From an uncultured Desulfovibrionaceae bacterium (GTDB taxonomy: Bacteria; Desulfobacterota; Desulfovibrionia; Desulfovibrionales; Desulfovibrionaceae): 64,000 nucleotides of DNA. The stretch covers positions 372,001-436,000 of the forward strand of contig CALUZB010000004.1 in the NCBI GenBank assembly GCA_944325195.1, in the 5' to 3' direction. The position numbers were made by a program, and so were the translations under genes. Positions within the stretch are counted from its first letter, which is position 1; every line of letters begins with the position of its first letter. The notes under the pieces are model-generated. The model saw only the letters and a program-made list of their open reading frames with translations, was not told the DNA's origin and made no database searches. Positions 1-64,000 of this stretch are shown here, piece by piece.

Positions 1-194
1 GGCTGGCTTGGCTGTTCGATTTGAGGCGGGCGTTTAACCGGTCTGCTTGGTTCAGCCGGCTGCTCAGCGCCGGGCTTGGCTACAATTGTACTTTTAGGGC
101 AGCCTGTAAGCATAAGCAGGCTTAAAATCAGGACCAGGCTTGCAAACAATGTAACCAACAAAGACCCAGAGGGTCCGGACGAAAGTGCTTTCAT
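1..194 (-). CDS. Lipoprotein, C-terminus beyond the window edge
   Basis: The frame opens with ATG at 194 and runs off the left edge after 64 codons, so only the N-terminus is visible. It has a hydrophobic signal segment of about 25 residues ending in a lipobox, LMLTGC, so the mature protein should begin with a lipidated cysteine near residue 35. After this comes a Pro/Lys/Glu-rich linker, common in lipoproteins that span to a periplasmic domain. A GGGG stretch about 6 nt upstream can serve as ribosome binding site. It lies 96 nt downstream of comF on the same strand. The functional domain is outside the window, so no family is assigned; a peptidoglycan-binding lipoprotein is possible but unsupported. 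Confidence 0.7.
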   Translation of the reverse strand, partial: MKALSSGPSGSLLVTLFASLVLILSLLMLTGCPKSTIVAKPGAEQPAEPSRPVKRPPQIEQPSQ

Positions 195-290
195 GATAAA
201 CCCCATACAAGCTGCAAAATAAAGGATACACTACACTTATTTTCATTTATTGTGAAGTATTTTCACCAGGGCCCGTTTGAGGAACAAAAA

Positions 291-1001
291 TCAGTTCAAC
301 CCGGTACGGGCGGCCACGGCAATTACAACCCGAACGGCCCCTGCCGCAAACAACACTTGGCAGCATTCGCTGATAGTCGCCCCGGTAGTCATAACATCAT
401 CCACCAGCAAAACATTCATTCCGGTGAACTGGTTGTTTGAATGGAATGCTCCTTTAACCGCTTTTCCCCGTTCAATTTTGCCAAGCGACTCTTGAGGAGG
501 ACAATGTTTGACCCGTACCAGGCTGTGCGCGTCAATTTTTATCCTCATTTCACGGGCAAGTTGTCTTGCAATCTCCAAACTTTGGTTATAGCCGCGTTCT
601 TTCAATCTTTTTATATGCAAGGGAACCGGCACCACCAAATCAAATTGCTCGGGAGATAGTCTGGAAGCCAGCAATCCGCCCAACAAATTGGCTATATGCA
701 GCGCGGAATGGAATTTTAAGTCCAGCACCAGTTGCCTTAAAAGCCCCTCATAAGGGCCAAGACTCAAAAAGCCTGACCAATCCGGTCTTTTCGCCAGACA
801 TACCGGGCAGAGGCCACTGCTTCGGCTTCCCTGCGGAAACGGCAAACCACACAGCTTGCAGAACTCCGTTGGGTTGGGAGAAAGAGCTGCATGGCAAGCC
901 CGGCAAAGTCGGGATTGACACGCTGCGCCGTTCGGGCTGTGGATCAAGTCGCCGCAAGCAAGACAACGTTTATCAAAAAAAGTGGAAAATAGTTTAAACA
1001 T
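291..1001 (-). CDS. comF: ComF family phosphoribosyltransferase-like protein
   Basis: A 236-residue protein of the ComF family, linked to DNA uptake in competent bacteria and conserved as a PRTase-fold protein of unclear substrate elsewhere. The N-terminus holds a zinc-ribbon-like set of cysteines (CLACG near residue 13, then CRACH). The C-terminal 40 residues hold the PRPP-binding loop LLVDDVMTTGAT. I chose ATG 1001 because AGGA sits 5 nt upstream of it; an in-frame ATG at 1007 would have that AGG abutting the start, and a TTG at 1022 is less likely. Length and domain order are normal for the family. Which reaction it performs here, if any, cannot be read from the sequence. Confidence 0.9.
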   Translation of the reverse strand: MFKLFSTFFDKRCLACGDLIHSPNGAACQSRLCRACHAALSPNPTEFCKLCGLPFPQGSRSSGLCPVCLAKRPDWSGFLSLGPYEGLLRQLVLDLKFHSALHIANLLGGLLASRLSPEQFDLVVPVPLHIKRLKERGYNQSLEIARQLAREMRIKIDAHSLVRVKHCPPQESLGKIERGKAVKGAFHSNNQFTGMNVLLVDDVMTTGATISECCQVLFAAGAVRVVIAVAARTGLN

Positions 1002-1077
1002 ACTCATCCTAACCGAATACAAACTGTTCCCAAATAAACTCCGGTTGGACTTGAGGGTCTCGGGAAAAGGCGTTTAT

Positions 1078-1695
1078 CTAATAACTGTGCCCAGCCTGAC
1101 GGGTGTAGGAGATAATCTGAGCTTTGGCGGCTTCATTTAACGCCAAGTCCCGCACATCATCAACCCCGCGCAATAAAAGAGGCTCAGCCAATTCAATATT
1201 AAAAGGCTTCAGGAAAAACCGTAAAGACAGCAGACTGCCCTGGAAAAGCTTTTCGCCATTCTCCCTGGCTGCAATCAGAATCACATGGGCTTTTCGCCGG
1301 GGCAGACTTTGCAAGCTTGCGCAGCCGCACTCCCGCATTACCCAGTAAGCCTGAGCCCGGTCTATGAAATTCTTAAATAAAGCCGGGAGATGATAAAAGT
1401 AGATGGGAGAAATAAAAAATATTCGTTTCCCCGCAAGCAGAGGAGAAAACAAAACAGCCGCCTCATCCTGATTACTGGAAACGCAAGGCAGCCCACCGGT
1501 AGCCGTACCGAAACACATTTGGCAGCCGCGGCAAGGCATAAGCTTTACATCCCGAACAAAGATGATTTCAGAGCTGATATTCAGACGTGTCAGCTCTTCC
1601 TGCACCATACCGGCCGCCAAATCGCTGTTTCCGCCCCGGCGCGGGCTGCACCCGTACACAAAGGCCGTGGGAACATCGCAAGAAGCATGAGACAT
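1078..1695 (-). CDS. Flavodoxin-family (NADPH-dependent FMN reductase-like) protein
   Basis: A 205-residue flavodoxin-fold protein. The N-terminal motif YGCSPRRGGNSDLA around residues 14-27 is the FMN-phosphate loop. It is followed by cysteines C55, C58, C61 and C71 (MPCRGCQMCF and LPC), as in iron-sulfur flavoproteins and multimeric flavodoxin reductases of anaerobes. Probable role: cytoplasmic FMN-dependent electron transfer or reduction of a small substrate; the physiological partner is unknown. AAGGAAG lies 8 nt before ATG 1695. It ends 77 nt before comF and starts 36 nt after the MBL hydrolase gene, all on one strand, so the three may share a transcript. Confidence 0.82.
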   Translation of the reverse strand: MSHASCDVPTAFVYGCSPRRGGNSDLAAGMVQEELTRLNISSEIIFVRDVKLMPCRGCQMCFGTATGGLPCVSSNQDEAAVLFSPLLAGKRIFFISPIYFYHLPALFKNFIDRAQAYWVMRECGCASLQSLPRRKAHVILIAARENGEKLFQGSLLSLRFFLKPFNIELAEPLLLRGVDDVRDLALNEAAKAQIISYTRQAGHSY

Positions 1696-1731
1696 GTGCG
1701 GCTTCCTTCATCACTTATTCAGTGTGGTCAT

Positions 1732-2346
1732 TCAATAGAGATACGGATTACTTTTCCTTTCCCGTTTTACCGTAGTGGAAGGTCCATGCCCCGGGTAGAG
1801 GGTTGTTTCATCCGGCAGAGTCAGAATCTGAGTTTCAATTGACTGAAGAAGTTGAGTGTGAGATGCACATGCGAAATCTGTGCGCCCCACTGCTCCCCTG
1901 AAAATTACGTCCCCAACAAAGGCAACCGCCGCATCAGGGAAATAATAGGTAAGACTGCCCGGGCTATGCCCCGGGGTAGCGCGCACTTCACACTTCAATC
2001 CAAGCATTTGATAGCGCCCCGGTTCAATTGCTTCCCATGTATAATCCTCAACCAATGGCAGATCAAACAATCCACCTTGCATCAACTCGGTTCCAGCAAG
2101 CAACTTTTCGGCCTCCCCCGCCTGAATTTTCACGCCGGCAGCGGCGGAAAGCCGGAAATTGCCGTAAGTATGATCAAAATGCAGATGTGTATTTAAAATA
2201 TGGGTGAGCTTCAACTTCTGGTTACTCAGCCATTCCAGGATCGGAGCCGGATCGCCCCCCGGATCAATAACAACCGCTTCACACGAACTGCTGAGCAAGT
2301 AGCAATTCGTTTCCAACGGCCCCAACGGCATAACTTTAATCTGCAT
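1732..2346 (-). CDS. MBL-fold metallo-hydrolase (glyoxalase II-like)
   Basis: A 204-residue metallo-beta-lactamase-fold hydrolase. The metal motif THLHFDH lies at residues 53-59 (ligands H54, H56, D58, H59), with further ligands in TPGHSPGS, GDVIFRG and YPGHG. This is the layout of short glyoxalase II-like proteins that hydrolyse thioesters such as S-lactoyl compounds. At about 200 residues it lacks the C-terminal helical domain of classical GloB. Start ATG 2346 is preceded by GGGAG. A cytoplasmic role is likely because there is no signal peptide. The true substrate is not determined by sequence. Confidence 0.85.
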   Translation of the reverse strand: MQIKVMPLGPLETNCYLLSSSCEAVVIDPGGDPAPILEWLSNQKLKLTHILNTHLHFDHTYGNFRLSAAAGVKIQAGEAEKLLAGTELMQGGLFDLPLVEDYTWEAIEPGRYQMLGLKCEVRATPGHSPGSLTYYFPDAAVAFVGDVIFRGAVGRTDFACASHTQLLQSIETQILTLPDETTLYPGHGPSTTVKRERKSNPYLY

Positions 2347-2575
2347 TGTTTCTCCCGCTTAGAATGTTTATAACAAGCCTACCCTTTAGCCACACACTGG
2401 TCAAGCGCCACTCACTTCAGTAGAGGCGGGTAATGGCTCCTGAACCGCAATCCGGGGCTATCTGGACAAAATGACAACCTGCTGCGCACGAATAAAGCAG
2501 CCGGGGCATTGGGAGACGGCAAAAACCGCGTCATCATTTCAGCGGGGCGAAAGCGGGTAAAACACTCTGATAATG

Positions 2576-2609
2576 AAAACAGCCCTGAAAAGATTAGTCT
2601 TCAGGGCTG
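2576..2609 (-). terminator. Rho-independent terminator behind tRNA-Val
   Basis: Ten-base arms CAGCCCTGAA (2580-2589) and TTCAGGGCTG (2600-2609) form a perfect stem, followed on the minus strand by TTTT. It sits 50 nt past the 3' end of the tRNA and fits termination of that transcript. Confidence 0.8.
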
Positions 2610-2658
2610 CCAGTCAAGTTTTGCACAAAATTTATACACGCAAAACCACAAAAAAATC

Positions 2659-2734
2659 TGGTGGGCAGTACTGGACTTGAACCAGTGACCCCCGCCGTGT
2701 GAAGGCGGTGCTCTACCAACTGAGCCAACTGCCC
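2659..2734 (-). tRNA. tRNA-Val (anticodon CAC)
   Basis: A complete 76-nt tRNA with encoded CCA. The acceptor stem is GGGCAGT/ACTGCCC with discriminator A73. The D arm has GCTC/GAGC with the GG pair. The anticodon stem CCGCC/GGCGG closes the loop TTCACAC, which gives anticodon CAC, reading GUG valine codons. The T arm is ACTGG-TTCAAGT-CCAGT. A TTGACA hexamer at 2765-2770 on the minus strand may be its -35 element, but I see no good -10 at the right spacing. Confidence 0.96.
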
Positions 2735-3052
2735 ATGCCTTCTTTTCCCAGAAATACCTGCTTTTGTCAAAGGGATTTTTTATCGTCACATCTGCTATTC
2801 AAAAATTCAGAATGAAAAATCACCTTAATCCCTTATTATTCACAAGTTATTATGGAAAATCAATCCAAAATTGAACAATTTCAGCAGATAAACTGTCAAA
2901 TTGTAACATAACTTTGTTATCAAAAATTAAAAACACAACAAGCCAGAACAAGCTAATTCTGTACAAAGCGTGAAATTGCCGTGTGTCAGGGGCAGTTACA
3001 AAACCGACCTACCCGGTGTCGCCGCCGCCGATTGGAGCACGACTGGCTCCGT
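2735..3052. other. AT-rich intergenic stretch upstream of tRNA-Val
   Basis: No convincing gene. The stretch lies between tRNA-Val and the 3' end of the DHH gene, both read on the minus strand. The part nearest the tRNA is AT-rich and should hold its promoter; only a TTGACA (2765-2770, minus) stands out. Confidence 0.5.
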
Positions 3053-4075
3053 CTAATCGTCCTGTTTTTTAGGCTTGTCATCAGCTTTTTTTCGTCCAAG
3101 CGCTTGGCGAAGACGGGAAATCACAAATTTTTCCGGGCCTTCCGTTGGAACCTTCCCAAGTGGAATTTCCGCACGAGCCATAGTATGGTGCCCGCCGGCC
3201 GTTCCGAAATCACTGAACGCTCTTTGAGCTAACTTTCCCACATTGCGGATACCGTCGCTGCGCAATGTAACAACCAAACAGCCGTTTTCCAAACCGGCCA
3301 CAGCCGCCCAGCGCACTTCATGAATGCGCATCAGAAAATCCACGGTCAGCACCAACAGGTCAGAGTTGGGCACATTTTGAAAGTAGATAAATTTGCCAGA
3401 CCCAATGCTTTGAATGGAATTCAGCGCTTTGCTGAATGGTTTGACCCATGGTAAGAAGAATTCATTCCGAGAGATCCGGTTAAGTTTTTCATGATCAGCC
3501 AGTTTACTTAAACTGCGAAAGGCCCGGGCATCTGCCGCAATGGTTTTATAGGTAAAGTTACGCGTATCCACTCTGATTCCGTAGAGCATGGCGGTTGCCA
3601 GCATTTTTCCCGGCCTGATTCCCGCTGTTCTCAAATATTCCATAAGAATGGTGGAACATGCGCCGTACTTGGGACGGATGTCAATCATGGCATTATCCTG
3701 CTGCCCGCTGATTTCCGCCGGTGGATGATGGTCAATGACTACAGAAAAGGAAATGCCCTCAAATTCAGCGTGGTGGGAAGGTTGCGAGTCAACCACTGCA
3801 AAGCGGTCATATTTTCCCAGCATTGCGGGAGAAAGCAAGGGCATTTTTACCCTTAAATACGCCAGCATTGAAAGGTTGTCGGGACGCTTGATCTCATTTA
3901 TGTGGGCAAATGCCACTTCACCAACCCGATGGCTCAGAAGCCTGCGCAAGGCCAAAGCGGAAGCAATGGCATCGGGGTCGGCCATGATTAAAATCAGCCA
4001 GCGCTCATCCTTATTGCACAAAGCAAAGAGACGCTCGATATTTTTTTGATATAAACTGTTCTTTTGATGCGGCAT
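3053..4075 (-). CDS. DHH-family phosphoesterase (NrnA/oligoribonuclease-like)
   Basis: A 340-residue DHH/DHHA1 protein. The DHH half has MADPDAIAS near residues 31-39, VVDSQPSHH near 94 and VIDHHPPAE near 113, which carry the metal-binding Asp and His residues. The DHHA1 half ends with GTAGGHHTMA near residue 295, the substrate-phosphate motif. The family degrades short oligonucleotides (nanoRNA), phosphoadenosine phosphate or cyclic dinucleotides; the sequence does not decide among these. It starts 3 nt after the stop of the DUF721 gene, so the two are translated from one message. In a sulfur-reducing organism, hydrolysis of PAP-like compounds would be a plausible but unproven role. Confidence 0.88.
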   Translation of the reverse strand: MPHQKNSLYQKNIERLFALCNKDERWLILIMADPDAIASALALRRLLSHRVGEVAFAHINEIKRPDNLSMLAYLRVKMPLLSPAMLGKYDRFAVVDSQPSHHAEFEGISFSVVIDHHPPAEISGQQDNAMIDIRPKYGACSTILMEYLRTAGIRPGKMLATAMLYGIRVDTRNFTYKTIAADARAFRSLSKLADHEKLNRISRNEFFLPWVKPFSKALNSIQSIGSGKFIYFQNVPNSDLLVLTVDFLMRIHEVRWAAVAGLENGCLVVTLRSDGIRNVGKLAQRAFSDFGTAGGHHTMARAEIPLGKVPTEGPEKFVISRLRQALGRKKADDKPKKQDD

Positions 4076-4078
4076 TAT

Positions 4079-4618
4079 TTACATCCGATTACCAACTTTG
4101 CTTGCAGAACCAGGAGTGGAAACCTGCTTTTCAAACAAGCTTACATACTTCCAATATATTCGTCCCACAGGAGAATTCGGGTCAATGTTCAACTTCCCAA
4201 GCGGACCAGGCGGCCGGACACGCAGAACACGCTGAGGCACGCCGGATAAATCTTCCAACCCGGAAATAGTCGGGAAAGCTCTGTCCAAACTCCGACGGCC
4301 CTGCAACAGACTTAAATGCACCGCGTCAATTTGGGACTGGCCAAGAAACGCATTGACCCGTTCCAGTATATCCTCGGTCATAAACGCCAGCTCTTGCAAC
4401 GCTGCATTGTCCTCTGCCCCCACCAGCAAGGTTGTGCCGCGTGTGCCTAAGGGGTGGGCAAGACCAGCGAGTTGCTCGCCCATAACTATAGACCAGTGGC
4501 GCCACAATTCAGTCAAGTCGCCGGCTTTGCCCTTGGGTTGGGCTGCCAGGAAAGATTCCACCAGCTCCGCGGTACTAAAGGCATTTTCACATAAGCGGCG
4601 TCGTGTTTTACGCTTCAT
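4079..4618 (-). CDS. DUF721 (DciA-like) protein
   Basis: A 179-residue basic protein with a DUF721 core over roughly residues 13-105 (SFLAAQPKGK through a conserved WSIVMGEQLAGLAHP segment, then TTLLVGAEDNAALQELAFM). DUF721 includes DciA, the loader or regulator of the replicative helicase DnaB in bacteria without DnaC. The membership is recognisable; the helicase role here is inference. The C-terminal 70 residues are variable and probably flexible. It is the first gene of a pair with the DHH phosphoesterase and diverges from sahR, whose promoter lies about 60 nt away. Confidence 0.75.
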   Translation of the reverse strand: MKRKTRRRLCENAFSTAELVESFLAAQPKGKAGDLTELWRHWSIVMGEQLAGLAHPLGTRGTTLLVGAEDNAALQELAFMTEDILERVNAFLGQSQIDAVHLSLLQGRRSLDRAFPTISGLEDLSGVPQRVLRVRPPGPLGKLNIDPNSPVGRIYWKYVSLFEKQVSTPGSASKVGNRM

Positions 4619-4677
4619 TCGCCATTTCTATAATTGCGTCCACCTAAGGTCAAGCAAAATCGCACTGCTGTTGAATA

Positions 4678-4692
4678 CTTGACTATATCAAG
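4678..4692. promoter_or_regulatory. Palindromic operator candidate over the sahR promoter
   Basis: CTTGA-N5-TCAAG is a perfect inverted repeat that covers the -35 box of the sahR-ahcY promoter. A second AT-rich element with two TTGATAT copies lies at 4722-4734, over the transcription start and start codon. Position over the -35 fits repression, most simply by SahR itself. Confidence 0.55.
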
Positions 4693-4707
4693 AAATCTTT
4701 ATATATT
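4679..4707 (+). promoter_or_regulatory. Sigma70-type promoter of sahR-ahcY
   Basis: TTGACT (4679-4684), a 17-nt spacer, then TATATT (4702-4707). Transcription should start near 4714, leaving a leader of only about 20 nt without a clear Shine-Dalgarno sequence before ATG 4733. Confidence 0.7.
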
Positions 4708-4732
4708 TACATCTATTAAAATTGATATTGAT

Positions 4733-5662
4733 ATGTCTATGTCTGCACTGATTTTATTTAAAGCCCTTTCCGATGCAACACGTTTGCGTCTGATGTCGGT
4801 GCTTTCAGTTTACGAATTGAGTGTTAATGAATTAGTTAACCTCATGAGCATGGGCCAATCACGCATTTCCAGGCATTTAAAGATTCTGAGCGATGCCGGG
4901 CTGCTGCAATTCAAGCGCGACGGTCTATGGGTATTTTATTCTCTGCCCCCGGAAGGGGCGGCGCATGAATTCTGGATTGCAATTCAAGGCTATGTGCAAA
5001 ACAGCCCGGAGCTTGAACAGACGATTAAATCCGACTTAGCGCTTGCAGCCGGCATTGTGCGGGAAAGAGCCGTTAAGTCGCGTCAGTTTTTTAATTCCAT
5101 TGCGGAAGATTGGGATGAAATAAGCAAGCAGATTCTTGCCGGTTTTGATCTGCCTTCCCGGATACTGGCGCTTATTCCTGAAAATTCCGTAGCCGTAGAT
5201 CTGGGTTGCGGAACGGGTTATATGTTGAAATGCTTATTGAGCAAATCCGGACATGTGATTGGCGTGGACGGTTCGCCCCCAATGCTTGAGCTCGCCAGAC
5301 GCAGACTGACTCCGTTTGGTAATCAGGTATCCTTGCGCATCGGCGAATTGGAACATCTGCCCTTGGCCGACCGTGAGGCTGACGTTGCCCTGATCAGCAT
5401 GGTTCTGCACCATTTGGAAAATCCTCTGCTTGCAATCAAGGAAATTGAACGGGCGCTCAAGCCCGGCGGCAGCTTGATTATTGTTGATTTTCTGAAACAT
5501 AAAAATGAAGACATGCGCTCAAAATACGGTGACCGCTGGCTGGGGTTTGAAACCGGACATTTCGAGACCATGCTTACTGCCTTCAAGACGGTAAAAACAG
5601 AAATTCATCGACTGGAAAACGGGCTTGAAATTGTCATTATTCTGGCTCGACTCCAGAACTAA
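4733..5662 (+). CDS. sahR: ArsR-family regulator fused to SAM methyltransferase-like domain (SahR type)
   Basis: A 309-residue two-domain protein. Residues about 5-90 form an ArsR winged helix ([12 protein letters not shown], then the recognition region [12 protein letters not shown]). From about residue 115 a class I methyltransferase fold follows, with the SAM loop [11 protein letters not shown] near 155 and the post-I and IV segments ([18 protein letters not shown]). Such fusions next to ahcY are known in Desulfovibrio and relatives as SahR, a repressor of methyl-cycle genes that senses S-adenosylhomocysteine. Neither canonical ArsR metal-site cysteine motif is seen. ATG 4733 (or 4739) was chosen over upstream codons because the promoter at 4679-4707 places the RNA start near 4714. 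It precedes ahcY by 26 nt. Confidence 0.85.
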
Positions 5663-5688
5663 ACCTTTTAGACTATGAGGAGATCATT

Positions 5689-7137
5689 ATGCCCCTTAAA
5701 CCAAATTTTGAACGTGCAGCAGAGCTTGATTTATCTCTGCAACATAAAATTGCAGATGCCGCGTTGGCAGAGCTTGGCCATAAAGAAATGCAGCTTTCTG
5801 AAAATGAGATGCCCGGCCTGATGGAATTAATTAAGAAGTACGGTGATACAAAACCGCTCAAAGGCTATAAAATCACCGGCTCCTTACACATGACCATTCA
5901 AACAGCCATGCTGATAAAAACCCTGTATATGTTGGGCGCCGATCTGCGTTGGGCTTCCTGTAATATTTTCTCCACCCAAGATCAGGCGGCTGCGGCCATT
6001 GCCGACAGCGGTATGGCCAAGGTTTTCGCCTGGAAAGGGGAAACGCTGGAAGATTATTGGTGGTGCACTGAAATGGCCCTGACCTGGCCGGATGGTTCCG
6101 GTCCGGATTTAATTGTGGACGACGGCGGCGACGCTACTTTGCTTATTCATAAAGGCGTGGCAGTGGAAAAAAATCCCGCTTTGCTTGAGCAGGAATACAG
6201 TAACAAAGAACTGCGCATTGTGATGGACCGTCTGGCCCTATCCTTGAAAAACAATCCCGGCAAATGGACCGCTGTGGCCTCCAAAGTCATTGGCGTTTCT
6301 GAGGAAACCACTACCGGTGTAGGACGACTTTATCAGATGGAAAAAGACGGGAGCCTGCTGTTCCCGGCGATTAACGTGAATGATTCCGTAACCAAATCCA
6401 AGTTCGACAACCTTTACGGCTGCCGGGAGTCTTTGGCGGACGGACTGAAACGGGCCACTGATACAATGGTTGCCGGTAAAACCGTTGTTGTTTGCGGTTA
6501 TGGAGATGTGGGCAAAGGTTGCGCCCAGTCCATGCGCGGGTTTGGGGCCCGGGTATTGGTAACCGAAATAGACCCGATTTGCGCTTTGCAGGCGGCGATG
6601 GAAGGCTATGAAGTGACTACCATGGAAGACGCAGCCCCGGTTGCAGATATCTTTGTGGCAGCCACCGGGAACTACCACGTCATTACCGGTGAGCACATGC
6701 TGAAAATGCGGGATGAAGCGATAGTTTGCAATATCGGTCACTTTGATAATGAAATCGACATGAATTTCCTGGAAACAACGCCGGGCTGCAAGCGAACCAA
6801 TATCAAACCCCAAGTGGACAAGTGGGTTTTACCCTCTGGCCGTTCAATCATTGTGCTGGCTGAAGGGCGCCTGGTGAATTTGGGCTGCGCCACCGGCCAC
6901 CCCAGTTTTGTGATGTCTTCAAGCTTCACCAACCAGGTGTTGGCCCAACTTGACCTTATCGCCAATAAAGGCCAGAAGCCTCATGTATATACCCTGCCCA
7001 AGCACCTTGATGAGGAAGTAGCCCGATTGCATCTCACCCGCTTGAACGCTAAACTGACCAAGCTGACCAAAGAGCAGGCCGATTACATTGGTGTTTCTGT
7101 TGATGGTCCGTTTAAACCGGATCATTATCGGTATTAA
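5689..7137 (+). CDS. ahcY: Adenosylhomocysteinase
   Basis: A 482-residue S-adenosylhomocysteine hydrolase, which splits SAH into adenosine and homocysteine to keep methylation reactions going. Seen: the substrate-domain segments [12 protein letters not shown] and [12 protein letters not shown], the insert-containing catalytic domain, the NAD loop CGYGDVGKG near residue 271, [10 protein letters not shown], and the C-terminal tail ending PDHYRY that closes the partner's NAD site in the tetramer. Full length. GAGGAG lies 8 nt before ATG 5689. It is cotranscribed with sahR and ends in a strong terminator, so sahR and ahcY form a self-contained regulatory unit. Confidence 0.98.
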
Positions 7138-7162
7138 CTTGCATTCTGCGCAAAGTGTAAAA

Positions 7163-7202
7163 GGAAGCTGCCTACGGAGCAAAGCCGGTGGCTTCCTTTT
7201 TT
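7163..7202. terminator. Bidirectional terminator between ahcY and the Smr gene
   Basis: Arms GGAAGCTGCC (7163-7172) and GGTGGCTTCC (7187-7196) pair with two wobbles. T runs follow on plus (7197-7202), and AAAA precedes the stem, which gives a T run on minus. It ends the sahR-ahcY transcript and may also serve the convergent Smr/ABC operon. Confidence 0.82.
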
Positions 7203-7439
7203 ATATTAGTGCTTCTGCAACTGGATAAAACTTCTGTATGTTGCTTTTTTGACAGAAAGATTCAGAGCAGTGACGCACTCTACTTGGCAACGCTTTGTAA
7301 TTGAAAGTTAAAAACACTCTGTCCTGCAAGCTGATGCCTGCGTATAATAAATGGAGCTTCGCTTAAACGGGTTTGATTGGCTGTTTTACCCGACGGAGAA
7401 TGAGGCATCTTTACCGGAAATGACTTTCGGACCGACGGG
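7203..7439. other. Intergenic region between convergent operons
   Basis: With the terminator this makes about 300 nt without a gene between ahcY and the Smr gene. Short frames occur on the minus strand (7280-7471), but they overlap the Smr 3' end and lack a ribosome binding site or recognisable content. Confidence 0.5.
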
Positions 7440-8690
7440 CTAAACAAATAAATCAGGATCCTTGGGCACATAATCCCACCGGATTTTCCCGCGAGACTTT
7501 TTCAGCTTCCGCAACATGACATAAACGGCGCCGGGGCCCCCGTGCTTGGGCAAAGCTGTGGCAAAGGCCAGCACCACCCGCTTGAAAGGCTCCTGAATAA
7601 GCCACTCCTGCAATTTCTCCCGTAAAATGCCGGTGCCGTCCGGCGAATTTCTGCCGCGGCCGGGAATCAGCAAAACCGTGCGTTTGCCGCTCATATAGCT
7701 CTTTTTGATAAAGGCAACCAGGCTTTCAAACGCTTGCAGAGAGTTAAGTCCGTGCAGATCCAGGTGCGCCTCATAACTAAAACTTCCGGCTTTGAACTTT
7801 CCCATTATTGCCGGGTCAAGCCCAAGCACATGCCCGGCAATGAACTCATCAGTGTATTCCAGGGAGAATTCCACCTTGCCCTCTAGGAAATCCTGCAAAG
7901 GGTTGCCAACGGATATACTTGGGTTGGGTATGGGCGGCTCGGGTGCAACATCTCTTCCTTTGCCGGTAAGAGGGGCGACTTCACGCATAGCCAGCGAGAA
8001 TTCATCTTCTTCACTGTGCGCTACCGACTGGAATTCCGCAAGTTCTTCAGAAACTTCCGATGAACTTATTGTGACGTCTGCTGCACCGGCTTTAACCAGG
8101 CCTTTGGGCTTCATGCTTGCTGAAGCCAGATATTCTTTAAGCATCTGGTCTTCCTGCTCGCGCCGGCAGTCGTGCTCTTCTGCAATTTGCTTTTGAGCGA
8201 CAGAGTCATTCACCTTAACTTTTTTCAATTGCTCCGCCATACTGCCGAAATCAGCCTGACCAGGCTGTTCCATACTTTGTCGGGACGTTCGCGCTGAAGA
8301 AGCGGAATAACGCCTAGCGGCAGCTTGAGCATCTTCTCCAGGCTGAGACTCCGGGGCACGCCCAAAATGCGCTTCTGCCCACACAGATTGCTCATCAGCC
8401 GGATCTAATTCATTAACCCCATGCAAATCCCGTTCTGTAGCTGCAAGATCGACTTTGGGAGACGCCCCCAGTTTCTTTACACCGCCCATGCACATCTGGT
8501 GGGAAAAATAAGCGGCATCAGCGTTCAGCTCCTGCTCTGACTGCGCTTTGGAAGCCGGTTTGCCGGTATTCTTCCGTCGGCTCATATGTGCGCTTTTACT
8601 GCTGAATGCCGGTCGGCTTTTGGCGAACTGAGATTTATCTATAGAGAGAAAAGGATTGTCAGAATATGGCAGTGTGTTTTTCCGGCTCAT
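7440..8690 (-). CDS. Smr (MutS2 C-terminal type) domain protein with long disordered N-terminus
   Basis: A 416-residue protein whose last about 110 residues are an Smr domain. Seen are LDLHGLNSLQAF, the LLIPGRGRNSPDGTG loop and LPKHGGPGAVYVML, the DLHG, GRG and HGGxGA signatures of Smr nucleases. The first 300 residues are Ser/Ala/Glu/Gln-rich, low complexity and probably disordered. Smr domains act as RNA or DNA endonucleases, and on collided ribosomes in MutS2/SmrB proteins. The target here is unknown. ATG 8690 overlaps the stop of the upstream ABC permease gene as ATGA, so translation is coupled to an amino-acid importer. That is unusual company, described separately as a finding. Confidence 0.85.
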   Translation of the reverse strand: MSRKNTLPYSDNPFLSIDKSQFAKSRPAFSSKSAHMSRRKNTGKPASKAQSEQELNADAAYFSHQMCMGGVKKLGASPKVDLAATERDLHGVNELDPADEQSVWAEAHFGRAPESQPGEDAQAAARRYSASSARTSRQSMEQPGQADFGSMAEQLKKVKVNDSVAQKQIAEEHDCRREQEDQMLKEYLASASMKPKGLVKAGAADVTISSSEVSEELAEFQSVAHSEEDEFSLAMREVAPLTGKGRDVAPEPPIPNPSISVGNPLQDFLEGKVEFSLEYTDEFIAGHVLGLDPAIMGKFKAGSFSYEAHLDLHGLNSLQAFESLVAFIKKSYMSGKRTVLLIPGRGRNSPDGTGILREKLQEWLIQEPFKRVVLAFATALPKHGGPGAVYVMLRKLKKSRGKIRWDYVPKDPDLFV

Positions 8691-9421
8691 TTCGTTGCTC
8701 CTGCAGCCAGTCGGCCGAAACCGGGAATAGCTGTCCTGCGTTCAATAAAGTACAAAGCCAAGGTGGCTGCGCTGGTAATTGCAAGGTAATAAGCACCCAG
8801 CATCACATATACTTCCGTATATTTATACTCTTGAGATGCCAGACCCACAGCCTCACCGGTCAGATCCATCATCACAATGGCGCTGGCGAGCGACGAGTAC
8901 TTAATCAGGTAAATCACCTCATTGCCGCAGCCGGGTAAAGCACGGCGCAAAGCCTGGGGAACAATCACCCAAACTACGCTTTTAAACGCGGTAAACCCAA
9001 GGGCCTGAGCAGCCTTTATTTGCCCCTGGCTGATAGACATCAACGCGCCGCGAACATATTCCGCCTGATAAGCAGAGGTGCAGATGGTGAAGCTGAGTAC
9101 TCCGGCGACATATGGCTCAAATCTGATCCCGATGCTGGGCAACCCATAATAAATGATAAACATCTGAACTAACAGGGGGACACCCCGCACCAGAGTGACA
9201 TGCAGGTCGAGCAGGCGGCGGATACGAGGCGGGGCGAACACCCGCCCGGCTCCGATGACAACTCCGAAAATAAAACCCAGAATAACCGATGGTACAATCA
9301 ACGACAGGCTTACCCAAAGCCCTTTATTCAGCACCGGAACAACCTTGTCTGCAATATAATTCAAATCAAAAGTAAAAGCCGATGCATTGATATTACTGAA
9401 AAAGTCTAGTAAGTTATCCAT
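8687..9421 (-). CDS. Amino-acid ABC transporter permease (HisM/GlnP family)
   Basis: A 244-residue inner-membrane permease of the polar amino-acid uptake family. It has about five membrane segments and the EAA-type coupling loop around AAQALGFTAF...VIVPQALRRALPG, which docks to the ATPase. It is the second permease of the importer; with the other permease (10314-11021) it would form the heterodimeric channel. It lies 45 nt downstream of the ATPase gene and overlaps the Smr gene by 4 nt. The specific amino acid cannot be told from the permease. Confidence 0.92.
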   Translation of the reverse strand: MDNLLDFFSNINASAFTFDLNYIADKVVPVLNKGLWVSLSLIVPSVILGFIFGVVIGAGRVFAPPRIRRLLDLHVTLVRGVPLLVQMFIIYYGLPSIGIRFEPYVAGVLSFTICTSAYQAEYVRGALMSISQGQIKAAQALGFTAFKSVVWVIVPQALRRALPGCGNEVIYLIKYSSLASAIVMMDLTGEAVGLASQEYKYTEVYVMLGAYYLAITSAATLALYFIERRTAIPGFGRLAAGATK

Positions 9422-9466
9422 AATCTTACTGTTAAGCCCGCATATTCCTGTTTTGGGTTGAGACGA

Positions 9467-10285
9467 TTATTCTTCCGGAGCGCTCGGAGAAGGGGCCGCC
9501 TGGCTATGGCAGCAGAGTTGCATGCTGTTTTGATTACCCATTTGATTTAAAGAGAGACAAAAATCCTGGGTACGGGTGCGCGCTCCCGGGGCAAGTAAGG
9601 CTTCAGGCACGCCCTGTTCAATGATCCGCCCTTTTTCCATAAAGATAATTTCAGTGGCCAGAGCTTGAGCAAAGTCCATCTGGTGGGTGGCCAAAAGCAT
9701 GGGCATGCCCCCGGCCGCCAGTTTTCTGATTACTGCCACTACCTCGCCCACCAGCTCTGGGTCGAGCGCTGAAGTAGGCTCATCCAGCAAGATGACCTTG
9801 GGATCCATGGCCAAGGCTCTGGCAATAGCCACACGTTGCTTTTGCCCGCCTGAAAGCTGGGCCGGGTAATGGTCAGCCCGCCGGGAAAGGCCTACCCGGT
9901 CAAGCTCATGGATTGCGCGGGCATGAGCGTCTTTTTTCGACATGCCCTTAACCTTGCGCAAAGCAATGCTTACATTCCCCTCAGCAGTCAAGTGATCGAA
10001 CAGATTGAAATCTTGAAAAATCATACCCACCTGCTGCCGCAAGTCATATAATTCGCGCTTATTGGCGGAGTTGATCTTTCTGCCGTCCAGAAACACATCG
10101 CCTTGGTCGGGGTGAATAAGAAAATTGAGACATTGCAGAAACGTGCTCTTCCCACCGCCGGAAGGCCCGATCAGCACTTTGGTTTCGCCTTTACCCACCG
10201 CAACGGAAACATCGTGCAGAATTTCCTTACCGGCAAATGATTTATGCAGGTTGCGGGCACATAAAACGTAATTCTCAGGATTCAT
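9467..10285 (-). CDS. Amino-acid ABC transporter ATP-binding protein (GlnQ family)
   Basis: A 272-residue ABC ATPase. Walker A GPSGGGKST near residue 40, Q loop FQDFNLF, signature LSGGQKQRVAIARAL, Walker B ILLDEPTSALD and the switch histidine in LLATHQM are all present, so it should be active. The C-terminal 25 residues (QLCCHSQ followed by a Pro/Ser tail) extend past the usual GlnQ end and carry a Cys pair. It lies between the two permease genes of the same operon, 28 nt after the upstream permease, and powers import across the inner membrane. Confidence 0.94.
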   Translation of the reverse strand: MNPENYVLCARNLHKSFAGKEILHDVSVAVGKGETKVLIGPSGGGKSTFLQCLNFLIHPDQGDVFLDGRKINSANKRELYDLRQQVGMIFQDFNLFDHLTAEGNVSIALRKVKGMSKKDAHARAIHELDRVGLSRRADHYPAQLSGGQKQRVAIARALAMDPKVILLDEPTSALDPELVGEVVAVIRKLAAGGMPMLLATHQMDFAQALATEIIFMEKGRIIEQGVPEALLAPGARTRTQDFCLSLNQMGNQNSMQLCCHSQAAPSPSAPEE

Positions 10286-10313
10286 AATTCACCTTTGATC
10301 AGCCAAAGCCCCA

Positions 10314-11021
10314 TCAAGCATGGGAATAGCCGGGAATACGGATTTTACGCTGAAGCCTGCGCAAGCCCCATAACCCGATAATAGTGATGATCAGATAAAT
10401 AATTCCCGCCAATATGTATATCGCCAGCGCAAGATTGCCGTTGGCAATGGCCAGGCCTTTGGCGTAAGACATTATTTCCTTGCAACCTACGGCATAAGCC
10501 AAGGCAGAGTCCTTCAGAATAATTGAATATTCATTTGACCAGCCCGGTATGGAAATGCGCAGGGCCTGCGGCAGAATTATGGAGCGGATCGCCTGAAAAT
10601 CGCTCATGCCCAATGAGCGGGCCCCCTTTAACTGCCCGGCCGGAATGGATTGCAGAGAGCCACGGAAAATCTGCGACTGGTATGCGGTTGAGGTCATGCC
10701 CATAATCAGAATTACAGCCAGAATTTCGTTAAAATGAAAATTCAGCATCCAGAACAGGCCGAAAAATATGAGATAGAGCAGCACCAAAATAGGGGTGCCC
10801 CGGAAAAACCAGACATAAATGCTGACCAGCCAGCGCAACGGTTTTGGCCCGTAAACCTGCACAACGCTTAACGGCAGACCGAAAGTCAGGCCAAAGAGCA
10901 TTGCCCCGGCAACTACAATAACAGTAATGCCGGAGCCCTTCAGCAACACAGGCAGAAGTTTTACAAGCAGCAGCAGGTTGTCACCCAAATTGGCGAAAAA
11001 TTCAGAAAAGGCTTCAATCAT
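10314..11021 (-). CDS. Amino-acid ABC transporter permease
   Basis: A 235-residue HisQ/GlnP-type permease with about five transmembrane helices and the coupling segment GARSLGMSDFQAIRSIILPQA. I start it at ATG 11021 (MIEAFSEFF). A longer frame back to 11075 would begin inside the terminator hairpin at 11035-11067, and its N-terminus is not family-like. No strong ribosome binding site is visible ahead of 11021. Second gene of the operon, separated from the binding-protein gene by the attenuator hairpin. Confidence 0.9.
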   Translation of the reverse strand: MIEAFSEFFANLGDNLLLLVKLLPVLLKGSGITVIVVAGAMLFGLTFGLPLSVVQVYGPKPLRWLVSIYVWFFRGTPILVLLYLIFFGLFWMLNFHFNEILAVILIMGMTSTAYQSQIFRGSLQSIPAGQLKGARSLGMSDFQAIRSIILPQALRISIPGWSNEYSIILKDSALAYAVGCKEIMSYAKGLAIANGNLALAIYILAGIIYLIITIIGLWGLRRLQRKIRIPGYSHA

Positions 11022-11034
11022 AATTGAATACGGG

Positions 11035-11067
11035 AAAAAGGAGCCCTGCAATCGGGCACAGGGCTCC
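11035..11067 (-). terminator. Attenuating terminator between binding-protein and permease genes
   Basis: Stem GGAGCCCTG/CAGGGCTCC with a 10-nt loop, followed by TTTTT on the minus strand, 12 nt after the binding-protein stop. Partial termination here would give far more binding protein than membrane components, as is known in many importer operons. Confidence 0.85.
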
Positions 11068-11078
11068 CTAAACAAAAG

Positions 11079-11873
11079 TTAATTCTTGAATTCGTCGGGA
11101 TTGAACTCCTGAATATTGTGCTTGGCCTTGATTTCTTCCCAGTAAGGATCGGCTTTAAGCTGCTTGTAGCCCTCGTTGATCAGGTCCCGCAGTTCGTTGT
11201 CTTCTTTACGAACAGCCACAGCAAAATCAGTGGCCTTGCCGTAAGGAGCAAGGATTTTTATTTTACGGCCCTGGGCAATGGCTTCCATGGCGCTTACATC
11301 ATCTGTGCCGATGACCTTGACCCGCCCATTGATCAGGTCTTCAATGGCCATTGTCTGATTATCATAATACATGAGAGTGTAGTTCCAGTTGTTGGGCTCC
11401 TTATTTTTCTCCAACCACTGAGCTTCTGAGGTGCCGCGTTGAATTCCCAAATTCATATTGCCGGTGAAAATTTCATCCCGGGTGAGTTCGGTATCCGGAA
11501 GCACAACCAGCACCGGGGAGGAACGATAGTAAGGTTCAGAGAAGTTAACTTCTTTTGAACGCTCTTCATTTACGCTCATGCCGGAGCAAACCATATCAAT
11601 CCGCTTGGTTTTGAGGCTGGGAATAATCGTGTTCCAGTCCATTGGGCGGTGTTCGACTTTAAATCCCATTTTGTCGGCAATCCAATTCATGGCATCCACG
11701 TCAAAGCCTGCAGGATTGCCGTTGTTATCCATATAGGCGAATGGGGGAAAACTTTCATCAATTCCGTTAACATAGGTTTTTTCTTGAGCATTTGCCGGGT
11801 TAACGCCGGCAAGCCCTGCCACAGCCAAAGACAACGCCATGGCAATGCCTGCAAATAAAGTTTTTCTGAGCAT
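11079..11873 (-). CDS. Amino-acid ABC transporter substrate-binding protein (family 3)
   Basis: A 264-residue periplasmic binding protein. A signal peptide (MLRKTLF, hydrophobic core, cleavage after ANA near residue 29) precedes a family 3 solute-binding fold: IDESFPPFAYMDNNGNPAGFDVD, MDWNTIIPSLKTKRIDMVCSG, NEERSKEVNFSEPYY and the LGIQRGTSE hinge region. The fold points to polar or acidic amino acids, but the ligand cannot be fixed from sequence. AGGAGG lies 5 nt before ATG 11873, a strong start. First gene of SBP-permease-ATPase-permease-smr. It diverges from the RCC1 gene across 362 nt. Confidence 0.93.
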   Translation of the reverse strand: MLRKTLFAGIAMALSLAVAGLAGVNPANAQEKTYVNGIDESFPPFAYMDNNGNPAGFDVDAMNWIADKMGFKVEHRPMDWNTIIPSLKTKRIDMVCSGMSVNEERSKEVNFSEPYYRSSPVLVVLPDTELTRDEIFTGNMNLGIQRGTSEAQWLEKNKEPNNWNYTLMYYDNQTMAIEDLINGRVKVIGTDDVSAMEAIAQGRKIKILAPYGKATDFAVAVRKEDNELRDLINEGYKQLKADPYWEEIKAKHNIQEFNPDEFKN

Positions 11874-12235
11874 GTCAGCCTCCTGAATAAGTCCGGTTTT
11901 GGTGAAGGATCTCCACCGCAGGTTCCGCAATAAACAATCCAATCCGGAACCGATAACTAATTGAACATTTGCCGGACATTGCCTGCCAGAACAAACGCCG
12001 TCAAGCAAATGTGTACCAAATGAAAGAGAGACGTTTTTTGCTTCATCGCATCTCCCGTGCAGCCCAGAGCGTTTAAGGCCGCCCAAGCCGCAGCTTCCGT
12101 CCCCTGAACGCATTCTTTGACTACCAGAAAACTGCCTTTGGGGGAAGCAGAAAAAATCGTATCCGGCTTGACGGATAAACCCCCAAGCAGACAATAACCC
12201 TTCACAAAGCGCTTCTATATTGCTACAAACCAACA
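11874..12235. other. Divergent intergenic region (binding protein / RCC1 gene)
   Basis: Should contain the promoters of both flanking genes. TATATT at 12216-12221 could be the -10 of the RCC1 gene, leaving almost no leader. An 82-codon minus-strand frame with a GTG start fills 11957-12205; it has fair codon quality but no recognised homolog or ribosome binding site and is treated as a finding only. Confidence 0.4.
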
Positions 12236-13558
12236 ATGCCGCTGTTATCTAAGTTTGCCCATATTGGGATTGCCCTGTTCTGTTTTACCTTATGCCTGAT
12301 GCTCCCCTTATCTATTGCATCGGCGCAGCCGGGCGACGGAGTTCCGGCGGGTTACGCCTCTGTAGGCGCCTACCACAGCCTGGTGATAGATGTGAGCGGG
12401 AACCTTTGGGTTTTCGGCGACAACTCTTTAGGCCAATTGGGCATCGGCAATGAGCCTGGGGCAATTTACCCCCGCTGCCTGTTAAACAATGTCCGAACTG
12501 CGGAGGCCGGGGATTTCAACAGTTTCGTCATTTCCACCGACAGCACACTGTGGGCATTTGGAAAAAACAGCCAATGGGAGCTTGGCTCGGGCACATACGG
12601 CAACCGCTATCTCCCGGCCCCGGTGTTAACCCGCATGACGACGATTTCCCCTGCGGCCAGTCATGTGTTGGGACTGGACGAAGAGGGCAATGTCTGGTCT
12701 TGGGGCGGGAATAAATCGGGCCAACTGGGCATTGGTCTTGTTGAAACGTTAAGCGCTCCACGTAAAGTGCTGAGCGGGGCTTCTCAGGTTCTGGCCGGGT
12801 CGGAGTTTTCAATGGCTGTAGGCCGGGGTTATACCCTGTGGGCTTGGGGCAATCTGGAATTGGCTGTGCAAAATAAAGGCGGCCGGTCTGATTTACCGGG
12901 TGGTCAAAAAGCTGTGTTTGCTATGCCGCAACCGGTGTTCTCCCAGGTAATGAAAGTGGCCGCAGGAACCAGGCATTATCTCGCCTTACGTGAGGACGAC
13001 AGTGTGTGGGCCTGGGGAAATAATTCAGAAGGACAGGTGGGAGACAGCGGCTTTGAAAATCGACTGAGCCCCGTCAAAGTGCTGGATAATGTTGCGGATA
13101 TTGCCGCCGGCCCAAACCACAGCCTGGCTCTGGACAGACAGGGTAGGCTTTGGGGCTGGGGCGCAAATCAGGCTGGGCAGCTAGGGTTTGGCGAGTCGGA
13201 CGAACCCCGCTCCCATGTTTCCCCGAAACTGATTCTGACCGGAATAGTGCAGATTTTTTCAAGCGATACATATACCTTGGCATTGGATGAACAGGAACAG
13301 CTTTGGTTTATGGGACGGCTTTCTCCGCCGGAATTCCCGGAATTTGAAGGAATCAGCAGCGCAACTCCTCAGGTGATTTTGCAGGATGTTGCATTCGCCG
13401 CACCAGGGAGAGGACATATTTTGTTGATTAAAACCGATGGCAGCCTCTGGGGGGTCGGCAACAACACGTCCGGCCAGCTTGGTCTGCCTGATTTGGACTT
13501 TATCGACAGTCCGACAAAAATACTTCTGCAGGAAAGGAAACCGACGTTGGCGCAATAA
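12236..13558 (+). CDS. Exported RCC1-repeat (beta-propeller) protein
   Basis: A 440-residue protein with a signal peptide (hydrophobic core through ASAQ near residue 31), then about eight RCC1/ATS1-type repeats of roughly 50 residues. Repeat cores read LWVFGDNSLGQLG, LWAFGKNSQWELG, VWSWGGNKSGQLG, LWAWGN (degenerate), VWAWGNNSEGQVG, LWGWGANQAGQLG, LWFMG (degenerate) and LWGVGNNTSGQLG, enough for a closed propeller. RCC1 is the eukaryotic Ran exchange factor, but bacterial exported versions have no known enzymatic role and may bind ligands or surfaces. ATG 12236 has no visible Shine-Dalgarno sequence. It precedes two further envelope genes by separate promoters. Confidence 0.88.
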   Translation: MPLLSKFAHIGIALFCFTLCLMLPLSIASAQPGDGVPAGYASVGAYHSLVIDVSGNLWVFGDNSLGQLGIGNEPGAIYPRCLLNNVRTAEAGDFNSFVISTDSTLWAFGKNSQWELGSGTYGNRYLPAPVLTRMTTISPAASHVLGLDEEGNVWSWGGNKSGQLGIGLVETLSAPRKVLSGASQVLAGSEFSMAVGRGYTLWAWGNLELAVQNKGGRSDLPGGQKAVFAMPQPVFSQVMKVAAGTRHYLALREDDSVWAWGNNSEGQVGDSGFENRLSPVKVLDNVADIAAGPNHSLALDRQGRLWGWGANQAGQLGFGESDEPRSHVSPKLILTGIVQIFSSDTYTLALDEQEQLWFMGRLSPPEFPEFEGISSATPQVILQDVAFAAPGRGHILLIKTDGSLWGVGNNTSGQLGLPDLDFIDSPTKILLQERKPTLAQ

Positions 13559-13612
13559 TTTGATTTTCCTGAGTTTGACTTAAGCTTTGCCTGCCCCGGC
13601 AGTCGATAAAAC

Positions 13613-13641
13613 TTGATTTCCACTGCCCAAGCCTGTAATAA
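13613..13641 (+). promoter_or_regulatory. Promoter of the zinc-ribbon/Yip1 gene
   Basis: TTGATT (13613-13618), a 17-nt spacer and TAATAA (13636-13641) stand just ahead of the ribosome binding site AGGAG of the gene at 13663. The predicted leader is about 15 nt. Confidence 0.5.
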
Positions 13642-13662
13642 GAAGACAGGAGATTTATATAT

Positions 13663-14661
13663 ATGTTGATCCAATGCCCGGAATGCAAGTTCTCTCGCAC
13701 TTTGGATGAATCGAAAATTCCTTCCACTGCGCAGATTGCCACCTGTCCCCGCTGCAAAGCGCGGTTTCATTTTCGTAATCTTGATGATGAAACTGTCCAG
13801 GCCCGGCAAGCCAACTCGGAAAACCAAGATGCGCTTTTCGGCGGGCCGGAGCAGTTTACGCCTACAGAACCGGAGGCCGGGCATAACGCGTCTCAAAGTG
13901 CCCACCAAACCCCGCGCCCTTCCGAACCACATAAAGAAGGCGGGCGCGACTTATGGGATCATATAGCCTCCTTAGGAGAAAAGTGGGAACAGAAAGGCGG
14001 CGTGAACAGAGGAGAAAGTTCAGCCGATGAATATTCTCCCAGCGGGCGCGCCGGCGAGGTGCCGTGGGAGCATCCGGAACGCTTCGGCCTGGCCGGTGGC
14101 TTTTTTAAAACAATAACGCGCGTGTTGATGCGCGGTAAATTGTTCTTTTCTTCAATGCCCCCCAATGCACCCATAGGGAAAGCGGTTATTTTTTATTTCC
14201 TGCTCGTATTTATTTACTACCTGGTCAATTTTTTGTGGGCTAAGCTATTCAGCACGCTCCTAATGAACAGCGAGCTCACTACCAATTTTGAACAGTTGAA
14301 TGCCAGCATCGACCAGTTCAATCAAACAAGCGTATGGCAATTTTTCATCCCAATTCCCTTTAATGCAGCCTTTGCTCTGGTTATCCTGAGTGCATTGTTC
14401 TCTTTTCTGTTCCGGGTTTGCGGAGTCAAAAATGTAACTTTTCGGCGCAGCATCCGCATTCTTTGTTATGCAAGCAGCGGTTTGGTTTTTGTAATTATTC
14501 CGGGCATCGGCGTCATCATGTCAATTTTATTTGTTGCACTTTCAACCTTTCAAGGATTTGCCCATTCGTACGATCTGCCTCCGCTCAGAGCTGCTCTTAT
14601 AGTTGTTCCGGTATATTTTTTGCTTGTATTATTTATGTACCTGCTTGTGTCCGCGGGATAA
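13663..14661 (+). CDS. Zinc-ribbon plus Yip1-like membrane protein
   Basis: A 332-residue protein. The N-terminus (CPECKFSRTLDE through CPRCKARFHF, residues 5-38) is an MJ0042-type zinc ribbon with two CxxC knuckles. A polar, probably disordered linker of about 110 residues follows. The C-terminal 180 residues have about five hydrophobic segments and the look of a Yip1/YIF1-like integral membrane domain (FLLVFIYYLVNF, PIPFNAAFALVI, FVIIPGIGVIMSILF). Such zinc-ribbon/Yip1 fusions are common in Desulfovibrio genomes with no assigned function. ACAGGAG lies 9 nt before ATG 13663. It sits between two other envelope genes, so an envelope role is likely but unspecified. Confidence 0.8.
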   Translation: MLIQCPECKFSRTLDESKIPSTAQIATCPRCKARFHFRNLDDETVQARQANSENQDALFGGPEQFTPTEPEAGHNASQSAHQTPRPSEPHKEGGRDLWDHIASLGEKWEQKGGVNRGESSADEYSPSGRAGEVPWEHPERFGLAGGFFKTITRVLMRGKLFFSSMPPNAPIGKAVIFYFLLVFIYYLVNFLWAKLFSTLLMNSELTTNFEQLNASIDQFNQTSVWQFFIPIPFNAAFALVILSALFSFLFRVCGVKNVTFRRSIRILCYASSGLVFVIIPGIGVIMSILFVALSTFQGFAHSYDLPPLRAALIVVPVYFLLVLFMYLLVSAG

Positions 14662-14811
14662 GGCCATAAGGCACGCCTCAGGCCGACTGGCAGTATCCCG
14701 TAAAGTCATCAGGATATTTGACGGCCGGTGAGCAGCAACGGCGTGGGATTTATGTCTGATACAATCCTTTGTTATCAGCCGGCTCAGCTATATGTTTTTC
14801 AGGAGCTTGGA

Positions 14812-15543
14812 ATGAGTTTTGCCCGTAAATTTTTGTTTGTGTGCTTTGTTGGGATTATCGGATCAGCGCTGACCGCTTGCGACAGTATCAACCGCCGAGC
14901 TTCAGTGGATCTTTCACGTAGTGTGGTGGTGTATAATCTTGAGGAAGTGGAAAGAAGCAAACCGGAAGTATATGTTTATCCGATGAATCCATCTCCTTTT
15001 CCGCCAAACGCCCTGATGCTCCCCTTCTCAGTCAGCCAGGCGTTAGGCCCCGGAGAAGCCGAGCCGCTCAGTAAAAATATGACCCGCATTTTCTGGCAGG
15101 CTATGGTCAAGGAAGAGGCCTTCCCGGTGCTGGAGTATGACGAGAGTGTATATCCATACACCTTGGGGCAGGCTCTGGTACTGGCTCGAGCCAAAGGGGC
15201 AGACATGGTTATAGTGGGAAATATACCCTACTTTATTACCGGTGGGAGCTCAGGCATGAACCAGTTGGTAATGCATATGGAAGTGTATGATGTGCAGACC
15301 AGCGAACTGATCTGGTCTGTAACTTCAGCCGGCGCTTTAGATGCCAAGCCTTCCCAGGATTTTATCTTCTTTCACCGTCAATCCAAATTGCCGACTGACT
15401 CATTGTATGCCGTGGCGATGGCTTTAGGCTCAGATATGGGCAAGGTACTGTATGATTGGTCAAATGGCATAGACGAGCAGGATAAGCACAGTCCTGAACT
15501 TGACGGCGGGCCGAAAACCGTACAAGAACCTCCGGCATTCTAA
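14812..15543 (+). CDS. Outer-membrane-type lipoprotein of unknown function
   Basis: A 243-residue lipoprotein. ATG 14812 is preceded by AGGAG with good spacing; a longer frame from 14728 lacks this. The signal peptide ends in the lipobox ALTAC near residue 23. The mature part contains alternating strand/helix segments (GADMVIVGNIPYFITGG, VYDVQTSELIWS, ALGSDMGKVLYDW) that recall the CsgG/LpoB-like lipoprotein fold, in which a helper protein is displayed on the outer membrane. That resemblance is an inference from pattern, and I do not recognise a named family. It closes the three-gene envelope stretch and converges on ahbD. Confidence 0.75.
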   Translation: MSFARKFLFVCFVGIIGSALTACDSINRRASVDLSRSVVVYNLEEVERSKPEVYVYPMNPSPFPPNALMLPFSVSQALGPGEAEPLSKNMTRIFWQAMVKEEAFPVLEYDESVYPYTLGQALVLARAKGADMVIVGNIPYFITGGSSGMNQLVMHMEVYDVQTSELIWSVTSAGALDAKPSQDFIFFHRQSKLPTDSLYAVAMALGSDMGKVLYDWSNGIDEQDKHSPELDGGPKTVQEPPAF

Positions 15544-15671
15544 GAATGCCCCTCCAGTCGGAAACAAAGATTTCCACCTGCTCCGGGGCATAGGTAAAAC
15601 GCTTCACCTTAAGGCTCAGGAAGGAGCGTCTTACAATCTGACCTTAATACAAGGCCGCCGGCCCATGACCT

Positions 15672-16754
15672 TTAAGAAGGCAGACATGGGCAGATAGGGT
15701 CTGACGACAGATAATCGCCGGCATACGCGTAAGCTCTGGCCCTGCAGCCTCCACACTGGTGCCTGAAACGACATTTCCCGCAGGGGCCGCTATAAGCCGA
15801 AACATCGCGAATCTGTCTAAAAACCAGGGCATTGCGCCAGATTTCCGATAGGGGCATTTCGCGTACATTACCGCAGTTCAACTGTAAATAACCGCACGGC
15901 TGTACCATTCCCGTGTGGCTGATAAAACAGAACCCCATTCCCCCTAAACAGCCGCGCCCAACTCGCCCACCTGTCGCCTTCTGGCTCAGCAACCGGTTAT
16001 ATTGAGGGGCGCAAGTCGGTTTAATTTCAATCTCTGTGCTTTGTGATTGTTTGTAAATCCAGACAAGAGCCTGTTCATAGACGGAAGGGCTGATGCTTTG
16101 AAGTACTGTGCCGCGTCCTACCGGTACCAACAGGAAAACATGCCAGGCCGCCACTCCAAGTTGCTTGCATAACTCAAAAATTGCAGGCAATTCCTGAAAA
16201 TTTTCGTAAGTGATCGTAGTGTTTATCTGCACAGGAATGTCAGCGCAGCGAAATTGCCTGACCCCTTTAAGCGCCAGCTCAAAAGCGCCGGGAACCCCTC
16301 GAAAACCATCATGAGCAGCTGAACTTGCCCCATCAATAGATATCGAACAACGGCTTACTTCCAGGGCTTTTATTTCAGCAATAACCGCCGGTGAAATCAG
16401 AGTTCCATTTGTCGACAAAGCAACTTTCTGCCCATTTTCCCGCACAGCCCGAATGAGTTCAAACAAATCCGGACGCAACAGCGGCTCCCCACCGGTGAAA
16501 ATGACCAAGGGTCGCCCCAGTTCATTAAAATTCCTGATAAGATTCAGGGCTTCCGCTTTATTCAGCTCCCGCGAATAAGGAATATCTTTGGCGGAAGCCC
16601 GGCAATGCACGCAGGCCAGATTGCAGCGACGGGTAACTTCCCAGGCGATTATACGGCACGGCGGAATACACGACGTAGAGGCTTGTTCCCTGTCAGATAT
16701 GACCTTGGAACAGCCAACACAGCGCGAATACGGTTCGCCCGCTTGATGAGCCAT
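15672..16754 (-). CDS. ahbD: AhbD-type heme b synthase (radical SAM/SPASM)
   Basis: A 360-residue radical SAM enzyme. The cluster motif is CNLACVHC within AWEVTRRCNLACVHCRASA (residues about 46-58), followed by IFTGGEPLLRPD. The C-terminal SPASM-like region has CLGGMGFC, CGYLQLNCG and CGKCRFRHQCGGCRARAYAY for auxiliary [4Fe-4S] clusters. AhbD converts iron-coproporphyrin III to heme b by two oxidative decarboxylations in the siroheme-dependent pathway of sulfate reducers and archaea. The alternative, AhbC, typically reads VWNMTRRCNLKCVHCY, so AhbD fits better. ATG 16754 overlaps the hemB stop by one base, and the pairing with hemB supports the pathway assignment. Confidence 0.88.
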   Translation of the reverse strand: MAHQAGEPYSRCVGCSKVISDREQASTSCIPPCRIIAWEVTRRCNLACVHCRASAKDIPYSRELNKAEALNLIRNFNELGRPLVIFTGGEPLLRPDLFELIRAVRENGQKVALSTNGTLISPAVIAEIKALEVSRCSISIDGASSAAHDGFRGVPGAFELALKGVRQFRCADIPVQINTTITYENFQELPAIFELCKQLGVAAWHVFLLVPVGRGTVLQSISPSVYEQALVWIYKQSQSTEIEIKPTCAPQYNRLLSQKATGGRVGRGCLGGMGFCFISHTGMVQPCGYLQLNCGNVREMPLSEIWRNALVFRQIRDVSAYSGPCGKCRFRHQCGGCRARAYAYAGDYLSSDPICPCLPS

Positions 16755-17755
16755 TATTTTACCAGCCCGGCTTCCAGCACATATTCGCTGAAATAAGTGA
16801 TTATCAGATCCACTCCCGCACGTTTGATGCTGGTCAGACTTTCCAGAATGGCCGCGTCTTTATTCAGCCAGCCATTGGAGATAGCCGCCATCAGCATGGA
16901 GTATTCCCCACTGACCTGGTAACCGGCTAAAGGCTGTAAAATTGTTTCACGTACAGCCCTCAATATATCGAGATAAGGCATTGCAGGTTTGACCATCAGA
17001 ATATCCGCGCCCTCTTCCACATCTGAAAGGGTTTCCAGTAAGGCTTCCCGGCTGTTAGCCGGGTTCATCTGGTAACTTTTGCGGTTCCCGAATTTAGGGG
17101 CGGACTCAGCCGCCTCCCGGAACGGGCCGTAGAAGGAAGAGGCAAACTTAGCGGAGTAAGACATGATCGGCACATGTGTAAAGCCGTTTCCATCCAAAGC
17201 TGCTCTTATTGCCTGCACGGCACCGTCCATCATCGCTGAGGGAGCCACAATATCCGCACCGGCTTCAGCATGAGAAAGCGCGCAGTTACAAAGCAGGTCA
17301 AGCGTGGGATCATTATCCACCTCACTTCCGGCAAGCAGACCGCAGTGCCCGTGCGCCGTGTACTCACACAGACAAACATCTGTAATTACCGTAAGTTCCG
17401 GGAATTTTTCTTTCAGCAGCCGGCAGGCCTGCTGCACCACGCCATCAGCGGCCCAACCTTCCGAACCCTGTTCGTCTTTGTGGGCTGGGATGCCGAAAAG
17501 CAGGCAGGCCCTAAGCCCGTTCCCCACGGCTTTCTCTACCCGCAAGATAAGTTGTGTAAGAGAAAGCTGATTTTGGCCGGGCATTGCTTCAATGGGTTTG
17601 CAAAAGTTACAGTCCTGAGTATTTACTACAAAGTAAGGCATGATCAGATCATCTCGGCTGAGCCGGGTTTCCTGAACAAGCGCACGCAGGCTTTCAGTCC
17701 GCCGCAAACGACGTCCTCTGAAAAACGAATGGTTGGTTTGGCTGATTTCAGACAT
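16754..17755 (-). CDS. hemB: Porphobilinogen synthase (delta-aminolevulinate dehydratase)
   Basis: A 333-residue HemB, which condenses two 5-aminolevulinate molecules to porphobilinogen in the cytoplasm. Seen: RLRRTESLRALVQET, DVCLCEYTAHGHCG with the zinc-type cysteine cluster, the Schiff-base lysine in MSYSAKFASSFYGPFR near residue 197, and the second catalytic lysine in MVKPAMPYLD near 252. Full length. It begins 2 nt after the stop of the DsbA-like gene and runs into ahbD, so heme-precursor supply and the last heme step are on one message with a thiol oxidoreductase. Confidence 0.96.
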   Translation of the reverse strand: MSEISQTNHSFFRGRRLRRTESLRALVQETRLSRDDLIMPYFVVNTQDCNFCKPIEAMPGQNQLSLTQLILRVEKAVGNGLRACLLFGIPAHKDEQGSEGWAADGVVQQACRLLKEKFPELTVITDVCLCEYTAHGHCGLLAGSEVDNDPTLDLLCNCALSHAEAGADIVAPSAMMDGAVQAIRAALDGNGFTHVPIMSYSAKFASSFYGPFREAAESAPKFGNRKSYQMNPANSREALLETLSDVEEGADILMVKPAMPYLDILRAVRETILQPLAGYQVSGEYSMLMAAISNGWLNKDAAILESLTSIKRAGVDLIITYFSEYVLEAGLVK

Positions 17756-17757
17756 TA

Positions 17758-18753
17758 CTATTTCAACCTCAGGGCTTGTTGAACTCCAAAATCCAGAATA
17801 TCCGGGCTAGGCGCGCCGGGGAGCACTAAATTATTTATTAAGATATAAGGGGCCCCGTCAAATCCGAACTCTTTCGCCTCGCGCAAGTCTTCTTCCAGAA
17901 TGCGGATTGCCTGCTCGCCGTGTGCATCGGCTTTTAACCGCTCCATGTCAAACCCGATTTTTTCGGCCAGGGGAATGATGAACTCTTCCCCCTTAGTCAT
18001 TAACTCATCTCTGCCGGCATACAGTCCTTTATACAGCGCCCAAGCCTTTAAATCGCTCTGCATGGAGGCTGCGATAAAATACTGAGCGGCAATCCGCGAA
18101 TATTTATGACTGGACAGGGGACGGTGCTTAAAAATGAAGTGTACTTTAGTCGGGTTGGTAAGCATATATTCCTCAATGACCTGTGATGCCTTTGCACAGT
18201 AAGGGCAGCAAAAATCAGAGTAAGAAGCAATCAGCACAGGGGCATTGGGCGCCCCGCGCATGGGGCGGTTTTCGATGGTAAAGGTTTTGGGAGTTTCGGC
18301 ATCCTGCTTCCATTGCTCAAGCAACGCTTTCTTTTTACGCTCCTGATTGCCGAGTTGGGCTATGGCCAACACCTCTTCCGGGTGCTTGCGCAACACGTCT
18401 AAAAGCACATCAGGATCATCATTCAACACTTTAACCAGCATCTTTTTAAATTGAGCATCAGACATTCCCGCATCAGCTTTATAATTAAAACCAGTTTGAG
18501 CTGCTCTTTTCGGTTTTGAAGTATTCTCAGTTTTCTGCCCCGCTGATTGGACGACGGCGAGCACGGCCTCGCTGTTGTTTCTCAACACATCCAAAACCAC
18601 GTCAGGATTTCCGACGAAATATTCCGTCAGTAAAGTTTTAAAATTCCTTTCCGCACTTCCTTCCGCATAGCTTGGGCAAATGAAGAAGGCAAGCAGCAGC
18701 CACAAGCAGGCCGTCAAAGCAAATATATTATGATTCCGGTTGGTCAGGTTCAT
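17758..18753 (-). CDS. Exported DsbA-like thiol oxidoreductase with duplicated N-terminal segment
   Basis: A 331-residue periplasmic protein. A signal peptide (LLLAFFICPSYA) is followed by two copies of a short helical unit, NPDVVLDVLRNNSEAVLAV and DDPDVLLDVLRKHPEEVLAI, about 70 residues apart, then a thioredoxin/DsbA fold with active site SDFCCPYCAKASQ near residue 197 (CPYC) and cis-proline region DGAPYILINN. DsbA-like proteins with CPYC redox motifs make or isomerise disulfides, or handle cytochrome c apoproteins. I start at ATG 18753, preceded by GAGGGAG, rather than the GTG/ATG-rich frame reaching 18816. It leads an operon with hemB and ahbD. Confidence 0.88.
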   Translation of the reverse strand: MNLTNRNHNIFALTACLWLLLAFFICPSYAEGSAERNFKTLLTEYFVGNPDVVLDVLRNNSEAVLAVVQSAGQKTENTSKPKRAAQTGFNYKADAGMSDAQFKKMLVKVLNDDPDVLLDVLRKHPEEVLAIAQLGNQERKKKALLEQWKQDAETPKTFTIENRPMRGAPNAPVLIASYSDFCCPYCAKASQVIEEYMLTNPTKVHFIFKHRPLSSHKYSRIAAQYFIAASMQSDLKAWALYKGLYAGRDELMTKGEEFIIPLAEKIGFDMERLKADAHGEQAIRILEEDLREAKEFGFDGAPYILINNLVLPGAPSPDILDFGVQQALRLK

Positions 18754-18834
18754 TATCTCCCTCAAATTTATCCGGGCGCAACCAATGTAAACGTCCGTAT
18801 AGAATACCATGCGCATTGCATACCCTTTTTTTCC

Positions 18835-18863
18835 ATTTTAGTAAAACCGGATTTTAACTTCAA
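18835..18863 (-). promoter_or_regulatory. Promoter of the dsbA-like/hemB/ahbD operon
   Basis: On the minus strand TTGAAG (18858-18863), a 17-nt spacer and TAAAAT (18835-18840). Transcription should begin near 18828, giving a leader of about 75 nt. Confidence 0.65.
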
Positions 18864-19004
18864 CGGCTGATAAGGCTTGCCAAGTTTTATTTTATTGCTA
18901 TAACCTTCCTGCTTTGCTACAAGCGCATACATGGCTTGACTGCTCATCACTGTAAAAAGAATTACTAAATACCGTCCCCACAGCGGAACTCAAAGGAGAA
19001 TTTT

Positions 19005-19430
19005 ATGAAATTGCGTTTAATTGGCGTTTTCCTGTTTGCAGTTATGTTGATGACTTACGGCTGCGGCAGCGATTCAAGTTCCTCTTCAGCCAACGGAATT
19101 AACGGCACTTGGGCAATTGATATTGAAAAAACAATAGACTCATCTGATGAAATAAAAGCTCAGCTGGCCGGTGAACCGATGGCCAAAGAAATGCTGAAAA
19201 ACATGCTTGGCGACTCTTTTATCGTAATTGATACTGAAAAAGGCGTTATGAGTGGTAAAATGGTCGGGGTTGATTTCCCTGAATCCAAGTTCACTGTTGT
19301 TTCTGAAGACGGCAATACGATTAAAATTAAGGATGACTCCAACCAGGAAATCTCCGTAAACATTATTGACGACAATACTATCTCTGTCAGCGATCCCAGC
19401 GGCATAGAGATGGTTCTTGTGCGGAAATAA
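19005..19430 (+). CDS. Small lipoprotein of unknown function
   Basis: A 141-residue protein with signal peptide and lipobox MTYGC near residue 20, then a Ser-rich spacer (DSSSSSA). The mature domain has a lipocalin/immunoglobulin-like strand pattern: NGTWAIDIEKT, DTEKGVMSGKM, NTIKIKDD, NTISVSDPSG. It recalls small solute- or repeat-binding lipoproteins but matches no family I can name. AAAGGAG precedes ATG 19005 at good spacing, and a strong terminator follows within 25 nt, so it is a monocistronic unit. An outer or periplasmic location is likely. Confidence 0.8.
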   Translation: MKLRLIGVFLFAVMLMTYGCGSDSSSSSANGINGTWAIDIEKTIDSSDEIKAQLAGEPMAKEMLKNMLGDSFIVIDTEKGVMSGKMVGVDFPESKFTVVSEDGNTIKIKDDSNQEISVNIIDDNTISVSDPSGIEMVLVRK

Positions 19431-19453
19431 AAAATCCAGCTCCATTCTCACAA

Positions 19454-19483
19454 AAGGCCCGCATAAAAGCGGGCCTTGTTTTT
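19454..19483 (+). terminator. Terminator of the small lipoprotein gene
   Basis: Stem AAGGCCCGC/GCGGGCCTT with loop ATAAAA, then GTTTTT. A textbook rho-independent terminator 24 nt past the stop codon. Confidence 0.9.
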
Positions 19484-19938
19484 GCTTACATGCCAAATGT
19501 GCTTGTATGCCAATTTTCAACCATTATCACTTCGCACAATGTCCCAATCTACAGCTACTCCAACCGCCGACGGTCCCAGCATTGCTGCCGCCCCCTAACT
19601 GCATTCACAAGTCAAGTACCTGCCTGAAGGAGCAACCTTCAACCAACACATCATCCCCCCCATGAATTACTAAAAAGTTCCAGCGACGAAGCCGTTTGTC
19701 AACCATTTCTTCCCACCCATTTAAGCGAGAGCTGAGACTCTGAAGGAATCTTTGATAAAATTTTTGGGCGTATTCAAACCAGTTCGCGGAAATCTGGGCA
19801 TTGATTACAGTTTTATAATTTAATAATAATCAATAATAGTTTTGTTACTTGCATTAGATTTTGTTGTGTTTTAAAATTACATATACTATAAGAGACTGTA
19901 ATCAGATTATCTTTTGCCAACCCTGAGGTTTCTATTTA
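19484..19938. other. Intergenic region upstream of the activase gene
   Basis: No gene seen. The last 130 nt are strongly AT-rich and carry the candidate promoter of the activase operon. A plus-strand frame crossing 19417-19665 is unsupported, since it runs through the terminator. Confidence 0.5.
19859..19887 (+). promoter_or_regulatory. Candidate promoter of the activase-yraN-rsmI-PTS operon
   Basis: TTTTGT (19859-19864), a 17-nt spacer and TATACT (19882-19887) in an AT-rich tract. The -35 is weak and the -10 good. The leader would be about 45 nt. Confidence 0.45.
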
Positions 19939-22900
19939 ATGAAAAACAATGCGATGACTGGTTGTTTTTTGGGGCTTGACATTGGGTCCACCACGGCAAA
20001 ACTGGTAATTTTAAGCCCCGCCAATGAGTTGATTTTTTCCGCTTACGAGCGCCACCTCTCTGAACCCAGAGTTGTGTTGGCCAGACTGCTTTCCGATGCA
20101 GCAGCTAAATTTCCCGGTCTGAGGGTGCGCGGGGCGTGTACCGGTTCCGGGGGGATTGCACTAGCCAAGGCCCTGGGGCTTGACTTCGTGCAGGAAGTAA
20201 TCGCATCGACAACCGCCGTTCAGCAAATAATTCCCCAAACTTCTGTAGCCATTGAGTTGGGCGGTGAAGACGCCAAAATTACCTTCTTTGAAGGAAACAT
20301 TGAACAACGAATGAACGAAACCTGCGCCGGCGGTACAGGGGCATTTATTGATCAAATGGCCTCATATCTGCAGACAGATGCAGCGGGCCTTAACGAATTA
20401 GCCCAAAAATATACAACTATTTATCCCATTGCCTCGCGTTGTGGGGTATTCGCTAAAACAGATGTATTGCCGCTGTTGAATGAGGGCGCGGCCCGAGAGA
20501 ATATTGCCGCATCAATTTTTCAGGCGGTTGTCGATCAGACTGTGGGCGGACTTGCTTGCGGGCGGGCGATCAAGGGAAATGTGGCGTTTCTGGGGGGACC
20601 GCTCTATTTCCTTTCTGAGCTGCGCAAACGTTTTGAAGAAAGCCTTGGACTCACCCCTGAACAATCGGTTTTTCCACCCAATGCCCAGTACTTTGTTGCT
20701 ATAGGGGCGGCCCTAGAGGCAAAAGCCAGTCGCGGTCTGTCCGAACAAAGCTTACTCGATTTAGCTGAAGCTGCAAGAAATATGGACGAGCAAACCGGTC
20801 TTGAGACCGATCCGTTGCCGCCCCTGTTCAACAACACGGCTGAGCTTGCCGAATTCCGCCGCGTGCACAGCCGGGAGACTGCACCGCGCTCCGACATCAA
20901 CCAGGTCAGCGGACCGCTTTATCTTGGATTCGATGCGGGCTCCACAACCATTAAAGCTGTGCTTATGGACGATCACGGAGCTATTTTGCATACCCACTAT
21001 TCCAATAACAAAGGCATGCCCCTGAGCACTGCGGTTAAAATATTAAAGGAAATTTATCGGTTAATTCCCAAAGGAGCATGGATAGCGCATTGCGGAGCCA
21101 CCGGCTATGGAGCGGGGTTGCTTAAGGCGGCCTTAGGCGTAGAAGTTGATGAAGTTGAAACAGTGGCCCATTACCGGGCTGCAAGGTTTTTATGTCCGGG
21201 TGTGAGCTTTGTTCTGGATATCGGCGGGCAGGATATGAAGTGCCTGCATGTTAAAGATGGCATTATCGACCGGATCATGCTTAATGAAGCCTGTTCCGCC
21301 GGCTGTGGCGTGTTCATTGAAACATTCGCCAAATCGCTGGGCATGGAAAAGGAAGAATTTGCGGAACGCGCGCTTATAGCCAAAGCTCCGGTTGACCTGG
21401 GCTCGCGGTGCACTGTGTTTATGAATTCTAAAATAAAACAGGCCCAAAAAGAGGGCGCTACTGTGGAGGATATTGCTGCAGGCCTTGCCTATTCGGTAAT
21501 CCGCAACGCGCTGTATAAAGTAATCAAGGTGTCCGGCCCGGAAGATCTGGGACCGTTGGTAGTGGCCCAAGGCGGCTCTTTCTTGAATGACGCGCTGCTG
21601 CGGGCATTTGAAAAATTAATGGGTTGCGAGGTGTTCCGGCCTGATATCGCAGGTCTGATGGGCGCATATGGCGTGGCTCTGATTGCGCGTGATACGGCGC
21701 ATAAACTCAAAAATTCTGCAATCAGAAGCAATTTGGTAGGGGAAGCCGCGCTTGAAGAATTCAGCCACCAAACCCGAACAACCAGATGTAGGCTTTGCGG
21801 GAACCGGTGTTTGCTTACGGTGAATATTTTCCCCAACGGCAAATATATAACCGGCAACCGTTGTGAAAAAGGCGCGCCAGACGCGTTGTTGCCGGAAGCA
21901 AACAAATATGTGCCGGAAAACCTCTATGCGCGCAAGTATCAGATGTTGTTTTCCGCCTATACTCCATTGGATGAGGATAAGGCTCCCAGAGGGGTCATCG
22001 GCATTCCGCGCGTTCTGAATATGTATGACCGCTTCCCCTACTGGTTTACGTTTTTCAATGCCCTGGGCTTCAGAGTGGTGCTTTCCGCTCCCTCCAGCCA
22101 GGAATTGTACGCAAAAGGCATAGACACTATCTCTTCACAATCTGTATGCTACCCGGCCAAGCTTGCGCATGGCCACATTATGGACCTGGTTGAAAAAGGG
22201 GTTAAACATATCTTTTACCCGTGCATTCCACGTGAAGAGAAAGAAGATGATACCGCCGATGACTGCTACAATTGTCCGGTAGTGTCAGGCTACCCGGAAG
22301 TGCTGCGCCTGAATATGGGTGTGCTTGAGGAAAACGGGGTGAAGTTACACTGCCCGTTCCTGCAGATGGACAAATTCAACCACATTATCAATACCCTACT
22401 GGAGGAGTTCCATGGCTTCGGCATCTCCCGCCGAGAAATGACAAATGCCTTATATGAGGCCGGGTTTGAACGTGACCGCTTCCGGGCGGAAATGCGCCGG
22501 CTTGGCGATGAAACGCTGCACGAACTGGAAAGTTCAGGGCGATTGGGCGTAGTCCTGACGGGGCATCCCTATCACCTTGACCCGGCAATCAATCACGGCA
22601 TACCCGAACTTATTGTCAGTTGCGGAGTAGCCGTATTGACTGAAGACAGCGTAGCTCATCTGGCAAAAGTGCCAAGGCCGTTGCGCGTGCTGGATCAGTG
22701 GCCGTACCATTCCCGTTTGTTCCGAGCTGCGGCGGCAGTAGCTGCTCACCCTAATCTGGAACTGATTCAGTTCAATTCTTTCGGTTGTGGACTGGACGCA
22801 ATCAGTGCCGAACAGGTGCAGGAAATACTTGAGGCCGCAAATAAAATACATACGCTTCTGAAAATAGATGAGGGAGCGAATTTGGGCGGAGCCCGCATCC

Positions 22901-24447
22901 GCATTCGTTCTTTGCTTGCCACAGTGCAGGCGCAGGCAGAAGAACGGGGCATTAAATCCACGGAAGGAGCCAGGCCGCTGCATACTCTGGGCAAAATTGC
23001 AAAGACCATGCTGGAAAACGGCCGGGCCGCTCTTGCCAGAAAAGTCGATCCTCTCACCTTGAAAGCAGGCAAGCTTTCCGACTTTGTGGACCCTGAAGAC
23101 CCGGATCAGGATGCCCTGATTGTGGGCCCCAACGGGCGCAATTATGTGGCTAAGGCAGGTAAAGTAGCGCCGCTGCCCTCTTTGCCCAGCCTCTATGGTA
23201 CTACCAAGTTTACCCGTGAAATGAGGGATACTTATACCATTCTGGTACCGCAAATGTCCCCGGTGCATTTTCAGTTTTTAGAAGCAGGTTTGCAGTGCGA
23301 GGGGTACAATGTGGAACTCCTTCCGTATGCAAGCCATGAAGATGTGGAAGTGGGCCTTCGTTATGTGAATAACGATGCCTGTTACCCGGCAATCGTGGTA
23401 ATTGGACAGTTGATGCGCGCGGTTCAGAGCGGGAAATACGATAAAAACAAAACCGCTTTGCTTGTTTCGCAAACAGGCGGCAGTTGTAGGGCCACCAACT
23501 ATGTCGGCTTGCTCCGGCGTGGCCTGAAAAAATGCGGCATGGGACATGTGCCGGTCATTTCATTCAACATGGTCGGGCTTGAGGAGCAGGCCGGTTTTGT
23601 TGTAACCGGTAAAATGCTTCTGCGTTTGGCCAATGCTGTACTTTACGGCGATATGCTTGATAAGCTTACCCTGCGCACCCGCCCTTATGAGCTGAACAAA
23701 GGTGAAACAGATGAGAAAGCCGCCAAATGGGGCAGAATCTGCCGCAATTCCATGATCAGTCTTTCCAATAAAGTGTTCAAGCAAAACATCTATGGAATGG
23801 TTGATGACTTTTCGCGCATACCGATTTCCTCCGAATTGAAGCCAAGAGTGGGCATGGTCGGGGAGATTCTGATTAAATATCACCCCGACGCTAATAATCA
23901 GACCACTCAGGTAATTGAAGCCGAGGGAGGGGAAGCTGTGCCCACCGAGCTGATAAACTTCGTGCTGTATTGCCTGTATGATGATCTGCCGTTTTCGCGC
24001 CATTTATCAAGCGGCTTTTTCAAAGCGCTTAAAAACTGGTTAATGATCCAGTGGATAGAACGCAAGCGCAATATCCTGCGCAAAGCTATTTCACGATATC
24101 CGCGCTATGGACATATTCCCACTATTCATGAATTAGCTAACGGCTGCCGCGAAGTTATTTCTCTGGGGCACCAGGGCGGTGAAGGCTGGTTGCTTACGGC
24201 TGAAATGCTTGAAATGCTGAAAACAGATGTGCCGAATATCCTGTGTATGCAGCCGTTTGCCTGTTTGCCCAATCATATAACAGGCAAAGGCGTAATCCGG
24301 GAATTGACCCGCCGTTTTCCGCTGGCCAATATCGCTCCTGTGGATTATGATCCCGGAGCGTCGGAAGTCAATCAATTAAACAGAATTAAGTTGATGATGA
24401 CAGTGGCCAAGCAGAATTTGCAAAACAGTGTGTACAAGGCCGGATAA
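19939..24447 (+). CDS. Giant acyl-CoA dehydratase activase-related protein (BadF/HgdC-HgdC-DUF2229-HgdB-like)
   Basis: A 1502-residue protein with two BadF/BadG/HgdC ATPase units. Unit 1, residues 8-265, has LGLDIGSTTAKLV and NETCAGGTGAFIDQM. Unit 2, residues about 328-595, has LGFDAGSTTIKAV and NEACSAGCGVFIETFA. A Cys knuckle CRLCGNRC near 617 and a DUF2229 region (VIGIPRVLNMYDRFPYW, SVCYPAKLAHGH) follow, then HgdB-like segments (CYNCPVVSGYP, NDACYPAIVV, SCRATNY). HgdC activases use ATP to inject one electron into 2-hydroxyacyl-CoA dehydratases; the role of these giant fusions is not known. No ribosome binding site is evident. It ends 1 nt before yraN, heading a seven-gene run. Confidence 0.88.
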   Translation: MKNNAMTGCFLGLDIGSTTAKLVILSPANELIFSAYERHLSEPRVVLARLLSDAAAKFPGLRVRGACTGSGGIALAKALGLDFVQEVIASTTAVQQIIPQTSVAIELGGEDAKITFFEGNIEQRMNETCAGGTGAFIDQMASYLQTDAAGLNELAQKYTTIYPIASRCGVFAKTDVLPLLNEGAARENIAASIFQAVVDQTVGGLACGRAIKGNVAFLGGPLYFLSELRKRFEESLGLTPEQSVFPPNAQYFVAIGAALEAKASRGLSEQSLLDLAEAARNMDEQTGLETDPLPPLFNNTAELAEFRRVHSRETAPRSDINQVSGPLYLGFDAGSTTIKAVLMDDHGAILHTHYSNNKGMPLSTAVKILKEIYRLIPKGAWIAHCGATGYGAGLLKAALGVEVDEVETVAHYRAARFLCPGVSFVLDIGGQDMKCLHVKDGIIDRIMLNEACSAGCGVFIETFAKSLGMEKEEFAERALIAKAPVDLGSRCTVFMNSKIKQAQKEGATVEDIAAGLAYSVIRNALYKVIKVSGPEDLGPLVVAQGGSFLNDALLRAFEKLMGCEVFRPDIAGLMGAYGVALIARDTAHKLKNSAIRSNLVGEAALEEFSHQTRTTRCRLCGNRCLLTVNIFPNGKYITGNRCEKGAPDALLPEANKYVPENLYARKYQMLFSAYTPLDEDKAPRGVIGIPRVLNMYDRFPYWFTFFNALGFRVVLSAPSSQELYAKGIDTISSQSVCYPAKLAHGHIMDLVEKGVKHIFYPCIPREEKEDDTADDCYNCPVVSGYPEVLRLNMGVLEENGVKLHCPFLQMDKFNHIINTLLEEFHGFGISRREMTNALYEAGFERDRFRAEMRRLGDETLHELESSGRLGVVLTGHPYHLDPAINHGIPELIVSCGVAVLTEDSVAHLAKVPRPLRVLDQWPYHSRLFRAAAAVAAHPNLELIQFNSFGCGLDAISAEQVQEILEAANKIHTLLKIDEGANLGGARIRIRSLLATVQAQAEERGIKSTEGARPLHTLGKIAKTMLENGRAALARKVDPLTLKAGKLSDFVDPEDPDQDALIVGPNGRNYVAKAGKVAPLPSLPSLYGTTKFTREMRDTYTILVPQMSPVHFQFLEAGLQCEGYNVELLPYASHEDVEVGLRYVNNDACYPAIVVIGQLMRAVQSGKYDKNKTALLVSQTGGSCRATNYVGLLRRGLKKCGMGHVPVISFNMVGLEEQAGFVVTGKMLLRLANAVLYGDMLDKLTLRTRPYELNKGETDEKAAKWGRICRNSMISLSNKVFKQNIYGMVDDFSRIPISSELKPRVGMVGEILIKYHPDANNQTTQVIEAEGGEAVPTELINFVLYCLYDDLPFSRHLSSGFFKALKNWLMIQWIERKRNILRKAISRYPRYGHIPTIHELANGCREVISLGHQGGEGWLLTAEMLEMLKTDVPNILCMQPFACLPNHITGKGVIRELTRRFPLANIAPVDYDPGASEVNQLNRIKLMMTVAKQNLQNSVYKAG

Positions 24448-24448
24448 A

Positions 24449-24886
24449 ATGGCTTTTACCCCCACCCGAATGCAGGCGACAGGAAACTTCGGTGAAGATA
24501 TAGCCGCTGGCTATCTCCGGAAGCTGGGAATGGAAATTGTTGCCCGCAACTGGCGCAAAGGCTCCTATGAACTGGATTTGATTTGCCTGCATGAGGGAAC
24601 CTTGGTTTTCGTGGAAGTTAAAACCAGAAGCGCAAACAGTTTTGAGACCCCGGCTGAGGCGTTGAATTCCGGCAAGCGTAAAAGTCTTATGCGTGCAGTC
24701 ATGGAATATCTTTATGAAACTGACTTGTGGGAGATGCCCTGCCGTTTTGACTTGGTAAGCGTAGTGACTGAAAACTCCAGGCAGGAAGTGGAACATATTG
24801 AAGATGTCCTTAAATTCGACACAGGATCCGATAAATCGGGCCGGCACGCTCTGGATTGTGGCCACACCCCTTGGCAACCCTGGTGA
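24449..24886 (+). CDS. yraN: YraN family (UPF0102) endonuclease-like protein
   Basis: A 145-residue member of UPF0102, a restriction-endonuclease-fold family of unknown function. Seen: NFGEDIAAGYLRKLGMEIV, then YELDLICLHEGTLVFVEVKTRS, which carries the PD-(D/E)xK-like residues (D, E and K of FVEVK). ATG 24449 lies 1 nt past the activase stop; ATG 24470 is an alternative. The 3' end overlaps rsmI by 83 nt. yraN commonly neighbours rsmI in proteobacteria, which agrees with this assignment. Confidence 0.85.
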   Translation: MAFTPTRMQATGNFGEDIAAGYLRKLGMEIVARNWRKGSYELDLICLHEGTLVFVEVKTRSANSFETPAEALNSGKRKSLMRAVMEYLYETDLWEMPCRFDLVSVVTENSRQEVEHIEDVLKFDTGSDKSGRHALDCGHTPWQPW

Positions 24887-25736
24887 TCTTTCGTTACGGG
24901 CAAAACAGACGCTTGAAGCAGTTGATTTTGTGCTGGCGGAAGATACCCGCAGAAGCGGCCTGCTTTTTGCGGAGTGCGGAGTGGAAGCCAAGGGCTTTGT
25001 CAGCTTCCATGAACACAATGAAGAAGAACAGCTTCCGATAATCATTTCTCAACTGGAACAAGGCCGGGACATCGCTTTGGTAAGCGACGCGGGATTTCCA
25101 ACTCTTTCCGATCCGGGCTTCAGATTAATCCGGGCATTACGCAAGAAAGGTATGCGTGTGAGTGTGGTGCCCGGCCCATCGGCAATATTAACTGCCCTGG
25201 CCGCAAGCGGCCTTGCCCCTCAACCGTTTGTCTTTTTAGGTTTTCTGCCGCGTAAACCCGGCGAGCAGGCCCGCCTGTTCGCTAAGTATGCTGATGCGGG
25301 TTGTACATTGGTATTTTTTGAGCGCAAAGACAGGCTGGCAATGACTTTGGAAACAGCCTATGCCCAACTTGGACAGCGTGAAGTCTGTATTGCCAGGGAA
25401 CTTACCAAACCCCATGAAGAATTTATTTTCGGGAAGCTTGGTACACAAAAATCAGACTCTGCCGGCAAGTGCACTTCAGATAAGCACCCCATCAACTCTG
25501 TTTTCCCACCGGAGAATTTACTTGGGGAAATTACAGTAGTAATCGGCCCGGCGGAAGAATTTAAAGCAACGCCCAAAACCCAGGTTTTAGCTTTGGCGGC
25601 TTGGCTTGCAGAAACCGAACCGGATTTGAAACCTAAAGATTTAGCCCGCAAAGTGTCTGCTGCCGTCCGGGGCTGGACCGCTAAGGCAGTGTACAGCCTG
25701 CTTCAAGCCGATGAGGTAAGCCGCTATGTTAAGTAA
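24804..25736 (+). CDS. rsmI: 16S rRNA (cytidine-1402-2'-O)-methyltransferase
   Basis: A 310-residue tetrapyrrole-methylase-fold enzyme that 2'-O-methylates C1402 of 16S rRNA in the decoding centre. Seen: LWIVATPLGNPGDLS at the N-terminus, LAEDTRRSG, VSDAGFPTLSDPG near residue 95, VPGPSAILTALAASG, and FVFLGFLPRK. I use ATG 24804; TTG 24798 is in frame. Either start lies inside yraN, so about 83 nt are read in two frames. The C-terminal part after the catalytic fold (residues about 210-240) is a variable Ser/Lys/Pro-rich stretch. Part of the activase-to-enzyme I operon. Confidence 0.93.
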   Translation: MSLNSTQDPINRAGTLWIVATPLGNPGDLSLRAKQTLEAVDFVLAEDTRRSGLLFAECGVEAKGFVSFHEHNEEEQLPIIISQLEQGRDIALVSDAGFPTLSDPGFRLIRALRKKGMRVSVVPGPSAILTALAASGLAPQPFVFLGFLPRKPGEQARLFAKYADAGCTLVFFERKDRLAMTLETAYAQLGQREVCIARELTKPHEEFIFGKLGTQKSDSAGKCTSDKHPINSVFPPENLLGEITVVIGPAEEFKATPKTQVLALAAWLAETEPDLKPKDLARKVSAAVRGWTAKAVYSLLQADEVSRYVK

Positions 25737-26463
25737 AACGGCAATCAAATCCTGCTTTATACGTTCCTATTTTACCGGCGCCGTATTCAACTTCCGTGGA
25801 CTTCAAAACCTTGGGCTTCTTTATGCCATAGAACCGGCGCTTAAAGAAATTTATCAGGACGAACAGGCATTTAGGGCGGCCAGGGCCAGATATATGTGGC
25901 ATTTTAACACCCACCCGTTGTGGGTGCCGTTGCTCCTTGGCCTGTTCATCAATCTGGAGCAGAGCGTATCACGTGAGGCTCTGCCCTCGCAAGGAATGGT
26001 TGCATTAAAGAATACAGCCTGCTATACCCTCTCCGGCATAGGTGACTCCGTTTTCAGCGGCTCCCTGATTCCCCTGTGGGGGTTGCTGATGTGTTGTTTT
26101 GCAGTTTGCGGAATGTACGATCCGGCAGTGGTCTTTTTAATTACCGCGGTACTGGGAGCACAGGCTTTTCGCGTGGTGACCTTTTTGGCCGGTTTGCGTT
26201 ACGGCCTGGGGGTGATCGAAAAATTACGCAAATATGACATCATGCAATGGGGACATAAAATCAAAATAATAAACGGCTGCCTGCTTGCACTGTTTATATA
26301 TATGATTATTCCGGCTACCGGTTCAGCATATGGTTTTCTGGTTTTGATTCTGGCTTTAGGGGCCGGGAGCTGGGTGTTGTTCAAACGCAAGCTTTCCCGT
26401 TTTGTTGTTTCGGCTTTTATTCTGGTGATTTTTTGGGGGGCGGATTTAAACCGCTGGCTATGA
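25726..26463 (+). CDS. PTS mannose/fructose/sorbose-family IID component
   Basis: A 245-residue integral membrane protein of the EIID family. Seen: SYFTGAVFNFRGLQNLGLLYAIEPAL, the MWHFNTHPLWVPLLLG motif, and GDSVFSGSLIPLWGLLM. EIID works with EIIC to form the sugar channel of mannose-type PTS permeases. No EIIA, EIIB or EIIC gene is present in the window, so a complete transporter is not visible here. ATG 25726 is preceded by GAGG and lies inside the last 11 nt of rsmI. Typical EIID is 270-300 residues, so this one is slightly short. The gene context (HPr and enzyme I downstream) points to a regulatory or partial PTS. Confidence 0.9.
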   Translation: MLSKTAIKSCFIRSYFTGAVFNFRGLQNLGLLYAIEPALKEIYQDEQAFRAARARYMWHFNTHPLWVPLLLGLFINLEQSVSREALPSQGMVALKNTACYTLSGIGDSVFSGSLIPLWGLLMCCFAVCGMYDPAVVFLITAVLGAQAFRVVTFLAGLRYGLGVIEKLRKYDIMQWGHKIKIINGCLLALFIYMIIPATGSAYGFLVLILALGAGSWVLFKRKLSRFVVSAFILVIFWGADLNRWL

Positions 26464-26609
26464 CTATTCAGGTTAAAATGACTCACATAATAAATCAGGC
26501 TCCCATAACTGCCATAACAGAGTCGGAAAATACGGTTTTTATGAATCATCTCATCAAAGCCGGATTTGATATATTTTATAGTAAAACGGCTGTTTCCAGG
26601 CCGATATAA
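26460..26609 (+). CDS. Candidate 49-residue ORF between EIID and HPr
   Basis: ATG 26460 overlaps the EIID stop as ATGA, and the frame runs 49 codons to TAA at 26607-26609, 9 nt before the HPr start. Stop-coupled starts of this kind are typical of real genes in operons, and the frame fills the whole gap. The sequence (MTIQVKMTHIINQAPITAIT at the start) has no signal peptide or membrane segment and no family I know. The base composition is AT-rich, so it may equally be untranslated spacer. Confidence 0.35.
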   Translation: MTIQVKMTHIINQAPITAITESENTVFMNHLIKAGFDIFYSKTAVSRPI

Positions 26610-26618
26610 GGAATTGCG

Positions 26619-26930
26619 ATGAAGGATGCTCCAGGGGTAAGCGTTAAGCAAGTCAATGTCTCAAATCTTTCCGGCAACGGGGTGTGTGGGGAAGTAAGAG
26701 TGCATAATAAGTTTGGTTTACATGCTCGCCCTGCTGCTCAGCTGGTTAAACTGGCCCAACAATATACTGCCAAAATCAGTTTAAAAACAGCAAACGGGGA
26801 GGCCGATGCAAAATCCATTCTGGATATTCTAAGCCTTGCCGCCGGACCCGGGGTTAAAATCCAAATCCAGGCTGCCGGCCCAGATGAACACCAGGCGTTG
26901 GAAGCTTTAGTTAGTTTTTTTGAGCAATAA
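26619..26930 (+). CDS. ptsH: Phosphocarrier protein HPr
   Basis: A 103-residue HPr. The phosphorylated histidine is H35 in GLHARPAA, and the regulatory-serine region reads ADAKSILDIL (S66). Compared with Escherichia coli HPr it has an N-terminal extension of about 20 residues. HPr passes phosphate from enzyme I to EIIA proteins, and in many Gram-negatives it has regulatory roles. AAGGAA precedes ATG 26619. Cotranscribed with EIID and enzyme I. Confidence 0.94.
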   Translation: MKDAPGVSVKQVNVSNLSGNGVCGEVRVHNKFGLHARPAAQLVKLAQQYTAKISLKTANGEADAKSILDILSLAAGPGVKIQIQAAGPDEHQALEALVSFFEQ

Positions 26931-27010
26931 CGCAGCTTTTCTTCGTCATCAGGGTTAAGGTATTTCTCACCCCATTGTGAATAAACAAGTCCTGCAAAAG
27001 GAGTCGACAA

Positions 27011-28789
27011 TTGGCCCAGAATATTCTGCATGGCATACCTATTTCCGGCGGGATCGCCATAGGCAAGCTGGTCTATATGCAGCACCAGGAGTTGGGCGAA
27101 TTGTCTCCCAGTTACATTTCATATTCTGAAGTCGTTCGCGAGCAAAAACGGTTCAGCCATGCTGTTTCTGCTACAGAGCAAAGCTTTGAACGCGCTCTTA
27201 ACTCCCTTCCTGAGCATATGACCAGTGAAGGCGACATTATTTATATGCATAAAATGCTTTGCCGCGACCCGAAACTTATAGATCGCACCAATGCCAACAT
27301 TGAAATGAAACTGCTGTGCGCGGAAAGCGCCCTGCAAAGGGCTTTAGAGGATATCAGCCTGGAATTCTCGGAAATTGAGGATGACTTCTTCCGGGAAACC
27401 ATCAATGATCTGCACTTGGTGGGAGAGCGGATAATGGACAAACTTACCGGTAAGGATCCTTACGATCTTAAAGAGGGCGAACCGGTTATCCTTATGGCCC
27501 GCGATCTTTCTCCAGCCGACACAATTGAGCTTTCATTAGATAATGTTTTAGCCATGGTTACTGAAGACGGCGGGAAAACCTCTCATGCGGGTATTTTAGC
27601 GCGCAGCATGGGCATTCCGGCAGTGGTAGGCGTTATGGGATTGGGGCGCACTGTTGTAGAGGGCGACGTGGTAATCGTGGATGGGCTTAAAGGAACAATC
27701 CTGTTGAATCCCAGCGACGAGGAAAAATCCCGCTATACACAGTCGGCGTTGGAATATGAACGTTACAAGGAAAAAATCAGTCAAAAATGCAGGGACACCG
27801 CTGAAACTGTGGACGGGCACAAGGTTGAAGTGCTGGCCAATGTGGGCTGGGTGGAAGAAATTCCTAAGGCCATAAAAAGCGGTGCTGAAGGGGTTGGGCT
27901 TTACCGGACAGAATACTCTTTTTTAAACCGCACCAGCATTCCGTCCGAAAGCGAATTGTTTAAGGAATATTCAGATGCAGTGCAGGCCCTTGAAGGGAAA
28001 AGCGTTTGTTTTCGCACGCTTGATTTGGGCTCAGACAAGTTGACACTCTCCCTGGAACACCTGGATGAAGCCAATCCGGCTTTGGGCTTGCGCGCCACCC
28101 GTTATTGTTTGCGCCATCCCCGCCTGTTCAGAGCCCAGCTCCGAGCCCTGTTGCGCGCTTGCGCCGGTGCCCACGCTTCTCTGATGTTTCCGCTGGTTGC
28201 CGACCTCACTGAACTGAGAAAAATAACTCACATTGTCAGTGAAGTACGTCAGGAATTAGCGGATCAGAATGAAATTTTCGCTCGTGACATCAGCATGGGC
28301 GTGATGGTGGAATTGCCGTCCACAGTCATTCTTGCCGATGAGCTGGCTGAGGAAATCGATTTTTTCAGTATTGGTACCAATGATCTGACTCAATATACCC
28401 TGGGAGTGGACCGGGCCAATGCCCAGGTTTCTCATCTTTACCAGCCCTTACACCCAGCCGTGCTGCACTCAATAAAACGGGTGGTGGATGTGGCTCATCA
28501 AAGTGGAATTGCGGTGAACGTTTGCGGAGAAATGGCCGCAGACCCCTATTGTCTGCCGGTATTGCTGGGTATGCCGGTGGACACTGTTTCAATGTCAGCT
28601 CAAGCTATTCCCGGCATAAAGAGTATTATCCGGCAGCTTTCCCTTGAAGAATGCTTAGATCTTGTGCGCAGTGTTCTGAAAGCGAACACGACCAGCCGGG
28701 TCAACCGAATGGTAAGGGAGTTTGTTTATTCAAAAACCAGGGAAGACATGGCCTTCCATTTTTCGCACCTGGCCGGAACCTATGATTGA
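27011..28789 (+). CDS. ptsI: Phosphoenolpyruvate-protein phosphotransferase (enzyme I)
   Basis: A 592-residue enzyme I. It autophosphorylates from PEP on the histidine in DGGKTSHAGILARSMGIP near residue 190, and has the PEP-binding segment (GLYRTEYSFLNR near 298), SIGTNDLTQYTLG near 455 and the catalytic cysteine in VNVCGEMAADP near 504. Full length. The start is TTG 27011, supported by AAGGAG 7 nt upstream and by the family N-terminus ILHGIPISGGIAIGK. Last gene of the operon, followed by a probable terminator. Confidence 0.95.
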   Translation: MAQNILHGIPISGGIAIGKLVYMQHQELGELSPSYISYSEVVREQKRFSHAVSATEQSFERALNSLPEHMTSEGDIIYMHKMLCRDPKLIDRTNANIEMKLLCAESALQRALEDISLEFSEIEDDFFRETINDLHLVGERIMDKLTGKDPYDLKEGEPVILMARDLSPADTIELSLDNVLAMVTEDGGKTSHAGILARSMGIPAVVGVMGLGRTVVEGDVVIVDGLKGTILLNPSDEEKSRYTQSALEYERYKEKISQKCRDTAETVDGHKVEVLANVGWVEEIPKAIKSGAEGVGLYRTEYSFLNRTSIPSESELFKEYSDAVQALEGKSVCFRTLDLGSDKLTLSLEHLDEANPALGLRATRYCLRHPRLFRAQLRALLRACAGAHASLMFPLVADLTELRKITHIVSEVRQELADQNEIFARDISMGVMVELPSTVILADELAEEIDFFSIGTNDLTQYTLGVDRANAQVSHLYQPLHPAVLHSIKRVVDVAHQSGIAVNVCGEMAADPYCLPVLLGMPVDTVSMSAQAIPGIKSIIRQLSLEECLDLVRSVLKANTTSRVNRMVREFVYSKTREDMAFHFSHLAGTYD

Positions 28790-28810
28790 TTTCAGCAGTT
28801 ATTGTTGAAC

Positions 28811-28854
28811 AGCTGAGGATCAAATTCAAAGCTGTATTCCTTCAGCTTATTTTA
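28811..28854 (+). terminator. Probable terminator behind ptsI
   Basis: AGCTGAGGA (28811-28819) pairs with TCCTTCAGCT (28838-28847) with one bulge, followed by TATTTTAG. Located 22 nt past the ptsI stop. Moderately strong. Confidence 0.5.
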
Positions 28855-29120
28855 GTACAATATGTTGGTCAACCAGGTAAATGGGACTTTTACGTTTTAT
28901 AGATAGCAGGCAATCTCAGCCCTGCTCTGCCTGATTCTAAAGGTAATGACAAACCGCAACCGGTTTGCCCTGCCCTGGGTTAAAGCCGGTTATGTCTTGT
29001 CTTGCAAATTCCTAACAACGCATTATTCTGATTAAGGGTGGTCCAACCTCTAAGTCCGGTAGCAAACCTGGTGCAGACAATTCAGGCTCTGAGAATAATC
29101 GTAACGGATTAAGGTAAGAT
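28855..29120. other. Intergenic region upstream of smpB
   Basis: No gene. A short AAACCG/CGGTTT hairpin lies near 28950. A widely spaced inverted repeat ATTATTCT/AGAATAAT flanks the last 80 nt before smpB. TTGCAA and TATTCT with a 16- to 17-nt spacing near 29000-29030 could be the smpB promoter. Confidence 0.4.
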
Positions 29121-29591
29121 ATGAGTAAAAAGGAAGGCGGCATTTTATCGGTCGCGGTCAACCGCAAAGCCCGGCACTATTATGAATTTTTGGAAAATAT
29201 TGAGGCGGGCATATCACTTACCGGCTCTGAAGTGAAAAGCATCCGGGCGGGTAAAGTAAGCTTTGCGGACGCGTACGTCTATTTCCGGAATGGGGAAGCA
29301 TGGCTGTCTTCCCTGCATATAGCGCCTTATGAAAATGCAGGCTATGCCCAGCATAAACCAGAGCGCGAACGTAAACTGCTTCTGCATGCTTTTGAAATTT
29401 CCAGCTTGGCTGGAAAAGTGGAGCAAAAAGGCCTGACCATCGTGCCGGTGCGCATCTATTTCAGGGGGGGGAAGGTAAAGGTGGAGCTGGCTCTGGCGCG
29501 CGGCAAAAAAATGCAGGATCAGCGTGATACCCTGAAGCAGCGGGCTGAGGATCGGGACACCGCGCGTGAATTGGCGCGCTTCAAAGGCTAG
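29121..29591 (+). CDS. smpB: SsrA (tmRNA)-binding protein
   Basis: A 156-residue SmpB, the partner of tmRNA in rescue of stalled ribosomes. Seen: VNRKARHYYEFLENIEAGISLTGSEVKSIR, the core beta-barrel with ERERKLLLHAFEI, PVRIYFRGGKVKVELALARGKK, and a C-terminal tail rich in charged residues (RDTARELARFKG) that enters the mRNA channel. Full length. GTAAG just before ATG 29121 is a weak ribosome binding site. The tmRNA gene itself is not in the window. Confidence 0.95.
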   Translation: MSKKEGGILSVAVNRKARHYYEFLENIEAGISLTGSEVKSIRAGKVSFADAYVYFRNGEAWLSSLHIAPYENAGYAQHKPERERKLLLHAFEISSLAGKVEQKGLTIVPVRIYFRGGKVKVELALARGKKMQDQRDTLKQRAEDRDTARELARFKG

Positions 29592-29924
29592 GTTCAGGGC
29601 AGTCTCCCAGCTCTCTACTCAAACCGCCGGACGGTATATGTAACTACAGAAATTATCTGCCAAGCATAACTTCTCAAGAATTAATGCCGTATCTTATGCA
29701 ACCCGAACTGGTTCATTTAACCTGAGTATAAAGATTTTCAAGCAGTCTGTTATCCGTATTTACCTGATTTTTTGTTAAAATCAAAAGGAAATAGAGAAAT
29801 ACAAGATCAGATTATAAAATTTAATACGCTTACCTCTACTATATCCAGTCGTTTTTTTTAATAGTTTGTGTTATCGGTAAAAGATGTTCTCTGGCAACAT
29901 ATTACATATTACCGGTGAGAGTAT
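29592..29924. other. AT-rich region upstream of hydG
   Basis: No gene. The last 200 nt are strongly AT-rich and must hold the hydGEF promoter, but I cannot pick one convincing -35/-10 pair. No clear FNR- or HcpR-type palindrome was found by eye. Confidence 0.45.
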
Positions 29925-31328
29925 ATGAATAAAGAATATCCTTCCTTTTTGGACGAAAATCAAATTTGGTCAATCTTGGAGCAGGAAAAACAACCTGCCC
30001 CGTCCCGAATCAGAGAAATTTTAGCCAAGGCCCGGGAGGGCAAAGGACTGGACTTAAATGAAGTTGCAGCCCTGCTGGCTCCAATCCCCGACGATTGCCT
30101 TGAAGAGCTGTTCCAGGCCGCTTTATATCTGAAAGAAAAAGTTTACGGAAAACGAATGGTGCTGTTCGCACCTTTATATATTTCTAACCTGTGCGCCAAT
30201 TCCTGTGCCTATTGCGCATTTTCTGCAAAAAACCGGCAGCTGGTCCGCAAAAGCTTATCCAAGGAAGAAATAGAGGAAGAGGTAAAAATAATCGAGCGCA
30301 TGGGGCACAAACGCATTCTGGCAGTATATGGTGAGCATCCGTCCTGGAATGCCCGAACAATAGCAGAGAGTGTGGAAACAATTTATCAGGTGAAAACTCC
30401 TCCAAGCGGAGAAATCCGCAGGGTCAACATCAATTGCGCCCCACTGGACGTGGAAGGGTTCGGACTGTTGAAACAGGTTGGAATCGGCACTTATCAATGC
30501 TTCCAGGAAACCTACCACCGCGAGACTTATCAAAAGGTGCATTTAGGCGGCAAAAAGCGGAACTTTGACTGGCGGCTTTATGCGTTTCACCGTGCTAACG
30601 AAGCGGATGTTGACGATGTGGGGCTGGGAGTGCTGTTCGGCCTGTTTGACCACCGTTTTGAAATTCTTTCCTTATTGCGCCATGCTCAGGCCTTGGAAGC
30701 GGAATATGGGGCCGGGCCGCACACCATATCATTCCCGAGAATTGAGCCGGCTCAGAATTCTGAAATTTCCACCCGGCCGCCCTATGCAATACCCGATGAT
30801 GTGTTCAAACGCATAATTGCGGTGGTGCGCCTGGCCTTGCCTTATACTGGCATGATCATCAGCACCAGAGAAAAACCGGAGTTGAAACGCGAACTGCTGC
30901 GCCTGGGGATCTCCCAGTTAAGCGCCGGCTCAAGAACTTCTCCGGGCGGCTATGCGGCTGCATTTACCAACCGCCCGGAAGCCCAGCAGTTCTGGGTGGG
31001 AGATGAACGCGAACTGCCTGAAATCATTCAAGATCTGCAACTGGACGGTTATCTGCCGTCATTCTGCACCAGTTGTTATCGCAAAGGGCGCACAGGTGAT
31101 CATTTCATGGGGTACGCCAAGACCATGTTCATCCATAACTATTGCCAGCCGAACGCCTTGTTGACCTATTACGAGTATCTGCTCGATTATGCCGGGACTA
31201 AAGCAAAGGCTGAAGGCACACAATGCATTATGGATAACATTAAAGCCATGCCGGATCCGCGCGATCGCGAGCTTATGTTTGAACGCTTGCGCCGGATAGA
31301 AAACGGCGTACGCGATATTTGCGTGTGA
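29925..31328 (+). CDS. hydG: [FeFe]-hydrogenase maturase HydG (radical SAM tyrosine lyase)
   Basis: A 467-residue HydG, which cleaves tyrosine to supply the CO and CN ligands and an iron synthon for the H-cluster 2Fe subsite. Seen: the radical SAM motif CANSCAYC near residues 89-96, the HydG/ThiH core (VNINCAPLDVEGFGLLKQ, ETYHRETYQKVH), and the C-terminal auxiliary-cluster motif CTSCYRKGRTGDHFM with the third cysteine about 22 residues later (YCQPN). This C-terminal motif separates HydG from ThiH. ATG 29925 has GGTGAGAG just upstream. It overlaps or abuts hydE and heads hydGEF. Confidence 0.97.
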   Translation: MNKEYPSFLDENQIWSILEQEKQPAPSRIREILAKAREGKGLDLNEVAALLAPIPDDCLEELFQAALYLKEKVYGKRMVLFAPLYISNLCANSCAYCAFSAKNRQLVRKSLSKEEIEEEVKIIERMGHKRILAVYGEHPSWNARTIAESVETIYQVKTPPSGEIRRVNINCAPLDVEGFGLLKQVGIGTYQCFQETYHRETYQKVHLGGKKRNFDWRLYAFHRANEADVDDVGLGVLFGLFDHRFEILSLLRHAQALEAEYGAGPHTISFPRIEPAQNSEISTRPPYAIPDDVFKRIIAVVRLALPYTGMIISTREKPELKRELLRLGISQLSAGSRTSPGGYAAAFTNRPEAQQFWVGDERELPEIIQDLQLDGYLPSFCTSCYRKGRTGDHFMGYAKTMFIHNYCQPNALLTYYEYLLDYAGTKAKAEGTQCIMDNIKAMPDPRDRELMFERLRRIENGVRDICV

Positions 31329-31330
31329 AG

Positions 31331-32326
31331 ATGACCAGCGCCACAGTTCTTTCCCCCATAGCCGATGCAGGGTTATGGAAACAGGCTTGTTGTCTGCGCA
31401 AGCAATATTGGGGAAACAAGGTTTTTTTGCGGGGAATTATCGAGTTCTCCAACCATTGCCGGCAAAACTGCCTGTACTGTGGCTTAAGGCGCTCAAACTC
31501 CACACTCTTTCGTTACCGACTCAGCAAACAGCAGATCTGGGAGTGCGCCGGGGCGGTCAAACGACTGGGGTTCGGCACAGTGGTGCTTCAGGCGGGGGAA
31601 GATCCTGGTTTCTCGATTGAGAGCATTGCTGAAATTGTCTGTAAAATAAAAACTGACCTGAACCTTGCCGTCACTCTTTCCCTTGGCGAATGGGATGCAG
31701 GCGCTTACTCTTGCTGGCGGGAAGCCGGCGCAGACCGTTATCTGCTCAAGCTTGAAACTATGGACGAAGAGCTATACGCGCGTATGCGTCCGGGCAAATC
31801 CCTGGTGCAACGGGAAAACGCTCTTCAGGAGCTGAGAAAGCTGGGGTATGAAGTGGGAAGTGGTCTTATTTGCGGCTTGCCGGGGCAAACGGGAGATAGC
31901 CTGAAGCAGGGAATACAAACTCTATCCCGATTGAAGCCGGATATGTTTTCGATCGGTCCGTTTCAACCCCACCCCCAAACTCCCTTGTGCTCAGCCGCGC
32001 CGGGATCGCCGGAAGAGACACTGGAAGCAATGGCTTATGCACGTACACTGGCACCGGCAGCCCATATTCCGGTTACCAGCGCATTAGGGCTGTACGGCAA
32101 CACTACCCGCCTTACCGCTCTGGCAGTAGGCAATGTGCTGATGCCCTCGCTTACCCCGCAATCAATTCGCGCGAGCTACTCCATTTATCCCGGCAAAAAT
32201 GCAGAAGCACATGACCCTGAACAAAGGGCCGCCCAATTCACTCACATGTTGCTTCAGGCGGGCTTCCAACCGGGACAAGGGCCCGGAGGGGCTTGGCGAC
32301 TTCAAAACGACTCGGAAAACATATGA
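31331..32326 (+). CDS. hydE: [FeFe]-hydrogenase maturase HydE (radical SAM)
   Basis: A 331-residue HydE, the radical SAM enzyme that acts on the HydG product and helps build the azadithiolate-bridged subcluster. Seen: radical SAM motif CRQNCLYCGLR near residue 42, VVLQAGEDPGFS, SLGEWDAGAYSCWREAGADRYLLKLET, and GLICGLPGQTGDSL. ATG 31331 lies 2 nt after the hydG stop. GTG 31325, which overlaps that stop as GTGA, is an equally possible start. The gene ends in an ATGA overlap with hydF, so the three maturases are translationally coupled. Confidence 0.95.
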   Translation: MTSATVLSPIADAGLWKQACCLRKQYWGNKVFLRGIIEFSNHCRQNCLYCGLRRSNSTLFRYRLSKQQIWECAGAVKRLGFGTVVLQAGEDPGFSIESIAEIVCKIKTDLNLAVTLSLGEWDAGAYSCWREAGADRYLLKLETMDEELYARMRPGKSLVQRENALQELRKLGYEVGSGLICGLPGQTGDSLKQGIQTLSRLKPDMFSIGPFQPHPQTPLCSAAPGSPEETLEAMAYARTLAPAAHIPVTSALGLYGNTTRLTALAVGNVLMPSLTPQSIRASYSIYPGKNAEAHDPEQRAAQFTHMLLQAGFQPGQGPGGAWRLQNDSENI

Positions 32327-33552
32327 ACAGAGAAAAGGCTTTCAGGGGCTCCCGTCTGCAAATAGCGGTGCTGGGGCGTTGCAATACAGGAAAATCAAGC
32401 TTGCTCAATTGCATCACCGGGCAGGAAGCAGCCATAGTTTCGCCGGAACCGGGCACAACCGGCGATCCGGTGGCTTTAGCTTTTGAACTGTTGCCCTTAG
32501 GCCCGGTCACCTTCTACGATACGGCCGGAGTAAATGAAGCTTCCGCTTTAGGTATATTACGCCAAAAAGCAGGACGCAAAGTGCTTGCCCGTTGCGACAT
32601 GGCCTTGCTGGTTACCGACAATCAGGGCATAGGGCCTGAGGAAAAAGAGCTGATCCAGACGCTTCAGCACCTGAAAACCCCCTTTGTGGTCGTATTTAAC
32701 AAAAAGGATATCTGGCAGCATGACAAAGCCTCTTTGGAGCAAATAAACCAACATCTGGTCTGGTGCCAAGCGCAGGGCATACCGGCTCTCACCGCAACAG
32801 CGACCTCTCAAGTCGATTCGACGGCACTGAAAAAAGCACTCATTCAGCTTGCCCCGTCTGAATTTGAAAAACCGCCGCTACTGACCGATGTTCTCCCTGA
32901 AAATGGGCATGTGATTATGATCACGCCGATAGATGAATCCGCTCCGGTCGGACGTTTGATTGCCCCGCAGGTGCAATGCTTGCGGGAATTGGTAGAATTC
33001 GGTCATCCGGCCCTGGTCATTCAGCCCGATGAGCTGTCCCTTACTCTTGACCTTCTGCGCCGCCCACCCGCTTTGGTAGTTACAGACTCGCAAGCAGTGC
33101 TTAAGGTTGCGGAAATTCTGCCAAAGCATATTCCTCTGACGACTTTTTCCATTGTTTTTGCCCGCTATAAGGGTGACTTTTCTCTTATGCTGAAGGGTGC
33201 GGAGGAGATTGAAAAACTTACCCCCGGCTCCAAAGTGCTGATTGCGGAAGCTTGCGCTCACCACATACAGGCTGACGACATCGCCCGGGTCAAAATCCCC
33301 CGCTTACTGGAGCAATATCTGGGGTTCAGACCGGATATCACCTTTTGCGCCGGTGGAGATTTTCCTGACAATCTTGCGGAATTCGCATTGGTAATCCATT
33401 GCGGTGGCTGTATGTTGAACGCCGGGGAAATGAAACGACGACTGAGGATTTGCGCAGCAAGCAACGTGCCGGTCACCAATTTCGGCATGACTATTTCGGC
33501 TGTGCAAGGCCTGTTGGGGCGAGTGACCGGACCGTTTAAGACTATCGGATAA
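32323..33552 (+). CDS. hydF: [FeFe]-hydrogenase maturase HydF (GTPase scaffold)
   Basis: A 409-residue HydF, the GTPase that carries the 2Fe precursor and hands it to apo-hydrogenase. The N-terminal GTPase domain has G1 GRCNTGKSS near residue 15, G3 YDTAG and G4 NKKD. The C-terminal FeS domain has EACAHH near 306 and VIHCGGCML near 357, the Cys/His set for its [4Fe-4S] cluster. ATG 32323 overlaps the hydE stop. A longer frame from 32293 starts inside hydE without a ribosome binding site. No hydrogenase structural gene is in the window, so the enzyme it matures must be encoded elsewhere. Confidence 0.96.
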   Translation: MNREKAFRGSRLQIAVLGRCNTGKSSLLNCITGQEAAIVSPEPGTTGDPVALAFELLPLGPVTFYDTAGVNEASALGILRQKAGRKVLARCDMALLVTDNQGIGPEEKELIQTLQHLKTPFVVVFNKKDIWQHDKASLEQINQHLVWCQAQGIPALTATATSQVDSTALKKALIQLAPSEFEKPPLLTDVLPENGHVIMITPIDESAPVGRLIAPQVQCLRELVEFGHPALVIQPDELSLTLDLLRRPPALVVTDSQAVLKVAEILPKHIPLTTFSIVFARYKGDFSLMLKGAEEIEKLTPGSKVLIAEACAHHIQADDIARVKIPRLLEQYLGFRPDITFCAGGDFPDNLAEFALVIHCGGCMLNAGEMKRRLRICAASNVPVTNFGMTISAVQGLLGRVTGPFKTIG

Positions 33553-33585
33553 CTAAGCCGGGGCAGTACGCTCACCCCGGTTTAG
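33553..33585 (+). terminator. Hairpin behind hydF
   Basis: CTAAGCCGGGG (33553-33563) pairs with CCCCGGTTTAG (33575-33585), starting right after the hydF stop. There is no clear U run, so termination is likely but not certain. The 232 nt to the convergent ATPase gene hold nothing else recognisable. Confidence 0.5.
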
Positions 33586-33817
33586 TAATCTGGAAACGCC
33601 TGGAGCACTCCAGAGCCGTCGGTAACTTTGTCCTTGTTTACGGTAATTCAGACGCTGCTCAGACAACGCCATTGACCAGAGCGAACGCCCCCAGAATTGC
33701 TGATTTATGGTTCAGTCTTAAAGGATATCTGCTCGTGCCCCCGCCCTTAAAGTAAGCACGCATCAAGATATGCCTAACCTGGAGCAGCAGTGCATTGAGC
33801 CGTCTGACCTGCACAGA

Positions 33818-34603
33818 TTAAGGCAAACATTCGTCGTCATCTTCCTCCAGGCAGTGCCGGACTTCGTTAAACTGGAATGTATTCAGGAATTTCCGGGCCC
33901 GATCTGTTTGGGGTTGTGCGAAAAAAGCCTCTGGTTTAGCGCTTTCCACCACCACACCGCCGTCCATGAAAATTACCCGGTCTGCCACAGCCTTGGCAAA
34001 GGCCATTTCATGGGTAACGATCATCATGGTCATCCCCTCATCTGCCAACCCCAGAATTACATCCAGAACCTCACGCACCATTTCCGGGTCAAGCGACGCC
34101 GTCACCTCATCAAACAGCATCATTTCCGGCTTCATACATAAGGCGCGCACAATCGCAACCCGCTGTTTCTGGCCTCCGGATAGCTGCGAGGGGAAAGAAC
34201 CCTTGCGGTCGAGCAAGCCCACCCGCGCCAGCAGTGCTTCCGCTTCCGCTTCCACATCTTCCCGCTTGCGCCCCTGCGCCTTCAGGGGGCCAAGCAAAAT
34301 ATTCTCCATTACATTCATATGCGGAAACAGGTCGTAACTTTGAAAGACCATGCCTATTTGCTGGCGCACCAGATTCCATTTGATTTTTCCCGACGTGATT
34401 GACTTACCGTTCAACCGGATTTCTCCCTGCTGAATCGGCTCTAATCCGTTTATACAGCGCAATAAAGTGCTTTTCCCACACCCGGACGGCCCGATGACCA
34501 CCACGACTTCGCCTTTTCTCACATCCAGGTCAAGCCCGTGGATAACCTCGCGCTCCCCGAAACTCTTATGCAGATTTCTGATTTCCAAGACATGTTGCGC
34601 CAT
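33818..34603 (-). CDS. Amino-acid ABC transporter ATP-binding protein
   Basis: A 261-residue GlnQ-type ATPase. Walker A GPSGCGKST near residue 39, Q loop FQSYDLF, signature LSGGQKQRVAIVRAL, Walker B MMLFDEVTASLD and switch MMIVTHEM. All catalytic residues are kept; the DEVTASLD variant is seen in this family. The C-terminus is acidic (EEDDDE). Last gene of the importer set at 33.8-38.1 kb, 12 nt after the second permease gene. Cytoplasmic, couples ATP hydrolysis to uptake of, most probably, cysteine (see the binding protein). Confidence 0.94.
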   Translation of the reverse strand: MAQHVLEIRNLHKSFGEREVIHGLDLDVRKGEVVVVIGPSGCGKSTLLRCINGLEPIQQGEIRLNGKSITSGKIKWNLVRQQIGMVFQSYDLFPHMNVMENILLGPLKAQGRKREDVEAEAEALLARVGLLDRKGSFPSQLSGGQKQRVAIVRALCMKPEMMLFDEVTASLDPEMVREVLDVILGLADEGMTMMIVTHEMAFAKAVADRVIFMDGGVVVESAKPEAFFAQPQTDRARKFLNTFQFNEVRHCLEEDDDECLP

Positions 34604-34615
34604 AAAACATCCTCG

Positions 34616-35293
34616 TCAACTTTCCCACTTGCGTTCCAAATAAACGGAAAAGCAGGAGATGGGGTAGCAGATGATAAAATAAATCAGGAAAATCAGGCCA
34701 TAAACCCAAAAGCTGGCCATGGCGTTGCGCATACCGGTAATTTCCACTATTTGCTGGCCGACCTTAACCAAATCCGGCACGTTGATAAAAAATACAAAAG
34801 GCGTTGTTTTAATCATCCGGGTGGTCAGGTTGATTACCCCTGGCAGCAAACGGCGCACTGCCTGCGGGATAATAATGTAGCGGTTGATCTGACTTTCAGT
34901 AAGCCCGATAGCCCTTCCGCTTTCACGCTGGTGGCGCGGCATGGACGTAATTGCTCCGCGCACCAGATCAGCCATTTCAGCCGTGCCCCACAGCGTAAAC
35001 ACCAGGATTGCCACACTCATGGCGCTGAGGTTGATTCCCCAGATTTTGCTTAAGCTGTAGTAAAACAGGAACAACAACACCAAAATAGGCATCACCCGGA
35101 TTATCTCCAGATAAATACGGGTTCCGGCCAGTACAAGTCTGTTTCTGGAAGTCATTGCCAACCCGACGAATATTCCCAGCAACATAGATAACACCACGGA
35201 AATGACAGAAATTTCCAAAGTGACAGCCAGTCCTTCCATAAGCCGGCTCATGTTCCGCCCGGAGAGGAAAATGCTAGCTACCGAGTCCAGCAC
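34616..35293 (-). CDS. Amino-acid ABC transporter permease
   Basis: A 225-residue HisM/GlnP-type permease with about five membrane helices and coupling segment SGRAIGLTESQINRYIIIPQA. The start is GTG 35293 because AAAGGAGG lies 6 nt upstream. A TTG at 35311 would itself contain that ribosome binding site. The start overlaps the end of the neighbouring permease gene by 20 nt, so the two subunits are translationally coupled and should form the heterodimeric channel. Confidence 0.9.
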   Translation of the reverse strand: MLDSVASIFLSGRNMSRLMEGLAVTLEISVISVVLSMLLGIFVGLAMTSRNRLVLAGTRIYLEIIRVMPILVLLFLFYYSLSKIWGINLSAMSVAILVFTLWGTAEMADLVRGAITSMPRHQRESGRAIGLTESQINRYIIIPQAVRRLLPGVINLTTRMIKTTPFVFFINVPDLVKVGQQIVEITGMRNAMASFWVYGLIFLIYFIICYPISCFSVYLERKWES

Positions 35294-35930
35294 GACGCAT
35301 CCTCCTTTCAAGAACGGTAAAAAACAAAGATACCGGCAGGATTAAAATCAGATATGAAACAACCAGCATCAGGTTGCTTTCATTGCTGTGCCCTTCTTTC
35401 ATCAGATCTTTGGCCACATACATGAGATCAGGCAAGGCGATTATGCTGAATACCGATGTTTCCTTGATCAGAAATATAGTGTTGGCTGCAATTGCCGGCA
35501 CAGCCACCGCCATAGCCTGAGGCAGAACCACATACCGGATTAACTGGGGGCGGGACAGTCCAATGGACAGGCCCGACTCGATTTGCGCCCGCCCAACCGC
35601 TTCAAGCCCGCTGCGGATAGCTTCCGCCATATACCCTCCGCCAAGAAAAGCCAAGCCCACTATAGCACAGGTGACCCCTTCCAGCATAATGCCTACCCTG
35701 GTCAGGCCGTAATAAAGAAAAAAAAGCTGGATCATCAACGGCGTATTCCGGGAAAGCTCAATATATCCGCCGACGATGCGATGCAGGACCGGCACATGAA
35801 AATAACGAACGAGCGCACAGACCAGACCTATCAGCAAAGAAAGCAGAATGCCCGCAAGAGCCAGGCTTATTGTAAGGGAAGCCGCCTTCCCGAACATGGG
35901 AATATGGGCAACTATATAATCTATGTCCAA
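35274..35930 (-). CDS. Amino-acid ABC transporter permease
   Basis: A 218-residue permease of the polar amino-acid uptake family. About five membrane segments; coupling segment SGLSIGLSRPQLIRYVVLPQA. The likely start is TTG 35930, with GAGG 8 nt upstream; the next in-frame start (ATG at MFGKAASL) would remove the first 11 residues. It lies 368 nt from the YeiH-family gene, in the same direction, and overlaps the next permease gene. Confidence 0.88.
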   Translation of the reverse strand: MDIDYIVAHIPMFGKAASLTISLALAGILLSLLIGLVCALVRYFHVPVLHRIVGGYIELSRNTPLMIQLFFLYYGLTRVGIMLEGVTCAIVGLAFLGGGYMAEAIRSGLEAVGRAQIESGLSIGLSRPQLIRYVVLPQAMAVAVPAIAANTIFLIKETSVFSIIALPDLMYVAKDLMKEGHSNESNLMLVVSYLILILPVSLFFTVLERRMRRAGLGS

Positions 35931-36298
35931 AACTGACCCTCGTAAGAGCGCATTAACACTACAACAGTCGCTTCACATGAAGAGCGATATATCACTACAT
36001 TAAATTACTTTTCCCCGCAAGCTGGGGCTTCCCTTTAACATACCCAGGCATTGCTTCATACCCGGGCAACGGCAGTATCATACAAGATTTGCGTTCATTT
36101 CCTAAATCGCCTGGGCGGGCTGTTGCGCACTTCACTCGCCCAAACCTGATTTTCAGCCTGTCCGCAACGACTTCCGCCGCATCATATGCCGTCTGAGCAC
36201 AGTCGCTGGAGAATAATGACTCGCAACGACACAGTTTTTAGCCGCCTAAAAAAGTCTCACCAATCTTTCAATCGATTCTACAGGCGTTATACCTCATC
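35931..36298. other. Gap between YeiH-family gene and permease genes
   Basis: No gene. On the minus strand, a TATGAT with TTAGGA 18 nt upstream (around 36070-36100) may be an internal promoter for the permease-permease-ATPase genes. A CCCGGGTATG-like duplication occurs nearby. Nothing else stands out. Confidence 0.35.
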
Positions 36299-37225
36299 TT
36301 AAAAAAGAAACAATATGGCAGGCAGCGAAACCAATATACATACAATCCATAATATCAAGCCCAACCCCAGCGGCTTCCAACCCACAGCCCGTACGGATTC
36401 GAAATTCAACGCCGCTCCTATCAGAAACAGACAAAGGGATAGGGAAGCGCGCGAAATAACAACCACTCCATCGCCAAACCATTGCGGCACAGGGAAATAA
36501 CTGTTGAGCAGAATAACCAGCACAAACCCCAAAATAAACAGAGGCAGGCGCAACTTGCGGTTGTCGCTTTTGAAAAGCAAGGCGGAAACCAGGGTCAAAG
36601 GGATAATCCACAAGGCCCTGGCCAACTTAACTGTGGTTGCAACCTGAAGAGCATCAACCCCGTAAGTCGCCGCCGCACCCACCACCGAGCTGGTGTCGTG
36701 AATGGCCACAGCGCACCAAAGCCCGAAATGAGTCGCGTCCATATTCAGGAGATGCCCCAACACCGGAAACAGCAACAAGGCCAGGGCATTGAGCAGGAAC
36801 ACCACCCCAAGTGATACCGACATTTCCTTGGCGTTTGCCTGCACAGCTGGACCTACCGCCGCTATGGCGCTGCCGCCGCAAATAGCTGTACCGGAAGCAA
36901 GCAGCCAGGAAAGCCGCCGGGGCATTCCCAACATTTTACCCAGCAAAGCGCCCAAACCCAACATCAAACCAATTGTAACCAAGGTAAGCCAGAACCCATC
37001 CCGTCCGGCCTGCAAGGCATTTTCCAAATTCATGCTGAACCCAAGCCCGATTATCGCAGCTTTCAGCAGCCATGATGATACCTTTGCACTTTGACGGGGA
37101 AAAGGGTTGCCGATAAACTGTGCGAACAGGCAACCGCCGATAAGTGCAAGTGGAGCGCTGACCCAGGGGGTCAACGAGCCAACAGCAGCCAGAATAAAAA
37201 ACAGCTTATTAAAATGGAGTTGCAC
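36299..37225 (-). CDS. YeiH family (UPF0324) putative sulfur-compound exporter
   Basis: A 308-residue integral membrane protein with about ten hydrophobic segments. Seen: SWLLKAAIIGLGFSMNLENAL, LGKMLGMPRRLSWLLASGTAICGGSAIAAVGP, and IHDTSSVVGAA, which mark the YeiH/UPF0324 family. Members are proposed to export sulfate or sulfite; TauZ is one example. The transport direction and substrate are unproven. The frame stays open back to TTG 37306, but that overlaps the binding-protein gene and the terminator, so I start at GTG 37225 with GGGAA 8 nt upstream. It sits between the binding-protein and permease genes of an importer, an odd position discussed as a finding. Confidence 0.82.
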   Translation of the reverse strand: MQLHFNKLFFILAAVGSLTPWVSAPLALIGGCLFAQFIGNPFPRQSAKVSSWLLKAAIIGLGFSMNLENALQAGRDGFWLTLVTIGLMLGLGALLGKMLGMPRRLSWLLASGTAICGGSAIAAVGPAVQANAKEMSVSLGVVFLLNALALLLFPVLGHLLNMDATHFGLWCAVAIHDTSSVVGAAATYGVDALQVATTVKLARALWIIPLTLVSALLFKSDNRKLRLPLFILGFVLVILLNSYFPVPQWFGDGVVVISRASLSLCLFLIGAALNFESVRAVGWKPLGLGLILWIVCILVSLPAILFLF

Positions 37226-37237
37226 ATCTATTCCCGT

Positions 37238-37261
37238 AAAAAAGCGCGCCAAGGCGCGCTT
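37238..37261 (-). terminator. Attenuating terminator behind the CjaA-like binding-protein gene
   Basis: AAGCGCGCC/GGCGCGCTT stem with a tiny loop, followed by TTTT on the minus strand, 20 nt past the binding-protein stop. Same design as the hairpin at 11035-11067 in the other importer operon. Confidence 0.75.
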
Positions 37262-37280
37262 AACAATCAGACTTGAATTC

Positions 37281-38123
37281 TTATTGAATTTTACCTTCAA
37301 CCACAACAGTTTTCGGGTCTACAGAATCACCGTAAACCGGCTTTAAAGTTGCTTCATAGGCTTTATCAAAAAACTTCTCCTGATAAAGCTGTTCTATTTC
37401 TGCGTTCAGCCAGTCCAGCAGTTCCTTGTTGCCTTTCTTTACCGCCGGAGCAATGGTATCAAGACTGCCCAGGAAGTCTATGCCGGTTACAAATCCGGGA
37501 TTTTCCCTCACCCATGCAAAAATCAGGGTGTTATCATGGGCCAGACCTACCCCCCGACCATCCCGCAAAGAATTGAAAGCTTCGGTATTCTGATCGTATT
37601 TAATCAGCTCCACCTCGGGGTGGTTCTTGCTGAAATAAGCATCAGCAGTTGTGCCCTTATTGACAATCAGCTTTTTACCGGCAAGCTGCGATACGTCGGT
37701 AATAGGTGCATTTTCCGGCGACGCCACCCCCAACGCAACCTGCATATACGGCTTGGCAAAATCCACCTGTTCAGCCCGTTCCGGAGTTACCGTAAAATTG
37801 GCCAGAACCAGATCCGCCTTGTCAGCCTGCAACACTTCTATACGGCTGGCCGCTTCCACCAAAACAAACTCAACTTTGTTTTCATCTCCAAGCAGATCTT
37901 TAGCAAGGCGACGGGCCAAATAAATGTCATATCCCTGATTCTCGCCGTTTTCATCCACATATCCGAAAGGCGGTTTATCAGAAAACACTGCGATCCGGAT
38001 CTTACCGGCTTCCTTGATTTTATCCAATTCACCAGCGGCGTCGGCTTGCAGAGCAAAAGCCGTCAGACCTGCAAAAACCATTGCACAGATAAAAAGTGTC
38101 TTTATACTTTGCTTTAAATTCAT
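37281..38123 (-). CDS. Family 3 substrate-binding protein, CjaA (cysteine-binding) type
   Basis: A 280-residue periplasmic binding protein. A signal peptide (hydrophobic core to QADAA near residue 28) is followed by KIRIAVFSDKPPFGYVDENG, GYDIYLARRLAKDLLGDENK, FTVTPERAEQVDFAKPYM, NKGTTADAYFSKNHPE and LAHDNTLIFAWV. This pattern is close to what I recall of Campylobacter CjaA, a cysteine-binding protein, so cysteine is the most likely ligand (from memory, not a search). ATG 38123 is used because GAGGA lies 9 nt upstream; ATG 38132 would abut it. First gene of the locus, followed by an attenuator. Confidence 0.9.
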   Translation of the reverse strand: MNLKQSIKTLFICAMVFAGLTAFALQADAAGELDKIKEAGKIRIAVFSDKPPFGYVDENGENQGYDIYLARRLAKDLLGDENKVEFVLVEAASRIEVLQADKADLVLANFTVTPERAEQVDFAKPYMQVALGVASPENAPITDVSQLAGKKLIVNKGTTADAYFSKNHPEVELIKYDQNTEAFNSLRDGRGVGLAHDNTLIFAWVRENPGFVTGIDFLGSLDTIAPAVKKGNKELLDWLNAEIEQLYQEKFFDKAYEATLKPVYGDSVDPKTVVVEGKIQ

Positions 38124-38363
38124 CTTAATCATTCCTCAATTCAGGTTAAAAGCACTTTCAGACCCAACTCTTTTTGATATCTCAGCACCCCACCCAGGTC
38201 AACCTAAAAATCAGCGGCGCTAGCGAACCGCAACGCGATTCATTTCATAAATCGCCTGCAGACAGTTTACAGGGAGGCGTGTAACAGCAAAACGCTCGCG
38301 CCAGACAGGAAATCAGGCATCAGAAGTCGTTGAAGTGGCTTCTGATTATATGCCTCTTCATGC
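38124..38363. other. Divergent region between binding-protein and DUF533 genes
   Basis: No gene between 38124 and the DUF533 promoter. It should contain the minus-strand promoter of the importer locus, but I cannot single out a convincing pair of boxes. Confidence 0.4.
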
Positions 38364-38393
38364 TTGCATGAATATCTCAGAGTAAGCTATAAT
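38364..38393 (+). promoter_or_regulatory. Promoter of the DUF533 gene
   Basis: TTGCAT (38364-38369), an 18-nt spacer and a perfect TATAAT (38388-38393). Transcription should start near 38400, giving a leader of about 150 nt before ATG 38554. Confidence 0.6.
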
Positions 38394-38433
38394 ATTTTAA
38401 CGCTACTGAAATCTGTAAGCGCCATACTAAAAT

Positions 38434-38483
38434 AGGAGACAGCCGCAACCACGGAAAGGCCAATTTCCCGCGTTGCTACTCCT
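38434..38483 (+). promoter_or_regulatory. Nested stem-loop in the DUF533 leader
   Basis: Within the leader, GGAG...CTCC encloses GCAAC...GTTGC, which encloses GGAAA-ggccaa-TTTCC. The three helices are coaxially nested with small internal loops (CAC opposite CGC between the inner two). A second small hairpin CCGC/GCGG follows at about 38486-38499. I do not recognise a known riboswitch class. Function is inferred only from the foldability and its position. Confidence 0.4.
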
Positions 38484-38553
38484 CACCGCGCATATGCGGA
38501 AGGCGAGTCTTACGGGCTTTAATCTCTGATTAACCTAATTAAAGAGGAAAATT

Positions 38554-39243
38554 ATGGCACTGTTAGATAATCTGCAATCCATTCTGGGCGGGGGACAAAA
38601 TCAAAACCAATCCGGTTCAACTCTGACCAATCTGCTTGCACCAGCGGCCTTAGGCGGTTTGATGGGGGCCTTGATGAGCAATAAAACAACCCGCAAAGCT
38701 ACCGGCAGCGTATTGTTGGTGGGCGGCGGCGCAGCATTGGCCACAGCACTGTGGAACAAATATAAAAACCGCCCTTCAGTCCAGCAGACAGTACCGGTTG
38801 TTCCGCCTCAAAGCGGCCATGTTCAACCAGTGGCGGCCTACACTTCACAAGCTCAAGGGACTGTCGGATTTAACTCGTCTAACCTTGACGCTCGGGCAAA
38901 ACGTTTAATCCGAGCGATGATTTTTGCCGCAAAAAGCGATGGAGTAATCGACGCCCAGGAGCGACAGGCAATTCAAGAAACTCTCCAGCAACTCAATTTA
39001 GGGCAAGAGGCTGAGCAGGTAATTAATCAAGCCATGAACGATCCGTTGGACCCCAAGGCGATTGCTCAAGGGGTGAGCAGCCGGGAAGAAGCTCTGGAAG
39101 TTTACCTGGTAAGCAGCTCGGTTATTGAAGTGGATCATTTCATGGAAAGTAGTTACCTGGATGCGCTTGCAGGAGAACTCGGCATTCCACCGGAGCTTAC
39201 CCGGGATATTGCTCAGGAAATTGCGAAAAACCGGCAGGGTTAA
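38554..39243 (+). CDS. DUF533 / TerB-like protein (YebE type)
   Basis: A 229-residue protein. Residues 1-70 are Gly/Ala-rich with a hydrophobic segment (GSVLLVGGGAALATALW). A Gln/Pro/Val-rich linker follows, then a helical C-terminal domain of the TerB/DUF533 superfamily from about residue 105 (RAKRLIRAMIFAAKSDGVIDAQERQAI, SYLDALAGELGIPPEL). The acidic helix with DGVIDAQE is the TerB metal-binding-like motif. YebE in enterobacteria is an envelope-stress gene of unknown function. AAAGAGGAAAATT precedes ATG 38554. Preceded by an unusual leader and followed by its own terminator, so it is a single-gene unit. Confidence 0.85.
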   Translation: MALLDNLQSILGGGQNQNQSGSTLTNLLAPAALGGLMGALMSNKTTRKATGSVLLVGGGAALATALWNKYKNRPSVQQTVPVVPPQSGHVQPVAAYTSQAQGTVGFNSSNLDARAKRLIRAMIFAAKSDGVIDAQERQAIQETLQQLNLGQEAEQVINQAMNDPLDPKAIAQGVSSREEALEVYLVSSSVIEVDHFMESSYLDALAGELGIPPELTRDIAQEIAKNRQG

Positions 39244-39340
39244 CTGAACACATTTATGGTGCGGGAATCGCGCCCGGGCACGGATTTCGCGTTGCAGCTT
39301 GAGTCAATGTTAACCTGAAATTAAATAATCCGCTCTACTC

Positions 39341-39376
39341 CAGGCCGCCGAAAACTGGTTTGGCGGCCTGTATTTT
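39341..39376 (+). terminator. Terminator of the DUF533 gene
   Basis: CAGGCCGCC (39341-39349) pairs with GGCGGCCTG (39362-39370), with extra AAAC/GTTT pairing inside the loop, then TATTTTAC. Confidence 0.8.
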
Positions 39377-39484
39377 ACTATTTGTCAGCTGCCAAGTGTC
39401 TTACCGATTGCCTTAACCAATCCAGTGACTATATTCCGGGTTAACTTTAACGAAAGCCGGTTCCTCGCCTGCGGGAAATATATA

Positions 39485-39513
39485 TTGTTTGAATACGGCA
39501 ATTGAATTATACT
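39485..39513 (+). promoter_or_regulatory. Promoter of secA
   Basis: TTGTTT (39485-39490), a 17-nt spacer and TATACT (39508-39513). Start near 39520 gives an 85-nt leader. The frame that reaches back to 39502 would begin inside this promoter, which supports ATG 39604 as the secA start. Confidence 0.65.
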
Positions 39514-39603
39514 GACAGACGTTTTAGATTTCAGACCATTTTATCGCTGCCTGCTTCAGCTTGTTCCGACTTCAATTACAGCCGCCCTGACTTGGAGATA
39601 ATT

Positions 39604-42183
39604 ATGTTCAGCTTTTTATTCAGAAAAATATTCGGGTCAGCCAATGACCGATATTTAAAGACACTTCGCCCCATAGTGGAAAAGACCAACGCCTTGGAAC
39701 CGCAAATCAAAGCCATGGCTGATGAGGACTTCCCCGCAAGAATAATTGAGCTTAAGCAGGAAGTTGCCGACGGGAAATCGCTGGACGCACTTATGCCGGA
39801 GGTATTTGCCATGGTGCGCGAAGCTTCCCTGCGCACACTGAATATGCGCCATTTCGACGTTCAGTTGATTGGCGGCGCCGTACTTCATGCCGGTAAGATA
39901 GCAGAAATGAAAACCGGGGAAGGGAAAACCCTGGTGGCCACTCTGGCGGTGGCGCTCAACGCACTGGCCGGTAAAGGCGTGCATGTGGTGACTGTGAACG
40001 ACTACCTGGCCCGACGGGACGCCGCCTGGATGGGGGAAATCTATAAATTTCTGGGGCTCACTGTGGGCGTAATAGTGCACGGCCTCAGCGATGACGAGCG
40101 CAAAGCAGCATACGCAGCAGATATTACCTACGGCACCAATAATGAATTCGGTTTCGACTATTTGCGCGACAATATGAAATTCTATAAAGATCAGCTCTGC
40201 CAGCGCGATCACTTCTTCGCCATTGTGGACGAAGTTGACTCTATTCTGATTGATGAGGCCAGAACCCCGCTGATTATTTCCGGGGCCGGGCAGGAATCCA
40301 CTGCCCTGTATGCCCGGACTGATGCTATTGTGCCGAACCTGAAGCGGGAAACCCACTTCAGTATTGATGAAAAGAACCGTTCGCTTACTCTCACGGAAGA
40401 CGGAGTGACCCTGGCAGAGCAGCTTCTGAATATTGAAAACCTTTACGATCCACAAAATATCGCCTTGCAGCATCACCTTTTGCAGGCGCTTAAAGCTCAT
40501 CACCTGTTCAAACGGGATGTTGATTATATTGTGAGTGAGGGGCAGGTGGTGATTGTAGATGAGTTCACCGGCCGCCCGATGCCCGGCCGCCGTTTCTCCG
40601 ACGGCCTGCATCAGGCCCTGGAAGCCAAGGAGGGCGTAAAGATCGAGCAGGAGAACCACACTCTGGCTTCAATTACTTTCCAGAACTACTTCCGAATGTA
40701 CGATAAACTGGCCGGAATGACCGGTACAGCCGATACGGAAGCGGTTGAATTCAAGCAGATTTACAATCTGGACGTAGTCAGTATCCCCACCCACATGCCG
40801 ATGATCCGCAAAGACTATCCTGACTACATATTCCATTCGGCCAAAGAAAAATTCGAGGCTATCGCCAACGAAATTAAAGCTCTGCACGAGAAAGGACAGC
40901 CCGTGTTGGTGGGTACTATCTCCATTGAAAATTCAGAGCTGATTTCCAATATGCTCAAAAAAATGGGCATTCCCCACAATGTGCTTAATGCCAAACACCA
41001 CGAACAGGAAGCGACAATCGTGGCAGAGGCCGGGCGAAAAGGCAAAGTGACCATTGCCACCAATATGGCCGGACGCGGCACCGACATTAAGCTGGATGAA
41101 GAGGCCTTGGCTTTGGGCGGTCTGCATATCCTTGGAACAGAAAGACATGAGTCGCGCCGTATTGACAACCAATTACGCGGCCGTTCCGGGCGTCAAGGCG
41201 ATCCTGGTTCTTCCCGTTTTTTCCTCTCGCTGGAAGATGATTTGCTGCGCCTGTTCGGCTCCGACCGGTTCAAAGGGCTGTTGTCAAAATTAGGCATGGG
41301 TGATGGTCAGCCGATTGAAGACCGAATGGTCTCAGCCGCAATTGAACGCGCTCAAAAACGGGTGGAAGCGCATAACTTTGAAATCCGCAAAACCCTGCTT
41401 GATTACGACAATGTAATGAATCAACAACGCGAAGTGATTTATTCACTGCGCCGGGAAGCAATGTTTGACAACCCGGTAGAACTCATCGAAGAGTTTCGCG
41501 AAGACCTGCTGGATGATATATTTGACCGGATTTCCCACGGGCATAAGCTGGATGATGACACCCGCAACGCGCTTTTGGCTGAGCTTGAACAAAACTTCAA
41601 CCTTTCCCGGTTCTGGGAGTTGAGCAAGGGACTGCCGGACCGCGAAGATGTGGAGTCCGGACTTGACCAGATATTTGAAGAATTAAAAAGCTCAGCTGGA
41701 CCGGCATACCTGGATATTCTGCGCTACTTCATTCTGGAAGAACTCGACCGCTGCTGGAAAGAGCATCTGATAGATATGGATCATCTGCGCGACGGCATTG
41801 GTCTGCGCGGATATGGACAGCGTGACCCGAAACAGGAGTACAAGCGGGAAGGCTTTGAAATGTTCCGGGATATGCTGGACCGGATAAAGGCAAATACGTT
41901 CAAGGTGTTGACCAGAATACGCCTGCGTCGGGTTGAAGAAGAGCAAACCGAACAGCCGTCACAACCGGAAAAACCGGTCTCATCCACTGTCCGCGAACAA
42001 GACCAGGCCCACAAGCTTGGCTTTAAACATGCCGCCCAACCCGCCTCTGTTTCTTATTCCGGACCGGGGGAAAGCAATCGGACAAGGCGTCCACAACCTG
42101 TAAAAAGAGAAGTAAGAGTAGGACGCAACGATCCATGCCCATGTGGAAGCGGTAAGAAATATAAAAAGTGTTGTGGAGCATGA
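39604..42183 (+). CDS. secA: Preprotein translocase subunit SecA
   Basis: An 859-residue SecA, the ATPase motor that drives unfolded preproteins through SecYEG. Seen: Walker [15 protein letters not shown] near residue 102, DEAD-like motif [16 protein letters not shown] near 208, [25 protein letters not shown] near 482, [13 protein letters not shown], and the C-terminal zinc motif [16 protein letters not shown] that contacts SecB and lipids. Full length. ATG 39604 is preceded by TTGGAG. It precedes argJ by about 530 nt, an order seen in Desulfovibrio. Confidence 0.98.
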
Positions 42184-42710
42184 AGGATTGGAGAATAAGC
42201 GGGCTGACAAGCCAGGCTCCAACTTGTATGCCGGCGGAAAACTTCGCTGTAAGCTGTTCAGAGCTGAAAATTACCGTTTGCGGTCAACCGGATCTCAATG
42301 GACAGGGGTGTGGCTGTGAGTCTGGGCAGATATAAACGCAACAATCCGGAACGTCTTTCATAGCCAACCTTTCAAGTTGATTATGAAGAGCACTTTACCG
42401 AAAAACGTGGGAGGGGGGCGACTCGTTCACGGCGGATTACTCTTGTGATTGAGTTCAAACAGCTGTATGAAAAGACTAAGGTTTTAGGTTAAGTTAAAGC
42501 CCACCAGCTTTATTGAGTGGGGTATCACAGATAACTTCAGAGCAGTTACGTTCAAAGTTGCAAAATGCTCTGGTGTTCGCGGAAGTTATTGACCTGCCCG
42601 GAAAACAAGGTAAGCTCCGCCTTTATTGCAGCTGAAGGTAACACCAGTTCTGGAATTATGCCATTTCAGAATAAGCTGCTCTGGTCATTTAATTTTAAAC
42701 TGGAGAACTC
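42184..42710. other. 527-nt gap between secA and argJ
   Basis: No gene supported. A 21-codon frame (42298-42363) and a frame crossing the argJ start (42565-42747) lack ribosome binding sites and protein-like content. No clear secA terminator is seen. The last 50 nt before argJ are AT-rich, consistent with a promoter. Confidence 0.45.
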
Positions 42711-43892
42711 ATGCTCAGCACGCCAAAAGGTTATCAGTTTGCAGTGACAGATGCCGGATTTCACAAATATCCCCGTAACAACCTGGCGCTAGTTTTAAGC
42801 GACACCCCGGCAACAGCCGCAGGAGTATTTACAAAAAACCGTTTTTGCGCCGCCCCGGTTATTGTAGGGAAAGAGATATTGGAAGGAAAACCGGCTGTCC
42901 GGGGCATTATGATCAATACCGGTCAAGCCAATGCCTGTACCGGGGAACAGGGCATCCAAAATTGCAGAACAACCATCTCGCTGCTGGCTAAGGCTTTAAA
43001 TCTTGCTCCAAAGGATATTCTGCCGGCGTCCACCGGGGTTATCGGTCAGCAATTCGATATGAATAAGTGGGAAAAGGCTGTCCCGCTTCTGCTTGCAAAT
43101 CTTGGTAAAAACAACGCCACAGACTTTGCAGACGCAATTCTGACTACCGATGCCTTCCATAAAATATCGTCACGCAAAATCAATCTGGTAGGCGGAGATG
43201 TCAGCCTGCTCGGCATGGCTAAGGGTGCCGGCATGATTTGTCCCAATATGGCAACAATGCTTGCAGTAGTGCTTTGCGACGTGCAGATCGATGCAGATCT
43301 CTGGCAAAGCCTGTTCCGGCAGGCTGTTGACCAAAGCTTTAATCGAGTCAGTGTAGATGGAGATACCAGCACCAACGATACAGTTTACGGACTTGCCAAT
43401 GGAGCTTCGGGAATATCCGCCACCGCAGAAGATACTTCCATATTATTGGAAGCCTTAACCGACGTGCTTTCAGAACTGGCCTACCTGTTGGTGAAAGACG
43501 GCGAAGGGGCCAGCAAAGTGCTGCATATCAGTGTTGTGGGGGCAAAGAACAACGCCGATGCTGAGTTGGTGGCGCGTACTATTGGCCATTCGCCTTTAGT
43601 GAAAACCGCCATGTATGGCCGTGATGCCAATTGGGGTCGGATTGTGGCCGCCATTGGACGCAGCGGAGCAGAATTCAATCCTAACGACGTAACTGTAAGC
43701 TTATGCGGGTATAAAATTTTTGAAAAGGGACAACCTGTTGATTTCGATTTTGACCCTGTTCTTGAACCATTGCTTAAAGCTGTGGATATCGCTATTGATG
43801 TCCGGTTGGGAGAAGGTCAGGGGCAATACATTTTCAAAGCTTCCGATTTAGGACATGCTTATATAGACTGTAACGCCAGTTACCGCTCTTGA
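42711..43892 (+). CDS. argJ: Bifunctional ornithine acetyltransferase/N-acetylglutamate synthase
   Basis: A 393-residue ArgJ, which recycles the acetyl group from N-acetylornithine to glutamate and may also make N-acetylglutamate from acetyl-CoA in arginine synthesis. The self-cleavage site is NMATMLAVV near residue 180, where the Thr becomes the N-terminal nucleophile of the beta chain. Also seen: AGVFTKNRFCAAPV, NTGQANACTGEQG, GVIGQ, VDGDTSTNDTVYGLANG and the C-terminal DLGHAYIDCNASYRS. Full length. AACTGGAGAACTC precedes ATG 42711. No other arginine gene is nearby. Confidence 0.96.
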   Translation: MLSTPKGYQFAVTDAGFHKYPRNNLALVLSDTPATAAGVFTKNRFCAAPVIVGKEILEGKPAVRGIMINTGQANACTGEQGIQNCRTTISLLAKALNLAPKDILPASTGVIGQQFDMNKWEKAVPLLLANLGKNNATDFADAILTTDAFHKISSRKINLVGGDVSLLGMAKGAGMICPNMATMLAVVLCDVQIDADLWQSLFRQAVDQSFNRVSVDGDTSTNDTVYGLANGASGISATAEDTSILLEALTDVLSELAYLLVKDGEGASKVLHISVVGAKNNADAELVARTIGHSPLVKTAMYGRDANWGRIVAAIGRSGAEFNPNDVTVSLCGYKIFEKGQPVDFDFDPVLEPLLKAVDIAIDVRLGEGQGQYIFKASDLGHAYIDCNASYRS

Positions 43893-44095
43893 TTCCAAGT
43901 ATCGCCGACTGCAGTAAGCATTTCAGAAGGATAATGATTGGTTACTTTTCAAATTATTCCATTAACAGGAGAAGGCAGTTTTGTATGCGCTGCGCAAGTA
44001 CTTTGAGGCAGTGACCATGCATTTATTATATAACCAAGCCTGAAATCCTCTGAGCAAATTGCTCGGGATTGATTTTGATTGCTTTATAAATAGGA

Positions 44096-44131
44096 CTGCC
44101 CACAAACCCGGACGTAAGAGTTTGTGGGCAG
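44096..44131. terminator. Strong hairpin between convergent argJ and the small exported protein gene
   Basis: A perfect 11-bp stem CTGCCCACAAA/TTTGTGGGCAG with a 14-nt loop lies midway between two convergent genes. Neither side has a clean U run (minus reads TCCTATTTAT), so it may act as a weak bidirectional terminator. The remaining 43893-44228 is otherwise empty. Confidence 0.5.
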
Positions 44132-44228
44132 CTCGCCGGTTATCGGCGGAGGAGTTGGGCTGATAGCCCATTTGCAAGAAGGGGGGCTTTACAAACCCAG
44201 GGTATTTGGGAATGTAAATTTCTAATTG

Positions 44229-44630
44229 CTATTTCAAAGCGCGTTCAAGTTTACCGCACAACTTTTTAGTAGTTTCTGTCTCATTGCCGGCGTTATCCTT
44301 ATACTCGTCGGCTAAATCTTTCAATATTTCAGGCCCGTTTTGAATGCGTTCCGGATAACCATTACTGTCATTCATCATGTTTTGAAGCGCAGTTACATTA
44401 GCCAGCCATTGAGAACTTTCCGGATCTTCTTCCTCAAAGCCTCTTGTATGGAAAACAGCTTTATACTTAAATCCTAGAAGCTGTTTATACAACTGGCCCA
44501 AATCAGCTTGTGCCTGCTGGATTTGCTGCTCGGTCACTTCGTCGGCCGCCAGTGCAAAAGCTGACTGGAGCCCAATGAAAAGGCTCAATATCAGCAATGA
44601 ACCTATCGTTGTTTTTGTAAGCGATCGCAT
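44229..44630 (-). CDS. Small exported protein of unknown function
   Basis: A 133-residue protein with a clear signal peptide (MRSLTKTT, hydrophobic core, cleavage after FALAA near residue 29). The mature part of about 104 residues is helical and acidic (TEQQIQQAQADLGQLYKQLL, GPEILKDLADEYKDNAG) with a single cysteine near the C-terminus (KKLCGKLERALK). No family recognised. GGAGAG precedes ATG 44630 and a near-consensus promoter stands upstream, so it is probably well expressed as a single gene. The location is periplasm or outside. Confidence 0.78.
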   Translation of the reverse strand: MRSLTKTTIGSLLILSLFIGLQSAFALAADEVTEQQIQQAQADLGQLYKQLLGFKYKAVFHTRGFEEEDPESSQWLANVTALQNMMNDSNGYPERIQNGPEILKDLADEYKDNAGNETETTKKLCGKLERALK

Positions 44631-44658
44631 ACAGCTCTCCGTTGTTTATCTAAAATTA

Positions 44659-44687
44659 CATATACCAAAACTGTATTTTGATGTCAA
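44659..44687 (-). promoter_or_regulatory. Strong promoter of the small exported protein gene
   Basis: On the minus strand TTGACA (44682-44687), a 17-nt spacer and TATATG (44659-44664), close to sigma70 consensus. Confidence 0.75.
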
Positions 44688-45294
44688 TATAAAATTAAAG
44701 ATTAAAATATAACAGAGCTATAACATATATTAATATAAATATAGGTTGGCATTTTAACAACACAAGTAAAGTTATTAAGCAAGTCCAGTATGCTCCTTAC
44801 AAATAAGTCAATGCAGTATCTGGGCTGCAACCTATCAACTGGAAAGATAGTTACATATCGATATCTGACATCCAGACGCGGCAATATATGGGTCTTCATA
44901 AGGGAAAGCTTCATATGGCCTCTGGTTTCCATGTTCAAAGAGGCGTTTTAACTTTCAAAATTGAGCAGGAGCTTCTCAACAAGCTAACATCAACTGAGTA
45001 AAGTATAAATTTTGACTGCCGATACTAATTGGCCGCCTCTCCTTGCGGGAACTTTTGTCAGCATTAAAACACGAAAATAAAGTCACTCAAATTATCATTT
45101 GAAAGTATCCGATTGCGCTTAACAATTTATTAACAGCCGTACCCAAAGAGCCGCCCCCCAGTAAATACTTTAAAAAAACCTTTATTTCCCGGTAGTTACC
45201 AACAAATTACATCATTAACATGTTAACTACTTATGGGGAATCACTCTCCAGTGTATTGTTCATAAAGCAGTTACGTTCCTGTAGAGGAGGTTTT
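44688..45294. other. AT-rich gap between divergent genes
   Basis: No gene supported. The left half is very AT-rich. A plus-strand stretch near 44880-45000 could encode 37 residues from ATG (ending ELLNKLTSTE) but has no ribosome binding site; a 78-codon minus frame over 44702-44938 is equally weak. The EamA gene promoter should be in the right part. Confidence 0.4.
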
Positions 45295-46185
45295 ATGCAG
45301 ACACTGGCCAATACCCGCAATGCCGGTCTCGGGTATCTTATGGTGTTCGGCGCCGCCCTTGCTTTCAGTTTAATCGGGCCAATCAGCCGTTATTCTCTTT
45401 CCCAAGGGGTAAGCCCCATTGAATGCGCCTTCTGGCGGGCAACCTTCGGCAGTATTTTCTTTATTATTCACGGCATCTTGACCGGAGCCTGGCGGGTTAA
45501 CGCCCGACAGAGGGCCATTTTTTCACTCTTCGGCATTCCAGGTGTAGCGCTGCTGTTTTTTACTTATATGTTTGCTGTGCAGGAAACCGGCGCAGCCACT
45601 ACATCTGTGCTGAACAATACCGCGCCGATTTGGGTGGCAATCTGGTCCTATTTATTTTTTAAAGAGACTATCAGCGTCAATAAGGCACTGGCTATTGGAC
45701 TTGCGATCGGAGGAGCAGGCATGATTGCCCTTTCCGGTGGCGGATTGCCCGAAGGTGGCTCGCTGCTTGGTATGGAAGCAGCCCTTGCTTCAGGATTTTT
45801 GTTCTCACTTCATGCTCTGGTTGGGAAAAAATATTTAAGTGCCAGCGTATCCGCAGTTTCACTTTATATGCATATTCTGCCGGTAGGGGCGCTGTGCATG
45901 CTTCCATTTGTGACTTTCCTGCCCGGCAAAACCTGGGAAGCCTGGCTATCACTTATTGCTTTAGGCCTGGTGTGCAACTGGTTAGGCTATCTTTGCTTTT
46001 GTGCCGGCCTTAAATATTTGCCGGCTACACGTGTCTCGGTTTTTGAAACGGCTTCCGAACCGTTTCTGGCCGCGCTATTCGCTTTTATCTGGTGGGGAGA
46101 GGCCTTTACCTTGCTGGGCTGGTTTGGCGCCGTACTGGTAATCGGTGCAGTGGTAATGATTGTCTCCATTAAAGAAAACAGATAG
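45295..46185 (+). CDS. EamA-family (DMT) exporter
   Basis: A 296-residue membrane protein with ten predicted helices in two EamA repeats of five (first GYLMVFGAALAFSLIGPISRY to helix 5; second from SLLGMEAALASGFLFSLHALVGKKY). The typical motif ETGAATTSVLNNTAPIWVA lies in helix 4, and its copy KYLPATRVSVFETASEPFLAA in the second half. DMT exporters move amino acids, nucleotide precursors or other metabolites; the substrate is unknown. ATG 45295 is preceded by GAGGAGG, so the frame opening at 45220 is not the start. Flanked by unrelated minus-strand genes. Confidence 0.92.
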   Translation: MQTLANTRNAGLGYLMVFGAALAFSLIGPISRYSLSQGVSPIECAFWRATFGSIFFIIHGILTGAWRVNARQRAIFSLFGIPGVALLFFTYMFAVQETGAATTSVLNNTAPIWVAIWSYLFFKETISVNKALAIGLAIGGAGMIALSGGGLPEGGSLLGMEAALASGFLFSLHALVGKKYLSASVSAVSLYMHILPVGALCMLPFVTFLPGKTWEAWLSLIALGLVCNWLGYLCFCAGLKYLPATRVSVFETASEPFLAALFAFIWWGEAFTLLGWFGAVLVIGAVVMIVSIKENR

Positions 46186-46250
46186 ACAATAAAATAACCT
46201 GCTGCTAAAAAGGCCCGGAGTAGTTCCCGGCAAATTTCTGTCCGGGAGAC

Positions 46251-46293
46251 AAAAAATTAATTGCAACCGTACCCGGCGTAGATACGGTTGCAA
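46251..46293 (-). terminator. Terminator of the DUF362 gene
   Basis: An 11-bp perfect stem TTGCAACCGTA/TACGGTTGCAA followed on the minus strand by TTAATTTTTT. It lies 22 nt past the DUF362 stop. It may also block the convergent EamA transcript. Confidence 0.85.
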
Positions 46294-46315
46294 CATTAAG
46301 GTATTGCCTTTGCTT

Positions 46316-47275
46316 TTAATCAACCACGATCAACTCATACTCTCTGGAACCCATTCCCAAAGCCTCCATGGCCTCAAGCTGATGCAGGCCCTTACGGGAC
46401 TCAATACGTTCGGAAAGATGAGCGCGCACTTCCGCCGGCAGGCCGTAAATCATATCGATTGAAGCCTGATCCACAGCAAGGATATCCGTTGAAGCCAGCA
46501 TACCGAGATCCGGCACCGTAGGAGGCTCTGCGCTCAACCCGGCGCAGTCACAATCAACGGACATGTTGCGCAACACATTAATGTAGGCCATGTGCTCGCC
46601 GAAATGCGCAATCGCCGCCTTGCCGCTTTCAGCCATGTGTTCCATGAAGCGTTCTTCAGTAATGCCCCACTGCTCATCGCCCAAAGCGTGCAACTGCTTT
46701 TTGCCCTCTTTCCCGGAAGCCAGACCAATGGCGATATTTTTCAGTGCTCCTCCAAACCCGCCCATCGTGTGTCCTTTAAAATGGGTCAGAACTACAAGCG
46801 AGTCATAATTCTTAATATGGCTTCCCATAGCCACTTCCTTAAACCACTTCCCGCCTGCAACCGGCAGGTTCACACTTCCTTCTTCATCTAAAATATCAAC
46901 AGGTGCGAATGTCCAGCCGTTTATCTTCAGAACTTCCCGATGCCCTTCCGTAGTCTGCCTGGGGCTGGGATAATATACGTTGGTCTCTACAATGGTGCTG
47001 CCCGGAATAATATCAGTAATAGCCCGGACCATTTCCCGGGGAAGAATATTCGGACCACCAGGCTCTCCTGTGTGCACTTTAACCGCAACCTTGCCGCTTA
47101 TGTTCTGATTCACCAGTCTGTAGAGCTTCTGCATTCCTTCCGGGCTGATGTCCTTGGTAAAATAAACTTTTGCTTTTTCCTGCTCAGCCGCCTGGGTCCG
47201 GCCCGCCCCTATGCCGCTGAAAAGGATAGTCGCGACAATTAAAATCAGTATATAAAATTTGTGTGAAAAAAGCAT
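46316..47275 (-). CDS. Exported DUF362 protein
   Basis: A 319-residue protein with an N-terminal signal (LILIVATILFSGIGAG to TQAAE, cleavage near residue 30). The DUF362 domain has VAVKVHTGEPGGPNILP near residue 64, VVLTHFKGHTMGGFGGALKNIAIGLASG near 161, and the acidic C-terminal segment. DUF362 proteins are widespread in anaerobes, some fused to ferredoxin domains; here no [4Fe-4S] motif is present, only DCDC near 241. The biochemical role is unknown. The signal peptide places it outside the cytoplasm. GAGGAGGAGTA precedes ATG 47275. Single-gene unit with its own terminator. Confidence 0.85.
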   Translation of the reverse strand: MLFSHKFYILILIVATILFSGIGAGRTQAAEQEKAKVYFTKDISPEGMQKLYRLVNQNISGKVAVKVHTGEPGGPNILPREMVRAITDIIPGSTIVETNVYYPSPRQTTEGHREVLKINGWTFAPVDILDEEGSVNLPVAGGKWFKEVAMGSHIKNYDSLVVLTHFKGHTMGGFGGALKNIAIGLASGKEGKKQLHALGDEQWGITEERFMEHMAESGKAAIAHFGEHMAYINVLRNMSVDCDCAGLSAEPPTVPDLGMLASTDILAVDQASIDMIYGLPAEVRAHLSERIESRKGLHQLEAMEALGMGSREYELIVVD

Positions 47276-47558
47276 ACTACTCCTCCTCTAACTCAATTGG
47301 TCCACGACTAAAACCGGCTTTAAAACAAACTTTGCCCTACCGGCAATATTAATCGCGAACAAAGCATTCTCAAATACTTTGCGTGGGGAACAAACTCACC
47401 AGTCCCCAAGCAGTGTATTCAAACGCTTACTGCAACCCACACAAATTGCCTGGTATAAGCTTATGAGCCTCACTTCAATGTTCAGACTTCGCTCGCGGCG
47501 GCAAAGCCGCCAAGTCAAACCTTGTCAGAAATTAAGAACCATTCAGATAAAATGAACT

Positions 47559-48314
47559 CTATTTAATAAGATAGTTCTCAATATAAATCTGAGAAAGCTG
47601 GCCATGTGTAAGATAGCCGTTGACAATTCCCACCAGATCTTCCTTCATGGTTTCGGCATTTTGCTGATTGGATAAAAACACCAATGGCTTATGGGCTAAA
47701 TAATAATAAACAGCGTCTCGAATCGTCAACAGCTTAGCCTCTGCCTCTTCTTTTAAAGCAGGATCGGTTGTAGGGGCGGAAAGCTCACACACCAGGAACC
47801 GAATTTCCCCTGAATTTTCATCCTTATATTCAACCCAAAATGGTTCCCACTCAATCAACACTTCCCCCGGCTTGGCTTCAATGGGCGGCAACTCCACTTC
47901 GGGCTGCGGAGGGGCTTCCTGCACAGGCGGCGGAACGTCTGACTCGCCGCCTCCAAACAACAACAGCAGCAGAACAACAAGCAAGACCAAACCGCTGCCG
48001 CCGCCAATCATTGCCCTCTTGTTTTTAAGCAGTTTTTGGAACCCTGTGGGCTCGGAAACAGCGTCCTGCTGCGGCAAGGCAAGAGGCTCTTCCTCTTCTA
48101 CGGCTTCAGCCTCTGTGGATTCAGCCTCACTGCTTTCATCACTAAGAAAAGGCGCATCATCCAAATCCAGATCAACCTTACTGTCGCCTACTGCATTCTG
48201 AGGCGCAACCGCATCAAGATTCAGCTCACCATTCTCATCGAGAAGGTCATCTGCATCCATAGTTACATCTTCATCAGGTAGATCAAGATCTTCAAAAAGA
48301 TTATCATCAGCCAT
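47559..48314 (-). CDS. FliL-family membrane protein with acidic N-terminus
   Basis: A 251-residue protein. Residues 1-95 are strikingly acidic (LFEDLDLPDEDVTMDADDLL, many Asp/Glu), then a single transmembrane helix near residues 100-118 (GLVLLVVLLLLLF), a Pro/Glu linker, and a periplasmic FliL domain (WVEYKDENSGEIRFLVCELSAP, EAKLLTIRDAVYYYLAHKP). FliL stabilises the flagellar stator ring. No other flagellar gene is in the window, so this is either a stray FliL or a FliL-like partner of another ion-driven motor. CAGGGA precedes ATG 48314. It lies 445 nt downstream of tolQRA on the same strand. Confidence 0.8.
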   Translation of the reverse strand: MADDNLFEDLDLPDEDVTMDADDLLDENGELNLDAVAPQNAVGDSKVDLDLDDAPFLSDESSEAESTEAEAVEEEEPLALPQQDAVSEPTGFQKLLKNKRAMIGGGSGLVLLVVLLLLLFGGGESDVPPPVQEAPPQPEVELPPIEAKPGEVLIEWEPFWVEYKDENSGEIRFLVCELSAPTTDPALKEEAEAKLLTIRDAVYYYLAHKPLVFLSNQQNAETMKEDLVGIVNGYLTHGQLSQIYIENYLIK

Positions 48315-48759
48315 ATTATCCCTGGCCCCAAGTAACTGTCTTATCGGGTTGAACTTGCAAACGGCACTGTGCCATTACACCCACTCATGTCAAAATTGCG
48401 GAATAACCGCCAAGATGCAATTATTCTGCCACAATGAAACAAGTTTGACCAGGCCTTGCCAGCACCCCTAACAACCAGCTGCAAGAATAACAGATAACCT
48501 TCCCTGCAAGGAATTTCGGAAATATCATTCAACGTCTCTGCTCACTGCAAGCCCATGCTTGCTCCGGCATCAGTTACCCCATAAGAGCTAACTGATTTCA
48601 ATACTGAACTTTTACTCATACAGGACTACCAAGTAATTGGGGACAGTTAATACATATGGGCTTTTGCCGCCTTGCATTATTTGCTCAAACCGCCGGGCGG
48701 GTTGTGTCCGCTTTAGCAGGGCGGGAAATTACACTGTTTCACAAACCATACCCGCATAG
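48315..48759. other. Gap between tolA and the FliL-like gene
   Basis: No supported gene. A GC-rich imperfect inverted repeat around 48690 (ACCGCC/GGCGGGT) is the only structure near the tolA 3' end. A 63-codon minus frame (48341-48532) has no ribosome binding site. Confidence 0.45.
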
Positions 48760-49740
48760 CTATTGGTCATAAAAAGTGATTTCCAGATTTTGCAGGCTGG
48801 GGTTGGGCGGCGGCGTCAGTTTATTGGCTGAGCGCGATAAAGCGGTTTCCAGGGTGCTGTCAAAAGTTGGATCTCCCGATCTTCTTAAGAAAGTATAGCC
48901 GACGATTTTCCCATTGGGATCAATCTCCAGTCGCACCACGGCTTGAAGCTGCGCCCGATCAGCCCGTCCGGCATATGTCCATTCTCTCTGAATAATCGCC
49001 TTGACTGTTTCCACATAAGAAGCCTGAATGCCCACAGCATTCCCATGCCCCTGACCCTGACCGCGTCCGCTGCCTCCGCCGGTCTTATCTCGGGAACTCA
49101 CTTCCGCCTGCATGGCGCTGATTACATCTTCCAAACCTTTCTCGCCACCAACCCCTTTGGTATTGTCTTTAGGTTTATTCTTCTTGGGCTGCTCTTTAGG
49201 TCCTTCTGTGTTCTTGCCTTGCTGAGTTTGTTCCTTTGGGGTTTCCTTGGGCTTTTCTTTAGGTTCTTCCTTAGGTTTAGTTTCTTCTTTCGGCTTGGGC
49301 TCTTCTTTGGGTTTAGGTTCCTCTTTGGGCTTAGGCTCTTCTTTCGGCTCAGGTTTAGGTTCAGGCTTCGGTTTTTCTTCCACCTTGGGTGTTTCCGGCT
49401 TGGGTTTTTCCGGCTCCTTCGGCTCAGGCTCTTTCAACACTTTGGGGGCATCCGGCACTACAGGCTTGGGCTCCACCGGCTTTGGCGCGGCTTGGGCCAC
49501 GCTTTCCGGTTTGGGCTCTTCTTTCGGCTGGGCCTGTTCTCCCCGGTTAGCGTCTTTTGAATCAACCGGAATAATCGGGGATTCACTGCCGCCTTCCAAC
49601 CCGGAAAGATTAATAATGGTAACCTGATTTTGAGGGATATCCAGTTGGAAAGACGGCGTCATGGCAACGCCGGCCAGAAGCAACAGCAACACCGCTGTAT
49701 GCAGGAACAAAGAAATAAATAAACTGGTAGAAAATCGCAT
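48760..49740 (-). CDS. tolA: TolA/TonB-like energy transducer
   Basis: A 326-residue periplasm-spanning protein. It has an N-terminal membrane anchor (FLHTAVLLLLLAGVAM), a central region of about 150 residues dominated by Pro, Lys and Glu including an EPKPKE-type tandem repeat, a Gly-rich hinge (GGGSGRGQGQGHG), and a C-terminal TolA/TonB domain (YVETVKAIIQREWTYAG, LEIDPNGKIVGYTFLRRSG, LETALSRS). It passes proton-motive energy from TolQR to outer-membrane partners. The position after tolQ and tolR favours TolA over TonB. No tolB or pal follows, unlike the usual order. Confidence 0.88.
   Translation of the reverse strand: MRFSTSLFISLFLHTAVLLLLLAGVAMTPSFQLDIPQNQVTIINLSGLEGGSESPIIPVDSKDANRGEQAQPKEEPKPESVAQAAPKPVEPKPVVPDAPKVLKEPEPKEPEKPKPETPKVEEKPKPEPKPEPKEEPKPKEEPKPKEEPKPKEETKPKEEPKEKPKETPKEQTQQGKNTEGPKEQPKKNKPKDNTKGVGGEKGLEDVISAMQAEVSSRDKTGGGSGRGQGQGHGNAVGIQASYVETVKAIIQREWTYAGRADRAQLQAVVRLEIDPNGKIVGYTFLRRSGDPTFDSTLETALSRSANKLTPPPNPSLQNLEITFYDQ
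49261..49350 (-). repeat. Tandem EPKPKE hexapeptide-coding repeat inside tolA
   Basis: About five tandem copies of an 18-nt unit coding EEPKPK, with silent differences between copies, lie in the periplasmic rod of TolA. Such tracts can change length by slippage or recombination without shifting the frame. Confidence 0.75.
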
Positions 49741-49782
49741 CGCTCAAAATCCGTTAGCTATATGAGCAGGGATTTCATTGGG

Positions 49783-50244
49783 TTAATTGGGCCTTGCAAT
49801 TCCACGCGAGTCCTTGTTCGTAGCGGGAAGGGCGGATTCAACCTTATCGGCGACCAGCCCCACATTTTCTATGCCGGCCAGCTTAATCCGTCCCATCATA
49901 TCTACAACCACGCCGTAATTTACATTTTTATCGGCCTGGATAAATAGGGTCTTATTGGGCTTGATCACGTTCTCTTCCAACATTGCCGTCAGGTTCTCAA
50001 GCGAGTCAACCTGGTATTGATCAAGCCAAATGGTATTGTCAGCCTTTATGGTCATGGTTACAGTCGGCGTATCGGAAGGCAATGAATCAACCGCCTGGGT
50101 TGTTGGCAAATCCACATCGAGCCCTTGAGTCATCATGGGGGCGGTGATCATAAAAATAATCAAAAGTACCAACATAACGTCAACAAAAGGAGTTACGTTT
50201 ATCTGGGAAACAAAGTTACTGGTGCGGCGACTTGGCGTTTCCAT
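49783..50244 (-). CDS. tolR: TolR/ExbD-family protein
   Basis: A 153-residue biopolymer-transport protein. One N-terminal membrane helix, INVTPFVDVMLVLLIIFMI, carries the conserved Asp of PFVDVML (D22) that takes part in proton flow with TolQ. A periplasmic domain follows (TVTMTIKADNTIWLDQYQV, LFIQADKNVNYGVVVDMMG). The C-terminal tail is polar and short. The gene lies between tolQ (37 nt) and tolA (42 nt). Confidence 0.94.
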   Translation of the reverse strand: METPSRRTSNFVSQINVTPFVDVMLVLLIIFMITAPMMTQGLDVDLPTTQAVDSLPSDTPTVTMTIKADNTIWLDQYQVDSLENLTAMLEENVIKPNKTLFIQADKNVNYGVVVDMMGRIKLAGIENVGLVADKVESALPATNKDSRGIARPN

Positions 50245-50281
50245 GCAATCATCCTTATAACTTCAAATACCCGGGCAATTC

Positions 50282-50974
50282 CTATTTGGTTCCCGCTGTT
50301 GTAACAGTGTTTCTGGGGGCATTGATTTCACGCTGCACCCGGTTGAGAAAAGCAGAACCGAAATTGGTCAGATGCACTTCAAGATCGCTCAATCGACTGT
50401 TGAAAGAGTTAAAAGCCACGGTGGCGGGAATGGCCACAAACAGACCGACTGCCGTGGCAACCAGGGCTTCGGAAATACCGGGAGCAACAGAGGCCAGCGA
50501 AGCGCTTTTTTGCAGCCCGATATTGTGAAACGCGTGCATAATACCATAAACCGTGCCCAACAAACCAATAAACGGGGCAGTGTTTCCCGTAGTGGCCAGA
50601 AATGACAAGCCCTGCGAAAGTCTGACTATTTCTTCCCCCACTCCCTGAGCAAGGGCGCGCCGCACGTTATCCACAACCACATCATCGGTATTCTGAAGCT
50701 CGCGCACCCGGTTAAATTCGCTCACACCGTGTTCCGCCACATAGTATAAGGGAGAGTTTGTGTCTCCGCTTAACGAACTTACTGCCTCGCGCAGATCACG
50801 TGCTTTCTGAAATTTGTTCAAGCCCAATTCAGTTTTGTTCTTGGCCGCCTTCAGCAAACGCCATTTCATAAAAATCAGTCCCCAACTGACTATCGACATG
50901 AGCAACAGCAGCATAAGCAACACTTGGGCCCCTAAAGTGGCCTGACCAATCATGGAAAGTAAGCCGGTATCCAT
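50282..50974 (-). CDS. tolQ: TolQ/MotA/ExbB proton channel protein
   Basis: A 230-residue protein with three membrane helices: near residues 13-36 (LGAQVLLMLLLLMSIVSWGL), 135-158 (GNTAPFIGLLGTVYGIMHAF) and 170-192 (LVATAVGLFVAIPATVAFN). TolQ and TolR form the proton channel that drives TolA and thereby outer-membrane constriction at division. CCGGAG precedes ATG 50974. First gene of tolQRA. An inverted repeat GCATTGCC/GGCAATGC at 51071-51094 lies in its upstream region. Confidence 0.95.
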   Translation of the reverse strand: MDTGLLSMIGQATLGAQVLLMLLLLMSIVSWGLIFMKWRLLKAAKNKTELGLNKFQKARDLREAVSSLSGDTNSPLYYVAEHGVSEFNRVRELQNTDDVVVDNVRRALAQGVGEEIVRLSQGLSFLATTGNTAPFIGLLGTVYGIMHAFHNIGLQKSASLASVAPGISEALVATAVGLFVAIPATVAFNSFNSRLSDLEVHLTNFGSAFLNRVQREINAPRNTVTTAGTK

Positions 50975-51331
50975 GTTTACTCCGGAAATAATTAGTTAAT
51001 CACCAAACTCTGCCCTGGGTTTGAGCTTCTGCGGCTGGCGTCTTGTCTCAAACCGTTAATTGCATTTACAGCATTGCCTGAAAGACGGCAATGCTTTATG
51101 TCTGCCATAAATCTGTTTATATACCTCTAAGCCCGCCCACAAGCAAGACAAAGCTTACTTAAATAAACGGTGGACTCAGGCCCCATTATTTCAGCCCGAA
51201 GCGGCTCTCCTGGATAAAGTTTTGCCGGCGACAAAGCAGGCTCTGCTCTTTATTGCGGCTTAACAAATGCTCAACTTTCAGAGTTATTGGTGCCCAAAAT
51301 TAATCCGCTCCAATAGGAGCTGTAACTGGTC
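50975..51331. other. Divergent region between tolQ and hsp20
   Basis: No gene. It holds the inverted repeat GCATTGCC-N8-GGCAATGC at 51071-51094, possibly a leader hairpin or operator for tolQ, and the hsp20 promoter at its right end. A minus-strand frame opposite hsp20 is not supported. Confidence 0.4.
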
Positions 51332-51359
51332 TTGACTAAGCAGCCAACGGTTTTATTAT
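51332..51359 (+). promoter_or_regulatory. Promoter of hsp20
   Basis: TTGACT (51332-51337), a 16-nt spacer and TATTAT (51354-51359). CTTGAC resembles the sigma32 -35 core, but the -10 is sigma70-like. No CIRCE element is seen. Confidence 0.5.
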
Positions 51360-51447
51360 CTTTGTACAATATGTTTTTCGGACCCTGCAACTCTGCACTA
51401 CCTGATCGCGGGCCGATCTACATAAATCAGCTAGTTGGGAGGTTGTT

Positions 51448-51954
51448 ATGACCAATAAATTACAAGTTAAGCACTCAGAACAGCCCATGGGAGCGATATA
51501 CTCAGGCAATGAGATTGACAGAATGTTTGATATGATGATGGATGCGGCCACATCGCCTTTTGGGCTGTTGGCCTCGCTTGCCCCGGCAAGACCGCGCACT
51601 AAAACTGTTGAAAACAGATTTATGCAGCCCAGAATGAGCATTGAGGGTGATGAAACCGCTTGGCGCGTTGCCGTGGAAGTGCCTGGGGTGGACGAAAAAG
51701 ACCTTAATGTGGAAATGAAAGACAACACCCTGATCATCAGCGGGGAGAAAAAATATCAGGCTGAAGGAACAAATGAGAAAGGTATATACCACATGGAAAG
51801 AAGCTTCGGCTCTTTCCGCCGCGTAGTGGCCGTGCCGGAAGATATAAAGGCTGAAGCGATTTCGGCTTCTTACAAAAACGGAGTGCTTGAAGTAACTTTG
51901 CCTCGCGAGCCAAAAGAAGAAAAACTCCGGAAGATTGAGATTACTCAAGGTTAA
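51448..51954 (+). CDS. Hsp20/alpha-crystallin-family small heat-shock protein
   Basis: A 168-residue small chaperone that holds unfolded proteins without ATP. It has an N-terminal Met/Phe-containing arm (MFDMMMDAATSPFGLL), the alpha-crystallin domain from about residue 64 to 158 (WRVAVEVPGVDEKDLNVEMKDNTLIISGEKK, then SASYKNGVLEVTLPR), and a short C-terminal tail with KIEI, the I-x-I-like oligomerisation motif. Start ATG 51448 is preceded by GGGAGG. Monocistronic, with promoter and strong terminator. Confidence 0.95.
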   Translation: MTNKLQVKHSEQPMGAIYSGNEIDRMFDMMMDAATSPFGLLASLAPARPRTKTVENRFMQPRMSIEGDETAWRVAVEVPGVDEKDLNVEMKDNTLIISGEKKYQAEGTNEKGIYHMERSFGSFRRVVAVPEDIKAEAISASYKNGVLEVTLPREPKEEKLRKIEITQG

Positions 51955-51971
51955 TCCCTAACTGTTTCTCA

Positions 51972-52000
51972 CAAGGCCCCGCAGTGCGGGGCCTTGCTTT
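51972..52000 (+). terminator. Terminator of hsp20
   Basis: CAAGGCCCCGC/GCGGGGCCTTG, an 11-bp stem with a 3-nt loop, followed by CTTTAT. Located 17 nt past the stop codon. Confidence 0.85.
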
Positions 52001-52521
52001 ATCGACTGCAATTTTGCCGGGCACAGACTTCAACAGCCTGCTGTCTTCAATCCGGAGTTGCAGCGTCCGATAATCTGACTAGACTACTACTAATCATCCA
52101 ACAAGAAACATCGCGTGTGGGTCAGCCCCTTCTTCCGCTTCCGATCTATCCAAACGTTACCCTGCAATACAGCATCACTGCCAAACCAGATTGGGGCGAA
52201 GACTGCCCGCAGCTTCCCTTCAGCTATGGAAGGAAATGTATCTTACGAAACGTACATTCCTGTATAATACTTTGCCCGCAGTCTTAAGCTGTTAATGTAC
52301 CACCATAAAGAGATACATGTATCTCTTGTTTTTTTGGGAGAGTGTACTTTGGATAAACGGCAGAAAGTTTAAAAGCTCAAAGCCTGCATTTGCAACCGAA
52401 AGCTGTTCTTAATCTTTTCGCTTTTTTCTTAAGGCGCCTTCTCCCTAATTTTAGTAGGACGTCACCATCCACCAAGCTTCATTCAAAATAAAAAGGGAAA
52501 TTTATTAAGGGAGGTTGTCAG
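52001..52521. other. Leader region upstream of the NCS1 permease operon
   Basis: No gene supported; a frame over 51994-52287 crosses the hsp20 terminator and lacks a ribosome binding site. A stem GGAAATGTA/TACATTCC (52232-52260) precedes a TATAAT box (52263-52268). Sixty nt later comes the palindromic terminator at 52308, and then 185 nt of further untranslated sequence. Confidence 0.45.
52308..52335 (+). terminator. Fully palindromic terminator or attenuator ahead of the permease operon
   Basis: AAGAGATACATGTATCTCTT is a perfect 20-nt palindrome followed by GTTTTTTT. It lies about 40 nt after a TATAAT box at 52263-52268 and 185 nt before the first gene, so it could stop a short leader RNA. 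Confidence 0.7.
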
Positions 52522-52680
52522 ATGAACGACACTGATACGTTGGATCCTGAACTATTGAAACAAATAGAGGAAAGCGAATGCGACGCAGGCCGCACTGAGA
52601 CCATCACCCTCTCAGAGGCAATTATTCTGTTTGTAATAACTTTCGTTATATTCCCGTTGTTGGGCTATTTAAGTTATTAA
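52522..52680 (+). CDS. 52-residue single-pass membrane protein paired with NCS1 permease
   Basis: ATG 52522 has GGGAGG 7 nt upstream, one of the best ribosome binding sites in the window, and the frame runs 52 codons. Residues 1-30 are acidic and soluble (NDTDTLDPELLKQIEESE). Residues 31-52 form one membrane helix (EAIILFVITFVIFPLLGY) ending LSY. The gene lies 17 nt before the permease start. No family recognised. By analogy with tiny accessory subunits of other transporters, it may stabilise or regulate the permease. That role is inference; the translation signal is what is seen. Confidence 0.72.
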   Translation: MNDTDTLDPELLKQIEESECDAGRTETITLSEAIILFVITFVIFPLLGYLSY

Positions 52681-52697
52681 TTATGAAGGAGCCTAAA

Positions 52698-54122
52698 ATG
52701 CAAAAAGAATTAAAGGATAACGGGCTCGGCAACGTAGAAGAGCAAATGACCACAAATCCCATTGCTGCCCGACACCGCCGTTTCAACCTTATAGACTTTG
52801 CTTTTCTTTGTACTTCATTCGCCATTGCCAGTTGGTGCCTGCTTACAGGCGGGGTGCTGGGCACATTCCTCCCGGCCAACCACTTAATGAGTGCCTGCAT
52901 CATCGGGGTATGTATGGGCACAGTCATTGCTTGTTTTTCCGTGCAGGGCTGTACCAAATACGGCTTAGATCAATATGTGCTGTTACGAGCCCCTTTCGGT
53001 ATAAACGGGGTGAGGTTTCCTGTTACCTTGACAATTGTCATCGGCTTAGGCTGGAACACTATTATCCTGATCATGCTTGCCAGCGGTTGCGTGACCATTG
53101 TGGATGCCATTTATCCGCTGGATGAATCCACTAAACCCATACTCTTACGCGTGTTTGGGTTCCTTGGCGTGCTGATTACCTTCCTGATTTCTCAAACCGG
53201 GCCTTTGGGCATGAAAATTCTCACCCGCATCACTACCCCGCTTTTACTTTTCATTATGTTTGTGATGTTTTACATGCTGTTTACCAAAGTAGGCATCGAC
53301 AAGATTTTTTCAACAGCTCCCGGCAGCCCCTGGCTTGACCCCAAGATATCTTATTTCCTGGGCATAGAACTGTTATTCGGTCTGGCTATGGGGTGGTGGC
53401 CGTTTTTGGGCGCTCTGGGCCGGCTTGCCAATAACAACAGAGCCTATTACTGGGGGTTCTGGATCGGCAACGGCGTGATCTTCGGCCTGATGGCCATTGT
53501 GGGCGGGATCAGCGGCCTCATCTTCAACACTTTCAACCCGCCGGACTGGATGATTCCTTTGGGCGGCTTCTTCCTGGGTCTGGTTTGTCTCGGCTTCCTG
53601 GCCCTGGCTAATATTTCGTCCACAGTAATTCAGGTGTATCCCTGCGCCATGGCGTCCAAGCAATTTGACAGCATGAGTTCCAAGAGCTGGAGATTCCTGC
53701 TGTTCCTTTGCTGCATCCCAATGGCCCTGGTTGCTACCATTATTCCGGAACTGTACTATGAACATTGTCCTTCCATTCTCGCATTCTGCGCAACCTTCTT
53801 TGCCCCCATGTGCGGCATCTGCATTGCCGACCTGGTATTTCTGCGTAAAAAGGAAATTGACGTTAAATCGCTTTACTGCAAAGCAAAAGGCAGCAAGTTC
53901 TATTATTGGAAAGGAATAAACTGGATCGCCATATTCACCAGCGTAGCCGGATTTCTGTTTTACCTGTGGTTCCTGAACCCGATTACTCTGGAATACGGGG
54001 AAACTTCTCCCTTCCCGATTCTGCTGAACGCCACTGTACCGACAGTAGCCTTCACATGCGTCCTCTATACAGTGCTGACCAAGCTGATTACTATACCAGC
54101 CAAAAAGGGTGGGTTTAAATAA
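52698..54122 (+). CDS. NCS1-family permease (cytosine/purine permease-like)
   Basis: A 474-residue integral membrane protein with about twelve helices of the NCS1 (CodB/Fcy2-like) family. Seen: FNLIDFAFLCTSFAIASWCLLTGG, the loop GLDQYVLLRAPFGINGVRFP, LGWNTIILIMLASG, and the helix-6 region GLAMGWWPFLGALGRLANNN, with NISSTVIQVYPCAMASK. NCS1 carriers import cytosine, purines, hydantoins, thiamine or allantoin by ion symport; the substrate here is not clear and no cognate deaminase is adjacent. ATG 52698 is used because AAGGAG ends 6 nt before it. ATG 52683, 15 nt upstream, lies just 5' of that site. It follows the 52-residue gene and has its own terminator. Confidence 0.88.
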   Translation: MQKELKDNGLGNVEEQMTTNPIAARHRRFNLIDFAFLCTSFAIASWCLLTGGVLGTFLPANHLMSACIIGVCMGTVIACFSVQGCTKYGLDQYVLLRAPFGINGVRFPVTLTIVIGLGWNTIILIMLASGCVTIVDAIYPLDESTKPILLRVFGFLGVLITFLISQTGPLGMKILTRITTPLLLFIMFVMFYMLFTKVGIDKIFSTAPGSPWLDPKISYFLGIELLFGLAMGWWPFLGALGRLANNNRAYYWGFWIGNGVIFGLMAIVGGISGLIFNTFNPPDWMIPLGGFFLGLVCLGFLALANISSTVIQVYPCAMASKQFDSMSSKSWRFLLFLCCIPMALVATIIPELYYEHCPSILAFCATFFAPMCGICIADLVFLRKKEIDVKSLYCKAKGSKFYYWKGINWIAIFTSVAGFLFYLWFLNPITLEYGETSPFPILLNATVPTVAFTCVLYTVLTKLITIPAKKGGFK

Positions 54123-54150
54123 TCACCTGTTTGAGCAGCACCCACAACTA

Positions 54151-54174
54151 AAGCCGGCATTTGCCGGCTTTTTT
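54151..54174 (+). terminator. Terminator of the NCS1 permease operon
   Basis: AAGCCGGC-ATTT-GCCGGCTT followed by TTTT. Strong rho-independent terminator 28 nt after the stop. Confidence 0.9.
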
Positions 54175-54313
54175 ATTCCCGGATTGGCTTTCCACGTATT
54201 ATAACCCAGCCGGCAGAGCGGCAAGACATTACAACTGCATAGCTTTTCAGAAATGATTAGAAGGTAATGGGCTAAAGCTTTCCTAATATCCCGCCAAATT
54301 CTTGCGGCATAGT

Positions 54314-55663
54314 CTAGCCTATATCTTTTCGTACTATAGCACCCCAGAAGAATTCACGGGCCGGATTTTTTGGAGAGCTTCCCCAATCAAGAATGACGCT
54401 TGCACTGGAGTTCTTCTGCACAAACCTGTCTATAACCTGCTCGTTCTCCTCCGGGTTCAGAGTACAGGTGAGATAAATCAGAAGTCCTCCAGCGGGTAGG
54501 CTGGAATATTGCGTGGCCAGAATGGTTTGCTGCAAGGCGGCCAGTTTGGGTAGATCATCCGGACGGCGATATAGCTTGATATCCGGTCTGCGGGACAAGG
54601 TGCCCAGCCCGGAACAGGGCGCATCAATCAAAATTATTCCCGGTGTTTCCTTAACAGGAAGAGGAGAAGTGGCATCGGCTGCGAAAACCGTTGGCCTGGG
54701 TAATTTTAAACGCTTAACCTCATGCAGAAGGTGCTTCAGGCGAGTCAGATTTGTATCAGAAGCAACACTAACCGGCAGTCCCTGCTCCAGCATCCAGCAT
54801 GTTTTACCGCCCTGTCCGGCGCAAACGTCCCAGATAGGGCCTAACTGAAGGGCCTGGCTTATCGCTCTTTCTGCTCCAGTAAAGATGGCGCGCATCGCTG
54901 TTTGGGCTGCGTATGATTGGCGGGAAATCTCACCGGCAGCCAGCATAACTCCTAAATCCGGCCCCTGCCCGGCGGCATAAGCAAAAGCGTTGCCGGCTCG
55001 CTCCACGATACCGTCGACTCGGCCCAGAACATCACAAATTTGCGGATATGCTTCGGCAAGCGGGTTGGCTCTTATCCCTAAAGGTGGATACGCCAGACTT
55101 GCATCAAGGTACAACGCTGCCCGCTCCGCCGGATAGTTTGCGCGGAAATGAGCAAGCAACCAGCCGGGCATACTGTACCAGACTTCCTCAAGCTCACGCC
55201 TGTTTCCCGTCCGGCGCTCACACCAGGCTTTGTCGCAAGCCGGGATTTGGGAAATTCTTCTGAGCACTGCGTTGGCCAACCCGGCCATTGCAGCCCCATA
55301 TCCGGCCTTAACGGCGGCGACATAAGTGGAAATTGTAGCATAGACCGGGATATGGGATAAATGGAATATTTCATATATCGCCATACGCATTACCCGACGC
55401 ATAGCGCCGGGAACATCTTCCGGCCTGGCAAAAAACTGGTCTAAAATCCAGTCCAACTGCAACTTCAGCCGGATGCAACCATACACCAGCTTGGTACACA
55501 GAGCCTTGTCTTCCTTGCCGGCAGCAGCCGGGGCGACAGACAAGGTAGCATTCAGGGCCGCTTGCAGTTTTTCATTGCGCGCCTGCATGGAAAGCAAAGT
55601 GCGCAGAGCAAGCTGCCGTGCCGGCGGGAGGGCCTTGGCAATTTTTTTATTCGGGTTAGCCAT
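54314..55663 (-). CDS. rsmB: 16S rRNA (cytosine-C5)-methyltransferase RsmB
   Basis: A 449-residue RsmB/NOP-family enzyme that methylates C967 of 16S rRNA. It has an N-terminal NusB-like RNA-binding domain (residues about 15-145, KLVYGCIRLKLQLDWILDQF, AIYEIFHLSHIPVYATISTYVAAVK), then a methyltransferase domain with IWDVCAGQGGKT near residue 278, LIDAPCSGLGTLSRRPD carrying one catalytic Cys, and YLTCTLNPEENE carrying the nucleophile Cys. Start ATG 55663 is 15 nt after the stop of the sugar-transferase gene, so it is cotranscribed with exopolysaccharide genes. Confidence 0.92.
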   Translation of the reverse strand: MANPNKKIAKALPPARQLALRTLLSMQARNEKLQAALNATLSVAPAAAGKEDKALCTKLVYGCIRLKLQLDWILDQFFARPEDVPGAMRRVMRMAIYEIFHLSHIPVYATISTYVAAVKAGYGAAMAGLANAVLRRISQIPACDKAWCERRTGNRRELEEVWYSMPGWLLAHFRANYPAERAALYLDASLAYPPLGIRANPLAEAYPQICDVLGRVDGIVERAGNAFAYAAGQGPDLGVMLAAGEISRQSYAAQTAMRAIFTGAERAISQALQLGPIWDVCAGQGGKTCWMLEQGLPVSVASDTNLTRLKHLLHEVKRLKLPRPTVFAADATSPLPVKETPGIILIDAPCSGLGTLSRRPDIKLYRRPDDLPKLAALQQTILATQYSSLPAGGLLIYLTCTLNPEENEQVIDRFVQKNSSASVILDWGSSPKNPAREFFWGAIVRKDIG

Positions 55664-55678
55664 TACACAGTCTTTAAT

Positions 55679-57037
55679 TTATCTCGCCCCGGACGGGAAT
55701 AAAATTACCCCAATAGTTTTAAGCAGAATTTGCAGATCAAACATCAAGGAAATGTTTTTGACGTAATAAAGGTCATATTCCAATTTGATCCGCGCATCTT
55801 CCTCAGAGGCTCCATAAGGATAAGACACCTGTGCCCAACCGGTGATTCCCGGCTTTACGGTATGACGCAGATAATAATAAGGGATTTTCTTTTCAAGTTC
55901 CTGCACGAACTCCATACGTTCAGGCCTTGGCCCAATCAGGCTCATATCGCCTTTAATGACGTTTATCAGTTGAGGCAGCTCATCTATGCGCAGCTTGCGG
56001 ATAATCCGGCCACTGCGGGTTACCCTGGGGTCGTTCACCTGAGCCCATTGCGCGCCGTTCTTTTCGGCGTCATGCCCCATGGAGCGGAATTTATACAAAG
56101 TAAACTCCTTGCCGCCCTTGCCCACTCTTTTCTGACAGTAGATTACTGGTCCGGGGCTGTCCAAACGCACAAACAGAGCTGTAAGCAACTGCACAGGCAG
56201 ACTCAAAATCAACAATCCCAAAGCAGTGCCCAGATCAATCAGCCGCTTCGCCCGACGCATCAGCCGCTGCGAATTCAGACTGAACCCGTATTCCAACAAC
56301 AACCAGGTATCGTTAATTTCAGCCACAGGTACCCGTTGAGTTAACCGCTCAATAAAAGAGCCTGTATCCTCCACCTGCAGGCCATGCTCCAGCCGGATTT
56401 CCAGCAATCGCGATGCCGCTCCTCCGCTTAAATCAGCAGCCGGCATCAGCAGGATCAGATCTGCTTTTTTGCTTGTGCCAAGAGTAAGGATATCGGCAGG
56501 TTGCCCTAAGTAGGGCAAGGCGACCTCCTGCACCGGGTAGTTGCTTTCCGCAACATAGCCCAATACATCTGCCTCAGGCATATTTTCACAGATATAATCA
56601 AGCACGTTTTCATACGGACCAGGGCCGAACAGGATAATCCGGTCGCGGTAAGCCAGACGGTTATGCAGCTTAATATAAGCCAACCGCCAGACTGAAGTGA
56701 ACAATAAAGTCAGCACAAACTGAATAACATAAAGCAGACGCGGGAAACGCCAGATTTCCAGGATATAGAAGGTAAAGCCGGTTAACACCGAGGCAATGAG
56801 CGTGGCAATGGTTACCCGGGGTAAAATATCGACTTCCTGACGACGGCTGAGCGGATAGCAGTCAAGAATATAGTAACTGATGATAAAAATAAGCCCGGTA
56901 AAAAACGACGCGCCCTTATAGTCCAGGGGAACGCTGAGCTCCGGGTCCACGCTTACCGGAGAGCCCAAGGTAAGCGCCAGCAATATGCAGGCCAGGTCTG
57001 CAATGGCGAAAATCATTAAAAGCACAGTGCGGTTCAT
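55679..57037 (-). CDS. Initiating sugar transferase (polyprenyl-phosphate glycosylphosphotransferase)
   Basis: A 452-residue membrane enzyme that starts a surface polysaccharide by placing a sugar-1-phosphate on undecaprenyl phosphate. It has about four or five N-terminal helices, a Rossmann-like middle domain (RIILFGPGPYENVLDYI), then one helix (LIDLGTALGLLILSLPVQLL) and the catalytic bacterial sugar-transferase domain with YKFRSMGHDAEKNG, RKLRIDELPQLINVIKGDMS and IGPRPE. This layout matches the TIGR03013/EpsB-like group. ATG 57037 was chosen; a TTG at 57100 extends the N-terminus without support. A 21-nt palindrome lies 80 nt upstream. Part of GT4-transferase-rsmB on the minus strand. Confidence 0.9.
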   Translation of the reverse strand: MNRTVLLMIFAIADLACILLALTLGSPVSVDPELSVPLDYKGASFFTGLIFIISYYILDCYPLSRRQEVDILPRVTIATLIASVLTGFTFYILEIWRFPRLLYVIQFVLTLLFTSVWRLAYIKLHNRLAYRDRIILFGPGPYENVLDYICENMPEADVLGYVAESNYPVQEVALPYLGQPADILTLGTSKKADLILLMPAADLSGGAASRLLEIRLEHGLQVEDTGSFIERLTQRVPVAEINDTWLLLEYGFSLNSQRLMRRAKRLIDLGTALGLLILSLPVQLLTALFVRLDSPGPVIYCQKRVGKGGKEFTLYKFRSMGHDAEKNGAQWAQVNDPRVTRSGRIIRKLRIDELPQLINVIKGDMSLIGPRPERMEFVQELEKKIPYYYLRHTVKPGITGWAQVSYPYGASEEDARIKLEYDLYYVKNISLMFDLQILLKTIGVILFPSGAR

Positions 57038-57116
57038 GACTATGTACTCACTTACAAGAGTTGATTGATTGCTAATATCCAGGTCAAACGGTTTTGGCAA
57101 GGCCCATGCTTGTTGG

Positions 57117-57137
57117 AAGTCATTTCATTAATGACTT
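57117..57137. promoter_or_regulatory. Palindromic operator candidate upstream of the initiating transferase gene
   Basis: AAGTCATT-tcatt-AATGACTT, 8-bp perfect arms with a 5-nt centre, 80 nt ahead of ATG 57037. The geometry fits a dimeric regulator's site. It is followed by no U run, so it is not a terminator for the upstream gene. Confidence 0.45.
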
Positions 57138-57235
57138 AACTCTGGCGGTGACACTACACAGCGGCAAACTGCCGTAAGCAAGCGACAACGCGTTTTTCAG
57201 TGATATGAGTCAAATAAACAGCCTTCCGGGCAATC

Positions 57236-58381
57236 TTATAAAATCAGTTTCAGCAAGGCGGCGGCCACCAAGCGGGCGTCGTACTGCGTTTCCGCAAGCT
57301 TGCGGCTGGTCTCACCCATGACAACGATCAACTCGGGATTAACAATAAACCGCTCCATTCCCGCGGCCAGAGCGGCGGGGTTGCGCACCGGCACCAGATA
57401 GCCGTTTACCCCCTCCTGCACCAGATCGCGACTGCCCGGCGCATCAGCCACAACAGCGGGGCGGCCCATGCTCATACCTTCCATTATTGAAGTGGGCAGG
57501 CCTTCTCTGTATGAGGGCAGAACCATCACGCTGGCGTTGGCAATGAAGGGGCGCACGTCATCAGTTGCGCCAAGGTATTCAATGCTTCCGGCGTCGCTCC
57601 ATTCCCGCAGTTCCGATTCGGGAATGCTGCCCGGGCCGCTTTCCAAAGGACCGAGAATTTGAAAAGACGCCATCGGGTATTTTTTACGCAATATAGAAGC
57701 GGCATCGGCAAACTCGCGAACCCCTTTGGCCTCAATAACCCGGCCAATCAAAAGAAAGGTCGGGGGAGATTGTTTTGGGGGCGCTGCCGCAAAATGCTCT
57801 ATGTCCACGCCGGTTCCACGAATCATTTTCACCTGCAAAGCGCCTGCATCAGAAACGCCGCCTGCGCCGGGAATGATCTTAAGCGCGCGGAAATGGGCAA
57901 TATCGTCACTGTTTTGGAAAAAAACAGCCCGGCAAAATCGGAGAGAGAACCGGTAAAGGCTGGAAGCAGCCAAGGTGAGCAATTTCTTGGGAAGACTGTC
58001 TGCCTCAAAAGTATAGCCCAGACCGGTAATCATGGCGTACCGCCCGGGCACTCCGGCCAGGCGGGCGGCAATGCTCCCATAGATGACTGGCTTGATGGCA
58101 TAGCCGAAAAACACATCGGGCCGTATAGATTTCAACGCGCGGTAGATATGATGAAGCGTAATCAAGTCGCGCACCGGGTTCAGCCCCCTGCGGTCTAACG
58201 GCAGAGCGATCACTTCCGCCCCCCACTGTCGCAACCGCTCAATGGCGCGCGCATCGGCCGCGTCGTCTGTTTTGGGAACAAAACAGAACACCTGGTGCCC
58301 TGAGCCAACCAACAGTTTGATCAGAGTAGGCCAGAAATTGGCCATGGAACGGGCCTGACTGCCCATAATCACTACACGCAT
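57236..58381 (-). CDS. Family 4 glycosyltransferase
   Basis: A 381-residue GT-B glycosyltransferase. The N-terminal donor-independent domain starts MRVVIMGSQARSMANFWPTL, and IKPVIYGSIAARLAGVPGRYAMITGLGY contacts the acceptor. The C-terminal domain has LLIGRVIEAKGVREFADAA near residue 208 and the retaining motif REGLPTSIMEGMSMG (E-x7-E) near 296. Likely adds the second sugar to the lipid-linked precursor made by the neighbouring initiating transferase. ATG 58381 is preceded by CAGG at 6 nt; a longer frame to 58471 has no such site. It diverges from the WbpP-type gene across 243 nt. Confidence 0.9.
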   Translation of the reverse strand: MRVVIMGSQARSMANFWPTLIKLLVGSGHQVFCFVPKTDDAADARAIERLRQWGAEVIALPLDRRGLNPVRDLITLHHIYRALKSIRPDVFFGYAIKPVIYGSIAARLAGVPGRYAMITGLGYTFEADSLPKKLLTLAASSLYRFSLRFCRAVFFQNSDDIAHFRALKIIPGAGGVSDAGALQVKMIRGTGVDIEHFAAAPPKQSPPTFLLIGRVIEAKGVREFADAASILRKKYPMASFQILGPLESGPGSIPESELREWSDAGSIEYLGATDDVRPFIANASVMVLPSYREGLPTSIMEGMSMGRPAVVADAPGSRDLVQEGVNGYLVPVRNPAALAAGMERFIVNPELIVVMGETSRKLAETQYDARLVAAALLKLIL

Positions 58382-58624
58382 CGGCAACCTGCTTGATAAA
58401 GGCCTCAAATCCGTTATTTTCAAAAAGCCCGATTCGGGAACCCGTTTCTCAACTGTCGGGCGACCTTGCACAGCCTGTTCATAGGAAACTATGTTGGAAA
58501 CTCCGAATTACAGCTTCAAATTCATATATCATCAGTTCGCCAAAACCGCCAGAGAAAAGCCGGAAATCCCGCTGTACCGGGCAAAAGATATTTGATATAG
58601 CTTCCACAAGCCAAAGGAGTTTCA

Positions 58625-59656
58625 ATGCCGAAGCAAACAAAATTCACCATTCTGTGCAACTCTTTGCGGGAAAAGCCTAAAACCTGGCTGATCACCGGCG
58701 TTGCCGGATTTATCGGCTCCAACCTTCTGGAAACATTGCTTGAGCTTAATCAGAAGGTTGTGGGGCTGGACAACTTTATGGCCGGCTACCAGAACAATTT
58801 GGATATGGTCCGAGACAGTGTAGGGAAAGAGCGCTGGTCAAATTTTACTTTTGTAAACGGGGACATCCGCAACCTGGACTGTTGCCGCAAGCTTACAAAA
58901 GGGGTTGACTATGTGCTGCACCAGGCAGCGCTGGGCTCAGTTCCCCTTTCCATTAAAGAGCCGCTGCTTTCCAATGACTGCAATATCACCGGGCACCTCA
59001 ACATGCTCACAGCCGCCCGCGACGCCGGTGTAAAGGGGTTTGTTTACGCTGCTTCTTCCGCAACTTATGGCGATGAGCCGACTCTGCCCAAACAGGAAGA
59101 TAAAATCGGGAGTCCACTGTCGCCGTATGCTCTGACCAAATATGTCAATGAGCTTTACGGCCATGTATTCGCCCGCTGTTATAATTATAAAAGCATCGGC
59201 CTGCGCTATTTTAATGTTTTTGGAAAACGGCAGGATCCCACCGGCGCTTACGCCGCTGTCATCCCCATCTGGTTCAAAGCCATGCTTAAAGGCGAACCGG
59301 TGGTCATCAATGGAGACGGTGAAACAAGCCGTGATTTCTGCTATATCGACAACTGCGTTCAGGCCAATATCCTGGCGGCCTGCGCGGACGATGCCGCTAA
59401 AGACCAGATATATAACATCGCTTTTGGGGAGCGGATCAGCCTTAACCAGTTGTTTGAAATCCTGCGCGCGGAAGTGAGCCGTTTCCGTCCCAAGGCCGCT
59501 GAGATACAACCGGTTTACGCTCCCTTCCGGGAAGGTGATGTGCGCCACTCACTGGCGAATATCAGCAAGGCCCGCAAATTGCTGGGTTACGAGCCGGAGT
59601 TTGATGTGATGCAAGGCCTTTCCCAAACGGCTCTTTGGTATTATACAAATCTATAG
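58625..59656 (+). CDS. wbpP: UDP-N-acetylglucosamine 4-epimerase, WbpP/TviC type
   Basis: A 343-residue extended-SDR epimerase. Seen: [20 protein letters not shown] near residue 20, [31 protein letters not shown], the catalytic Ser region [10 protein letters not shown], the YxxxK pair [14 protein letters not shown] near 162, and [16 protein letters not shown]. These segments are those of WbpP/TviC, which interconvert UDP-GlcNAc and UDP-GalNAc (and the uronic acids) for O antigen or Vi capsule. AAAGGAG precedes ATG 58625. It faces away from the glycosyltransferase gene and probably shares its control region; the rest of a polysaccharide cluster is absent here. Confidence 0.92.
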
Positions 59657-59689
59657 TCCTCTGCGACGGTACATTTTTTCGCCGATGAC

Positions 59690-59718
59690 TTGACGAATTC
59701 TGAAAAAAAGTGTAAATG
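59690..59718 (+). promoter_or_regulatory. Promoter of rplU-rpmA
   Basis: TTGACG (59690-59695), a 17-nt spacer and TAAATG (59713-59718). The leader would be about 25 nt and consists mostly of the hairpin at 59720-59737. Confidence 0.55.
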
Positions 59719-59719
59719 T

Positions 59720-59737
59720 CCAAATCCGTTCATTTGG
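59720..59737 (+). promoter_or_regulatory. Hairpin overlapping the rplU ribosome binding site
   Basis: CCAAAT-ccgttc-ATTTGG forms a 6-bp stem whose 3' arm includes the GG of the GGAGG Shine-Dalgarno sequence (59736-59740). It could gate rplU translation. Confidence 0.4.
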
Positions 59738-59749
59738 AGGATATTTATA

Positions 59750-60058
59750 ATGTACGCAATTATAGAAACCGGTGGTAAACAGCTTTGTGTATCTGAGGGT
59801 AAAACCTTCAGAGTGGACAGGCTGGCAGCAGATACAGGCAGCGAAATCAGTATCGACAAGGTGCTGATGATTGGCGGTTCTTCCTTTTCAGTAGGCGCCC
59901 CTTATGTTTCAGGGGCAAAGGTCACTGCTGAAGTAGTGGACCATTTCCGCGGAGAAAAGATTATTGTGTTTAAAAAACGCAGACGTAAGGATTCCCGCCG
60001 GAAGCAAGGTCATCGGCAGGATTATACCACCATTCGCGTAAAGTCCATTGTGGCGTAA
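59750..60058 (+). CDS. rplU: 50S ribosomal protein L21
   Basis: A 102-residue L21 that binds 23S rRNA. Seen: MYAIIETGGKQLCVSEG, VLMIGGSSFSVGAPYVSGAKV, and IIVFKKRRRKDSRRKQGHRQDYTTIRV. ATG 59750 with GGAGG 9 nt upstream; an upstream frame from 59690 begins in the promoter. Directly followed by rpmA (10 nt), the usual pair. Confidence 0.97.
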   Translation: MYAIIETGGKQLCVSEGKTFRVDRLAADTGSEISIDKVLMIGGSSFSVGAPYVSGAKVTAEVVDHFRGEKIIVFKKRRRKDSRRKQGHRQDYTTIRVKSIVA

Positions 60059-60068
60059 GGAGTAAGTC

Positions 60069-60347
60069 ATGGCACATAAAAAAGCAGGCGGCTCTACTCG
60101 TAACGGCCGCGACAGTAAAGGCCAGCGCCGCGGCGTAAAAATTTTCGGCGGACAGTCTGTATTGGCAGGTAATATTTTAGTGCGCCAGCTCGGCACTAAA
60201 ATTCATCCCGGGCATGGTGTCGGGTTGGGACGCGATTTTACTATCTATGCAACCTGCGATGGCGTGGTCAAGTATGAAAAGTATGTTCGCAAAACAAAAA
60301 CCCGCACCCGTGTGCATGTAATCCCCCAGGAAGCAGCACAAGCGTAG
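60069..60347 (+). CDS. rpmA: 50S ribosomal protein L27
   Basis: A 92-residue L27 whose N-terminus reaches the peptidyl-transferase centre. Starts [20 protein letters not shown], with RLG-type core [19 protein letters not shown]. No Firmicute-type cleaved N-terminal extension. AAGGAG precedes ATG 60069. Cotranscribed with rplU and followed by a terminator. Confidence 0.98.
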
Positions 60348-60367
60348 TTGGAATTCATTCGATTTTC

Positions 60368-60404
60368 AGGCGAAAGGAGCTGAAGGGCTTCTTTCGCCTT
60401 TTTG
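60368..60404 (+). terminator. Terminator of rplU-rpmA
   Basis: AGGCGAAAG (60368-60376) pairs with CTTTCGCCT (60391-60399), then TTTTG. It separates the ribosomal pair from obgE. Confidence 0.85.
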
Positions 60405-60704
60405 TGTTTTAAGTTATGATTGTGCCCTGATTTTGGGGTAGCTGCCCAACTCCGGCAGATTTTGTCATTGCCCGGTTATATCAGTTGGTATTTAACCTGA
60501 ACAATAAAAACACTCTGGGGAATGCAGATGAACCCCAGGAAACAGGGCACTTCCATTTTTGCGATAGCTTAAATGCCAAGGTAGCTAAAAATTGAGCTCT
60601 ACCTAAAACGCCGACCAAAAACGGATTGTTCAGGATCTTGCAGCAGATGATGTGTCTACCAACGGTTGATTCTGCCACTCTATTTTAAAGAATAAGGCAT
60701 CAAA
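60405..60704. other. Intergenic region between rpmA and obgE
   Basis: No gene; a 65-codon minus frame is unsupported. AT-rich toward obgE. The obgE-proB promoter should be here, but I cannot assign boxes with confidence. Confidence 0.4.
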
Positions 60705-61859
60705 ATGCGATTTGTTGATGAAGCCCATATTTCAGTAAAAGCAGGCAAAGGCGGCGCCGGGTGCGTATCGTTCCGCCGTGAAAAGTTCATCCCCCGCGGT
60801 GGCCCGAACGGGGGTGACGGCGGAACAGGCGGTAATGTGGTGGTAAAAACCTCCCAACGTCTGTTGTCACTTTATGACTTTCGCCTGAAACGGCGTTATG
60901 AAGCAGAAAACGGTCAACCCGGACAGGGAAGCCAGATGCACGGGCGTAACGGCAACGATGTTGTTCTGGAGTTGCCGCTGGGTACTCTGATTTATGAAGT
61001 CTCCCCTGAGGGCGAACGCCTGATTGCTGATCTGAACAGCCCGGATTTTTATAAAATCATTGCCAGAGGTGGACAGGGCGGCAAAGGCAACGAGCACTTT
61101 AAATCCTCAACCATGCAGGCCCCACGCTTTGCCCAACCGGGAGAGCCGGGAGAGGAACTGACCCTTCGCCTTGAGCTGAAAATTCTGGCGGACGCGGGGC
61201 TGCTGGGTCTTCCCAACGCGGGCAAATCCACGTTTATCTCAAAGGTATCTGCCGCCAAACCCAAAATCGCCCCCTATCCATTTACTACTTTGTCGCCCAA
61301 CCTGGGTGTGATGTTGGACAACAACAACTTTGAGCGGCGTTTGGTGATCGCGGATATTCCGGGGCTAATCGAGGGGGCCCATGCAGGCCAGGGGCTGGGG
61401 CACCGATTCTTAAAACACGTGGAGCGCACCCGCTTTCTGGTACATATACTCAGTGCGGAAGACATCAATCCGGACGACCCGTGGGCCGGGTTCCGTCTCA
61501 TTAACGAAGAGCTGGCCCTGTTTGAGCCAAGACTTGCCCAGCGCAGACAGATTGAGGTTGTTAACAAGACAGATTTGCTTGATGAAGCTGCCTTGACTGC
61601 TCTTAAGCAAACAGCCAAGGCGGAAAACCGTCAGGTGTTCTTTATTTCCGCTCTTCATGGAGAAGGGCTTGACGAATTGAAAGAGGCGATGTGGGCGTTG
61701 AGCGCCAATTTGCCGTTGAGCGAAGCCTTTGCGACTCCACGCACAGCAGAAGAACTGGCCGGAACTGACGCGGAAATCAGCTCTGCCGCTCCGGGAAATG
61801 ATGATTTTGAGGACGCTGAAGATTACTCCGATATAGAAGTCATTTGGACAAAGGAATGA
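60705..61859 (+). CDS. obgE: GTPase ObgE/CgtA
   Basis: A 384-residue Obg GTPase involved in 50S assembly and the stringent response. The Gly-rich Obg fold covers residues 1-158 (FVDEAHISVKAGKGGAGCVS, RGGPNGGDGGTGGNV). The G domain has G1 LGLPNAGKST near 166, G2 YPFTTLSPNLG, G3 DIPGLIEGAHAGQGLG, G4 NKTD and G5 ISALHGEGL. The C-terminal tail is acidic (DDFEDAEDYSDIE). Full length. No strong ribosome binding site is visible (AATAAGGC at 11 nt). It precedes proB by 10 nt. Confidence 0.97.
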   Translation: MRFVDEAHISVKAGKGGAGCVSFRREKFIPRGGPNGGDGGTGGNVVVKTSQRLLSLYDFRLKRRYEAENGQPGQGSQMHGRNGNDVVLELPLGTLIYEVSPEGERLIADLNSPDFYKIIARGGQGGKGNEHFKSSTMQAPRFAQPGEPGEELTLRLELKILADAGLLGLPNAGKSTFISKVSAAKPKIAPYPFTTLSPNLGVMLDNNNFERRLVIADIPGLIEGAHAGQGLGHRFLKHVERTRFLVHILSAEDINPDDPWAGFRLINEELALFEPRLAQRRQIEVVNKTDLLDEAALTALKQTAKAENRQVFFISALHGEGLDELKEAMWALSANLPLSEAFATPRTAEELAGTDAEISSAAPGNDDFEDAEDYSDIEVIWTKE

Positions 61860-61869
61860 GGTTTAAAAT

Positions 61870-63009
61870 ATGGATTGGCATGCGGAAAAACAGGCGATAC
61901 TGCAGCAGGCCCGTTGTGTTGTAATTAAAGTTGGCAGTGCCGTGCTCACTGATGAACATGGCCTTGATTTGCATGTAATCAAAAATCTGGTCAAGCAACT
62001 TGCCTTCCTGCACTCTAAAGAATTGAACGTGGTCCTGGTCTCTTCAGGAGCGGTGGCTGCCGGACGCGCTGTGCTGCGCGAAGAAAGCTCCATTGGCGGA
62101 GTGCCTGGCAAACAGGCCGCATCAGCTATCGGACAGAGCCGTTTAATGCACACTTACGATCAATTATTTGATGCACACGGGATAATTTCAGCGCAAATTC
62201 TGCTCACCAAAGACGATCTCAGCAACCGGCAGCGCTTTTTAAATGCCAGAAATACCTTTACTCAACTGCTGTCTTGGGGGGTAATTCCGGTAGTTAATGA
62301 AAACGATACGGTTGCCGTTCAGGAGCTTTTAAAATTCGGCGATAACGACACATTGGGCAGCCTGTTGCTTAATTTAGTCGAAGCAGATTTGTTCATTAAC
62401 CTCACAACTGTGGGAGGAGTACTTTGCGCCAACCCTGAAAAGGTTTCCAACGTAACAATCATGCCTTGCGTTGAAGATGTCCACTCGCTGGATCTTGACG
62501 AACTTTGCGGCGGCAAAACCAGCGTCGGCACCGGCGGCATGTACTCTAAACTGCTTTCCGCCAGACGGGCTTCACAGTTGGGCGTGCCTACCCTGATTTT
62601 ACCGGGCAAAGAGAAAGACGTACTGATCCGCGCCTTTGAGGGGGAAGAAATGGGCACATGGATTCGCGCCAATGTGCGCGGCATATCCCGACGCAAATTC
62701 TGGATGGCATATAATCAAAATGTCTATGGGGAAATCGTTATAGATGAAGGCGCGGCTAAGGCCCTGCGCAGCGGCGGCAAAAGCCTTTTACCTGCGGGGA
62801 TAACTTCCGTTGAAGGTGACTTTATGGCCGGCGATCTGGTACGGGTGGTGACAACTCAAGGCGACGCTGTCGGCGTCGGATTATCCAACTACAACGCCAA
62901 AGATCTGCAAATGGTCAAGGGAAGAAAACTCACGGAATTAATGGAATCCAACGAGCCGTATTTTGAAGCCATTCACTGCGACAACCTGTTGATTGGAGCC
63001 GTGATTTAA
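61870..63009 (+). CDS. proB: Glutamate 5-kinase
   Basis: A 379-residue ProB, the first enzyme of proline synthesis and feedback-controlled by proline. The amino-acid kinase domain has VVIKVGSAVLTDEHG near residue 16, LVSSGAVAAGRAVL near 57, NENDTVAVQELLKFGDND near 140 and VGTGGMYSKLLSARRA. The C-terminal PUA domain begins near residue 280 (GEIVIDEGAAKALRSGGKSLLPAGI). ATGAGG overlaps the obgE stop, so the ribosome binding site lies at the end of obgE. The obgE-proB pairing is common in deltaproteobacteria. Confidence 0.97.
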   Translation: MDWHAEKQAILQQARCVVIKVGSAVLTDEHGLDLHVIKNLVKQLAFLHSKELNVVLVSSGAVAAGRAVLREESSIGGVPGKQAASAIGQSRLMHTYDQLFDAHGIISAQILLTKDDLSNRQRFLNARNTFTQLLSWGVIPVVNENDTVAVQELLKFGDNDTLGSLLLNLVEADLFINLTTVGGVLCANPEKVSNVTIMPCVEDVHSLDLDELCGGKTSVGTGGMYSKLLSARRASQLGVPTLILPGKEKDVLIRAFEGEEMGTWIRANVRGISRRKFWMAYNQNVYGEIVIDEGAAKALRSGGKSLLPAGITSVEGDFMAGDLVRVVTTQGDAVGVGLSNYNAKDLQMVKGRKLTELMESNEPYFEAIHCDNLLIGAVI

Positions 63010-63311
63010 CAGCGGTAAGACAGGACGCATGTGTTCACGCGCTTAAACAACCCAGCCGGTGGTGTGCCGAACCGCGAGGAAAGGTTTTAGCTTGCACATG
63101 AATGGGAATGAGCTTATATTCTGGGGCGTATGCGCTCGTTTGGGCGCATTCACGTGCACTAATTCAGAATATGGCTTAACAAAACCTATCGGATGTGACC
63201 ACTGAACCCCGCTGCCAAGCCGGGGCGCGCCATGACAATTTACGGCCAGAATTCTTACGCTTGGTTAAAGTTGGCACATATCAAAAAGCCCGACCATGAA
63301 CAGGAGGAAAT
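63010..63311. other. Intergenic region between proB and the 63-residue gene
   Basis: No gene. Some inverted sequence (GCGCAT...ATGCGC near 63130-63150) is present, but without a U run. The promoter or terminator content is unclear. Confidence 0.35.
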
Positions 63312-63503
63312 ATGCCGGCAACTCCCCCACCTCAAAAAACTGCTGAAGAAATTCGGAATCGTCAACCTGGCCTCAGTTCCCGCCTAATGCGCATGGCGAT
63401 TAGTTTTTTGCTGGGAGCTTTAGCCTTTTTAGTGCTTCTAGTTGTTTCAGGCAATAAAACAGTTGGCGAAGTGCTGGAGATGGTTGCCGGATTGTTCCGC
63501 TGA
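63312..63503 (+). CDS. 63-residue membrane protein of unknown function
   Basis: ATG 63312 is preceded by AACAGGAGG at 4 nt spacing, a strong translation signal. The first 28 residues are polar and basic (PPPQKTAEEIRNRQPGLSSR), then one hydrophobic helix, AISFLLGALAFLVLLVVSG, residues about 29-47, and a short amphipathic tail (VGEVLEMVAGLFR). No family recognised. Separate from proB by 302 nt, so probably its own unit. A single-pass inner-membrane protein with cytoplasmic N-terminus is likely from the positive charges. Confidence 0.65.
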   Translation: MPATPPPQKTAEEIRNRQPGLSSRLMRMAISFLLGALAFLVLLVVSGNKTVGEVLEMVAGLFR

Positions 63504-64000
63504 TGTCATTCGGCTTGGCGACGCCTCTATACCGTTTGGTGTATAAGCTGTTATGTCAAGCTGATGAGTCGCAGGCTTAAGACCGTTCATTGCCTTGCGG
63601 CATGTGTCCAAGCAACAGCATGGCCTGTTTGACGCTGTTGCTTACCTTTGAATGATATGCGCCCGGACCATTTCACTGTCACTTAAACATTTTCAGCAGA
63701 CAGAAGAAAGCCGGCCGCATGTAATGTTGCGCCTGAAAGGCATCAAATAGCGTTTTGCTCCGCCTTGAAAGCAGCGTATCCTTTGAAATCAGTTAACCTT
63801 TAAAGCGGATCTGTTATACTCGAGACTATATCACTTAATGCCGGAAAAACCAGGCCTACGATCATTTTGTAGTGCTTGCAGACTACGTTTCATACTCCCG
63901 AGCATTTATCATAAATCAATAATTAATAGCGAAATGTTCTAAGCCGCAAGACATGTTTTGCCGGCCAAAATACCCGGGCAAACGCGCACCCGCCCCTTAT
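63504..64000. other. Right-edge region without a recognised gene
   Basis: A stem AGCAACAGC/GCTGTTGCT (63611-63642) lies about 110 nt after the last gene, without a U run. TTAACC and TATACT with 16-nt spacing (63793-63820) form a possible plus-strand promoter for a gene beyond the window. Nothing else supported. Confidence 0.4.

Follow-up and report, generated by a model that had tools for sequence, protein, structure and literature searches.

The window analysed here, a 64-kb stretch of a 2.48-Mb Desulfovibrionaceae genome, holds in this order hsp20 with its strong terminator, an intergenic stretch, a 52-codon open reading frame (ORF), an NCS1 permease gene and a terminator-like hairpin (Table 1). 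Neither a catabolic nor a regulator gene adjoins the small gene and the permease in the window. The genome contains three genes of the arginase/agmatinase family (G000:C15:3715-4512, G000:C7:28914-29459 and G000:C4:362034-362567; L063-L065), none of which is adjacent to the permease, one of them being located approximately 62 kb away.

The sequence GGGAGG is found 7 nt ahead of the ATG of the small gene, and GGNGGTTGTCAG ahead of this ATG is also retained in the sister genome, one other genome of the same Desulfovibrionaceae genus (G035; locus L001). The permease frame is open from ATG 52683; the likely start, as read from the sequence, is ATG 52698, which is located 17 nt past the stop codon of the small gene, is preceded by AAGGAG and lines up with the permease start of the sister genome. 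The elements described in a first-pass annotation of this DNA, a 52-residue single-pass ORF with a strong ribosome binding site 17 nt before an NCS1 permease, are all present.

Table 1. Features of the small gene-permease locus, in window coordinates (L001, locus of the sister genome)
Feature	Coordinates	Strand	Basis or remark
Conserved promoter/operator-like block with TATAAT (52263-52268)	52234..52277	+	40/44 bases identical to sister genome (91%; L001 1340-1383)
Second conserved leader block, TGTTAATGTACCA	52290..52302	+	12/13 bases identical to L001
Perfect 20-nt palindrome; RNA hairpin of 8 bp with 4-nt loop	52308..52327	+	Hairpin at same place in L001 (1414-1433)
Run of seven T	52329..52335	+	After palindrome and one G; missing in L001
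Remaining leader, not conserved	52336..52508	+	Poor alignment with L001; no Rfam match
Ribosome binding site GGGAGG of small gene	52509..52514	+	Read from sequence
Small membrane protein gene, 52 aa	52522..52680	+	69% identical to L001 copy of equal length; dN/dS ~0.07; hydropathy
NCS1 permease, MetT branch, 474 aa from likely start ATG 52698	52698..54122	+	PF02133, tree, AAGGAG, L001 register
Terminator-like hairpin 3' of permease	54150..54171	+	Terminator scan

The leader

The most strongly conserved feature of the leader is the block surrounding the TATAAT box, which the first-pass annotation had not noted. It contains two inverted repeats, TACG-AAA-CGTA (52244-52254) and AATGTA/TACATT (52235-52258), and TACGAAACGTA followed by TATAAT occurs only once in the genome; no acceptable -35 box was found with TATAAT 52263-52268. 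With their operator-like inverted repeats, the surroundings of the -10 box suggest control by a specific, predicted regulator.

Downstream of this block, the first-pass annotation had recorded a perfect 20-nt palindrome with a T run about 40 nt after TATAAT, followed by a leader of about 185 nt. All of this is recovered, with 186 nt between the T run and the small ORF and the palindrome being the sole perfect one of 20 nt in the 64-kb window. In both the window and the sister genome the hairpin begins exactly 40 nt after TATAAT and is the only 8-4-8 hairpin of the leader. Six stem changes separate the two sequences with all eight pairs kept, two of the pairs by changes on both sides and two by G-U changes (P 0.002 under random changes), and a column-shuffle control, which with two sequences has no power, was not significant (132/500). 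Judged from its pairing, the RNA hairpin is probably under selection.

Its shared position, its uniqueness in either leader and the retention of 8/8 pairs would be expected of a transcription attenuator that controls both genes. However, the T run is absent from the one sister genome, the stem with only two G-C pairs is a weak terminator that the terminator scan does not score high enough to call, and the leader further down is neither alignable nor matched in Rfam. With two sequences compared, and a 5' hairpin that stabilizes the mRNA or binds a protein fitting equally well, attenuation is considered possible but rather doubtful. Of the leader terminator proposed at first, position and pairing are thus preserved in the sister genome, but not the T run, and the stem is weak.

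A riboswitch was also sought, but no Rfam family reached its gathering score; at E up to 1 a single irrelevant viral match appeared and none that was credible. The palindrome core GATACATGTATC was rejected as a regulon operator, with two exact sites in the genome and near matches no commoner than those of the reversed control.

The small gene and the MetT branch of NCS1 permeases

The sister genome carries the same pair, with a 52-aa small protein that is 69% and a permease that is 87% identical to their counterparts in the window. For the small ORF, pS is 0.73 and pN 0.17, corresponding to a dN/dS of about 0.07 that is a rough value with dS saturated, and the permease shows a dN/dS of 0.05. 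The 46 nucleotide differences in the small ORF result in 16 amino acid changes and no stop codon, while random placement of as many changes gives on average 28.7 amino acid changes and introduces a stop codon in 80% of the trials. Because length, 69% identity and low dN/dS coincide, the small ORF is, on this sequence comparison, a real gene under selection at the amino-acid level; a synonymous/non-synonymous ratio near 1, which the first-pass annotation had named as telling against its proposal, is not observed.

The small protein possesses a polar, acidic N-terminal part with ELLKQI at residues 10-15 and one C-terminal helix from approximately residue 31 (hydropathy 2.47 over 19 residues). 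A search of 199 genomes found no convincing match to it in other genomes of the family.

With respect to the permease, a PF02133 score of 78.7 bits (cut-off 23.5; E 5.3e-22) places it in the NCS1 family, and it scores under the cut-off of TIGR00800. A tblastn search with the window permease retrieved 41 plasmid records at E < 1e-5, and two other branch members as queries gave the same number of records of the same make-up; 20 of the 41 were taken for analysis, the remainder being mostly near-copies (Rhizobium, Ensifer). In a maximum-likelihood tree, from which control loci whose permease frame was broken or cut short (L023, L031, L035, L038-L041) were excluded, the window permease falls inside a 19-member clade together with the metformin importer MetT (support 100/100). 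The 27 other NCS1 permeases in the tree, drawn from Desulfobacterota and plasmids, fall apart from it. The clade includes Pseudomonas metformin plasmids, the permease gene of which exactly matches the printed metT cloning primers (PMC13390362).

The 19 branch loci span Desulfovibrionaceae, Pseudomonadota, Actinomycetota and Bacillota, with sampling beyond Desulfobacterota consisting of plasmid records. Within the family, MetT-branch permeases occur in two genomes only, both of this genus, and a search of 395 genomes found no further branch member in the phylum, the matches belonging to other NCS1 branches. An NCS1 match in another Desulfovibrionaceae genome, L058 (G008:C1:2459697-2460728), lies in an 898-aa open frame far beyond normal permease length; from the nearest ATG the ORF stops after 418 aa, and the figure of 898 aa may be an artefact.

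Directly upstream of the permease, all 19 branch loci have an ORF of 50-76 aa whose N-terminal part is polar and whose C-terminal part forms a single hydrophobic helix; in one case (KHPS1, L042) the ORF is interrupted by an internal stop. An automatic scan flagged 17/19, the others being KHPS1 with its stop and L054, just under the hydropathy cut-off. None of the 27 other NCS1 loci has an ORF of that layout; two ORFs flagged among them were one of 108 aa from TTG, probably spurious, and one of 48 aa with an N-terminal helix and a basic tail. The association of pairing with branch (Fisher 5e-11) is inflated by kinship, but the clade comprises about eight deep lineages. The small gene and the permease go together across the whole MetT branch in several phyla, and in many records the small ORF has independently been annotated as a hypothetical protein. 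A small ORF with a helix upstream of related permeases, for which the first-pass annotation had advised a search, is thus encountered throughout the sampled branch, and the lack of a conserved ORF upstream of orthologous permeases, which would have spoken against it, is not seen.

The distance between small ORF and permease is often 1-12 nt or the two overlap. This tight spacing and the well-placed ribosome binding site of the small ORF could indicate an upstream ORF that couples to or regulates translation of the permease, with the peptide as a by-product. Selection at the amino-acid level at near-saturated synonymous divergence, the C-terminal helix kept in all lineages, the permease's own ribosome binding site in the window and a gap of 95 nt between the two genes in L001 make such a role highly improbable.

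While the permeases still align among lineages, the small proteins barely do. A motif, [DEQ][LI]xx[RQ][ILA], is located 14-20 residues ahead of the helix in 10/11 representatives, although it was picked after viewing the alignment, with shuffle probabilities of 0.02-0.10 each. Ten small proteins gave no match at cut-off to Pfam and NCBIfam models, and assignment to NapE (PF06796) was rejected at 15 bits against a gathering score of 25, the match covering the helix only. As homology of the window small protein to the others was established neither by HMM search (E 3.7, third among the 582 ORFs of the window) nor by profile comparison (probability 4%), its tie to them rests on synteny, layout and one short motif, on the basis of which a common origin is plausible.

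Metformin plasmids and candidate substrates

MetT is the NCS1 metformin importer of Aminobacter sp. NyZ550, described in 2026 as a lone carrier in a paper that nowhere mentions the upstream small ORF and contains none of the terms small protein, hypothetical protein and single transmembrane (PMC13390362). The MetT-bearing Pseudomonas plasmids also have this ORF. The metT knockout primers, when mapped on the near-identical Pseudomonas locus, would remove 720 nt in frame from the interior of metT, and the left arm starts upstream of the small ORF. If NyZ550 shares this layout, the small ORF would have remained in all strains of the knockout study, and its need would consequently not have been probed there.

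The plasmids KHPS1, MET-2 and KHPS2, described as from metformin degraders (PMC9800807), differ at three positions only over 1.8 kb. In KHPS1 and MET-2, a TAA at codon 40 interrupts the small ORF immediately ahead of its helix (L042, L068, position 3466). In KHPS2 the small ORF is intact, but the permease has a TAG at codon 25 (L046 position 3612). Because of this TAA, metformin use would not strictly require the full-length small protein, barring read-through of the stop codon or an error in the sequencing.

MetT and the window permease belong to the same NCS1 branch with about 29% identity. Trp51, Trp124 and Trp238 of the window permease correspond to W43, W117 and W231 of MetT (the last two shifted by one between MetT and KHPS1-copy numbering), alanine mutants of which keep 2-11% of metformin uptake (PMC13390362). 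These pocket residues are thus retained, while the positions of F47 and T260 are not, F47 being replaced by Thr, and genes for metformin hydrolase or nickel proteins do not adjoin the pair in the window.

In window numbering, Glu229 is present in 19/19 branch permeases and absent from all 27 others; the branch is further marked by Trp239, Asn310 and Trp336, with Trp51 in most members. The branch-invariant acidic residue and the extra tryptophans stand near positions that bind metformin in MetT. As Glu229 and the tryptophans are retained and a ureohydrolase gene is found near eight plasmid loci of the branch, cationic guanidino compounds or amines are suggested as branch substrates, which for the window is an extrapolation. 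The window permease would most likely import a positively charged small organic compound, guanidino or amine, and not a nucleobase.

On a Bacillus badius plasmid (L051 3251-8374), a MetT-branch pair has genes for a DUF3445 protein and for a PDR/VanB oxidoreductase as neighbours. These are reminiscent of the oxidative N-demethylation of amines, and an amine substrate would be in keeping with them.

A putative auxiliary subunit and comparable known systems

It is proposed, as the reasonably probable interpretation, that both genes constitute one transport unit, in which the small protein serves a MetT-type NCS1 importer as its dedicated auxiliary subunit with a single membrane pass. The single helix of the small protein would pack against the permease in the membrane, while the N-terminal segment, probably cytoplasmic, may contact the carrier with its ELxxRI-type motif, and the small protein might thereby promote folding, stability or activity of the permease. 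From genes and sequences we infer the physical complex and its effect as well as the topology of the small protein and the substrate. Points that count against a subunit are the lack of a significant match of the window small protein, the stops in KHPS1 and MET-2 and the 95-nt gap in L001.

On the other hand, the small protein could act in the same pathway as the permease without binding it, or regulate it by an indirect route, such as that of a signalling or proteolysis adaptor, and their adjacency would then be an operon habit. The absence of a recognized sequence family and the great differences of the small proteins among lineages, across which the permeases still align, are compatible with such a protein. 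However, metabolic neighbours change by lineage, with ureohydrolases, choline dehydrogenase, aldehyde dehydrogenase and oxidoreductases being found elsewhere and none of them in the window, and among all neighbours only the small gene accompanies the permease throughout, which renders a non-binding role unlikely.

The auxiliary subunit, if such it is, is encoded by a partner gene that the whole sampled NCS1 branch has kept and that goes unmentioned even in the 2026 study of the first characterized member of this branch. The question raised is whether MetT requires this partner. An answer would matter for the failure of close MetT homologues to complement, for the expression of such importers in the degradation of drug pollutants, and for whether NCS1 is to be counted among the LeuT-fold families with single-helix subunits. 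In a bolder and rather improbable extension, MetT-branch carriers would be two-component importers of organic cations, all of them requiring the tiny subunit, which would determine their stability, affinity or specificity, and some recently metformin-adapted plasmids would have dispensed with it.

To our knowledge, NCS1 carriers have been treated as single-polypeptide transporters, Mhp1 of this family being a model of alternating access, and the literature searched contains no small subunit of an NCS1 carrier. CodB, PucI and Mhp1-type carriers have PF02133 in common with the window permease, the similarity to Mhp1 being weak (E 3e-7), but the 27 sampled others branch apart and lack both such a small ORF and Glu229. 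A parallel in gene arrangement is MetPS of Corynebacterium glutamicum, which consists of the NSS carrier MetP with the small subunit MetS. Like the present pair, it joins the genes of a bacterial secondary carrier and of a small protein with one helix, although NSS is not NCS1 and the small proteins described here match no Pfam or NCBIfam model.

The likeness in function would be to SGLT2-MAP17, although transporter family, organism and small protein are all different. In this human pair, a LeuT-fold glucose transporter has a single-helix auxiliary subunit needed for robust activity or stability (PMC10803289). As in this system, hydropathy and synteny find at the present locus a small one-helix protein encoded with its LeuT-fold carrier.
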